Assembly: GCA_011523785.1 (NCBI GenBank)
Contig: WTFW01000156.1
Span: 1 to 40,751, forward strand
Origin: Chloroflexota bacterium
Lineage (GTDB): Bacteria > Chloroflexota > UBA11872
Reading direction: 5' to 3'
Length of the DNA: 40,751 bases
The notes under the pieces are model-generated. The model did no database searches, was not told the origin of the DNA, and was given only the letters and a program-made list of their open reading frames with translations. Below are positions 1 to 40,751 of this stretch, piece by piece. Every line of letters begins with the position of its first letter. Position 1 is the first letter of the stretch. Position numbers and translations under genes: made by a program.

Positions 1-1169
1 GCCAGTACCGGATAGACCGGGTGGAAGTACCGCATGGTCTTGAGAACGAACGCGCCAAACACCAAGACATTCAACCCGCACCAGGCCAGCGGCAGCGCCA
101 GAACGTGCCCCCGAGTGCGCCACCCCACCACCGCCGCCAGGCCAGAGGCTGCCATCGCCGCCAGGCCGAACGCCGGGCCGGCGCCCCAGCGCACGATTTG
201 TTCCAGCGGATAGAGCCAGGCGGTCGTGCCCGCCCACTGGATACCGGGCGGCCAGTCCAACGTGCCTGACTGGATGGCCTGCTGCTGGGCCAACGCATTG
301 GCAAAGGCGGGGGCCAGTCGCCAGTCCCAGGGCCAGGGCGATGCGAACGCATAGGGCTGGAATAGGCGAAAGGCCAGCGCCGCAAGCACACCAAACGCGG
401 CGAGGTGGGCGAGCCAGGCTGCTCGGCGTTCCCAGGCGTCGCCGAGCACGCCTTCGCGGACCGCCCGAAACGCCCACCACGCCGTAAACAGCGCCAGCAG
501 CAGACCCGTGCTGAGCTTGCTGGCCATGGCCAGCCCGGCGGCGATACCCGCCAGCCCCAGGTTGCGCGCGTCCCGGGACTTCGAGTAGCGAACCAGTAGC
601 CACAGCGTCAGCGTCGCGAAAAACGTGGCAAACGTGTCGACCGCGAAGAAATGCGCAATCTGAATCGAGTGCACGGCCAGCGCCAGCAGCGCCGCCGCCA
701 CGAGTGCTGGCCAGGGCCCCAGGAGCCGTCGGGCCAGGAGGTACACCACCAGTACCGTCCCCAGGTCGAACAGAGCCGAGAGTGCGCGACCGATCAGGTA
801 GGCCTCGTCATATTCGGTGCGGCCTAGCGCCCTCGCCGCAGACTCCACCAGGAACAGCGGGAACGTCCCGTAGACAAAGAACGAGACATCGTGGTTGAAC
901 GGGTTCAGCGGCGAGCGGCTTGGATCGAAGTACGCCCACAGATGCGGCGCCGGCTGGATCTGCAGCAGCACCAGGCTGAGGAAGCGCTCGTCGGGGTGCA
1001 GGTGCTGCCCGTGGTCCCAGTCCAGGCCGACGAGACGCAGGGCCGTTCCCGTGGCTAGCACGGTGGCCAACGCGACCGCGTGCAGCGCGCGGGCTGTCGC
1101 AAGTTGACGCGCAGTCAGGGCGCGCACGTTGAACGCGCTCGACCGCAGCGCGGCGGCGCGGTCACTCAT
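1..1169 (-). CDS. Membrane glycosyltransferase (GT39/ArnT-like), C-terminus cut by window edge
   Basis: Partial gene, 389 codons visible, running off the left edge. The product is a polytopic membrane protein: a first hydrophobic segment at about residues 30-50, then a HPDERF motif at 58-63, which matches the acidic-residue loop after TM1 in lipid-linked-sugar glycosyltransferases of the GT39/PMT/ArnT group. Many further hydrophobic helices follow, for example around residues 125-165 and 200-260. Such enzymes move a sugar from a polyprenyl-phosphate donor to protein or glycan outside the membrane; the acceptor is unknown. The ATG at 1169-1167 overlaps the end of birA by 8 bases (ATGAGTGA), implying translational coupling. 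Family is reasonably sure, substrate is not. Confidence 0.8.
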   Translation of the reverse strand, partial: MSDRAAALRSSAFNVRALTARQLATARALHAVALATVLATGTALRLVGLDWDHGQHLHPDERFLSLVLLQIQPAPHLWAYFDPSRSPLNPFNHDVSFFVYGTFPLFLVESAARALGRTEYDEAYLIGRALSALFDLGTVLVVYLLARRLLGPWPALVAAALLALAVHSIQIAHFFAVDTFATFFATLTLWLLVRYSKSRDARNLGLAGIAAGLAMASKLSTGLLLALFTAWWAFRAVREGVLGDAWERRAAWLAHLAAFGVLAALAFRLFQPYAFASPWPWDWRLAPAFANALAQQQAIQSGTLDWPPGIQWAGTTAWLYPLEQIVRWGAGPAFGLAAMAASGLAAVVGWRTRGHVLALPLAWCGLNVLVFGAFVLKTMRYFHPVYPVL

Positions 1170-1974
1170 GGATGCCCGCTTGGGCGTCCTCCATCGGCCG
1201 CAAGGAAACATCGCCGCTGCGGATCTGCCGGCGATTGCCGGCCTCGTCGCGCAGGCGCAGCGCGCCGTCGGGCGCAAAGCCCTCAACCAGGCCGCGGGCG
1301 CACAGCGCTCCGCTGATCTCGACCTGGCGACCCAGCAGCGTCGACCGGCCAACCCACTCCGAGTAGACCGCGTCCCACGCGGCACCTTCGGCCGTTAGGC
1401 AATCCAGAATCTGGAGCACGCAGGCCGCCAGCAGGTCGTTACGGTCAAAGACCCGGGTCGCAAACGCCGCGATGGCCGTTGTGGCCTGTCCCTCGGCTCT
1501 GCCCGCCCCGCTCAAGGCGTTGAGCCCTACGCCGACCACGGCGGCGTCCTTGTACGTTTCCACGAGCACGCCCCCGGCCTTAGCCTCCGCGAACATCAGG
1601 TCGTTCGGCCATTTGATGGACGCCGAGGCCCCCGTACAGTCCTGGATAGCGCGAACGGTCCCCATCACGGCCGCGACAGTGAGACGGCCAACTGGACCCG
1701 AGGATGCGACACCGTCGCGCACGATCACCGAGAACAGCAACCCGCCGGGCGTCGTAAGCCAACGGCGGCCCCGGCGACCGCGCCCCTGTGTCTGGTGTTC
1801 GGCCGCATAGACCGCGCCGTGCCGTGCGCCCGCTCGCAGTCCGTTCAGGGCATCGTTCTGAGTCGAGCTCGTTTCGTCTGACACCGTCACCGGCGCGTAG
1901 AGTCCCTGCGCGCACAGCCGCTTCCGGATCACCGAGGCCCGCAGCGGGGCCCAGAGAATCGCCGCGTCCGTCAA
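1162..1974 (-). CDS. birA: Biotin--[acetyl-CoA-carboxylase] ligase
   Basis: 270 residues, a class I (non-DNA-binding) biotin-protein ligase that makes biotinyl-AMP and transfers biotin to the carboxyl-carrier lysine of biotin-dependent carboxylases. The GRGRRGRRW adenylate-binding loop lies at about 64-72, KWPNDL at 121-126, and the KAGGVLVE segment shortly after. The C-terminal SH3-like domain is present (LVEGFAPDGAL, then GDVSLRP). There is no N-terminal winged helix, so it should not act as the biotin repressor. The start is a TTG preceded closely by GAGGT; the nearby upstream ATG is in another frame. The downstream glycosyltransferase overlaps its stop. Confidence 0.9.
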   Translation of the reverse strand: MTDAAILWAPLRASVIRKRLCAQGLYAPVTVSDETSSTQNDALNGLRAGARHGAVYAAEHQTQGRGRRGRRWLTTPGGLLFSVIVRDGVASSGPVGRLTVAAVMGTVRAIQDCTGASASIKWPNDLMFAEAKAGGVLVETYKDAAVVGVGLNALSGAGRAEGQATTAIAAFATRVFDRNDLLAACVLQILDCLTAEGAAWDAVYSEWVGRSTLLGRQVEISGALCARGLVEGFAPDGALRLRDEAGNRRQIRSGDVSLRPMEDAQAGIHE

Positions 1975-2200
1975 CTGACCTCATGCATGCTCAGCGCCGT
2001 GTCCAGTCTCACCGACCCCTGGCGCTGGCGAAAGGCCAGGCGGCTCGCGCTCGGCGCACAAGACTCGCCTGCCCCGCGCGAACTCCCGACGAGAATCTCC
2101 GAACGGACCACGAATCGTTCACGGCGACGCAGTTCTTTGTGCCGCGCCTGTTTGACGGTATGCTTCCCGCTCAGGAATCGCGCCAGGCGCGGCGTATCAC

Positions 2201-2205
2201 GGAGG
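2201..2205 (+). promoter_or_regulatory. Shine-Dalgarno site fixing a GTG start
   Basis: GGAGG lies seven bases upstream of the GTG at 2213, an ideal ribosome-binding spacing. It supports translation of the small conserved gene that follows. Confidence 0.6.
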
Positions 2206-2212
2206 ACAGACT

Positions 2213-2413
2213 GTGGCGTATAGCGTAATTAGCCAGAAGTCCGGACACACGTATCACCTGCACTCGCGGGTGGTAACGCTGCGCGGCGGCCGTCAGCAGC
2301 GCATCTACTACTTCGCCAAGACTGTAGGCGAGGGGGCGGTTGACGAGATGCCCGAGGGCTACGTGGTGTCGGAAAACCCGCGCACCGGGCTTCCTCTTCT
2401 GAAGAAGGGCTGA
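2213..2413 (+). CDS. Small conserved protein of unknown function
   Basis: 66 residues with a GTG start and a strong GGAGG site. The sequence runs HTYHLHSRVVTLRGGRQQRIYYFAK, then GEGAVDEMPEGYVV, and ends NPRTGLPLLKKG. I recognise this pattern from small uncharacterised proteins in several bacterial phyla; no function is known to me. It has no signal peptide, no membrane helix and no cysteine; it is basic and beta-rich by eye, which would suit a nucleic-acid or ribosome-associated role (speculation). Its last 55 bases overlap the tail of the convergent metallopeptidase gene. Confidence 0.7.
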   Translation: MAYSVISQKSGHTYHLHSRVVTLRGGRQQRIYYFAKTVGEGAVDEMPEGYVVSENPRTGLPLLKKG

Positions 2414-2895
2414 TTAGCCAGCCTCAGTTCGCGAATCCGACGAAGCAGATAGGTTCCAGGCACACCCAGCCGCGCTGCCGCGGCTGCCATTGGGCAACGG
2501 CGCTCGGCAAGCACCCGCCAAACCAGGGCTCCTGGCAGCAGGAGTTCCAGCGCAAAGCGATCCGCTTCCCATTCCCGGCGCCGGCGCTCGCCGCGCTCGG
2601 CGGCGTCCGGCGTCGTGCCCGCATGCAGCACCCAATGCCCAAGTTCGTGGGCCGCGCTGACGTTGCGGTCCACGGCGGGCAGCCGCACGTTGATGACGAG
2701 CGCCGGACGACCTCTACCAACGCTCGCCAGCAGCCCGCGGATTCCGAGGGGAAGCGGACGCCGGTAGACGCGAAGCGACGTTGCGGTTCGCGCCAGGTCG
2801 GCCGCGTCCAGGATCGGCGCGGAGGCCGGCAGGCCGCCCCGGCGCCGTAGGAGTGAGGCCGCCATCTGGATCTCTGGCAGCGTCCGGCGGCGCAT
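2359..2895 (-). CDS. ImmA/IrrE-family metallo-endopeptidase
   Basis: 178 residues. A zinc-protease signature HELGH sits at 83-87, and a downstream EWEADRFA at 108-115 supplies the third ligand. This HExxH plus ExxAxxFA arrangement is typical of the ImmA/IrrE (COG2856) family, whose members cleave a partner repressor, as ImmA does for ImmR and IrrE for DdrO. A short C-terminal part resembles the RLGVP helix common in the family. No HTH repressor partner is adjacent, so the target is unknown. The frame stays open further upstream (to 3165), but that extension would run across the start of the divergent flavoprotein; ATG 2895 is preferred and sits just after a promoter-like sequence. The C-terminus overlaps a convergent small gene. 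Confidence 0.85.
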   Translation of the reverse strand: MRRRTLPEIQMAASLLRRRGGLPASAPILDAADLARTATSLRVYRRPLPLGIRGLLASVGRGRPALVINVRLPAVDRNVSAAHELGHWVLHAGTTPDAAERGERRRREWEADRFALELLLPGALVWRVLAERRCPMAAAAARLGVPGTYLLRRIRELRLANQPFFRRGSPVRGFSDTT

Positions 2896-2904
2896 CGTTG
2901 AAAT

Positions 2905-2933
2905 ACCATACAAAAAACGAACGGGTGGGTCCA
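2905..2933 (-). promoter_or_regulatory. Candidate sigma70-type promoter for the metallopeptidase gene
   Basis: On the minus strand TGGACC (complement of 2928-2933), a 17-base spacer, and TATGGT (complement of 2905-2910). Both boxes match 4 of 6 consensus bases. Transcription would begin within a few bases of the ATG at 2895, giving a leaderless or nearly leaderless mRNA. Prediction by eye only. Confidence 0.35.
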
Positions 2934-3047
2934 GCCAGGGCCTGCGATCTTTGATTGCCCGCCGGCCACAGTCCCTTGCCGCCTCTCCGCCTACCATGCC
3001 CGCATGCGCCAGGACCCAGTCCCGATCCCGATTCCGCAGCGCGGTCA

Positions 3048-4427
3048 ATGAACCCGGCCCTGATTGCCCAAGTCCGTCGACTTGACGGCGCCCCGCAGGT
3101 GCTGGTGGATCCCGACGAGTTGGTGGCCTATGGCTACGACGCGACCATGGGCTACCGGGGAACACCGGCTGCGGTAGTGATGGCCGAGACCGAAGCCCAC
3201 GTCGTCGACGCGCTGGCCACCGCCAGGAAACAGGGCACTCCCTGTCTGGCGCGCGGCGGGGCCACCAGCCTGTCGGCGTCAGCAGTTCCGCCCGACGGGG
3301 CTCTGGTGATCGACACGAATCGAATGCGCCGGATCACGGGTTTCGACGAAGAACGGCGGCGCGCCACAGTCGAGCCCGGCGTCGTCACGCGCGACTTCCG
3401 TGACTACGCCGCCGCTCGCGGCCTGTTCTATGCGCCCGACCCGTCGTCGGAAGCGGCCGCCACGATCGGCGGCAATGTGGCCACCAACGCTGGCGGGCCG
3501 TACGCCTACAAGTACGGCGTCACGCGTGACGCTGTCACTGGTCTGCGCGTCGCCACGCCGCGCCACGGTCTGCTGAGCTTGACGCGCGGAACGGACGATG
3601 GCGTGATCGATTTGATCATTGGCTCCGAAGGCACGCTGGGCATCGTGACCGAAGTCTCGTTGCAGTTACGTCCGCTGCCGTCGCACCGGAGCGTGCGCGC
3701 GGCCAGCTTTCCCGATGGCGAATCCGCGCTTCGAGTAGTGGCGCAGATCATGGAAAGCGGAATCACCCCGGCCAAGCTCGAGTTCCTCGACGACATCACC
3801 GTCGAGTCGCTGGAGCGCTCCCGCCCCTGGGGATTCCCGCGCGATGCCGGTGGTCTGCTGCTCGTTGAGCTTGATGGCGAAAAAGCGGAAGTGCACGAAG
3901 AGACAGATGCGCTGGATGCGTTGCTCAGATCCGCGGGCGGGGGGATGGACAGCGTGGATCCCATCCGAGCCGAGCGCTGGTGGGAGGCCCGGCGCGGCAT
4001 CACCGCCTCTTTGGCCCGCATTCGGCCCGCCAAGATCGGCGAGGACATCTGCGTGCCGTATTCGCAACTGGCGCCCACGTTCGCGGCCATCAAGCAGGCC
4101 GCGGACGACGCCGACGTGGTGGTGGCCATATTCGGCCACGCAGCCGACGGCACGCTGCACCCCAACATGCTCTACGACCCGACGGATGAGGAAGAGCGAG
4201 ACAGAGCGTTCAGCCTGTTGCCCATCGTGGCCGACGCCGGGCTGGCCGCAGGCGGAATCCTCTCGGGCGAGCATGGCCTGGGTCGGGTGAAACAGCCATT
4301 CATCGACCGTGCCTACGACCCGCCGACGCTGGACGCCATGCGCCGTATCAAGCGCGCGTTCGATCCCGACAACATCATGAACCCCGGCGCCATGTGGCCG
4401 ACCGGGCCGATGGAAGCCCACCCGTAG
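3048..4427 (+). CDS. FAD-binding oxidase, GlcD / D-lactate dehydrogenase type
   Basis: 459 residues, the usual length for GlcD-like 2-hydroxyacid dehydrogenases, which oxidise glycolate, D-lactate or D-2-hydroxyglutarate and pass electrons to the respiratory chain or an electron-transfer flavoprotein. The N-terminal PCMH-type FAD domain carries RGGATSLSASAVPPDGALVI near 69-88 and DPSSEAAATIGGNVATNAGG at 131-150, the family hallmark. The C-terminal FAD-oxidase domain has HAADGTLHPNM and GGILSGEHGLGRVK. ATG 3048 is chosen because the 31 codons upstream are proline-rich and unlike the family. No GlcE/GlcF partner is adjacent, so the enzyme probably works alone; exact substrate is undetermined. 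Confidence 0.88.
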   Translation: MNPALIAQVRRLDGAPQVLVDPDELVAYGYDATMGYRGTPAAVVMAETEAHVVDALATARKQGTPCLARGGATSLSASAVPPDGALVIDTNRMRRITGFDEERRRATVEPGVVTRDFRDYAAARGLFYAPDPSSEAAATIGGNVATNAGGPYAYKYGVTRDAVTGLRVATPRHGLLSLTRGTDDGVIDLIIGSEGTLGIVTEVSLQLRPLPSHRSVRAASFPDGESALRVVAQIMESGITPAKLEFLDDITVESLERSRPWGFPRDAGGLLLVELDGEKAEVHEETDALDALLRSAGGGMDSVDPIRAERWWEARRGITASLARIRPAKIGEDICVPYSQLAPTFAAIKQAADDADVVVAIFGHAADGTLHPNMLYDPTDEEERDRAFSLLPIVADAGLAAGGILSGEHGLGRVKQPFIDRAYDPPTLDAMRRIKRAFDPDNIMNPGAMWPTGPMEAHP

Positions 4428-4444
4428 GTCACGCCGAAACCCGA

Positions 4445-4480
4445 CGAGGGGCCGCGGCAGTCGCCGCGGCCCCTCGTTTT
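4445..4480. terminator. Strong intrinsic terminator between convergent genes
   Basis: A perfect 14-bp stem (CGAGGGGCCGCGGC at 4445-4458 pairing with 4463-4476), loop AGTC, followed by TTTT at 4477-4480. It sits between the convergent flavoprotein and amt genes. The T-tract favours the plus-strand transcript, but the stem may act on both. Confidence 0.85.
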
Positions 4481-4506
4481 GCCCGTTGCGGACGGGCGGG
4501 TTGGCT

Positions 4507-5922
4507 CTACGAAGCCTCGACCGGGTAGGTCTCTTCGCCGTGTTCCGGCATGTCGAGACCGCTCATCTCCTCCTCGGGCGACGCTCGCAGGCCCATGGTG
4601 GCCTTGAGCACGTTGAAGAGCAGCAGTCCGGTGCCCAGCGCCCAGAGGACCGCCACCACGGCGGCGATCAACTGCGCGACGAACTGGACGCCGTTACCGG
4701 CAATGAAGCCGCTGACGCCGTACGTGCCGTCGGCAAAGATGCCGACCGCCAGCAGGCCCCAGACCCCGGCGACGCCGTGAACCGACGAGGCGCCAATCGG
4801 GTCATCGATCTTCAGCTTGGTGTCGATGAACCATACGCCGGCCAGCATGACGATCGCGCCGACCGCGCCAACCACCACCGCGGCCCAGGGCGCGATGAAC
4901 GCGCAGGGGGCGGTGACGGCCACGAGGCCGGCCAGCGAGCCGTTGGCCGTATCGGCCGCGCTGATCTTGCCGCGCTGCACCAGCCGGATGTAGGCGGCCG
5001 TGACCGCGCCGGTGGCGCCGGCCAGGAAAGTGTTGGCAATGATGACCGCGATGCGCGGGTCGTTGCCGTTGACGGTGCTGCCGGCGTTGAAGCCAAACCA
5101 GCCGAAGAACAGGATGAACGTCCCAATGACCACGTAGACCATGTTGTGGCCCTTGAGCACTCGTACCTCGCCGTTCGGTCCGTACTTGCCCATGCGCGCG
5201 CCCACGGTGTAGGCGCCGGCCAGGGCCAGCATGCCGCCGATGGTGTGGACCACGCCGGAACCGGCGAAGTCCACGGCCGCGGCGCCGATCCAGCTTTCCA
5301 GCTGCTCGCCGCCCAGCCAGCCGCCGCCCCACATCCAGTGCCCGTAAATCGGGTACACCAGCGCGGTGACCAGGAAGCTGTAGGCCAGGTAGGCGGTGAC
5401 CTTGGTGCGCTCCGCCACGGCGCCGGCCACGATCGTGGCCGTGGTCGCGGCGAAGACCATCTGGAAGAACCAGAACATCGCCGTCGAAACGTCGTAGGCC
5501 TGGTTGACCAGGAAGAACCCGGAGTAGCCGATAAAGGCGTTGCCCTGGTCAAGGCCGGGAAATGCGCCCGACCCGCCGAACATGAACGCGTAGCCGAAGG
5601 CCCAGAACGAAAGGCCACCGGCTGCGAAGTCCAGGATGTTCTTGGTCAGGTAGTTGACCGTGTTCTTCGCGCGGATCAGGCCGGCGCCCAGGAAGGCGAA
5701 TCCGGCCTGCATGAAGAACACCAGGGCGCCCGACAGCAGCGTCCAGACAAACGTGAGGCCGACGGTCGGGTCGGCCTCCAGCGTGGCTTCGCCCGACGGA
5801 TCCGCCTGGGCGAAAAGCAGGCTGCGAATCAGCATGAAGGCCGTGAGCGCCAGCAGCACGGCCGTCGCCGCGCGAACCGTAATGGCCCAACGGGGCGCGT
5901 CACGCGTCCAGAGAAGCGACAT
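4507..5922 (-). CDS. amt: Ammonium transporter (Amt/MEP/Rh family)
   Basis: 471 residues, a polytopic channel for ammonium uptake that works as a trimer. Conserved elements include FFMQAGFAFLGAGLIRAKN near the N-terminus, FAGSGVVHTIGG (first pore histidine) and SSVHGVAGVWG (second pore histidine). GWFGFNAGST is the usual mid-protein signature. The C-terminal tail GLRASPEEEMSGLDMPEHGEE is the cytoplasmic extension that interacts with PII proteins in the family. A hydrophobic stretch at about 12-36 may be a signal peptide. ATG 5922 follows GGAGAC; upstream open frame is leader sequence. No glnK is adjacent, which is unusual because amt and glnK are commonly paired. Confidence 0.95.
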   Translation of the reverse strand: MSLLWTRDAPRWAITVRAATAVLLALTAFMLIRSLLFAQADPSGEATLEADPTVGLTFVWTLLSGALVFFMQAGFAFLGAGLIRAKNTVNYLTKNILDFAAGGLSFWAFGYAFMFGGSGAFPGLDQGNAFIGYSGFFLVNQAYDVSTAMFWFFQMVFAATTATIVAGAVAERTKVTAYLAYSFLVTALVYPIYGHWMWGGGWLGGEQLESWIGAAAVDFAGSGVVHTIGGMLALAGAYTVGARMGKYGPNGEVRVLKGHNMVYVVIGTFILFFGWFGFNAGSTVNGNDPRIAVIIANTFLAGATGAVTAAYIRLVQRGKISAADTANGSLAGLVAVTAPCAFIAPWAAVVVGAVGAIVMLAGVWFIDTKLKIDDPIGASSVHGVAGVWGLLAVGIFADGTYGVSGFIAGNGVQFVAQLIAAVVAVLWALGTGLLLFNVLKATMGLRASPEEEMSGLDMPEHGEETYPVEAS

Positions 5923-6061
5923 CGTTGCGTGTCTCCATCTAGAGAGAAAAGGGGTTGGATTCCGTGCCCGCGCGTCGTCGCCGGGAATCACCCATCGCCA
6001 CGAGTCGTCGTCGGGCGCCTGCGCCGCACCTGCCGTGGCGGCACGTTGGGGGCGCGCGCCC

Positions 6062-6088
6062 CGCGGGGATTCATCCTCGATCCCCGCG
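6062..6088. repeat. 9-bp inverted repeat in amt leader
   Basis: Arms CGCGGGGAT (6062-6070) and ATCCCCGCG (6080-6088) with a 9-base loop. No T-tract follows on either strand, so it is not a classical terminator. It could be a dispersed palindromic repeat or a hairpin in the amt mRNA leader. Confidence 0.55.
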
Positions 6089-6214
6089 CTCTGGACGTTA
6101 CATAGGCTGGCTCGCTCTTTTGCGATCACACGGAAGTTGGGCAAGGGTAGCGCGCGAGAGTCAGAACTGTGAAACGCGGGCACCCGCGGACTGACCCATG
6201 GCGCCACCGTTTGC

Positions 6215-6227
6215 GGATTCTGAATCC
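6215..6227. repeat. 13-bp palindrome GGATTC-T-GAATCC
   Basis: Perfect 6-1-6 inverted repeat about 80 bases upstream of the antitoxin start. It shares the GGATTC core with the inverted arms at 5957-5989. Confidence 0.4.
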
Positions 6228-6281
6228 AGCAAGGCCACAGCAGCACGAGGCGCTCGAGAACTACACTGGCCGCCGACTTGC

Positions 6282-6293
6282 CTGCAATTGCAG
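6282..6293. promoter_or_regulatory. Candidate autoregulatory operator (12-bp palindrome)
   Basis: CTGCAATTGCAG is a perfect 12-bp palindrome ending 12 bases before the antitoxin ATG at 6306. Ribbon-helix-helix antitoxins typically repress their own promoter by binding such sites; the assignment here is inference from position. Confidence 0.4.
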
Positions 6294-6305
6294 CAGCCTG
6301 ACGCT

Positions 6306-6542
6306 ATGCCAGTCGATATCACGATTCGAGGCGTTCCTGAGGCCCTGCGCGATAAGCTCGCCGCACGCGCCGCCTCAAGTGGCCGGTCGCTGGAGGGATT
6401 CCTGCGCGACGAACTGGAACGAATCGCGTCGCGACCTGCGATCTCCACGTGGCTGGCGGCTGTGCGGGACCGCAAGGCACGAACACAGACTCGCGTCAGC
6501 CCGGTCGATAATTTGCGCGATCGCGACGCGGACCGCGCCTGA
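6306..6542 (+). CDS. Orphan FitA/VapB-like ribbon-helix-helix antitoxin
   Basis: 78 residues. The N-terminus DITIRGVPEALRDKLAARAASSGRSLEGFLRDELERIA is a ribbon-helix-helix DNA-binding domain of the FitA/VapB type, and the C-terminus ends NLRDRDADRA, resembling the toxin-neutralising tails of VapB antitoxins. In such systems a PIN-domain RNase (VapC/FitB) of about 130 codons normally follows at once. Here the next 31 bases lead directly into the end of a convergent reductase gene, so no toxin is present. It may be a relic or a solitary regulator. ATG 6306 is chosen because the domain starts there; the open frame extends upstream without homology-like features. Confidence 0.75.
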   Translation: MPVDITIRGVPEALRDKLAARAASSGRSLEGFLRDELERIASRPAISTWLAAVRDRKARTQTRVSPVDNLRDRDADRA

Positions 6543-6573
6543 GCGCACCCGCAGCCAGCCGCGACTCGTTCGC

Positions 6574-7380
6574 CTACATCACCAGGTTTTCGCCGCCGTC
6601 GACGCCGATTACGTTGCCGGTGATCCAGGCGGCGTCGGCCACGGTGAGGGCCGCGATGGCGCGGGCCACGTCGTCGGTGGTGGTGATGCGTCCGGCGGGA
6701 TTCATGCGCCGCGCCTGGTCGACCATGGCCTGGTTGCCCGGAATCTTGCGCAGGGCGGGCGTGTCGGTGACGCCCGCGCGAATGGCGTTGGCGGAGATGC
6801 CGTGCGGCGCCAGTTCCACCGCCAGTTGCCGGATGTGCTGCTCCAGGCCGGCCTTGGCCGCGCCCACCGGGCCGTAGCTTGGCCAGATGGTCGAGGTGCC
6901 GGCGCTGGTCATCGCGTAGATGCGCGAGCCCGTGGTCATCAGGCCGCGCTCGACCAGATCCTGCGACCAGTAGACGAGCGTGTGGGCCATCAGGTCCAGG
7001 GTCATGTCCATCTGCTTGGCGGTGACGCCAGGCGTGTCGTCGTTGCCCACATAGGGCACCGTGGTGCCGAAGGCGATGGAGTGCAGCAGCACGCGGATCG
7101 GCGGCTCGCCGCCCTGCACGTCCTCCGTGATCGCATCCAGCACCTTGCTTCGGGCAGCCGGACTGCCGGCATTGACGTTGAAGAATCGCGCCTGGCGTCC
7201 CTGCGCCTCGATGTCCTGCTCAACCGCATCCGCGAGGTGCTGGGTGTTGCGCCGGTCGAAGTGCACGCCGACGACGTGCATGCCGCAGGCCGCCAGGTAG
7301 CGGGCCGTCGCGGCCCCGAATCCGCTGGATGCGCCCAGCACCAGCGCCCAGCCATCCAGCTGGGGATGCGGTTCTGCCAT
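6574..7380 (-). CDS. SDR-family enoyl-ACP reductase, FabL-like
   Basis: 268 residues, a short-chain dehydrogenase with the nucleotide-binding GASSGFG at 16-22, LLHSIAFG at 98-105 and an active-site tyrosine and lysine in YGPVGAAK (Y169, K176, the YxxxxxxK spacing). The HSIAF segment and the late NAIRAGVTDTPALRKIPG with NPAGRI match the FabL (enoyl-ACP reductase III) group, which reduces the trans-2 double bond in the last step of fatty-acid elongation. VDGGENLVM ends the protein, as in the family. ATG 7380 follows GGAGAG. It is transcribed divergently from the next gene. A different carbonyl-reducing SDR remains possible. Confidence 0.82.
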   Translation of the reverse strand: MAEPHPQLDGWALVLGASSGFGAATARYLAACGMHVVGVHFDRRNTQHLADAVEQDIEAQGRQARFFNVNAGSPAARSKVLDAITEDVQGGEPPIRVLLHSIAFGTTVPYVGNDDTPGVTAKQMDMTLDLMAHTLVYWSQDLVERGLMTTGSRIYAMTSAGTSTIWPSYGPVGAAKAGLEQHIRQLAVELAPHGISANAIRAGVTDTPALRKIPGNQAMVDQARRMNPAGRITTTDDVARAIAALTVADAAWITGNVIGVDGGENLVM

Positions 7381-7414
7381 CAGGTCTCTCCGCGAATCGG
7401 ACTGTTGGCATCCT

Positions 7415-7431
7415 AACCCGCGAGCCGGGTT
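7415..7431. promoter_or_regulatory. 6-bp inverted repeat in a divergent promoter region
   Basis: AACCCG (7415-7420), five-base loop CGAGC, CGGGTT (7426-7431), in the 84-base gap between two divergent genes. The right arm merges into a TTGACG box at 7430-7435. It could be an operator or a chance palindrome. Confidence 0.3.
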
Positions 7432-7458
7432 GACGCGGCGCGAGCGCCTGCGCAGATT
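7430..7458 (+). promoter_or_regulatory. Candidate promoter for the Gfo/Idh-nadD-rsfS run
   Basis: TTGACG (5 of 6 to the -35 consensus), 17-base spacer, CAGATT (weak -10). The expected transcript start falls about at the ATG at 7465, so the mRNA would be nearly leaderless. Confidence 0.3.
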
Positions 7459-7464
7459 CATTCC

Positions 7465-8490
7465 ATGGCTCCACACCGCATCGGGATCGTGGGCTGCGGC
7501 CGCCGCGGCCGCGCCTTTGCCGCTGCCATCGCGTCCCTGGATGCTGCCGCCCTGGCGCTTTGGGTAGACGACGATCCAGCAGCGGCCCGCGCTTGCGCCG
7601 CCGCATACGGCGGGGCCGTGGCCCCGAGTTGGACCGACGAGGCCCTCGATACGCTCATCAAGGCCAGCCCACGCCTGGACTCCGCAGTTCTCGCGGCCGC
7701 CGTGCGGGACGGCCTACGGGTGTTGATCGACCCACCGCTGGCCCGAGGCATCGTGGACGCGCGACGTGCGGTCCGCGCTGTTAAGAGCGTGCCGGGCGGG
7801 GTTGGCATGGGATTCGACTGGCGCTTCGAGCCGCTGGTGCGCCTGCTGCGCGTCCTGACGCCACGGCCCCTGTTTGCCCACGTCTCCTTGGCCGTCGATC
7901 CCGGCCCGCCGCAGGCTCCGGAGTCTGTTCGGGAAACCATGTGGACGACGCCTCACCACGCACTGGACCTGCTGGTGCATCTGTTCGACGGTCCGCCGGC
8001 GGAAGTCGTGGCTGACGGCGGCCCCCTGCCCGCCGAGCGGAATGAAAGCGCAACGTCCAGCGTTCCCCCTCGTGCCGACGCGCTGGTTGCCGACCTCTTC
8101 TTCGACCGCGAACGTCATGCCGCGATCACGGTTGGCGGCGGCGATGCGGACCCTGAACTCGGCCCCGTCGTGCTGGACTTGACCGACGGTGCAACCCGCG
8201 TCCGGATCTGGTCGAACTGGAGTGTCGCGGAAATCCTGCCGCTGGACGGCCGGTCCCCGGACCCACCGTCGCTGCCCGGCGTGCGGCTGGAGCGCGAAGG
8301 TCGGGCTCTCATGGCGCGAGCTGAGCCGGACGGCCAGGCGCTTCGTACTCTCGTGCAAGCCTTCATCGCCTCTGAGCCGGTTGACAATCGGTTGGCTGGC
8401 GCGGCCGACGGTGCGCGGGCCGTCGCAATTACCCGTGCCGTGCTGGCCGCCGCCGCGTCGGGTCGCACCCAGACCCTGAGCGCTGCCTGA
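7465..8490 (+). CDS. Gfo/Idh/MocA-like oxidoreductase with altered active-site motif
   Basis: 341 residues. The N-terminus HRIGIVGCGRRGRAFA is a Rossmann fold (GxGxxG at 10-15), and the downstream arrangement (WVDDDP ending beta-2, then GFDWRFEPLV opening the C-terminal domain) follows the Gfo/Idh/MocA layout of NAD(P)-dependent sugar-type dehydrogenases. Where the family has EKP, this protein has DPP (89-91, in LIDPPLARG), so the lysine that contacts nicotinamide and substrate is missing; function may be altered or lost. HHALDLLVHLFD resembles the helix carrying the catalytic histidine. The stop lies one base before the nadD start, so the two are probably cotranscribed. Substrate unknown. 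Confidence 0.7.
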   Translation: MAPHRIGIVGCGRRGRAFAAAIASLDAAALALWVDDDPAAARACAAAYGGAVAPSWTDEALDTLIKASPRLDSAVLAAAVRDGLRVLIDPPLARGIVDARRAVRAVKSVPGGVGMGFDWRFEPLVRLLRVLTPRPLFAHVSLAVDPGPPQAPESVRETMWTTPHHALDLLVHLFDGPPAEVVADGGPLPAERNESATSSVPPRADALVADLFFDRERHAAITVGGGDADPELGPVVLDLTDGATRVRIWSNWSVAEILPLDGRSPDPPSLPGVRLEREGRALMARAEPDGQALRTLVQAFIASEPVDNRLAGAADGARAVAITRAVLAAAASGRTQTLSAA

Positions 8491-8491
8491 C

Positions 8492-9118
8492 ATGCACCGG
8501 CTGGGCGTCTACGGCGGCACATTCGACCCGGTGCATCGCGGGCACCTTGCCGTCGCGCGCAGCGTGCTAGAGGCGTTCGACCTGGACCGCGTGCTCTTTA
8601 TTCCAGCGCGCCAGTCGCCGCTGCGGGGCCCGCCGCTGGCCTCGGCTGGCGACCGACTGGCGATGGTCCGCCGCGCCATCGAGGGCGAGCCAAGCCTCGA
8701 AGGCTCGGCCATCGACGTCAAGAGGCCCGGGCCGTCGTACATGGTCGATACGCTGTTGGAACTAGGTTCCCAACGTCCAGCGGCCGAGCTGTTCCTGATC
8801 CTTGGCGCCGATGCCCTGGATGAACTTCCAGCCTGGCGCCAGGCTGGGCGGATTCTGGCGGCCGCGCAGATCATCGCGGTACCGCGGCCCGGACATTCCA
8901 CGGAGATTGCGCGGAAGGTGCTGGCCTTGCACCCGCAAGCCGATGAACGAATTCACCTCCACCGTATGCCCCCGGTGGACATTTCGGCCTCCCGGATTCG
9001 CGCTCAGTGCGCCCGGGGGAAACCTGTCGACGCCTGGGTGCCGCGGGCTGTGGCCGATTACATCGCCGCCCACGGCTTGTACGCGAACCATGGGACCGAG
9101 TCGCGCGGGGCGATATGA
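8492..9118 (+). CDS. nadD: Nicotinate-nucleotide adenylyltransferase
   Basis: 208 residues. It joins ATP and nicotinate mononucleotide to give deamido-NAD, the step shared by de novo and salvage NAD synthesis. The nucleotidyltransferase signature GGTFDPVHRGH is at 8-18, and DISASRIR in the C-terminal third is the conserved SxxxIR motif. LILGADALDELPAWRQ matches the NadD substrate region, and the C-terminus ends VADYIAAHGLY as in the family. The start lies one base after the upstream stop. It is followed by rsfS, a neighbour pair seen in very many bacteria. Confidence 0.95.
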   Translation: MHRLGVYGGTFDPVHRGHLAVARSVLEAFDLDRVLFIPARQSPLRGPPLASAGDRLAMVRRAIEGEPSLEGSAIDVKRPGPSYMVDTLLELGSQRPAAELFLILGADALDELPAWRQAGRILAAAQIIAVPRPGHSTEIARKVLALHPQADERIHLHRMPPVDISASRIRAQCARGKPVDAWVPRAVADYIAAHGLYANHGTESRGAI

Positions 9119-9143
9119 TTCAGCCGCCCGCAATCACTCCGGT

Positions 9144-9494
9144 TTGCTTCTGAGCCCAATCGAACTCGCGCGCCACATCGTGGATGCGGTGGCCGCGCGC
9201 GGTGCGGCGGATACCGTGCTGCTGGACATCCGCGGCCTGAGCGTGCTGGCGGACTACTTCGTCGTTACCACGGTGTCGAGTACGCCCCAAATGCGTGCCG
9301 TGCGCGACTTGCTGGACCGCGAGTTGAAAGGCGAGGCCGGGCGGCGGCCGATGATTGAAGGCGAGGCGGCGGATGCCTGGGTGCTGGCCGACTTCGGCGA
9401 CGTTGTGGTTCACGTGTTTTCCGAGGACGGTCGGGCGTACTATCAATTGGAAGAGTTCTGGACGGAAGCGCCCGTCGTACTTCGGGTGCAGTAG
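9144..9494 (+). CDS. rsfS: Ribosomal silencing factor RsfS
   Basis: About 116 residues. RsfS binds ribosomal protein L14 (uL14) and blocks joining of the two subunits when nutrients are short. The core VLLDIRGLSVLADYFVVTTVSSTPQMRAVRD and the C-terminal segment WVLADFGDVVVHVFSEDGRAYYQLEEFW are diagnostic. The start is uncertain: there is no ATG or GTG in frame after the nadD stop; a TTG at 9144 gives the normal family length. A tiny 12-codon frame beginning with the ATG that overlaps the nadD stop (9115) ends at 9153 and could couple translation, but this is speculative. Confidence 0.9.
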   Translation: MLLSPIELARHIVDAVAARGAADTVLLDIRGLSVLADYFVVTTVSSTPQMRAVRDLLDRELKGEAGRRPMIEGEAADAWVLADFGDVVVHVFSEDGRAYYQLEEFWTEAPVVLRVQ

Positions 9495-9502
9495 GGTCGA
9501 CG

Positions 9503-9682
9503 ATGCGTGAATTCAAGATGCTCCTGCTGGGCGTGGGGCTTGCCTTTCCCGCCGGATTCGCGGCAGGCCTCGCGACCGCCTACGTCCTGACCTCGGAGCA
9601 GACCGCCAACTTCCGGCGTGAGGTCGCCCGCAAGGTGTTTGGCGTGGAACCCGGCGTCGACTTCGAGACGCTCCACCAGTAA
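9503..9682 (+). CDS. Small single-pass membrane protein, unknown function
   Basis: 59 residues, starting ATG 9503, eight bases after the rsfS stop. One transmembrane helix (about residues 6-29, rich in L, G, A, F) is followed by a charged cytosolic or external tail with FRREVARKVFGVEPG. The glycine/alanine-rich helix and short tail resemble the YtxH-type small membrane proteins often found near cell-envelope genes, but I cannot assign a family. AGGG upstream may be its ribosome site. Its position at the end of the nadD-rsfS run implies cotranscription; the gene is convergent with mutS2. Confidence 0.6.
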   Translation: MREFKMLLLGVGLAFPAGFAAGLATAYVLTSEQTANFRREVARKVFGVEPGVDFETLHQ

Positions 9683-9721
9683 GCGACGCGGTTCAGCGCC
9701 TGCACCGGCGGCCAATACCGC

Positions 9722-12148
9722 CTAGCTGTGCAGGCCCGCCACGGTGACCCCGTCGCCTCCCTCGTTCAGCGGCGCGGCGGCGTGCTGCCGAACCGACGGG
9801 TGCCCGGTCAGCACCTCGGCCACGACGGCCCGCAGCGCCCCGGTGCCCTTGCCGTGGATGATGCGCAAGGTCGCGGCGCCCTGGCGCAGCGCCTCGTCAA
9901 CGCTGCGTTCCGCCATCTCGGCCGCTTCGTCGGCCCGCAGCCCGCGAATGTCAATCTCTTGCGTCCCGCCGCCACTCGGCGCCCTGGGGCGACGACGCGG
10001 TGGACGGGGCGACGCCGCAAATACGCGCTGAAGTCGCGCGCGGTCGAACGTGGCGCGAGCGCTGCCAATCGCGACCTCCACGGACGTATCCGTGATGCCG
10101 AGCACCAGGGCACGGCCGGTGAATCCGTCGGCCTCCACCTCATCCCCCACGCGAACCTCAAGCGGATCGCACGCGGTGGGTTCGTCTGGCGGAGGTGAGC
10201 CAGGGGTCAGCCGCTCCTCCGTTGCGGCCAAGCTTGCGCGCGCCGCGCGTCGATCGCCGGAGCGACCCGTGCGGGCCGCGCGCCTGGCTTCCTGCAAGAC
10301 CTGGCGTGCGTCGCGCAGCAGCTCCCGGGCCTCACGCCGTGCATCGCGCAGCAGGGTGTCGCGGTCGCGCTCCAGTTCGTCGATCTGCTCGTCAAGCTCT
10401 CGCTGCGAATGTTCGGCGGCGCTCCGCGCCTGCGCATTCGCCGCGCGTTCGCGTTCCGCGGCCGCTCGTTCGCTTTGTGCGTCGACGATGGCGCGTTCCA
10501 GGTCCAGCGCCCCTTGCGACATGCGTGCGCGGGCGTCGTCGACAATCGCGGCGTCAATCCCCAGCCGGTCCGCGATCTCCAGGGCATTGCTTGACCCCGG
10601 AATGCCGAGTCGCAGGCGGTAGGTCGGGCGCAGGCTGGCCTGGTCGAACTCCACGCTGGCGTTGCGGGTCGAGGGGTGCGACGCGGCAAAGGCCTTGAGG
10701 GCCGGGTGATGGGTGGTGGCCACCACCGTTGCGCCGCGGTCGAGCAGCGCGGCGATGACCGCCTGGCCCAGCGCGGCGCCTTCGTCGGGGTCGGTCCCCG
10801 CGCCGATCTCATCCGCCAGCGCCAGCGCGCCGGGTCCGGCCGCCTCCACCATGGCCCGCAGGTTGCGCACATGCGAGGCAAACGTGCTGAGGCTGTGTTC
10901 GATGCTCTGCGCGTCCCCGATGTCGGCCACGACCCGCTCGAACACGGCCACCCGCGACCCCGGTTTCGCGGGGATATGCAGGCCGCAGGCCGCCATCAGG
11001 TGCAGCAGGCCCACCGTCTTCAGCGCCACCGTCTTGCCGCCGGTGTTGGCGCCGGTAATCACCAGCGCCCGCGCCTGCGCGCCGTCCAGGTGCACGTCAA
11101 TGGGCACGGGCGTCTCCAGCAGCGGATGCCGAGCCGCTTGCAGGTCAAAGGACGTGTCCTCGCTCACGTCTGGCGCAATGGCGTTGGTGGCGTCGGCATA
11201 GCGCGCCACGGCCAGCGTCCGATCAAGGTCGGCCAGGGCCTGCACGGCGGCGTACAGACGTTCCCGTTCCGCCCCGACCGCCGCCGAAAGTTCGAGGAGG
11301 ATGCGTTCGACTTCCTGGCGCTCGGCCACTTCCAGGGAGCGAATCTCGTTCCCCGCCTCAATGGCCGCCAGTGGTTCCATAAAGACGGTGAGGCCGCTGG
11401 CCGAGACGTCATGCACCACGCCGGGAAAGTCCCGCTGCCGTTCCCGCCGTACCGGCACGGTCAGCCGCCCGCGGCGCTCAGTGACCAGGCGTTCTCGCAG
11501 TACGTCCGCGGAAACCTGCTGGACCAGGCGTTCCAGCAGGCGTGTCAGCCGTCCGCGCGCCTGCTGGAGCAATCGCCGCAGCCGCTCCAACTCCGGCGAG
11601 GCCTCATCGCGCACCTCGGCCTCTTCGTTGATGGCCGCAGAAATCCGACTCTCCAGGTCCGGCGGATCGCTAGCGGCCTCCACCAGCGCCCAGAGCGCGG
11701 GCAGCTCGGCTGCCTGTCGCCCTACGGCCGCCACCGCCAGGCGGGTGGCGCGCAGGTGGTCATGCACGTCCAGCAGATCGGCGGGATCCAGCCGCGCGCC
11801 GCGCGCCGCCCGTTCGGCCCGGTCGCGCACGTCGCGCGCGCCGCCCACGGTGAACGATGGGCTGACTTCCAGGAACTGGCGGCCTTGCGCGGTCAATTCC
11901 AGCCGGGCGCTCACGGCTTGGCGATCAGCAACCGGTCGCAGCGCCAGCACCCCGGCCCGCGCGGCCGAGAACGAGGCGAAGCGGGCTACTCGCTCCAATA
12001 CCGCTGGAAGCTCCAGCAAGTCGCGCGTCTGGCCGTCGGCGACGGTCGTGTGTAGGTCAGCACGCTCGGCGGACGTCGGCTGATCGGTTTGCTCGGTCAC
12101 AGCAGCAAAGGTAGCCGCACTCCGCCAGGGCGCAATGGCTCGGTGCAT
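9722..12148 (-). CDS. mutS2: MutS2 ATPase/endonuclease with Smr domain
   Basis: 808 residues, close to the family norm. MutS2 lacks mismatch recognition; it suppresses recombination in some bacteria and rescues collided ribosomes in others. The N-terminal core leads to the ATPase with Walker A GANTGGKT at about 340, Walker B LADEIGAGTDPDEGAAL and the ATTHHPALKAF switch. A long charged coiled coil follows (about 525-620, very rich in R, E, A). The C-terminal Smr nuclease domain is present, with IDIRGLRADEA and IIHGKGTGALR. ATG 12148 lacks a clear ribosome site; an in-frame GTG at 12100 is an alternative start. Confidence 0.95.
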   Translation of the reverse strand: MHRAIAPWRSAATFAAVTEQTDQPTSAERADLHTTVADGQTRDLLELPAVLERVARFASFSAARAGVLALRPVADRQAVSARLELTAQGRQFLEVSPSFTVGGARDVRDRAERAARGARLDPADLLDVHDHLRATRLAVAAVGRQAAELPALWALVEAASDPPDLESRISAAINEEAEVRDEASPELERLRRLLQQARGRLTRLLERLVQQVSADVLRERLVTERRGRLTVPVRRERQRDFPGVVHDVSASGLTVFMEPLAAIEAGNEIRSLEVAERQEVERILLELSAAVGAERERLYAAVQALADLDRTLAVARYADATNAIAPDVSEDTSFDLQAARHPLLETPVPIDVHLDGAQARALVITGANTGGKTVALKTVGLLHLMAACGLHIPAKPGSRVAVFERVVADIGDAQSIEHSLSTFASHVRNLRAMVEAAGPGALALADEIGAGTDPDEGAALGQAVIAALLDRGATVVATTHHPALKAFAASHPSTRNASVEFDQASLRPTYRLRLGIPGSSNALEIADRLGIDAAIVDDARARMSQGALDLERAIVDAQSERAAAERERAANAQARSAAEHSQRELDEQIDELERDRDTLLRDARREARELLRDARQVLQEARRAARTGRSGDRRAARASLAATEERLTPGSPPPDEPTACDPLEVRVGDEVEADGFTGRALVLGITDTSVEVAIGSARATFDRARLQRVFAASPRPPRRRPRAPSGGGTQEIDIRGLRADEAAEMAERSVDEALRQGAATLRIIHGKGTGALRAVVAEVLTGHPSVRQHAAAPLNEGGDGVTVAGLHS

Positions 12149-12226
12149 CGTCAGATGTCGAGCCCGCCCAATTCAGCGGGCAGAACTCCCGCTAGCGGTC
12201 CCCGACGTCGAAGAGGAGTTGCGCGT

Positions 12227-12535
12227 CTATGCGTCCAGCCGAAACGGCGGGTACCGGTCGGTCACGCTCAGGAAGTAGGCGTTCACCCGCAGGTTCCAGC
12301 GGAGGATCCCCACCTGAAAGTCGAAGAGGGCGCGCGGGTAGGAGCCCAGGACCAGCACGGCAATCCAGCCAATCACGGCCGCAATGCCGGCCACGAACCC
12401 CAGGATCGAAAGCACGATGAGGTGCGGAAGGAGAAGCAATAGCTTGATCACGCCGCCGAGCAACGCCGCCAGCGCCAGCAGGCGAGAGCTTCGCTCCGGG
12501 TATTCGGCAACAACATCAACCGGGTAATCGTCCAT
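12227..12535 (-). CDS. DUF4389 membrane protein
   Basis: 102 residues. The order YPERSSRLLALAALLGG, LLLLPHLIVLSILGFVAG, IGWIAVLVLGSYPRALFDFQVGILRWNLRVNAYF, TDRYPPFRL follows the DUF4389 domain pattern of two or three membrane helices and a conserved YPxGLFDF-like loop. Function is unknown for the family. ATG 12535 has GAGG seven bases upstream. It may form a loose minus-strand group with the Lon-N protein upstream and mutS2 downstream, but gaps of about 80 and 160 bases make cotranscription uncertain. Confidence 0.85.
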   Translation of the reverse strand: MDDYPVDVVAEYPERSSRLLALAALLGGVIKLLLLLPHLIVLSILGFVAGIAAVIGWIAVLVLGSYPRALFDFQVGILRWNLRVNAYFLSVTDRYPPFRLDA

Positions 12536-12698
12536 CGGTTCGCCTCAGATCCTGGCTCGCGTGTATGGGACTCTAGCTAACGCAACGTACCCGTGAACCA
12601 GGGTCTCGTTCGAGCGCCGTCGCCCGTGCGAACACCGGGCGTTGCCGACAGTCCTGGGCGCCCGTGGCGGCAAGCGCGACGCACGCGGGGTGCGAGAA

Positions 12699-13331
12699 CT
12701 AATTCCTCCGCGCGTCCAGCTTCTCCTGCAGGCGACGCAGCGCTTGCTCGATCCGCAGGTCCAGCAGTTCGCCCTCCAGGGTCAGCAGATCGGCCAGTGA
12801 ATCGGCTTCCAGCAGTCGCTGGGCGCTGCCGGGTCCCGTGGGAACGCCCGCCGCGATGAGATGGGCCAGTTGCAGTGGATCAGCCGGCAGGTCGAACTCC
12901 GGCATGTAGCCCGCCTGGATTTCGATCATCAGCGTCACCAGGCGCTCGAATCGCTCGCGCACATCCTCGGCGACCTGCAGGGTCGACGCCGCGTCGTCGG
13001 CCGGCATCGGCGCCAATTCCACCTCGCCGACCACGTGCGGTTCCTCGGCCACGATGCGATCGATGCGGAAGCGAGTCTCGCCCAGCGCCAGCAGGTTGAA
13101 GCGCCCGTCTGGAAGGTACTCGACCTTTTCGACTCGCGCCGTTGTGCCGAACTTATACGGGATGGCGGCGGGACCAACCTCTTCGCCCTCCGCGATCAGC
13201 ACAACCCCGAATACGCCCTTCGTCTCGATGCAGCGCCCCAGCATCGCGCGGTAGCGCGGCTCGAAGATGTGCAGCGGCAGGCGCATGCCGGGGAACAGAA
13301 CGGTATTGAGTGGAAACAGGTCCAGCCGCAT
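12699..13331 (-). CDS. Stand-alone Lon N-terminal (substrate-binding) domain protein
   Basis: 210 residues. The start RLDLFPLNTVLFPGMRLPLHIFEPRYRAML is the LON substrate-binding domain (as in Lon protease and cereblon), followed by FGVVLIAEG, GTTARVEKVEYLPDGRFNLLALGETRFRI and a helical C-terminal half. There is no AAA+ or protease domain, so it cannot degrade proteins by itself. Such single-domain proteins are widespread and uncharacterised; an adaptor or substrate-sensing role is inference. ATG 13331 is chosen because the domain starts at once; the frame remains open upstream to 13505 without similarity. Confidence 0.88.
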   Translation of the reverse strand: MRLDLFPLNTVLFPGMRLPLHIFEPRYRAMLGRCIETKGVFGVVLIAEGEEVGPAAIPYKFGTTARVEKVEYLPDGRFNLLALGETRFRIDRIVAEEPHVVGEVELAPMPADDAASTLQVAEDVRERFERLVTLMIEIQAGYMPEFDLPADPLQLAHLIAAGVPTGPGSAQRLLEADSLADLLTLEGELLDLRIEQALRRLQEKLDARRN

Positions 13332-13375
13332 GGCGCAGTCTAGGAGGTGTGGGGTGGCCGTAGCGTTTGCCACAT

Positions 13376-13397
13376 AGCGCGATGGCGCATCGCTGCT
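13376..13397. promoter_or_regulatory. Imperfect palindrome in a divergent promoter region
   Basis: GCGATG (13379-13384), GCG, CATCGC (13388-13393), flanked by AGC and a near-matching TGCT. It lies between the divergent Lon-N and ABC genes, where an operator would be expected. Weak evidence. Confidence 0.25.
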
Positions 13398-13467
13398 ACA
13401 TTGAGTCGCCCAAACCACCAAAAACCACCGGGCGGCCCCGAGGGCGGGCGGAGGCTTCCCGGCCGAC

Positions 13468-14354
<887 letters not shown>

Positions 14355-14358
<4 letters not shown>

Positions 14359-15164
14359 GCCTCAGCGTCATCCGCCTGACCCTGCGCACGCGTCGGTTGG
14401 CGATCTTCTGGTTTGACTTCGGAATTCTGGCCCTCGGTTTGCTCATCATGGGCCTGTGGCCGTTGTTCGCCGAGAATTGGGACGACCTGACCCAGGCCAT
14501 GGGCGGGAGCGAGGTATTCGGCGGGACCCAGGTTGAAGGGGCGTCGGCCCAGCAGAACACGTTCTACAGCTATTTCAGTTCGCAGTACACCAGCACGCTC
14601 ATGCTGGTGTTGGCCTATTTCGGCGTCTGGTTCGGGGCCGGGCTGATCACGCGCGACTTTGGAACCGGCACGCTGGACGTGTTGCTGGCCGCGCCGATGA
14701 GCCGCACGCGCTTCCTGTTGTCGCGCATGGCCGCCCTGCTGGTTCTCACCACCGTGGTTGTCGCGGCGTCATACGTCGCAATCCTGGTCGGCGCGGCCAT
14801 CTGGGCCAGCGAGGTCGACCTGGGCGCGCTCGAATTGCTGGTCGTCCACCTGCAAATGCTGGTCTTTACGCTGGCCGTGGCCGGCGGCGGACTGCTGCTG
14901 GCGACGCTGATCCTGCAGCCCGGCCGAACCTACGGCCTGGCCGCCGGCATCATCGTGATCATGTTCGTGCTGCTGATCGTGGCCGACATCGCGTCCAACC
15001 TGGAGTGGCTGGAGAAGATCAGCATCTTCGGCTACTGGAACCCGGTGGACCAGCTGGGGCCCGGCGACTTCATCTGGCGCGACACCCTGGTGTTGGGCGT
15101 CACCGCGCTGGTGACGTCGGCCATCGCGCTCGTAATCTTCCGGCGTCGCGATATCGTCGCCTGA
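14355..15164 (+). CDS. ABC-2 type transporter permease
   Basis: 269 residues with about six hydrophobic helices (near 18-40, 78-100, 120-150, 165-190, 195-220, 243-262). DFGTGTLDVLLAAPMSRTRFLLSR after the second helix is the typical cytosolic coupling segment of ABC-2 permeases, which contact the ATPase. The start overlaps the ATPase stop (ATGA), so the two are translationally coupled and act as one exporter, probably with two copies of each subunit. Length is normal for the family. Confidence 0.9.
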
Positions 15165-15242
15165 GTTCAGGCTGCCGCGGGCCTGCGGCGTTGCGATACT
15201 CAGGTTGGCGTCACTCGTCCGACAACCCACGAAAGTCCTGTC

Positions 15243-15731
15243 TTGCCGCGTGCCGAGGGTTCAGAAACACTTGGGCTGGGTGACCCCGCGCCCCGCTTCA
15301 CCCTGCCGCTGGCTTCGGATCCCGAACAGCTCTGCGACATTCCGGCCCGTCGCCAGTGGCAACTGCTGATCTTCCTTCGCCATACCTGGTGACCGAACTG
15401 CCGGAGATATCTGGCGCAGCTCGCGGGCGAGCTGGAGGAGTGGAAGCGACGTAACGTCGCCATCACCGGTGTCTATGGCCAGGGGCCGGAAGGCGTGCGG
15501 CGTTTCGCGCGGGGGCTGTCGCTTCCCTTCCCGCTTTTGGCGGATCCCGACCGCGCCGCCATCCGCCGCTACGGCGTCTACGTCCGCGTCAACTTCGAGT
15601 CCTGGAACATCGCCCGCCCCAGCGTGTTCCTGGTCGATCCCATGGGCCGTATCCGCTTCATCAGCGTCGGCGCCCACCAACGCGACTGGCCAGACTCAGC
15701 CCTCCTCTTCTCCGTGATCGACAGCACCTGA
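15243..15731 (+). CDS. Redoxin (Prx-like/AhpC-TSA) with in-frame UGA at the catalytic Cys: probable selenoprotein
   Basis: 162 residues if UGA at 15390-15392 is read as selenocysteine. The N-terminus GLGDPAPRFTLPL is typical of redoxins; LLIFLRHTW-U-PNCRRYLAQL is a thioredoxin-fold active site in which the UGA replaces the first cysteine of CxxC. Downstream in the same frame are GLSLPFPLLADPDRAAIRRYGVY and RPSVFLVDPMGRIRFISVG, the conserved second half of Prx-like proteins, so selection holds on both sides of the UGA. A perfect hairpin 25 bases after the UGA fits a bacterial SECIS. Nearby genes end in UGA, so the code is standard. The start is likely TTG 15243; there is no ATG or GTG in frame since the upstream permease stop. 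A nonsense mutation is the alternative. Expected role: thiol/peroxide reduction in the cytosol. Confidence 0.75.
15417..15434 (+). promoter_or_regulatory. Candidate bacterial SECIS hairpin
   Basis: CAGCTCGC (15417-15424), GG, GCGAGCTG (15427-15434): an 8-base perfect inverted repeat, realistically a 6-7 bp stem with a G-containing loop of 4-6 bases. The apical loop starts about 30 bases after the UGA at 15390-15392, inside the window known for bacterial SECIS elements (roughly 16-37 bases), and G lies among the first two loop bases. Confidence 0.55.
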
Positions 15732-15788
15732 AGCTGCCGCTGCCTATCGCTTTGAACTGACTCAGAGACCCGCGAGAGACTCGGCGGC

Positions 15789-15817
15789 TTGCAGAACTCG
15801 TACGAGTTACGTACGAT
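15789..15817 (+). promoter_or_regulatory. Promoter of the marR-ABC operon
   Basis: TTGCAG (15789-15794), exact 17-base spacer, TACGAT (15812-15817). It precedes the marR start by about 20-35 bases. The spacer holds a 14-bp palindrome, which supports a repressor-controlled promoter. Confidence 0.6.
15795..15808. promoter_or_regulatory. MarR-type operator
   Basis: AACTCGTACGAGTT is a perfect 14-bp palindrome located entirely between the -35 and -10 boxes. A second, related ACGTACGA copy continues into the -10. Position and symmetry fit binding by the dimeric MarR protein encoded immediately downstream. Confidence 0.6.
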
Positions 15818-15835
15818 TTGTGTTACAGATGATTC

Positions 15836-16336
15836 GTGAAACTGACGAGTATGGGAAGCTCTAACGCCGAGGCTGCGGCTGAACTGGCGGTTCTTGGTTC
15901 GCGCCTCGCGCGTATTGCGCAGCGCTTCGCCGAAACTCGTGAAGCCAGCTTGGGACTTACCCTGCCGGAATACCGGACGCTGCGCGCGCTCCGTCGGCGT
16001 GGCCCGCGTCGCATGAAGGACCTGGCCAACTGGCAGTTGCTCAGCAGCCAAACGATGTCGCAAACGGTGGATCGGCTGGTTGTCGCGGGCCTGGTCACCC
16101 GAACGGAAGACGCGGTCGACCGTCGGCACTTGCAGATTGGCGCCACTCCCCACGGGCTTGCACGACTGCAGGCTTACGAGCAAGCGTTTGAGCAATACCT
16201 GGTAGGCGCACTTGACGAACTTGACCACGCGGAGGCTGCCCAGATCGCCGCCGCCCTCACGCGCCTCAACGAGGCCATAGCCGCCAAGCGGGACGCCGGT
16301 TACTTCCGAACGCAACGCGAGCCCGTGCATGCGTAG
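15836..16336 (+). CDS. MarR-family transcriptional regulator
   Basis: 166 residues (161 if the ATG at 15851 is used). Winged-helix fold: LGLTLPEYRTLRALRRRGPRRMKDLANWQLLSSQTMSQTVDRLVVAGLVTRTEDAVDRRHLQIGATPHG contains the recognition helix and the DxRxx wing (VDRRHLQI) characteristic of MarR proteins, which usually repress drug exporters or stress genes and release DNA on binding a small phenolic or oxidised ligand. No conserved cysteine is present, so a redox switch is unlikely. The stop overlaps the next gene by 8 bases, and a palindrome sits in its promoter, so autoregulation of the exporter operon is very likely. Confidence 0.9.
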   Translation: MKLTSMGSSNAEAAAELAVLGSRLARIAQRFAETREASLGLTLPEYRTLRALRRRGPRRMKDLANWQLLSSQTMSQTVDRLVVAGLVTRTEDAVDRRHLQIGATPHGLARLQAYEQAFEQYLVGALDELDHAEAAQIAAALTRLNEAIAAKRDAGYFRTQREPVHA

Positions 16337-18125
16337 CACCACGATTCTGGCCCGCTTGATTCGCTATGCCCTGCCTCATTGGCGGCTGAGCCTGGCAACC
16401 CTGGCGGTCACCCTCGTTGGCACGGTGGCCGACCTGGCTATTCCGCAATTCCTGGGTCAGGCCATCGACGATGGCCTAACCGATGGCGCGCAGAACGTGC
16501 TTTATGTCGCCGCCGGCTTGGTGGTGGCGTTCACGGCCTTCAAGGGTCTTTCGCAGTTCGGCCGGCAGTTCATGGCCGAGGTGCTGAGCCAACGGGTGGT
16601 ATTTGCCATCCGCAATCAACTCTATATGCACATTCAAAGCCTCTCGTTTCGCTTCCACGACCAGACTCGCACGGGCGAGTTGATGTCGCGGACGACCAGC
16701 GACGTCGAACGCGTGCGTCGCTTCGCGTCGATGGGCATCTTTCAGATCGTGCAAATCCTCCTGGTCACCGGTGGCGTCGCGGTGGTGCTGTTCATCACCG
16801 ACTGGCAGCTTGCGTTGCTGTCCCTGGTCATCGTTCCGGTATTGGTCAGCATCGCGCTGTCGTTCGCCAAGCGCATCCGACCACTGTTTCAGATGGTCCA
16901 GGAAGCCTGGGCGGATGTGAATGTGGTGGTGCAGGAAAATCTGGCTGGAGCGCGCGTGGTGCGCGCCTTCGCCCAGGAAGACGCCGAAGCCCGGCGCTTT
17001 GCGCCCGTCAACGCCCTGCTCAATGACCGCACGGTCACGGTGATGCGCATGTTCGCCATGCGTGCACCGCTGTTCAACGCCATCCTGGGCGCCGGGCAAG
17101 TCGCGGTGCTGTGGTTTGGCGGCTGGAAGGTGATTGAAGACCAAATCACGCTCGGCCAGCTGGTGGAATTCAACACCTACCTGCTGTTGCTGATGATGCC
17201 GGTGCGCATGCTGGGCATGACGATCAACAGCTTTGCCCGCGCCGTGGCCTCCGGGGAGCGCATTTTCGACATCCTCGACGAGCGGTCCGACGTGTTGGAA
17301 TCTCCCCATGCCGAGGCGCTTACGAAGGCCGAGGGCCGCGTGACATTTGAGCGCGTTGGCTTTCAGCACGAACACCATTCCGTGCTGAGCGACATTGGTT
17401 TCGAGATTGCGCCCGGCCAGGCCCTCGGCATCGTCGGCGGCACGGGCTCGGGCAAGAGCTCCATCATCAATCTGTTGCCGCGCTTCTACGACGCCAACGA
17501 CGGCCGGGTGTTGGTGGACGGCACCGACGTGCGCGACTTGACCATTGATTCACTGCGCGCACAGATCGGCATCGTTCATCAGGAGCCATTCGTATTTGCC
17601 GACACCATCCGCGCCAACATTGCCTACGGCCGGCCCGATGCGACCCGCGAGCAAGTCGTGACGGCAGCCCGGCTGGCGCAGATACACGGGTTCATCGAGA
17701 CGCTGCCCAACGGCTACGAGACCGTGGTTGGCGAGCGCGGCGTCACGCTCTCCGGCGGCCAGAAGCAGCGCGTCGCGATCGCCCGCGCGCTGGTGTTGGA
17801 TCCGCGAATCCTGATCCTGGACGAGTCCACCTCAAGCGTGGATACCTGGACCGAGCGTGCGATCCAGGATGCGTTACGCACGGCGCAGCAGGGGCGGACT
17901 ACGCTGATCATCAGCCAACGAATCCGCAGCGTTCGTCACGTTTCCGAGATCATCGTTCTTGACCACGGGGCCATCGTGCAGCGCGGTCGCCACGAAGACC
18001 TGATCGAGTCCGACGGCCTTTACCGTGAAATGTGGGAGGCCCAGGAAGCCGAAGCCGAGCGACTGCGTCGCGAAGCCGCCAGCGCCGGCGCCAGCCCGAG
18101 CCCGGTCGGGAGCCCGTCGTCATGA
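16329..18125 (+). CDS. ABC exporter half-transporter, subunit 1 (MdlB/TM287-like)
   Basis: 598 residues: six-helix exporter domain (residues about 15-310) fused to an ATPase domain. Walker A GGTGSGKSS is near 369, the Q-loop is in GIVHQEPFVFADTI, the signature LSGGQKQRVAIARAL is near 473, and Walker B is ILILDESTSSVD. The switch histidine is replaced by glutamine (LIISQRIRSV, about 528), as in the degenerate site of heterodimeric exporters such as TM287/288. It should therefore pair with the next gene product, with one ATP site being weak. The ATG overlaps the marR stop. Probable function: export of drugs or lipids, substrate unknown. Confidence 0.93.
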   Translation: MRSTTILARLIRYALPHWRLSLATLAVTLVGTVADLAIPQFLGQAIDDGLTDGAQNVLYVAAGLVVAFTAFKGLSQFGRQFMAEVLSQRVVFAIRNQLYMHIQSLSFRFHDQTRTGELMSRTTSDVERVRRFASMGIFQIVQILLVTGGVAVVLFITDWQLALLSLVIVPVLVSIALSFAKRIRPLFQMVQEAWADVNVVVQENLAGARVVRAFAQEDAEARRFAPVNALLNDRTVTVMRMFAMRAPLFNAILGAGQVAVLWFGGWKVIEDQITLGQLVEFNTYLLLLMMPVRMLGMTINSFARAVASGERIFDILDERSDVLESPHAEALTKAEGRVTFERVGFQHEHHSVLSDIGFEIAPGQALGIVGGTGSGKSSIINLLPRFYDANDGRVLVDGTDVRDLTIDSLRAQIGIVHQEPFVFADTIRANIAYGRPDATREQVVTAARLAQIHGFIETLPNGYETVVGERGVTLSGGQKQRVAIARALVLDPRILILDESTSSVDTWTERAIQDALRTAQQGRTTLIISQRIRSVRHVSEIIVLDHGAIVQRGRHEDLIESDGLYREMWEAQEAEAERLRREAASAGASPSPVGSPSS

Positions 18126-19963
18126 TGGGTGGCGGCCGGATGTCCATGGGCCGCTTTGAAGGTGACGCCGCGGCGTACAACCCCCGTATTGCCCGACGTC
18201 TGCTGGCCTACCTGGCGCCTCACAAGCGCATGATCGCCATGGCCGTGGTGCTTGTGTCGATTGGATCCGGCGCCAATGTCGCCGGCCCGCTGCTTCTCAA
18301 GCTCGGGATCGATGAGGGGATCGCGAAGGGTGACTTTGACGCGCTGAGCACCATCGGCGCCGTCTACCTGGTCACGTTGTTCCTGATGTGGGCGGGGACC
18401 TACCTGCAGGTCCGCATTTCAGCCACGATTGGGCAGGCGAGCTTGCTGCGGCTGCGCAACGACCTGTTCGCCAAGCTCAACCGGCTGTCGCTGTCGTACT
18501 TCACCCGACACCCGCTGGGCGCTGTCATGTCGCGGGTGACCAACGACGTGGACGTGATTAGCGAGTTCGTGACGATGGGCGTGGTCTCGCTGGTCACCGA
18601 TGTCTTCATCCTGCTGATCATCGTGATCATGATGTTTGTCCTGGACGCCAAGCTGGCGCTGGTGACGCTGATCATGCTGCCGGTGATGTGGGGCGCGAGC
18701 CGGGTCTTCAGCGCGAAGGCGCGCAACGCGTTCCGCGATGTTCGGAGCACGGTGGGCGATGTGTACGCCAACCTGCAGGAGAGCATCGATGGCGTTCGCG
18801 TTACCCAGTCGTTCGGGCGCGAGCGCACCAATGCCACGCGATTTCAGGCCACCAACCAGGCCAACGTAGCCGCCAGTGTGCGGGCGGGAGCCATCGTGTC
18901 CGGGTTTATCCCGGTCATTGACACGATCTCCGCGATCGCCACAGCCCTGGTCATTGTGGTTGGCGGCTCGCTGGTCGTCGGCGGCGAAACGAGCACCGGA
19001 ACGCTGGTGGCCTTCATTGCGCTGGTGGCGCGCTTCTTCCAGCCCATCCAGCAGTTGACGCGCTTCTACAACCAGTTGCAGTCCACGATGGCTGCCGGCG
19101 AGAAGATATTTGAGCTGCTGGACGAGCCGGAGGAGATCAGCGATTCACCATCGGCGGTCGAGCTCCCACCCATCACCGGCCGCGTGGAATTCGACGACGT
19201 TACCTTTGCCTATGACGGCGCCGACGTACTGCGCGAGGTGTCCTTTTCCGCCGAGCCGGGCCAGCGCGTCGCCCTGGTTGGGCCGACCGGCGCCGGGAAG
19301 ACCACAACCATCAACCTGTTGGCCCGCTTCTATGACGCCGACGCCGGCGAGGTCCGCATCGACGGCCATCCCATCCGGTCGGTTACCCAGCGTTCCTTGC
19401 GCAGCCAGCTTGGCATCGTTCCCCAGGACAGCTTTCTGTTCTCCGGCAGCATCTTCCAGAACATCGTGTTTGGACGGCCGGAGGCGTCCGAGCAAGACGT
19501 CGTTGACGCGGCCACGGCTGTCGGCGCCCACGAGTTCATTCAAGAGCTGCCTAACGGCTATGCAACCGATGTGCGGGAGCGCGGCGCGCGACTCTCGGTG
19601 GGCCAGCGTCAGCTCATCTGCTTCGCCCGAGCCCTGCTGGCCGACCCTCGCATCCTGATCCTGGACGAAGCGACCTCCAGCGTGGACGCGCGCACCGAAC
19701 GCACGATCCAGGACGGCCTGGAGCGCTTGATGCGTGGACGTACATCGTTTGTCATCGCCCATCGTCTGGCCACGGTGCGCGGCGCTGATCTGATCCTGGT
19801 ATTCCAGGACGGCGAGATCGTGGAGCGCGGGGCGCACGAAGAACTGCTGGCCCGCCGCGAGTTGTATTACAAGCTCTACACCACCGGATTCCCCGGAAAG
19901 GATCAGGTCGAGGTCAGCCAGACCATGCCGCAAGGGCCGCCTCGTCGCATGTGGGGCGGATAG
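18122..19963 (+). CDS. ABC exporter half-transporter, subunit 2 (MdlA/TM288-like)
   Basis: 613 residues with the same exporter-plus-ATPase layout. Membrane domain about 30-330; Walker A GPTGAGKTTTINLLARFYD near 386; PQDSFLFSGSIFQNIVFGRP Q-loop; signature LSVGQRQLICFARAL; Walker B ILILDEATSSVD; intact switch histidine in VIAHRLATV. The catalytic residues missing from subunit 1 are therefore present here, as expected for the partner in a heterodimer. The start overlaps the previous stop as ATGA (18122-18125); upstream codons in this frame are arginine-rich shadow. A short glycine-methionine-rich N-terminus (MMGGGRMSMGRF) precedes the membrane part. Confidence 0.93.
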   Translation: MMGGGRMSMGRFEGDAAAYNPRIARRLLAYLAPHKRMIAMAVVLVSIGSGANVAGPLLLKLGIDEGIAKGDFDALSTIGAVYLVTLFLMWAGTYLQVRISATIGQASLLRLRNDLFAKLNRLSLSYFTRHPLGAVMSRVTNDVDVISEFVTMGVVSLVTDVFILLIIVIMMFVLDAKLALVTLIMLPVMWGASRVFSAKARNAFRDVRSTVGDVYANLQESIDGVRVTQSFGRERTNATRFQATNQANVAASVRAGAIVSGFIPVIDTISAIATALVIVVGGSLVVGGETSTGTLVAFIALVARFFQPIQQLTRFYNQLQSTMAAGEKIFELLDEPEEISDSPSAVELPPITGRVEFDDVTFAYDGADVLREVSFSAEPGQRVALVGPTGAGKTTTINLLARFYDADAGEVRIDGHPIRSVTQRSLRSQLGIVPQDSFLFSGSIFQNIVFGRPEASEQDVVDAATAVGAHEFIQELPNGYATDVRERGARLSVGQRQLICFARALLADPRILILDEATSSVDARTERTIQDGLERLMRGRTSFVIAHRLATVRGADLILVFQDGEIVERGAHEELLARRELYYKLYTTGFPGKDQVEVSQTMPQGPPRRMWGG

Positions 19964-20005
19964 CACCCCAACCTGACTGCGGCCGAGGCCGCGGGAGTTT
20001 CGCGC

Positions 20006-20692
20006 TTAGAAAAACATGTAGCGCAGCCAGCTGTAGACGTACCGCGCCCCATGCCGTCGCAGGGAGATGTGCGAGCGCTCGCGCCGGCTGGCGTACTCGT
20101 GCGTAGGGACCTCGGCTACCCGGTAGCCCTTGCGCAGGAACTTGATAATCATCTCTTGCTCGGTGGTCGTGATGTCTTCCTGGAGTGTGATCGACCGCGC
20201 CGCTTCCAGATCGAAGGCCCGAAAGCCGCTCTGCGAATCGGTCAGCCGAACCCCGAAGCGGTAGTTGATGCCCAGGGTGATGATGTCCTGGCCCATCATG
20301 CGCAGAAACTTGTCAAAGTCGCCGTGTAGCTCGTCGCTGCCGCCGCGCATTCGCGAACCGGTGGCATAGTCGGCCTCGCCGATCGCTACCGGCGCCACCA
20401 GTGCCGGAATGTCCTCGGGGTCGAACGACATGTCGGCGTCAATGGTTACCAGGATGTCGCCCTCCGCCCGAGTAATCGCTTCCCGCACCGCGCAGCCCTT
20501 GCCGCGGCCAGCGTCCAGGAAGACCGGGACGTCCAGCGCCTCCGCCAGGTTTCGGGTGGCATCCGAGGAGTGTCCGTCCACCACGAATAGGTGGTCGGCA
20601 TGCGGCCGGCAACCGGTGATGATCTCTTCGATCGTCGCGGCTTCGTCCTTGGCCGGGATGCAAACCGACACATGTCGACCGTTCGTCGGCAT
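20006..20692 (-). CDS. Family 2 glycosyltransferase (polyprenyl-phosphate sugar type)
   Basis: 228 residues. GT-A fold: VSVCIPAKDEAATIEEII at the N-terminus, VDGHSSDATRNLAEAL, the metal-binding DADMSFDPEDIP, and LTDSQSGFRAFDLEAARSI with TTEQEMIIKFLRKGYRVAEVPTHEYAS. This resembles DPM1/DPG-type enzymes that load a sugar on dolichyl or undecaprenyl phosphate, which would feed membrane glycosyltransferases such as the one at the left edge (inference). There is no C-terminal membrane anchor domain, only an aromatic end (YVYSWLRYMFF). ATG 20692 follows GGGAGGAAG. Confidence 0.88.
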   Translation of the reverse strand: MPTNGRHVSVCIPAKDEAATIEEIITGCRPHADHLFVVDGHSSDATRNLAEALDVPVFLDAGRGKGCAVREAITRAEGDILVTIDADMSFDPEDIPALVAPVAIGEADYATGSRMRGGSDELHGDFDKFLRMMGQDIITLGINYRFGVRLTDSQSGFRAFDLEAARSITLQEDITTTEQEMIIKFLRKGYRVAEVPTHEYASRRERSHISLRRHGARYVYSWLRYMFF

Positions 20693-20876
20693 ATTCGTGC
20701 TTCCTCCCGGCGGTGACGCGTAAAGCGCTGATCATAGTCGGCCCCTCGACGCCGTGACGTCAGCCGGTTCGAGATGTTTGGCCGATTGACCTGGGGAGCC
20801 GGCTGTATCCGTTGCTCGGCGCAGGGCCGATAATGTCTTCGTTCGTCCTGAACTGCCGTGCAACGAGGAGTTGGAT

Positions 20877-21767
20877 ATGACCGCGAACGCAGGCGACGGC
20901 AATCCGTTTCTGGTCCCGGGCCGCTGGTACCGCGGCAATCTGCACATGCACTCAACCAACTCCGACGGGGCCAAGTCGCCCGCGGACGCGGTGGCGTGGT
21001 ATCGCGACGCCGGCTACGACTTCGTGGCGCTATCGGACCACCATGTCGTCTCTGACACGACGGCCTTCGCCCAGCCGGGATTCGTGACGATTCCGGGAGT
21101 CGAGATGCACGGTCCCGATCCGTACACCGGCGAGCGCTATCACATCCTGGCGACGGGTGTCAGTGGCTTCGAGCGCTCCAGCGAGTCCTGGGGTCCGCAG
21201 GAGGCTATCGACAGGGTGAACGCGGGCGGCGGCATTGCCGTCATGGCCCACCCCTACTGGCTCGGCCAGTCCGCCCACGACATGCTGGAGATTGAAGGCT
21301 TCGTTGGGATGGAAGTCTTCAACTCGGTCACCGACGTGACCCGCGCCAAGGGCTTCTCGGGCGTTACCTGGGACGAGTATTTGCTGCAAGCCGGCCTGAC
21401 CTGGGGGTTCGCGACCGACGACACGCACTGGAAGCATGGGGCCCAGGGCCGCGGCTGGGTGATGGTCCGCACCGAGGACTTCACGCCTGCGGGCCTGGTG
21501 GACGCCATGCGGCGCGGGCTCTTCTACTCAACGATGGGGCCGGAGATTGTTGACCTGCAAGTCGACGACGATCAGGTACGGGTTTGCACCTCGCCCGCGG
21601 CGCGCATCAGCTTTATCGCTGCGCGTTCCCGGGGCTCAAGCCACTTGGCCGGATCCGAACCACTCACGGCCGCCGTCCACGAACGTCGCGGCACGGAGGT
21701 TTACATCCGCGTTGAAGTGGAGGACGCAACCGGCCGAATCGCCTGGTCCAACCCGATCCTGATCTGA
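20877..21767 (+). CDS. PHP-domain metal-dependent hydrolase
   Basis: 296 residues. Metal ligands of the PHP fold are visible: NLHMHSTNSDG (motif I), ALSDHHVV (motif II), VMAHPYWLG (motif III) and ATDDTHWKHG (motif IV). PHP proteins are phosphoesterases: some are histidinol phosphatases, others act on nucleotides or as DNA-polymerase proofreaders. Stand-alone proteins of this kind with a C-terminal beta domain (VEVEDATGRIAWSNPI) are common and their substrate is not known. ATG 20877 has GAGGAG six bases upstream, better than the TTG two codons earlier. It is divergent from the glycosyltransferase. Confidence 0.88.
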   Translation: MTANAGDGNPFLVPGRWYRGNLHMHSTNSDGAKSPADAVAWYRDAGYDFVALSDHHVVSDTTAFAQPGFVTIPGVEMHGPDPYTGERYHILATGVSGFERSSESWGPQEAIDRVNAGGGIAVMAHPYWLGQSAHDMLEIEGFVGMEVFNSVTDVTRAKGFSGVTWDEYLLQAGLTWGFATDDTHWKHGAQGRGWVMVRTEDFTPAGLVDAMRRGLFYSTMGPEIVDLQVDDDQVRVCTSPAARISFIAARSRGSSHLAGSEPLTAAVHERRGTEVYIRVEVEDATGRIAWSNPILI

Positions 21768-21810
21768 CGGCTGCCGGGCCAAGAGCTATTGGCAAGCGGA
21801 CAGCCTGAGG

Positions 21811-22581
21811 CTACGGGGCTGCCGCGCGCACGATCGCCGCAAACGCCGCGGCGTCCAGGCTGGCACCGCCCACCAGCGCTCCATCGATTCCGTCTCGACT
21901 GAGCAGCTCGTCGCAGTTGTCCGGTGAGACGCTGCCGCCGTATTGAATCCGAACCTGATCGGCGGCCGTCGAACCCTGCACTTCCGCAACCGTGTCGCGA
22001 ATCCAGCCGATGGCCTCCTGCGCCTGCTCGGGCGTGGCGTTACGTCCTGTGCCAATGGCCCACACGGGTTCGTAGGCAATCACGCTGGCCGACGTTTCGT
22101 CCGGGGACAAGGCCTCAAATACCAGCGTGACCTGCGAGCGCAGCACGTCAAGAGTCTGCCCGGCGTCTCGTTGATCCAGCGACTCGCCGACGGCCACGAT
22201 CGGCGTCAGACCGCCGGCCAGAATGGCCAGCGTCTTGCGCTGCACGTCCAGGTCGGTCTCCCCGAACAGCTGCCTTCGCTCGGAGTGGCCGGCAATTGCG
22301 TAGGTGGCAAGACCGGCCAGCATGGGTACGGAGATCTCTCCGGTGTATGCCCCGCTAGCCTCCCAATACACGTGCTGAGCGCCCACGGCCACGGGCGTGC
22401 TCCGCACTGTGGCCGCGACGGCTGCAAGCCCGGTCGCGGGTGGACACAGCACCACATCGACCCGCGCGAACGGCAGGCCCTGGGCCGCGACTGCGCGTGC
22501 CAATTTGGCGCCGTCGTCGGGCCCCGTGTTCATCTTCCAGTTCGCGGCCACAATCGGCCGGCGGGCTTGTGGCGAAGTCAT
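21811..22581 (-). CDS. tpiA: Triosephosphate isomerase
   Basis: 256 residues. It interconverts dihydroxyacetone phosphate and glyceraldehyde 3-phosphate in glycolysis. AANWKMNTG carries the substrate-binding Asn and Lys, AIAGHSERRQ the electrophilic His, AYEPVWAIGTGRNA the catalytic Glu and flexible loop 6, and the phosphate-binding VSPDN and LVGGASLDA motifs are present. Full length and normal. It stands alone between an MFS gene 43 bases upstream and a convergent PHP gene; no gapA or pgk is nearby. Confidence 0.97.
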   Translation of the reverse strand: MTSPQARRPIVAANWKMNTGPDDGAKLARAVAAQGLPFARVDVVLCPPATGLAAVAATVRSTPVAVGAQHVYWEASGAYTGEISVPMLAGLATYAIAGHSERRQLFGETDLDVQRKTLAILAGGLTPIVAVGESLDQRDAGQTLDVLRSQVTLVFEALSPDETSASVIAYEPVWAIGTGRNATPEQAQEAIGWIRDTVAEVQGSTAADQVRIQYGGSVSPDNCDELLSRDGIDGALVGGASLDAAAFAAIVRAAAP

Positions 22582-22624
22582 GCCAGGACACTCAGGGTTC
22601 GGGAGTACATCAGTCTAGTGGCGG

Positions 22625-23821
22625 CTACTCCGATTCCAGCGCAGTCACACGTCGGCCGTGGAACAGCATGGCCGCAATAATTATCGAAACGAGATTGGCA
22701 AGGGCGCCAATCGCCAGCGGCAGCCCCGGGTCGATATCGATCAGCGTCCCGGCGATAACCGTGCCCGCCAGGATTCCGAAGCTCCACAGGGCGTGGACAA
22801 AGCCAACCACGCGCCCGCGTTCGAGCGGCGCCGTGCGGTCACGCACGACGCCGAGGACGAGCACGGACATCGTCCAGCCGGTCACCACGCCGGCGATCCC
22901 GGTCAGTATCAGTACCGGCGTCGACTGCCAGGCCAGCGAAGCGACGATGGCCAGCACGAACTGAAGGCCCAGTACCACGTAGACAGGAACGATCCGTCCG
23001 CCCCTGTCAGACCAGTGGCCGATCAGGAACTGGCTGACCGCGGCCAGGCTCATGCCGACGGTCCCGTACAGCAGCGCCGGCGGCAGCACGCTGGCTGTCG
23101 CGCGGAACATCAGAAGCGGCAGGGCAAGACTCCAGATGCCCCAGAATGCCGTGGAAGCGAAGCGCAACCAACCCATCAACCACACCTCGCGTCGCATCAG
23201 GACGTTCCAGGTACCCCGGTCAGCGCCGCCCGCCGGGCGCTCGGGGCGCACATCACGCAGGTAGCGCAACGTGATGATCGCCGGAACTAGATTCAGTCCC
23301 AGCCCAACCAACGCGTAGGCGGCAAAGCCGAATCTCTCGACGACCGGCCCGGCCACGGCGGAACTGGCTGACATGCCAATCGTTCCGCCCAAGAAATAGG
23401 CGGCTGTGGCCACGCCGACCGACTGGCGGCTGGACGCCGTCAGCAGATAACTCTGTCCGGAGGTTGATCGCATCCCGTGCGCCAGCCCCAAGACGACCGC
23501 CAGCGCCACTAGCAGCCAGGGCACTCCGGTCAGGTATTGGAGTAGCCCCGCAGAGAACCCCAGGATTCCGATCACCAGCACCAGCCGATGGCCCAGCCGG
23601 TCGGCCAGCGCCCCGGCGATGACCGAAATCAGCCCGCCCATCACCGTCTCCAGCGACACCAGCAGGCTGGTAAACGCGGGCGACATGCCCAGGTCGCGCT
23701 CGACGTAGATCGGCAGCAGCGCACGCGCCGCGGCAACCGCGACGTTATTCAGGAAGAGGATCGAGACTATAGTGACCAGGGCGGGAGGAACCGCACCCAG
23801 CCGTGCGCGCAGCCGGGCGAT
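22625..23821 (-). CDS. Major facilitator superfamily transporter with unclear start codon
   Basis: The frame from the first ATG (23686) gives 353 residues and begins in the middle of the first loop (MSPAFTSLLVSLETVMGG). The same frame stays open upstream to a TAG at 23839 and encodes a convincing TM1 and loop (LVTIVSILFLNNVAVAAARALLPIYVERDLG), so the gene must begin earlier, yet no ATG, GTG or TTG exists there. GGAGG at 23828-23832 is six bases before an ATC at 23821, and CTG codons lie at 23827 and 23812. The conserved loop 2-3 motif GALADRLGHR is present; ten to twelve helices in total. Substrate unknown; sugar or drug efflux possible. A sequence error at the start codon cannot be excluded. 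Confidence 0.8.
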   Translation of the reverse strand: MARLRARLGAVPPALVTIVSILFLNNVAVAAARALLPIYVERDLGMSPAFTSLLVSLETVMGGLISVIAGALADRLGHRLVLVIGILGFSAGLLQYLTGVPWLLVALAVVLGLAHGMRSTSGQSYLLTASSRQSVGVATAAYFLGGTIGMSASSAVAGPVVERFGFAAYALVGLGLNLVPAIITLRYLRDVRPERPAGGADRGTWNVLMRREVWLMGWLRFASTAFWGIWSLALPLLMFRATASVLPPALLYGTVGMSLAAVSQFLIGHWSDRGGRIVPVYVVLGLQFVLAIVASLAWQSTPVLILTGIAGVVTGWTMSVLVLGVVRDRTAPLERGRVVGFVHALWSFGILAGTVIAGTLIDIDPGLPLAIGALANLVSIIIAAMLFHGRRVTALESE

Positions 23822-23864
23822 TACCAGCCTCCGGTACTAGCGCTTCCGCTCCCGGCGGGGTCGG

Positions 23865-24059
23865 TCAGTCTTCGGACGCGGGCGCCGCCAGGCTCTCGGA
23901 CTTGCCGCAGCGCCCGCACGCCCAATACCGGTTCTTCAGCAGACCAAACCACCGACGGTATTCGTAGTAGTTCCAGGTGGTTTCCTGGCGGCACAGGGCG
24001 CATTCACGCCGTTCGCTGGACCTGACACGGACACTGATTTCGTCGTCGTCGTCGGGCAT
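23865..24059 (-). CDS. Small zinc-ribbon protein
   Basis: 64 residues. Two CxxC knuckles, CALCRQ and CGRCGK, 27 residues apart, form a zinc ribbon; between them lies an aromatic stretch (TTWNYYEYRRWFGLLKNRYWAC). The N-terminus is acidic (MPDDDDEISV). The family is unknown to me. ATG 24059 has GAGGA eight bases upstream, so it is probably translated. It ends 43 bases before the start of the MFS gene and may be cotranscribed with it. Confidence 0.65.
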   Translation of the reverse strand: MPDDDDEISVRVRSSERRECALCRQETTWNYYEYRRWFGLLKNRYWACGRCGKSESLAAPASED

Positions 24060-24204
24060 TGGGAAGTCCTCAGCTACAGCCGCCCGAGCATTGTATCGGG
24101 ATGGAAATGTGTAGGCGCGCCCGATCGGATACCCGGTGGCTCATGGACGGCCGGGGATGGACGGGAACTGCGCCGAGCGGCTGACGCTCTTGACGCGATG
24201 CTCG

Positions 24205-24939
24205 CTACCCGGTCCGGTTTGCTCCATGTGTCGCGACCAGATTGCAGGCTTGCAGGTAGTGGTCAATGGACTCCCCGCAGTCCGCCCAGTAGCCCTCCAG
24301 CACGTCATGCGACATCTCGCCGCGCTCCAGGTAGGCATTGTTTAGGTCCGTCACTTCCAGTTCGCCGCGGTCCGAGCGCTCCAACTGCTCGATCAGGCTG
24401 AATGCGTGGGCGTCGTAGAAGTAGATCCCCGTGACCGCCAGGTCTGAGGGCGGGTTCTCGGGCTTCTCCACGAATCGGACGACCCGGTCGCCCTTGAGTT
24501 CCGCGACGCCGTACGCGGTGGGGTTCTCTACCTGCTTCAACAGAACCTTGGCGCCCCGCGACTGTGCCGCAAATCGCCGCGCCGGCTCCACGATGTTTCC
24601 GCCGATCACGTTATCCCCAAGAATCACGACCATCCGATCGTCCCCAACGAATGGTTGCGCCAGCGAGATGGCCTCGGCGATTCCGCCGGCGCCTTCCTGG
24701 TAGGTGTAATTCAAGTGAGTGACGCCTAGCGCCTCACCATTGCCCAGTAGTCGTAAGAAGTCGCCCGCGCTTGGACCACTGGTGACGATCAGGATCTCGG
24801 TCACTCCGGCGTTCACCAAGGCCTCGATGGGATAGAAGATCATCGGCTTGTCATACACGGGTAGCAGTTGCTTGTTGGTCACGCGCGTAATCGGGTCAAG
24901 TCGCGACCCGGTGCCGCCCGCCAGAATCACGCCCTTCAC
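24205..24939 (-). CDS. Sugar-1-phosphate nucleotidyltransferase (RfbA-like)
   Basis: 244 residues. GVILAGGTGSRLDPITRVTNKQLLPVYDKPMIFYPIE is the N-terminal nucleotide- and sugar-binding region of glucose-1-phosphate thymidylyltransferase-type enzymes, followed by VVILGDNVIGG, the ENPTAYGVAEL and FVEKPENPPSDLAVTGIYFYD segments, and the C-terminal EVTDLNNAYLERG. It activates a sugar 1-phosphate with a nucleotide for surface polysaccharide synthesis; dTDP-glucose is the most likely product, though the protein is shorter than classical RfbA (about 290). GTG start overlaps the ftsY stop (GTGA), with GAGGA just upstream, so it is coupled to ftsY. No other rhamnose genes are nearby. Confidence 0.88.
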   Translation of the reverse strand: MKGVILAGGTGSRLDPITRVTNKQLLPVYDKPMIFYPIEALVNAGVTEILIVTSGPSAGDFLRLLGNGEALGVTHLNYTYQEGAGGIAEAISLAQPFVGDDRMVVILGDNVIGGNIVEPARRFAAQSRGAKVLLKQVENPTAYGVAELKGDRVVRFVEKPENPPSDLAVTGIYFYDAHAFSLIEQLERSDRGELEVTDLNNAYLERGEMSHDVLEGYWADCGESIDHYLQACNLVATHGANRTG

Positions 24940-25910
24940 GTTTCCTCCTCGTCGTCGGCATCGCCCGGCTGCGGCGCCAGGAGTGCCTGCACGAACCGGT
25001 CCGGATTGAATGGCTCGAAGTCGGTCAGGCGCTCGCCGACGCCGACAAACTTAATCGGAAGGCCCGTGGCTCGCGTGACGGCAAACGCGGCCCCGCCCTT
25101 CGCCGAGCTGTCCAGCTTCGTCAGCACGATGCCAGTCACGTTGGCCGTATCCAGAAATCCCTGAGCCTGGTGCAGGCCATTCTGTCCCGTGAGCGCGTCC
25201 AATACGAGCAGGACCTCGTGCGGCGCCCCCGGCGCCTTGCGCGCGGCAACGCGACGCATCTTGGCCAACTCGTTCATGAGGTTCACGTTGTTGTGCTGCC
25301 GGCCGGCCGAGTCGGCAATCACATAGTCCGCACCCCGTGCCTGAGCCGCGTCCAACGCGTCGTATATCACCGCGCCGGGGTCGCCGCCCGGCTGGTGGGC
25401 GATTACCGGCACGCCGGCTCGGTCGCCCCAGATCTGCAACTGCTCGATGGCGCCGGCACGAAAGGTGTCGCCGGCCGCCAGCAGGACCTCGTGCCCGTTG
25501 GAGCGCAATAAGTGCGCGAGCTTGGCGATCGACGTCGTTTTGCCCGCCCCGTTGACCCCGACCACAAACACAACCTGCGGCGGCGGACCGCTGGCAAACT
25601 GCGCGTCGTGTCCGCCCAGCGCCTCGATCAGACGCCCCGCCAGCAACTCGCGCGCGGCCTCCGGGTCGGCTCTTCCATCCGTTTGCACGGTCTCGCGCAG
25701 TTCATCCAGCAACTCCATGGCCAGAAAGGGACCCAGGTCGGCTGCGATCAGCACTTCTTCCAGGTCATCCCAGTCCGCCTCGCTCAGCTTGGAGCGGCGT
25801 AGCCAGCGCCGCACGGTCGCGAACCGGCGCTGTGTGGGCTCCACGGCCGGCGCCGTCTCAAATTCCGGCGCTTCGGTGCGCGGCGTCCTTCGCAGCCGCT
25901 TCAACAGCAC
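24936..25910 (-). CDS. ftsY: Signal recognition particle receptor FtsY
   Basis: 324 residues. FtsY is the membrane-associated GTPase that receives ribosome-SRP complexes. The NG domain is complete: N domain helices about 30-95, G1 [51 protein letters not shown], the [15 protein letters not shown] guanine-specificity motif, and the closing [23 protein letters not shown]. The acidic A domain is very short, as in many bacteria. The start is GTG with GGAGG upstream at ideal spacing. Confidence 0.97.
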
Positions 25911-26040
25911 GCCAACCTCCGATTCAGTGATTCAGGCTGGAAGTCACCCATCGTGCCAAGCGGCACGGCGCGGCCGCCTGGTTCGACAACCACGCCGGCC
26001 GGCAGCCAGATTCAGGCCCGCTTCGGTCCGGCTTTGAGCG

Positions 26041-26472
26041 TCAGAGTCCCCCCAGCCCACCCCGAAGGTGCTCGCTGGTTATCTCGCGACCCGTCAGGCT
26101 GAACGACTGCCCGCAGCCGCAGACGGATTGGGCTCGCGGATTGAGCACCTTGAACCCGCCGTCCATCAGCGAGTCGCTGTACTCCAGCGTCGAACCTCGC
26201 AGCAGTTCGGCGCTCTCCTGGTCGACGACTACCGTGACCCCGTGGGCCGGAATGCTCCGATCTCCATCGCGCGGTCCGGGCTCGATGCCCATGGCGTAGC
26301 GAAAGTCGCCGCAGCCGGAATCAACGATTACGCGCACCCGCAGCACCGCGTCGGGGCGATTTCGCTTGGTCCGCATCCGGTCGAATTCGGCAGCGGCCGA
26401 AGGCTGCACAACCAGGATCGGCCTGTCGGCCATTGGGAGGTCCATCAGAGTCGGCGCGTCGCTTGTGGCCAC
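26041..26472 (-). CDS. IscA/ErpA-type iron-sulfur carrier protein
   Basis: 143 residues, with the HesB/IscA/ErpA fold: an N-terminal extension of about 20 residues, then LVVQPSAAAEFDRM, VIVDSGCGDFRYAMGI carrying the first conserved cysteine, GVTVVVDQESAELLRGSTLEYSDSLMDGGFKVLNPRA, and C-terminal CGCGQSF with the remaining two cysteines. These proteins carry or deliver Fe-S clusters to client enzymes. The GTG start has GAAGGA upstream. A cysteine desulfurase and a SufR-like regulator lie close on the same strand, separated by one small gene. Confidence 0.88.
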   Translation of the reverse strand: MATSDAPTLMDLPMADRPILVVQPSAAAEFDRMRTKRNRPDAVLRVRVIVDSGCGDFRYAMGIEPGPRDGDRSIPAHGVTVVVDQESAELLRGSTLEYSDSLMDGGFKVLNPRAQSVCGCGQSFSLTGREITSEHLRGGLGGL

Positions 26473-26584
26473 GTCGGCGTTCCTTCGCTTCGAGACGCGT
26501 CGCCGGCATTCCCGCGCGACACCCTGAGCCTACGCAACCCGGCAAGGGCTCGCCACATGTTCAGTGGCATTTGCCCGTATCTGG

Positions 26585-26818
26585 CTAAGGCTGCGCGGAC
26601 AGGCCTTCGACTCGCGCGTCAAGGTCGTCGACTCGGGTGTTGAGGGCGTCAATCCGCGCGGCAAGCTCGCCGTGCTGGCGGCTGTTCTCCTCGCGAAACT
26701 GGCGCAGATCGCTGCGGAGTCCGCTATGGAGCTTGAAACTCACCCCGATGATCAGCCCGCCGAGCCCGATCAGCAGCGTCGCGCCCACGCTGAGGATTCC
26801 GATCAATTCTGCCGACAC
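26585..26818 (-). CDS. Small membrane-anchored coiled-coil protein
   Basis: 77 residues. One N-terminal membrane helix (about 5-27, IGILSVGATLLIGLGGLIIGVSF in pattern) is followed by a charged coiled coil (SDLRQFREENSRQHGELAARIDALNTRVDDLDARVEGL) with a clear heptad pattern. Similar short proteins occur in many bacteria and are uncharacterised; they may oligomerise at the membrane. The GTG start has AGAAGGG upstream. It sits between the desulfurase and the IscA-like gene. Confidence 0.6.
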   Translation of the reverse strand: MSAELIGILSVGATLLIGLGGLIIGVSFKLHSGLRSDLRQFREENSRQHGELAARIDALNTRVDDLDARVEGLSAQP

Positions 26819-26902
26819 GACGGCCCTTCTACCGCCCAGTGACTGTTTTCTGATTCTACGACGGCTCGGATCAGGCAGCGTACGTTGCGTGGTCGACGTC
26901 GC

Positions 26903-28075
26903 CTATAGCGCGGTCGATTGCGTAGTCGCGGGACGCGCTCGCGGGACCAACTCGCGCAACACCTCCAGCGCCCGCCCAACCTCCGCTTCGGTGTTCCCGC
27001 GTCCGGTCGTCAGCCGCAGGCTGCCGGCGGCCAGATCCGGCTTGACGCCCATAGCCAGAAGCACGTGCGAAGGCTCGAGTGACGCCGACGTGCAGGCCGA
27101 GCCGCTGGATGCTGCAATGCCGGCGGCGTCCAGCCCCAGCAGCAACGCTTCACCGTCCACGCCCGCAAAGCAGACGTTGACATTATTTGGCAACCGCTGG
27201 CGTCGGGGACCATTCAGGTGGCTTCCGGGAATGGCTGCGATTCCCTCGATCAGCAGGTCGCGCAAGCGTGCGTTGTGCGCAGCCGAGGTTGGGCGCGCGG
27301 CCTCGGCACGTCTCAGCGCAACGCCCAGGCCTACCGCAAAGGCCACGTTCTCGGTTCCCGCGCGTCGATTCCGCTCCTGCGAGCCTCCAACGATCTGTGG
27401 ACTCGGTCGCACCCCGCGCCGCACGAAGAGTGCGCCAACGCCTTTCGGCCCGTAGAACTTGTGCGCGGCGATACTCAGCATATCGACGCCCAATGCGGGA
27501 ATGTCGATCGGCAACTGCCCCGGCGCCTGCACAGCGTCCGTGTGAACCAGGGCCGGATGCTCACGCAGCGCCTCTGCGACCTCGGCCACTGGCTGGATGG
27601 CGCCCATCTCGTTGTTGGCATACATCACGCTGACCAGGGCGGTGTCCGGCCGGACGGCGTTGAGCAGCGCCTCCGGAACCACCAGACCGTGGGCGTCCAC
27701 AGGGACCACCGTGGCTTCAAAGTCGTGGTGCCGCGCCAGCGCCTGCACCGAGTGCAGCACGGCGTGATGCTCCACGGCCGTGGTCACCAGGTGCCGCAGT
27801 CCCTCGCGTGCCGCCGCAAACGCCGCGCCCCGGATCGCCAGGGCGGCGCCCTCACTGCCCCCGCTCGTGAACACGATCTCGCCTGGATCGGCAGCCAGCG
27901 CTGCCGCGACTTGCGCGCGAGCCTCGTCCAGCGCGTCCCGCGCGGCACGGCCCTCCGCATAGAGCGAACTTGGGTTACCCGGCAGATCCTGTAATACCGC
28001 AACGATCGCATCGCGCACCACTGGGTCCAGTGGCGTGGTAGCCGCGTGGTCGAGGTAAACGCGAGAGGCCGCCAT
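26903..28075 (-). CDS. Cysteine desulfurase (NifS/IscS class V aminotransferase)
   Basis: 390 residues. It removes sulfur from cysteine as a persulfide for Fe-S cluster assembly and tRNA thiolation. Visible elements: YLDHAATTPLDP at the N-terminus, TSGGSEGAALAIRG, AVEHHAVLHS with PLP-stacking histidine, MYANNEMGAIQPV, SIAAHKFYGPKGVGALFVRRG with the PLP lysine, GTENVAFAVGLGVAL, and the catalytic cysteine in SSGSACTSASLEPSHVL, the short active-site loop of the NifS/IscS group I. It lies 30 bases downstream of the SufR-like regulator, so the two form an operon. Confidence 0.95.
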   Translation of the reverse strand: MAASRVYLDHAATTPLDPVVRDAIVAVLQDLPGNPSSLYAEGRAARDALDEARAQVAAALAADPGEIVFTSGGSEGAALAIRGAAFAAAREGLRHLVTTAVEHHAVLHSVQALARHHDFEATVVPVDAHGLVVPEALLNAVRPDTALVSVMYANNEMGAIQPVAEVAEALREHPALVHTDAVQAPGQLPIDIPALGVDMLSIAAHKFYGPKGVGALFVRRGVRPSPQIVGGSQERNRRAGTENVAFAVGLGVALRRAEAARPTSAAHNARLRDLLIEGIAAIPGSHLNGPRRQRLPNNVNVCFAGVDGEALLLGLDAAGIAASSGSACTSASLEPSHVLLAMGVKPDLAAGSLRLTTGRGNTEAEVGRALEVLRELVPRARPATTQSTAL

Positions 28076-28105
28076 TGGCGTGGGGACGCGCCGCTCGCGC
28101 CGTGT

Positions 28106-28762
28106 CTAGGTCGTGGCGGGCGAGGACTGCGGCAGCGACGAACGTTCCTGGATCGCGTACGTGCAGGCACACCCCTCGCGTGGACCTACCTCCAGGGGAA
28201 CGACCTCCGCCTCGACGAGTCGCCGGATCAGCCGCAACTCGGAGTCACATCCCGCTCGGCACGTTGAGGCGACGTCCCAGATTGGGCAGTGGTGCGCCGA
28301 CAGCACATACCCGGTATCGGTTCGGTCGACGCGCGGCATAAAGCCACACTCGTCCATGATCCGCCGCAGTTCCTGCACCCGCGCGTGAAAGTCCAGGCCC
28401 GCCAGGCGCGGCGCAAATCGCTGGTATTGCTTGTCCTCGTGGTGCGTCAGGATCTGATTCAAGAGGTCGTGCCCGCCAAATGCCAGCACGCCCTCCACGA
28501 AGTCCTTCGCGAATTCCCCATAGCCTTGCGGGAATCTCGCGTGCCCGGCACTTGTCAGTTCGTACTGGTGGCGCGGGCGTCCGGGACCGCCGCGCACCAC
28601 CTGCACGCGCACAAGTCCCTCAGCCACCAGCCGGTCGAGATGAGGTCGGACGGCCGACAGGCTGCTGCCGATAGCCTCGGCAATCGCCCGACACTGAAGT
28701 GCCCCTTGCATCTTGAGGGCGTGCAGGATTTGCTCGCGGGGATTTGCGGATTGCTCGGACAT
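28106..28762 (-). CDS. SufR-like iron-sulfur-sensing transcriptional regulator
   Basis: 218 residues. The N-terminal winged helix (REQILHALKMQGALQCRAIAEAIGSSLSAVRPHLDRLVAEGLVRV, then GGPGRPRHQYELTSAG) is DNA-binding. The C-terminal half has cysteines arranged CPIWDVASTCRAGC and CAC near the end, the SufR pattern in which they hold a [4Fe-4S] cluster; SufR represses Fe-S biosynthesis genes when clusters are sufficient. Directly followed by a cysteine desulfurase, so a feedback loop is likely. The exact ligands and operator are not visible. ATG 28762. Confidence 0.85.
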   Translation of the reverse strand: MSEQSANPREQILHALKMQGALQCRAIAEAIGSSLSAVRPHLDRLVAEGLVRVQVVRGGPGRPRHQYELTSAGHARFPQGYGEFAKDFVEGVLAFGGHDLLNQILTHHEDKQYQRFAPRLAGLDFHARVQELRRIMDECGFMPRVDRTDTGYVLSAHHCPIWDVASTCRAGCDSELRLIRRLVEAEVVPLEVGPREGCACTYAIQERSSLPQSSPATT

Positions 28763-28891
28763 GCGCCGCCAGCGCCGGGTCGTTGATCGAACCTACCACC
28801 GCCGGATAGCCCTTACCAACTGGTTTCGGGTGCTCCCCGGGCGAATCCGAGGCATTTACACAATTTAGACGGACTTTTCTGGACAAACGTG

Positions 28892-28897
28892 TATACT
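28892..28897 (+). promoter_or_regulatory. Candidate -10 box of the sigma factor gene
   Basis: TATACT, five of six to consensus, 61 bases before the ATG at 28959. The expected -35 position (about 28869-28874, ACGGAC) is weak. The surrounding stretch is strikingly A+T-rich compared with its neighbours, as expected for a promoter. Confidence 0.45.
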
Positions 28898-28958
28898 CGC
28901 CGTGTCGGATGACAGGCGACCACCGTTGATCGCCCCGACGCTCTCCGACGAGGCATGA

Positions 28959-29948
<990 letters not shown>

Positions 29949-29972
29949 CCGCTCCGGTTCGGACGCTTCGAG

Positions 29973-31040
<1,068 letters not shown>

Positions 31041-31209
31041 GACAACAATTGCTGGCGCGTTGCAGCGACCGACCACGAAAACCTGTTGAGGGTGAGCGAG
31101 CCTACGGCCCGAGCCGTGGGATTGGTCAAGAGCGCCAGCCCGACCAGATTAGGTGTCCGGGATTCTCGCACACCGAGCCGCCTCGTGGGCAAGCGCTCAG
31201 CGAGTTGGA

Positions 31210-32241
31210 CTACGCGAAGAGGCTGAGTAGCTCCAAGTAGGTATCGTCCAGCGGTCGGGTCTTGCCGGCAATGTCGACCAGCGGCACGGGTTCAATGTTC
31301 GGCCCCTGCTGGGCGGCCATCTGACCGCGCTGACCCGCGGCCAGATACCCGACGGCCGCCACGCCGAGGCGTGTGCCGAGAACTCGATCGAACGTCGTGG
31401 GCGTCCCGCCCCGCTGGAGGTGGCCCAGGACGCTGGACCGCGTCTCGATCCCGGTGGCTCCCTCGATTACTCGGGCAAGGCTCTCGCCTACGCTGCGCGC
31501 GGCCAACACGATGTGGCCGAACTCGTCGGTCGCCTGCACCCCGGCCTCGCCGACTTCCAGCCCATCGATCTCGGCACCTTCGGCCACCACGACGATGCTG
31601 TAGTCGCGCCCCTGCTCGTAGCGCCGCTGGACGTGCGCCACAAACTCGTCGCGCGTGCTGCGCTGCTCAGGCACGGCAATGAAATCGGCGCCGCCCGCCA
31701 GACCTCCCAGCGCCGCCAGCCAGCCGGCCTGGCGCCCCATCGTTTCCACCACCGTTGCCCGGTGATGCGACATGGTGGTGCTGCGCAGGCGTGCGATAGA
31801 TCCGGCAATCGTTTCCACGGCGGTGTCGAATCCAATGCACATGTCGGTGCCCGGAACGTCGTTGTCGATGGTCTTGGGGATGCCGACAACAGGTAGTCCG
31901 TCCCCGGCCAGCGCGCCGGCCACAGACAGCGTGTCGTCGCCGCCGATGGCTATCAGACCGTCCAGACCCATGTCGTCAAAGACCGATGCCGCCTTCGCGT
32001 AGCTCTCCGGCGTCCGAAGCGGGTTGGTGCGCGAACTGCCAAGCAAGGTTCCCCCGACACTCAGGAACCCATCGGTGTTCTCGATGCTCAGCGACGTCCC
32101 GTTGCGGCGTAGCACGCCGGCCCATCCGTCATGCAGGCCTGTGACTGACCAGTCCCGCTCAAGGCTTGCCCGTGTCACGGCCCGAATCGCGGCATTCAGT
32201 CCCGGGCAGTCGCCGCCGCCGGTCAGAACTCCGATGTGCAC
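31210..32241 (-). CDS. 6-phosphofructokinase, PPi-dependent type
   Basis: 343 residues, PfkA-family fold. GVLTGGGDCPGLNAAIRAV opens the protein; the effector/nucleotide motif reads GGDDT at 100-104 and the catalytic loop PKTIDND at 122-128. ATP-dependent PfkA has GGDGS and PGTIDND at these places; D in GGDD and K in PKTIDND are the marks of pyrophosphate-dependent enzymes (Pfp), which act reversibly in glycolysis and gluconeogenesis. ETMGRQAGWLAA and VLGHLQRGGTPTTFDR follow. The GTG start has GAGG eight bases upstream. nadA lies 169 bases downstream. PPi specificity is inferred from the two residues. Confidence 0.92.
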   Translation of the reverse strand: MHIGVLTGGGDCPGLNAAIRAVTRASLERDWSVTGLHDGWAGVLRRNGTSLSIENTDGFLSVGGTLLGSSRTNPLRTPESYAKAASVFDDMGLDGLIAIGGDDTLSVAGALAGDGLPVVGIPKTIDNDVPGTDMCIGFDTAVETIAGSIARLRSTTMSHHRATVVETMGRQAGWLAALGGLAGGADFIAVPEQRSTRDEFVAHVQRRYEQGRDYSIVVVAEGAEIDGLEVGEAGVQATDEFGHIVLAARSVGESLARVIEGATGIETRSSVLGHLQRGGTPTTFDRVLGTRLGVAAVGYLAAGQRGQMAAQQGPNIEPVPLVDIAGKTRPLDDTYLELLSLFA

Positions 32242-32257
32242 AGGTATACCTCACTTG

Positions 32258-32268
32258 CAAACTGTTTG
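32258..32268. promoter_or_regulatory. Small palindrome in the pfk/nitroreductase divergent region
   Basis: CAAACTGTTTG, a perfect 5-1-5 inverted repeat 16 bases upstream of the pfk start. It could be an operator; evidence is weak. Confidence 0.25.
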
Positions 32269-32344
32269 ATTCAACCATAACCGTCCGCGCCGCAACGGCG
32301 CGCCCGATACCATGATGGTCGCCAGCCATCCGTGGAACGACCGT

Positions 32345-32923
32345 ATGGACGTCTACACTGCGATCCGCGGCCGCCGCAGCATCACGGGGCTAACCGCCGA
32401 TGTCCCCGACCGCGCAGTACTCGATCGAATCATCCAGACCTCCGTCTGGGCGCCGAACCACCACCTTACGGAACCCTGGCGCTTTCACGTCCTCTGCGGC
32501 GCGGCCCGCGACGAGATGGGCGCCATGGTCGCTAATCGCCTGGAATCAGAACTGGACCCGGACGATCCGGCGTCGGCTCCATCCATCCGCTCTGCCCGCG
32601 TCCGGCTGCGTCGGTCGCCCGTAGTGATCGTCGTCAGCCAGGTCTGGTCCGATGATCCCGTTACGAACCTTGAGGACTATGCCTCCGTCTGCTGCGCAAC
32701 CCAGAACCTGATGCTGGCGGCGCATGCTGAAGGTCTCGCCACCAAGTGGCGTACCGGGGAAATGTGCGACTTTGCGGCCAGCAAGGAGTTTCTGGGCCTG
32801 GACCGGAAGGACCGTATCGTCGGGTACATCTATCTCGGACACCCATCACCCGCGATCGGGCCAGATCGGCGTGAGAGGCAGCCGGCGCCGGTCGAGTGGC
32901 TTGGATGGGACGACGATGCCTGA
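32345..32923 (+). CDS. Nitroreductase-family protein
   Basis: 192 residues from ATG 32345 (203 from ATG 32312). FMN-binding nitroreductase fold of the YdjA/small-subfamily type: MDVYTAIRGRRSITGLTADVP, SVWAPNHHLTEPWRFHVLCGAARD, CCATQNLMLAAHAEGLATKWRTG, and VGYIYLGHP near the C-terminus. Such flavoproteins reduce nitro groups, quinones or enones with NAD(P)H; physiological substrate is unknown. The amidase gene begins 32 bases after its stop, so the two may be cotranscribed. Confidence 0.85.
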   Translation: MDVYTAIRGRRSITGLTADVPDRAVLDRIIQTSVWAPNHHLTEPWRFHVLCGAARDEMGAMVANRLESELDPDDPASAPSIRSARVRLRRSPVVIVVSQVWSDDPVTNLEDYASVCCATQNLMLAAHAEGLATKWRTGEMCDFAASKEFLGLDRKDRIVGYIYLGHPSPAIGPDRRERQPAPVEWLGWDDDA

Positions 32924-32955
32924 TGGAGCCCGGCCGCTCCTAGGAAGACCGACGC

Positions 32956-34380
32956 ATGCTCCCAGGTAACGAGCTCGCCCGCCTGTCGATCTCGGAAGTC
33001 GGCGCGCTGATCGCCGCCGGTGAAGTCAGTCCGGTCGAGGTCACGCGCAACTCCCTGGACCGGCTTGACCGCTACGCCGGTCCCCTCGGCGCAACCACCG
33101 CGATTCTGCACGACGCGGCGCTGGCCGACGCCCGCAGGGCCGAACGAGAGATCCTGGCCGGCGACTATCGCGGCCCGCTCCACGGCGTCCCCGTCGGCAT
33201 CAAGGACCTGGCCGACGTGGCCGGCGCGGTTACCACCGCCGGTTCCACCGTCTTTGGCGATGAGCCGGCCACCGTGGACGCCGAATTGGTCCGGGGGCTC
33301 CGCAAGGCCGGCGCCGTCATCGCCTGCAAGCTGAACTGCGATGAGTTCGCCTACCACCCGACGGGCGCGACGTCGCAGCTGGGGCCTTCCCGCAATCCTT
33401 GGAATACGGAGATTGTCTCAGGCGGATCCAGCGGCGGTACCGGCTCGGCGGTGGCGGCCGGCCTGATCTACGGGGGACTGGGCACCGATACCGGCGGCTC
33501 CATCCGCCTGCCCTCGGCCTTATGCGGCCTGGTCGGCATTAAGCCCACCTACGGTCGGGTCAGCCTGGAAGGCCTGCGCCTGCTCAGTCCCAGCTTTGAC
33601 ACGCCAGGTCCCATGGCCCGAAGCACCAGTGACGCCGCTGTCATGTTGCAGGCAATGGCCGATCCCGTCACCGACGAGACCATCGCCACAGCCAACCGCG
33701 CGGCCCACCTCACCAGCGAGATGCCGGTTGGCCTCGAGGGCTTGCGCGTCGGCGTGCCCTCCAACTACTTCTTTGAGGACCTGGACCCCGAAGTCGAACG
33801 CATCGTCCAATCCGCCGTGGACGCTCTGGCCATTCTGGGCGGCGACCTGGTGCAGGTTGGCACGCCCTCGGTGCCCGATCTGGCGCTGTCGCAGCGCGGC
33901 ATTCTGACCATTGAGGCTTACCAGAATGTGCTTGGCGCCACCGGGGGCGATGTCACCCGCGTGAACCCGACGCTCCGAAACCGGCTGAAGCTCGGTCTGG
34001 AAGAGGCCATGCGTCCCGGCGAAGACATCCAGGTCACCCTGGGCCGCCTGCGCAGCCAGCGCGATGACGCCCTCGCCGTCTTCCGAAGAGCCGCTGGCAC
34101 GGTTGATGTGCTGGTGGCGCCGGTGCTACAGCGACCGCCGCCACGGATTGAAGACGCGCTGACCGACTACCACTGGATGCCCAACCTGACCCGGCCGTTC
34201 AACGCCACCCACCAACCGGTGGTCGCCGTGCCCTGCGGCTGGACAGAAGCTGGCCTCCCGATCGGCTTGCAGATCGTGGCGGCCAAGTACCGCGAGCGCA
34301 CCGCCCTGCGCGTGGCCTACGCCTACGAGCAGTCCGACCACGCGCCGGAACGCCGCTGGCCCGACCTACGCGCCGCGTAG
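32956..34380 (+). CDS. Amidase (amidase-signature family)
   Basis: 474 residues. The Ser-cis-Ser-Lys catalytic triad of the amidase-signature family is visible: lysine in VPVGIKDLADV near 78, first serine in GGSSGGTGSAVAAG, and the nucleophile in GTDTGGSIRLPSALCGLVGIKPTYGRVS. The C-terminal PFNATHQPVVAVPCGWTEAGLPIGLQIVA is typical too. The family includes GatA (tRNA-dependent amidotransferase) and many hydrolases for amides, carbamates or nitrile breakdown. There is no gatB or gatC neighbour, so a stand-alone hydrolase is more likely. Convergent with the YbjQ-family gene, only 10 bases between the stops. Confidence 0.9.
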   Translation: MLPGNELARLSISEVGALIAAGEVSPVEVTRNSLDRLDRYAGPLGATTAILHDAALADARRAEREILAGDYRGPLHGVPVGIKDLADVAGAVTTAGSTVFGDEPATVDAELVRGLRKAGAVIACKLNCDEFAYHPTGATSQLGPSRNPWNTEIVSGGSSGGTGSAVAAGLIYGGLGTDTGGSIRLPSALCGLVGIKPTYGRVSLEGLRLLSPSFDTPGPMARSTSDAAVMLQAMADPVTDETIATANRAAHLTSEMPVGLEGLRVGVPSNYFFEDLDPEVERIVQSAVDALAILGGDLVQVGTPSVPDLALSQRGILTIEAYQNVLGATGGDVTRVNPTLRNRLKLGLEEAMRPGEDIQVTLGRLRSQRDDALAVFRRAAGTVDVLVAPVLQRPPPRIEDALTDYHWMPNLTRPFNATHQPVVAVPCGWTEAGLPIGLQIVAAKYRERTALRVAYAYEQSDHAPERRWPDLRAA

Positions 34381-34390
34381 GCCCGCTCGG

Positions 34391-34708
34391 CTAGCTCTTC
34401 AGACGCACGGCCGTTCCATAGGCGAGCAGTTCGGCTGTGCCCTGCATGACGTCGGCCGTGTTGTAGCGAACCTGTACCACCGCGTCGGCGCCCAGCTTTT
34501 CCGCCTCGGCCACCATTCGGTTCAGGGCCTCGGCCCGCGCGGTCGTCAGCAACTCGGCGTACTCGTGCACTTCGCCGCCCACGATCGTGCGCAGCCCGGC
34601 CACGATGTCTCGCCCGACGCCCCGCGTTCGCACCGTGCTTCCCTGCACGATGTCGATAACTTCGGCGATTTCACGGCCAGGCACGGTCTCAGTCGTAACG
34701 ACGATCAC
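34391..34708 (-). CDS. YbjQ/UPF0145-family protein
   Basis: 105 residues. VTTETVPGREIAEVIDIVQGSTVRTRGVGRDIVAGLRTIVGGEVHEYAELLTTARAEALNRMVAEAEKLGADAVVQVRYNT is a full-length YbjQ/UPF0145 (DUF74) protein, a pentamer-forming fold of unknown function sometimes called heavy-metal-binding. The GTG start overlaps the kinase stop (GTGA) with a strong AAGGAGGAG upstream, so it is the last gene of the minus-strand operon. Confidence 0.9.
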   Translation of the reverse strand: MIVVTTETVPGREIAEVIDIVQGSTVRTRGVGRDIVAGLRTIVGGEVHEYAELLTTARAEALNRMVAEAEKLGADAVVQVRYNTADVMQGTAELLAYGTAVRLKS

Positions 34709-35718
34709 GAGTCTCCTCCTTGCGAAGCTGGCGGCGTCGCTTCGACGGAATCCAGCACCGCGACCACATCATCCCACCCCAGTTCGGCCGCCCGTGCCTG
34801 TACCTCGGCCCTATACGGAAGGCTGACGAGAGGTCCAACGCGCTCGACCTTTAGTCCAGCCACGACCGTGGCCAGTCGGGCCGACGTCGCAGGGTTCTGA
34901 CCTAAGAGTTCGCCAACCGCCAGGCCGCCCGCAAAAGCGTCCCCGCCGCCCTGCGCCCCCTCAACGATCCGCGCGACCGTCGGCAGACGGATTTCGCCAT
35001 CGGCCCAGGCCACGTAGGCGCCCGCTTCGGCCATCGACACCGCCGCCACGCGCGGCCCCTGGTCCAGCAGCCGGGCCGCCGTCGATTCGGGGTCGACAGT
35101 GCCGAACACCGCCTGCCCCTCGTCGAACCCGCACAGGGCCACGTCCACCAGCGGCAACACCTCGTCGGCTGCATCAGCTGCCGCCGGACCGTCCCAGATT
35201 TGCGGTCTGAAGTTGAGGTCGAAGGCCACCAGGGCGCCCGCGGCGCGGCCGCGCTCCGCCAGCCGGCGCGTCGCCTGCCGGGAAGAGCCCGAGATCGCCT
35301 GCGCAATGCCGTTCAGATGAACCATCTCCACGCCATCCAGGTCAATCTGTTCCATATCCGCCGGGCTCATGGTGGATGCGGCGCTGTGGCGTCGGTAGTA
35401 CCAGATGCTGTAGGCGCCCTGGCCACCTTGCTCCACCACATACATGCCCGTCGATCCGCCGCCCCGTTCCACGTAACGCAGGTCAACGCCGAGGCCGCGA
35501 AATTGGTCGAGCAGGTAGTCGCCGAATGGGTCCTCGCCCAGCCGGGTCACGATCGCGCTGGGGACTCCCAGGCGATGGACCGCGACCGCCACGTTCAGCG
35601 CGTCGCCGGAATACGACCGTTCCAGCAGGGCGGCGTCCGCCAGCGGCGCCTGAGCCGAGAGTTCGATCATGACCTCGCCCATGCTGACGAGGCGCGGCGC
35701 GGTGCGATGTGCGGTCAT
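34705..35718 (-). CDS. PfkB-family sugar kinase, 2-keto-3-deoxygluconate kinase-like
   Basis: 337 residues. Ribokinase fold: SMGEVMIELSA, DALNVAVAVHRLGVPSAIVTRLGEDPFGDYLLDQFRGLGVD, then the lid and AFDLNFRPQIWDG. The ATP-site motif is GAQGGGDAFAGGLAVG, where the aspartate is the catalytic base; the usual DTTGAGD reads EGAQGGGD here. FDLNFRPQIW is characteristic of KdgK-type kinases, which make 2-keto-3-deoxy-6-phosphogluconate, but fructo- or other sugar kinases are possible. The start lies three bases after the stop of the exported protein; overlap with the YbjQ gene follows. No KDPG aldolase is nearby. Confidence 0.85.
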   Translation of the reverse strand: MTAHRTAPRLVSMGEVMIELSAQAPLADAALLERSYSGDALNVAVAVHRLGVPSAIVTRLGEDPFGDYLLDQFRGLGVDLRYVERGGGSTGMYVVEQGGQGAYSIWYYRRHSAASTMSPADMEQIDLDGVEMVHLNGIAQAISGSSRQATRRLAERGRAAGALVAFDLNFRPQIWDGPAAADAADEVLPLVDVALCGFDEGQAVFGTVDPESTAARLLDQGPRVAAVSMAEAGAYVAWADGEIRLPTVARIVEGAQGGGDAFAGGLAVGELLGQNPATSARLATVVAGLKVERVGPLVSLPYRAEVQARAAELGWDDVVAVLDSVEATPPASQGGDS

Positions 35719-35721
35719 GGG

Positions 35722-36318
35722 TCAGACGCGAACGCGGGCGCTGCGAGCCACCCGGCGGATCTGCAGCATGGCGCCCGTCTGCTTGGCCTGGGATCGCGTG
35801 ACGGACCGCTGGAACAAGCGATTGGCCTCGATCACGTTTCCAGCCTCGATCATCATGATCACCTCATCCAGCGCCGTCACCAGGTCGCTCAGCCCTTCCA
35901 CAAAGTCCTCGTGGTGGCGTTCAAGTCCCGTCGGCGGCTGAATCAGTTCCAGCTTGGCCAGGACCGCGGCGTTGGAGGCACGCAACTCACGATAAATAGC
36001 CAGGTAGGCCCCGGCGTCGCGTGAGCCGCTGGCGATCAGGGCGTTGAAGCGTTCGCCCAGCAGCGCATCGTCGCCGGCCGTGCTGTCCCGCAGCTCATTC
36101 AATTCGGTCAGATAGGCCGCCATCTCCTGCGCGTCAACCGTCTCGCAGGCCGCTCCCAGGGTTAGCGCGCCAATTGCCGAAATACCTCCCACCAGGAACA
36201 TACGTCGACCGCGCCGGCTTGCTTCGCGATGCCCTCGAGACAGCGGCGCAGCGCGTATTCGTACGGAAGCCACGCCCAGATTGTCCGTCGGCAAGTCTGC
36301 CGGGTGCGCGCCTGGCAT
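35722..36318 (-). CDS. Hypothetical exported protein with Tat-like signal
   Basis: 198 residues from ATG 36318, four bases after the nadX stop. Near residues 34-58 a twin-arginine pattern (SRRGRRMFLVGG) leads into a hydrophobic stretch (ISAIGALTLGA) and a cysteine (AACETV), so export by the Tat pathway, possibly as a lipoprotein, is likely; the lipobox is imperfect because the -3 residue is glycine. The mature part is all-helical (about 150 residues) with a basic C-terminus (RRVARSARVRV). I do not recognise a family. GTG 36273 is an alternative start. It sits within the lpd-nadX-kinase run. Confidence 0.65.
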   Translation of the reverse strand: MPGAHPADLPTDNLGVASVRIRAAPLSRGHREASRRGRRMFLVGGISAIGALTLGAACETVDAQEMAAYLTELNELRDSTAGDDALLGERFNALIASGSRDAGAYLAIYRELRASNAAVLAKLELIQPPTGLERHHEDFVEGLSDLVTALDEVIMMIEAGNVIEANRLFQRSVTRSQAKQTGAMLQIRRVARSARVRV

Positions 36319-36322
36319 CGGG

Positions 36323-37156
36323 TCAGCCAAAACGCAGCGGTGAGCCCAGCTGGCGGAGAAGGGCAATCACGCTCTGGGCCGCCAGGGCGCTGGTCTTGGG
36401 ATTCGTCTCACTAGGCCGATTCTCCAGGCGCAGCCGCATCGTGCCGAACGAGCCCAACGCCTCCACTTCATGCACATTGCCGGGCGCGTCAGGGTCGGCG
36501 ACCACGGTCACGCGCAGACGGTCAGGATCGTCTGCGGCCAGAGTCAGCAGCGCCGCCACGTTGACGTTCTGGGGAAAGCCGCGTACGGCGTCCACGGGCC
36601 CGCCCGAGAAGATCGCTTGGCGACTATCGATGGACGACAGGTCAATGCCTTGGTCAACCACCCACGGCGCGTCGGCTAGAGCCACCGGAGGCTTGGTAGT
36701 GGTCAGAGTGATCGACTTGACTTCGCCGACTCGGGCTGCGCGCACGACGTCCAGCGCACCAATGGCGCCTGACGGCACCCAGATGCGCGCGCCTGACGCC
36801 TGCGCCGCCGTCAGCAGCGACGACAAGAAACCTGCATCGAGCGTCGCCCCGGCGCTAAGGGCGACCAGATCGACGCCGCGGTCAAGGACTTGGGGTGCGA
36901 TGGTGCGCAGCGCGGCTTGGGAAGCGGCCTCGAGAACCGCGTCGAGGCGGTCCCACTTCAGCGTCGCAAGGTCGGTGTGGATCGGCACGCCGGCGGCCGC
37001 CAGGTGGTCGCGGGCGGGGCACGCGACCGGCTCAACGACGGCGGCGACTTCGACTCCCGGCGCGTCGCCCGCGCGAACGGCGCGTGCGACTTCGGCTCCG
37101 ATTGCCCCCAGGCCGGCAATCGCGAGTCGCAGGGGTTGCGCCGCCGAGCGGTTCAG
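36323..37156 (-). CDS. nadX: Aspartate dehydrogenase, NadX (CTG start)
   Basis: 277 residues. It oxidises L-aspartate to iminoaspartate with NAD(P), replacing NadB in NAD synthesis and feeding NadA. LRLAIAGLGAIGAEVARAV is the Rossmann motif; VALSAGATLD, WVPSGAIGALDVVRAA, KSITLTTTKPP, GFPQNVNVAALLTLAA, NVHEVEALGSFG (probable catalytic histidine) and ENRPSETNPKTSALAAQSV match AspDH. No ATG, GTG or TTG occurs in frame between the lpd stop and the Rossmann motif. A CTG at 37156 overlaps the lpd TGA as CTGA and follows GGAACGGA; it gives the normal family length, so a CTG start is inferred. The frame open upstream (to 38005) is lpd read in another frame. Confidence 0.9.
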   Translation of the reverse strand: MNRSAAQPLRLAIAGLGAIGAEVARAVRAGDAPGVEVAAVVEPVACPARDHLAAAGVPIHTDLATLKWDRLDAVLEAASQAALRTIAPQVLDRGVDLVALSAGATLDAGFLSSLLTAAQASGARIWVPSGAIGALDVVRAARVGEVKSITLTTTKPPVALADAPWVVDQGIDLSSIDSRQAIFSGGPVDAVRGFPQNVNVAALLTLAADDPDRLRVTVVADPDAPGNVHEVEALGSFGTMRLRLENRPSETNPKTSALAAQSVIALLRQLGSPLRFG

Positions 37157-38562
37157 CGTCCGTTCCGCGGCAGTGGCAGGTGGATGGGGGCGTTGATTGC
37201 CTGCCAGGCCGATTCGGCGGTGGCTTCGGCGAAGGTCGGGTGCGCATGCACCGTTTCGCGCAGGTCGTCCACGGTGGCTTCCAACCGGATGGCCAGGACA
37301 CCCTCGCTGATGATGTCGCTGGCGCCGGGACCAATCACGTGCATGCCCAGGATCTCGCCGTGCGGCTGACCGGCCACGATCTTGACGAAACCGTCCGTTT
37401 CGCCATAGGCGCGGGCGCGTCCCAGCGCCTGGAAGGGGAACATGCCGACCTGGATGTCGCCGCGCTCTTCCTTGGCCGCTTCCTCGGTGAGGCCGACGCT
37501 GGCGATCTCGGGATGGGTAAAGGTGCAGGCGGGCACGGCGTTGGGTTCGTAGACCGAGGGCCGACCCAGCGCATGCTCGGCGGCCACGACGCCCTGGTGC
37601 GACGCGACGTGCGCCAGGAGCTTGTCGCCGATCACGTCGCCGATAGCGTAGATATCGGGCTGGCTGGTCTGCTGGTGTTCGTTGACGCCTATGCCTCGTG
37701 GCGTAAACCGCACCCCGGCGGACTCCAGCCCAATGTCGGCCACGTTGGCCCGCCGGCCGGTCGCCAGCAGGACGTGCGAGGCCTGCACGGTCTCCGTCTC
37801 GTCGCCCGCTGCCAGCGTCACTTCTAGATGCGGGTCGCCCTGCTTTATCGAATCGATTCGCGTGCCGGTGTGAACCTTGACGCCTTGCTGGATGAGGATC
37901 TTCCGCATGGCGGCGCTGACGGCTGCGTCCTCGTTGGGCACGACCCGCGGCAGCATCTCGACCAGGGTCACCTGGCCGCCGAGGAGCGCGAACAGGGTGG
38001 CCCACTCGACGCCAACGGCGCCCGCGCCGGCCACCAGGATGTGCTCGGGAACCTCGTCAAGCTCGAACGCGCCATCACTGTCGATAACACCGGGGAGGTC
38101 GACGCCGGGAATCGGTGGAGCGGCGGACGACGAACCGGTGGCCACAATGATGGACTTCGCTGTGATGAGTTCGGTGCGATCGGCCAGCGACGCTTCCACG
38201 GCGCCGGCGCCCGCCAGACGGCCCGTGCCCTGTAGGACCGTCACCCCGCCAGCCTTCAAGAGGCCCTCAATGCCGCGGCCCAACTGGCGAATAACTCGGT
38301 CCTTGCGGCGAACCATGGCCTTGTAGTCGGCCTCAACGCCCTTGACCCGGACGCCAAAGCTGGACGCTTTCTTGGCCAGCTGAAAGACCTCCGCGCTGCG
38401 CAACAGGGCCTTGGAGGGGATGCACCCACGGTTCAGGCAGACGCCACCAAGGCCACTGTTTTCGATCACGACGACCCGGGCGTCCAGTGCCGCGGCTCGA
38501 AGAGCCGCCACGTAGCCGCCGGGTCCGCCGCCGATCACACACACGTCCGCCTGCAGAGGCAT
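37153..38562 (-). CDS. lpd: Dihydrolipoamide dehydrogenase
   Basis: 469 residues, E3 subunit of 2-oxoacid dehydrogenase or glycine-cleavage complexes; it reoxidises dihydrolipoamide with NAD. DVCVIGGGPGGYVAALRAA binds FAD, the redox disulfide is in GGVCLNRGCIPSKALL (about 41-56), the NAD fold is at VAGAGAVGVEWATLFALLG, AIGDVIGDKLLAHVASHQG follows, and the interface motif HAHPTFAEATAESAWQA carries the His-Glu pair. No E1 or E2 gene is in the window. The stop overlaps the nadX CTG start; translational coupling likely. Confidence 0.95.
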   Translation of the reverse strand: MPLQADVCVIGGGPGGYVAALRAAALDARVVVIENSGLGGVCLNRGCIPSKALLRSAEVFQLAKKASSFGVRVKGVEADYKAMVRRKDRVIRQLGRGIEGLLKAGGVTVLQGTGRLAGAGAVEASLADRTELITAKSIIVATGSSSAAPPIPGVDLPGVIDSDGAFELDEVPEHILVAGAGAVGVEWATLFALLGGQVTLVEMLPRVVPNEDAAVSAAMRKILIQQGVKVHTGTRIDSIKQGDPHLEVTLAAGDETETVQASHVLLATGRRANVADIGLESAGVRFTPRGIGVNEHQQTSQPDIYAIGDVIGDKLLAHVASHQGVVAAEHALGRPSVYEPNAVPACTFTHPEIASVGLTEEAAKEERGDIQVGMFPFQALGRARAYGETDGFVKIVAGQPHGEILGMHVIGPGASDIISEGVLAIRLEATVDDLRETVHAHPTFAEATAESAWQAINAPIHLPLPRNGR

Positions 38563-38628
38563 TAGGTCCGCCGATCTGGCTGGGTGGTTAGCGGCATTGT
38601 AGGGGCGCGTCGTTTGAGGCCGATGTCG

Positions 38629-39372
38629 CTATGCATTGAAGTTCGGAGGAATCTCTTCGGCATCAAAGACGCGTAGAGCCGCGTCCACGTGCTGGCGGCC
38701 GCGTCGCAGCGAGATGCCGGCATGTCCCGGAAAGAGCGCTTCGAAGTCCATGTCGCCCAGGCGGCGCATGGTGGCAACCAGGTCCTGGATTGAGCAATCG
38801 GGGGTGGACAGGAGCAGGATCTTGCCGCCCTGGAAGACAACGTCGCCGCCGAACAGCCCGGGTCGGTCGTCACCTTCAAGCAGGTAGGAGAGATGCTCGC
38901 GGGCATGGCCGGGGGTGGCGATGGCGGTCACCCGGGCCTCGCCGACCTGGATCGTGTCGTCGTCGGCAATCGAGACGGCCGGCGGGCAGGTGGCCAGCCG
39001 GTAGTCGTCGGGATAGGTTCCGCCGGCCCTGGCGCGCGGAAGGGAAATGGCCTCTTCGTCGGCGCGCCTGAGCCAGTCGGCGGCGGGACCGGGGGCCAGG
39101 ACTTCGGCGCCGGTCAGCTCGTGCAGCGGGCCGGCGCCCCCGCCGTGGTCGGCGTGGGCGTGCGTCAGCGCGATGGTCTCAATGTTCGCCGGGTCCAAGC
39201 CGGCGGCGCGAACGTTGGCCAGGATCAGTTCCGGCTCAAGGCCGACGCCGGCGTCGATCAGCGCCAGCGGGCCGCCGCCGTCGACGAGGTAGACGTGGCA
39301 GTCGTAGGGGTTGGACAGGTCCGCGCCGGTGGCGCCGCTGCCGACCAGGTGCACGCGTTGGGTCAGGCGCAT
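38629..39372 (-). CDS. Metallo-beta-lactamase-fold hydrolase (glyoxalase II-like)
   Basis: 247 residues. Zinc ligands: THAHADHGGG (about residues 87-96), ATPGHAREHLSYLL, GGDVVFQGG and FPGHAG. The layout (CHVYLVDGGGPLALIDAGVG early, metal motif, then GH and D ligands) fits hydroxyacylglutathione-hydrolase-like proteins with broad thioester or lactone hydrolase activity; the substrate is unknown. ATG 39372 overlaps the M20 stop as TGATG, which fixes the start. It ends 66 bases before lpd. Confidence 0.9.
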   Translation of the reverse strand: MRLTQRVHLVGSGATGADLSNPYDCHVYLVDGGGPLALIDAGVGLEPELILANVRAAGLDPANIETIALTHAHADHGGGAGPLHELTGAEVLAPGPAADWLRRADEEAISLPRARAGGTYPDDYRLATCPPAVSIADDDTIQVGEARVTAIATPGHAREHLSYLLEGDDRPGLFGGDVVFQGGKILLLSTPDCSIQDLVATMRRLGDMDFEALFPGHAGISLRRGRQHVDAALRVFDAEEIPPNFNA

Positions 39373-40529
39373 CAGGCGGCAATCTCTCCGAAGGACTTGC
39401 AGACACCCAGATAGACGCCGACGGCCTGTTCGAGCTGAGCGATCTCGATCCACTCGTCGTTGGTGTGGGCCTGGGCGATGTCGCCGGGGCCCAGGACGAC
39501 GGAGGGGATGCCGCCGACCCCGGAGAGCATGGCCGCGTCGGTCGCATAGGCGACGCCCAGCGGATCGGGCGATATGCCCGCGGCGGCAACCGCTTGCTGG
39601 GCGGCGCGAACGACCCGCGCGTCGTGCGGCGTCTCCAGCGGGGGGATGTCCACAAACGGCGGGTCGCGGTCGATGCGCAGTTGAGGGTCGCTGGCCCTGA
39701 GGTTGTCCAACGAAGCGTCCACGTGGTGCAGCACCTCGGCGGCGGTATCGCCGGGTACCAAGCGGCGGTCGATCTCGATCTCGCAGAGGTCGGGAACGAC
39801 GTTGACCCCCGCGCCGCCGCGGATGGTTCCGACGTTCCAGGTGGCGTTGCCGAGAACTGGATGGGTGCGGTTGGCGAGGTGGGGTTCGATGCCGTGGGCG
39901 AGGGCGGGAATGACTCTGGCCATGTCCTCAATTGCATTGTGGCCCTGCTCGGGCATGGCGCTGTGGGCCGCGATTCCGTGGGTGCGAACGCGCCAGCGGA
40001 CAGCGCCCTTCTGGGCGGTGATGATGCGCAGCTCGGTCGGCTCGCCCACCACGGCCGCGTCGACGGGCGGGCGGCGTCCGGCCATGACCCGGGAACCGAT
40101 CATGACGATTTCCTCGCCCACGGCGCCGGCCAGGCAGAGGTCGACGGGGAAAGCGGGGTCCGCGGCCGCGGCGTGGAGGACGTGGAGCATGGCGGCCATG
40201 CAGCCCTTGGGATCGGCGGAGCCGCGACCGTAGAGCCGGCCGTTGGCGACGCGAGGGTTGAGGGCGTCGGGCATGGGGTCCAGGCCGACGGTGTCCAGGT
40301 GGCACTCGAACATGAGGGTGGGGCGGTTGCCGCGGCGGATCCAGGCGAGGAGGTTGGGGCGGCCTGGTTCGACGTCGTACATCTCGACGTCGGCGCCGGC
40401 GGCGCGGGCAAGGTCGGCAACGTGGTTCGCGAGTTCGGCTTCGCCGGGGCCGTCCGGGAGGCTGGCGTTGACGCTGTTGACGGCGACCAAACCGGCGAGC
40501 GTGTCAACGACGGATTCAGTGATGGCCAC
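39372..40529 (-). CDS. M20-family metallopeptidase (ArgE/DapE-like)
   Basis: 385 residues from GTG 40529 (the frame is open further, with no homology-like features). Dinuclear zinc peptidase pattern: FECHLDTVGLDP, GRGSADPKGCMAAMLHVL, AGAVGEEIVMIGSR with catalytic Glu pair, VVGEPTELRIITAQKGAVRWRVRTHGIAAHSAMPEQGHNAIEDMARVI, and the C-terminal AYATDAAMLSGVGGIPSVVLGPGDIAQAHTNDEW. ArgE (acetylornithine deacetylase) and DapE are the best candidates; a broader deacylase cannot be excluded. No arginine genes are nearby. Likely the first gene of the long minus-strand operon. Confidence 0.9.
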   Translation of the reverse strand: MAITESVVDTLAGLVAVNSVNASLPDGPGEAELANHVADLARAAGADVEMYDVEPGRPNLLAWIRRGNRPTLMFECHLDTVGLDPMPDALNPRVANGRLYGRGSADPKGCMAAMLHVLHAAAADPAFPVDLCLAGAVGEEIVMIGSRVMAGRRPPVDAAVVGEPTELRIITAQKGAVRWRVRTHGIAAHSAMPEQGHNAIEDMARVIPALAHGIEPHLANRTHPVLGNATWNVGTIRGGAGVNVVPDLCEIEIDRRLVPGDTAAEVLHHVDASLDNLRASDPQLRIDRDPPFVDIPPLETPHDARVVRAAQQAVAAAGISPDPLGVAYATDAAMLSGVGGIPSVVLGPGDIAQAHTNDEWIEIAQLEQAVGVYLGVCKSFGEIAA

Positions 40530-40601
40530 ACCTCGCACTGCGGAGCGACGGGGGAGTCTGGCACACGCCGCCTGGGGCGAAATGGTGGCCTCGCGCGCAA
40601 T

Positions 40602-40625
40602 AAGAGTTTTTTCCAAAAAACTCTT
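40602..40625. repeat. A/T-rich perfect inverted repeat
   Basis: AAGAGTTTTTT (40602-40612), CC, AAAAAACTCTT (40615-40625): 11-bp arms. It lies in the 210-base gap upstream of the M20 gene. The low GC content is unlike everything around it. It could be an intrinsic terminator-like hairpin without a separate U-tract, an operator, or a dispersed repeat. Confidence 0.5.
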
Positions 40626-40739
40626 GAGGCGCCGCGGGGCGTCGTTTGGCCGTCGTCCGGGGACGCGGGCGGCAGGGGTGAGTGGCGGCCCGGGAATGCG
40701 GCAGCGACGCGATCTGACACGGCAGAGGCGGAGGCATCA

Positions 40740-40751
40740 ATGAACCTCGAC
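40740..40751 (+). CDS. Start of a new gene, cut by window edge
   Basis: ATG at 40740 is preceded by GGAGG (40730-40734) at ideal spacing. Only four codons (M-N-L-D) are in the window, so the product cannot be named. It would be divergent from the M20 gene. Confidence 0.5.

Follow-up and report, generated by a model that had tools for sequence, protein, structure and literature searches.

An AhpC/TSA redoxin gene of a Chloroflexota bacterium with an in-frame UGA probably encodes a Prx-like UxxC selenoprotein

Is the in-frame UGA that interrupts a redoxin gene of a Chloroflexota bacterium a true stop, an error or a selenocysteine codon? In the window (the whole stretch of DNA that was analysed, 40,751 nucleotides long), an AhpC/TSA redoxin gene of Prx-like type occupies positions 15243-15731 of the forward strand and runs over 162 residues from a TTG start to a terminal TGA at 15729-15731, with one internal UGA at 15390-15392, at residue 50, in the motif W-U-P-N-C (UxxC). 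An earlier note on this DNA, made from the letters alone, had read this UGA as selenocysteine (Sec). We tried every refutation of that reading that could be computed and none succeeded, and we now consider it about 96% probable, from comparative sequence evidence, that the gene encodes a Prx-like UxxC selenoprotein in which UGA 15390-15392 would be read as Sec50 through SelB and a downstream RNA element.

We explored the reading frame and found it, together with the peptides that the earlier note had quoted on either side of the UGA, to be as described there: 15243-15731 is open throughout except for TGA 15390-15392, and redoxin sequence stands on both sides. With Cys substituted for U, the protein matched Pfam AhpC-TSA (PF00578) from residue 13 to residue 139 (86.5 bits, cut-off 26), so that a single domain spans the UGA; under the same substitution it also matched PF08534 Redoxin (49.7 bits, cut-off 26.6). 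The start at 15243 is supported by an ATG, GTG or TTG at the aligned position in 30 of 30 loci compared, the window gene included. That the frame is open around the UGA, which had been offered as evidence, is thus a correct observation, but as evidence it is weak: the window has a GC content of 67% and contains 93 sites at which one stop separates two open stretches, of 49 and 100 codons or longer (TGA at 58 of the 93). Such sites being common in a window this rich in GC, openness on either side of a stop is no proof by itself. The case for Sec rests on homology, on the position of the UGA and on its conservation. As to position, the claim that the UGA falls exactly at the catalytic Cys holds for a thioredoxin-type CxxC and fails in a peroxiredoxin alignment, where U lies on the Thr of TxxC and Cys53 (15399-15401), the second position of UxxC, is aligned to the peroxidatic Cys of canonical peroxiredoxins.

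A nonsense mutation in a dead gene, or a sequencing or assembly error, would look alike on a lone MAG contig, and the window does offer 58 comparable TGA places; the relatives argue strongly against it. A homologue search of 151 genomes (E up to 1e-8) gave a match in 85 of them, and TGA stood at the Sec50 codon in all 13 same-genus genomes, the source genome included, the 12 others being at 54-94% identity. A second copy in the source genome (contig C73, 52% identity) had TGA at the same site, as had its counterparts in nine other same-genus genomes and the loci of the sister genus (6/6 genomes). When the relatives were checked for other stops, which the earlier note had named as a refutation, none was found in 21 genes of the two nearest groups, and the TGA was kept at the same codon. 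The same TGA recurs in assemblies from several projects and, once repeats were removed, was present in 53 distinct genes, near and distant (loci L050-L059 duplicate genomes listed under G handles and were counted once in distinct counts).

Consistently with this conservation, the coding sequence on both sides of the UGA appeared constrained. In 11 same-genus orthologues, median dN/dS was 0.119 upstream of the UGA and 0.134 downstream of it; for 10 second-copy genes the values were 0.120 and 0.112, with no other internal stop in either set. The same two sets, in which two of the 13 orthologues (65% and 54% identity) were omitted, were used for synonymous variation. By these estimates, the half of the gene downstream of the UGA is under protein-level selection. 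Given that dN/dS stays near 0.12 downstream of the UGA, that 53 distinct genes share the TGA and that none of the 21 genes from the two closest groups contains a further stop, a pseudogene or an error has almost no probability left.

To extend the comparison to the phylum, 400 genomes were surveyed with a profile built from 16 chosen Sec members (alignment A2; E up to 1e-30; the first pass scored nine candidates per genome listed), so that the result concerns that subfamily. It gave 45 matches in 35 of the 400 genomes, 44 of them with exactly one TGA; the 45th, in G075, had no TGA and Ser at the site. TGA stood at the Sec50 site in 40 of the 40 loci read of the 44 (27 + 13, with G152, G231, G369 and G396 left out). 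Of 131 loci matched, 129 have an aligned site; 65 of these carry TGA there, and the rest encode Thr (51), Cys (8) or Ser (5). The comparison with Cys-containing homologues that the earlier note had called for thus placed Cys at the Sec position in 8 of 129 loci, all of them distant homologues; a few distant matches had another stop besides TGA (e.g. L048). In a quick tree of 115 rows, obtained from the 129 loci by removing repeats and rows of less than 100 residues, the window gene fell within 30 all-Sec rows of its own family and order (support 93) and the eight Cys rows fell outside this all-Sec set, many deep branches of the tree being weak or long. In a more distant branch, one Cys form (L045) paired closely with a Sec row, so that exchange between Sec and Cys has taken place in the wider family, for which Sec is not required. 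In two loci from a family of the same phylum (L044 and L046, family f11), UxxC is replaced by SPAT or STST, so that neither redox residue remains; their genomes (G075 and G046) nevertheless have selB. A plasmid search gave 57 records, every one at less than 60% identity.

We then looked at the Sec machinery. The check for selA, selB, selC and selD in the same genome, also proposed earlier, found all four in the source genome (3.30 Mb in 214 contigs): selA at 438.7 bits, a full-length selB at 326.5 bits (cut-off 242.25), selD at 366.9 bits and tRNA-Sec (selC) at 71.2 bits by covariance model, with the anticodon tca (UCA) according to ARAGORN. These Sec genes sit on separate contigs of the draft genome, which leaves their binning open to doubt; this doubt is countered by G002, a same-genus genome in one contig, in which the TGA redoxin and selB are both present. 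Of the 35 genomes that gave a survey match, 34 had selB (E up to 1e-72), as had 305 of all 400 genomes of the phylum, and since it is so frequent anyway, the co-occurrence lends weak support. The match without selB at this strict cut-off was in G022 (89% complete), but selA was present there.

A genome-wide reassignment of UGA, for example to Trp and with no part for selenium, would fit the Trp codon that immediately precedes the UGA. Against it, both adjoining ABC genes terminate in TGA, so that UGA remains a stop in this genome, and dedicated Sec genes are present. The placement of other in-frame TGAs also argues against reassignment. Pfam AhpC-TSA had 13 matches in the source genome, of which six carry an in-frame TGA, in every case at an active-site Cys/Sec position (WULSC, WUPNC, TPGU, HWUSHC, FCUINC and HWUPHC); selD (L017, contig C198) itself has one in-frame TGA, at HGAGUACK, and the sole SelW-like match (L195, contig C142) has TGA at CSQU. 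All these TGAs, including those at GUACK and CSQU, thus stand where an active-site Cys or Sec is expected, and we find reassignment extremely improbable. The six AhpC/TSA loci (L151-L154, L159 and L160) lie on contigs C73, C156, C77, C158, C173 and C121. From their sequences, selD and the SelW-like gene look like selenoprotein genes, and the genome would hold at least eight selenoprotein candidates (six AhpC/TSA, SelD and SelW-like).

Synonymous variation was at its minimum at the UGA. In the 11 orthologues, the seven lowest of 144 sliding windows of 14 codons had values of 0.049-0.081 (median 0.239), and the lowest of these (0.049-0.068) began at codons +2, -1 and 0, counted from the UGA, with a second, shallower dip at codons 51-90 (0.136-0.163); in the 10 second-copy genes, the lowest windows were at codons +3 and +4 (0.078; median 0.321). 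This pattern bears on the proposal of a split product, in which the 5' half would stop at the UGA and the 3' half would begin from an internal start, as the two pieces yielded by a mechanical ORF listing might suggest. The UGA lies within the redoxin domain, at the active site, and the codons just after it are the most conserved synonymously, a pattern more in keeping with a SECIS than with a restart, leaving a split product with a negligible chance. Pseudogene, assembly error, code reassignment and split gene were all rejected, on conservation, selection, the Sec genes and the placement of the TGAs.

Under the selenoprotein reading, an RNA element would be expected to act on the UGA, and two adjacent forward-strand hairpins, at 15399-15416 and 15417-15434, were present in the consensus fold of 27 family-level sequences (alignment A1, with 27 rows of the source's own taxonomic family, 19 of them distinct, and order- and phylum-level rows excluded). 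In this fold, 98.9% of cells pair in the 19 distinct rows, vs at most 42.5% in slid controls, and none of 500 shuffles reached the observed covariation score or the observed number of cells with both sides changed, consistently with compensatory changes in the first hairpin, which lies between the UGA and the second. Two further measures of the two-hairpin fold, pairs changed on both sides (53/500) and further pair types (455/500), gave no excess over shuffles, and a second covariation test was likewise null for both-side-changed pairs and further pair types (499/500 shuffles).

The bacterial SECIS model, as outlined in PMC13188914, comprises a loop of 3-9 nt with a G within its first two positions, a stem of 4-16 bp, 16-37 nt from UGA to loop and an energy of at most -7.5 kcal/mol. 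Applying these published constraints in a script that takes an unbroken stem only, we found hairpin 15417-15434 to agree with all of them (7-bp stem, loop CGGG, 31 nt after the UGA, -10.0 kcal/mol). The ends of its loop switch jointly from A-U to C-G in 8 of the 19 distinct rows while the two Gs between them are invariant, in agreement with the N1-G-G-N2 pattern of the model. A hairpin of this model followed the codon in 45 of 50 distinct Sec sequences vs 6 of 62 homologues with Cys, Thr or Ser there (distinct 60-nt stretches of the aligned loci, whose sequences are related to one another). Of 1549 windows taken from other parts of these genes, 107 had one; GC was similar (0.63 Sec, 0.64 control). 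The five Sec sequences that miss the -7.5 kcal/mol line include the same-genus L032.

Comparison with synonymous recodings gave a more divided picture. The SECIS energy was at or under 5% in 29 of the 50 Sec sequences and above it in 21; in the window gene, recodings attain the observed energy in 5% of draws, and they equalled the first hairpin in 0 of 1000 and the second in 79 of 1000. The first hairpin being the more extreme, the identity of the SelB-bound hairpin is less sure than the RNA constraint itself. The 51-nt fold stood out in four of nine genes (24, 15, 8 and 4 of 1000) and did not in the other five (97 to 451); compared with dinucleotide shuffles, the 67-nt region did not fold unusually well (z -0.93; 31 of 200 shuffles were as low), and Rfam gave no SECIS-like family at 15150-15900. 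Hairpin 15399-15416 was itself considered as the SECIS for its covarying pairs and its extremeness against recodings, and was rejected, its loop being 13 nt from the UGA, outside the range of 16-37 nt, while the second hairpin fits. That an RNA constraint follows the UGA is therefore the firmer of the two predictions, and the SECIS is most likely hairpin 15417-15434.

A predicted fold (Cys for Sec, 16 sequences) had a mean pLDDT of 86.8 and matched BCP4, AhpC2, AhpE and ResA structures. Positions invariant among the 16 subfamily members include U50, C53, R46, P97, D101 and P126, and in the model Sec50 immediately precedes helix 51-62, the first long helix. No hydrophobic export signal was apparent by eye at the N-terminus, so the protein is probably cytoplasmic. 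We propose the following course of events. The RNA right after the UGA, most likely hairpin 15417-15434, would recruit SelB with Sec-tRNA(UCA), and UGA 15390 would be decoded as Sec, as the anatomy of the gene, the machinery and the conservation suggest. By analogy with the family, Sec50 would most likely act as the attacking selenolate and reduce a peroxide or a disulfide; Cys53 would resolve it as a selenenylsulfide, and a thioredoxin-like partner would recycle the Sec50/Cys53 pair. A peroxidase or disulfide activity of this redoxin is accordingly one that we infer from its relatives.

The genes around the redoxin could point to a more specific role. Directly upstream on the forward strand lie an ABC transporter ATP-binding subunit (13468-14358) and an ABC-2 type permease (14355-15164), both assigned by Pfam. 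In the neighbourhood comparison, this ATPase and permease pair immediately preceded the redoxin gene at all 13 same-genus and all 6 sister-genus loci, and a functional tie of the redoxin to the ABC-2 transporter is possible. Downstream, the genes vary across the two genera, with MarR and ABC exporters in the window. It might be argued from the constant upstream pair that the protein, while a selenoprotein, mainly serves the adjoining transporter, as a redox switch or in substrate reduction, rather than general peroxide or disulfide chemistry. No ABC pair turned up next to the second copy, either in flanks of some 0.6 kb at ten loci or, by eye, among the ORFs of 9 kb in the source genome, and none next to L037 and L040-L043, which are relatives at the order and phylum level (flanks of some 1.5 kb). 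We hold this transporter role to be unlikely. Equally doubtful in our view is the broader proposal that the redoxin subfamily is almost obligately Sec-dependent in Chloroflexota, that in one family it has become a dedicated selenium redox partner of the ABC-2 pair instead of a general antioxidant, and that the two-hairpin context of the UGA tunes decoding.

These data support, on computational grounds, a selenoprotein whose gene would be divided in two or dropped by standard gene calling, and they point to a lineage rich in redox selenoproteins, a single genome of 3.3 Mb having at least eight candidates. Both the near-complete preference for Sec among the close relatives surveyed and the apparent number of redox selenoproteins in the genome are somewhat unusual. 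The nearly all-Sec close relatives form a clean set for asking why some lineages keep Sec over Cys at this position, and the Sec relatives also supply a set of SECIS for testing bacterial SECIS requirements.

How does this protein relate to known systems? A literature search on titles and abstract beginnings, with most subscription papers outside its scope, gave no title on this Chloroflexota subfamily. The earlier comparison with SelL was unsuitable: SelL and SelL-related proteins (NF040769, UxxU) share with the window protein the U at the first motif position and a weak match, but the second position is Cys and not Sec, and the score of 57.7 bits is under the cut-off of 120, so that SelL-related membership was rejected. 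Sec peroxiredoxins of the TxxU type belong to the same Pfam family (PF00578), and a separate TPGU gene of that type is present in the source genome (L153); assignment to this type was also rejected, since Sec is there at the peroxidatic Cys, while here U aligns with Thr and Cys53 is in the peroxidatic position. ResA/TlpA proteins have a WCxxC-type motif and a similar fold (3c71; ResA chains at TMq 0.67-0.70 among the matches listed), but the window protein reaches 31.4 bits against a ResA model cut-off of 170, and no hydrophobic N-terminal segment was seen in it by eye, unlike in ResA/TlpA.

The established Prx-like UxxC group provides the better fit, as the suggestion of another Prx-like UxxC or UxxU member had anticipated. 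Prx-like thiol:disulfide oxidoreductases with UxxC or UxxU appear as predicted selenoproteins in the accounts of PMC13188914 and PMC9312934, the former also setting out PF08534 Redoxin as a separate UxxC selenoprotein kind; a Prx-like protein with a thioredoxin-like UXXC replacing TXXU is described from the Sargasso Sea (PMC1088965), and 'Prx-like 1' is named in the GOS survey (PMC2398784). The figures for GOS Prx-like 1 favour Cys (2,740 Cys vs 225 Sec, as given in PMC2398784), whereas the close matches in Chloroflexota were TGA in 44 of 45, with one Ser. The Prx-like UxxC selenoproteins represented by WP_010940744.1 resemble the window gene in Pfam domain, in UxxC and in a SECIS-like hairpin after the UGA, a likeness by description, and the window protein passes PF08534 Redoxin as well. 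On its sequence, the window protein is best placed as a Prx-like thiol:disulfide oxidoreductase selenoprotein (PF00578, UxxC), a kind of enzyme that is itself already known.
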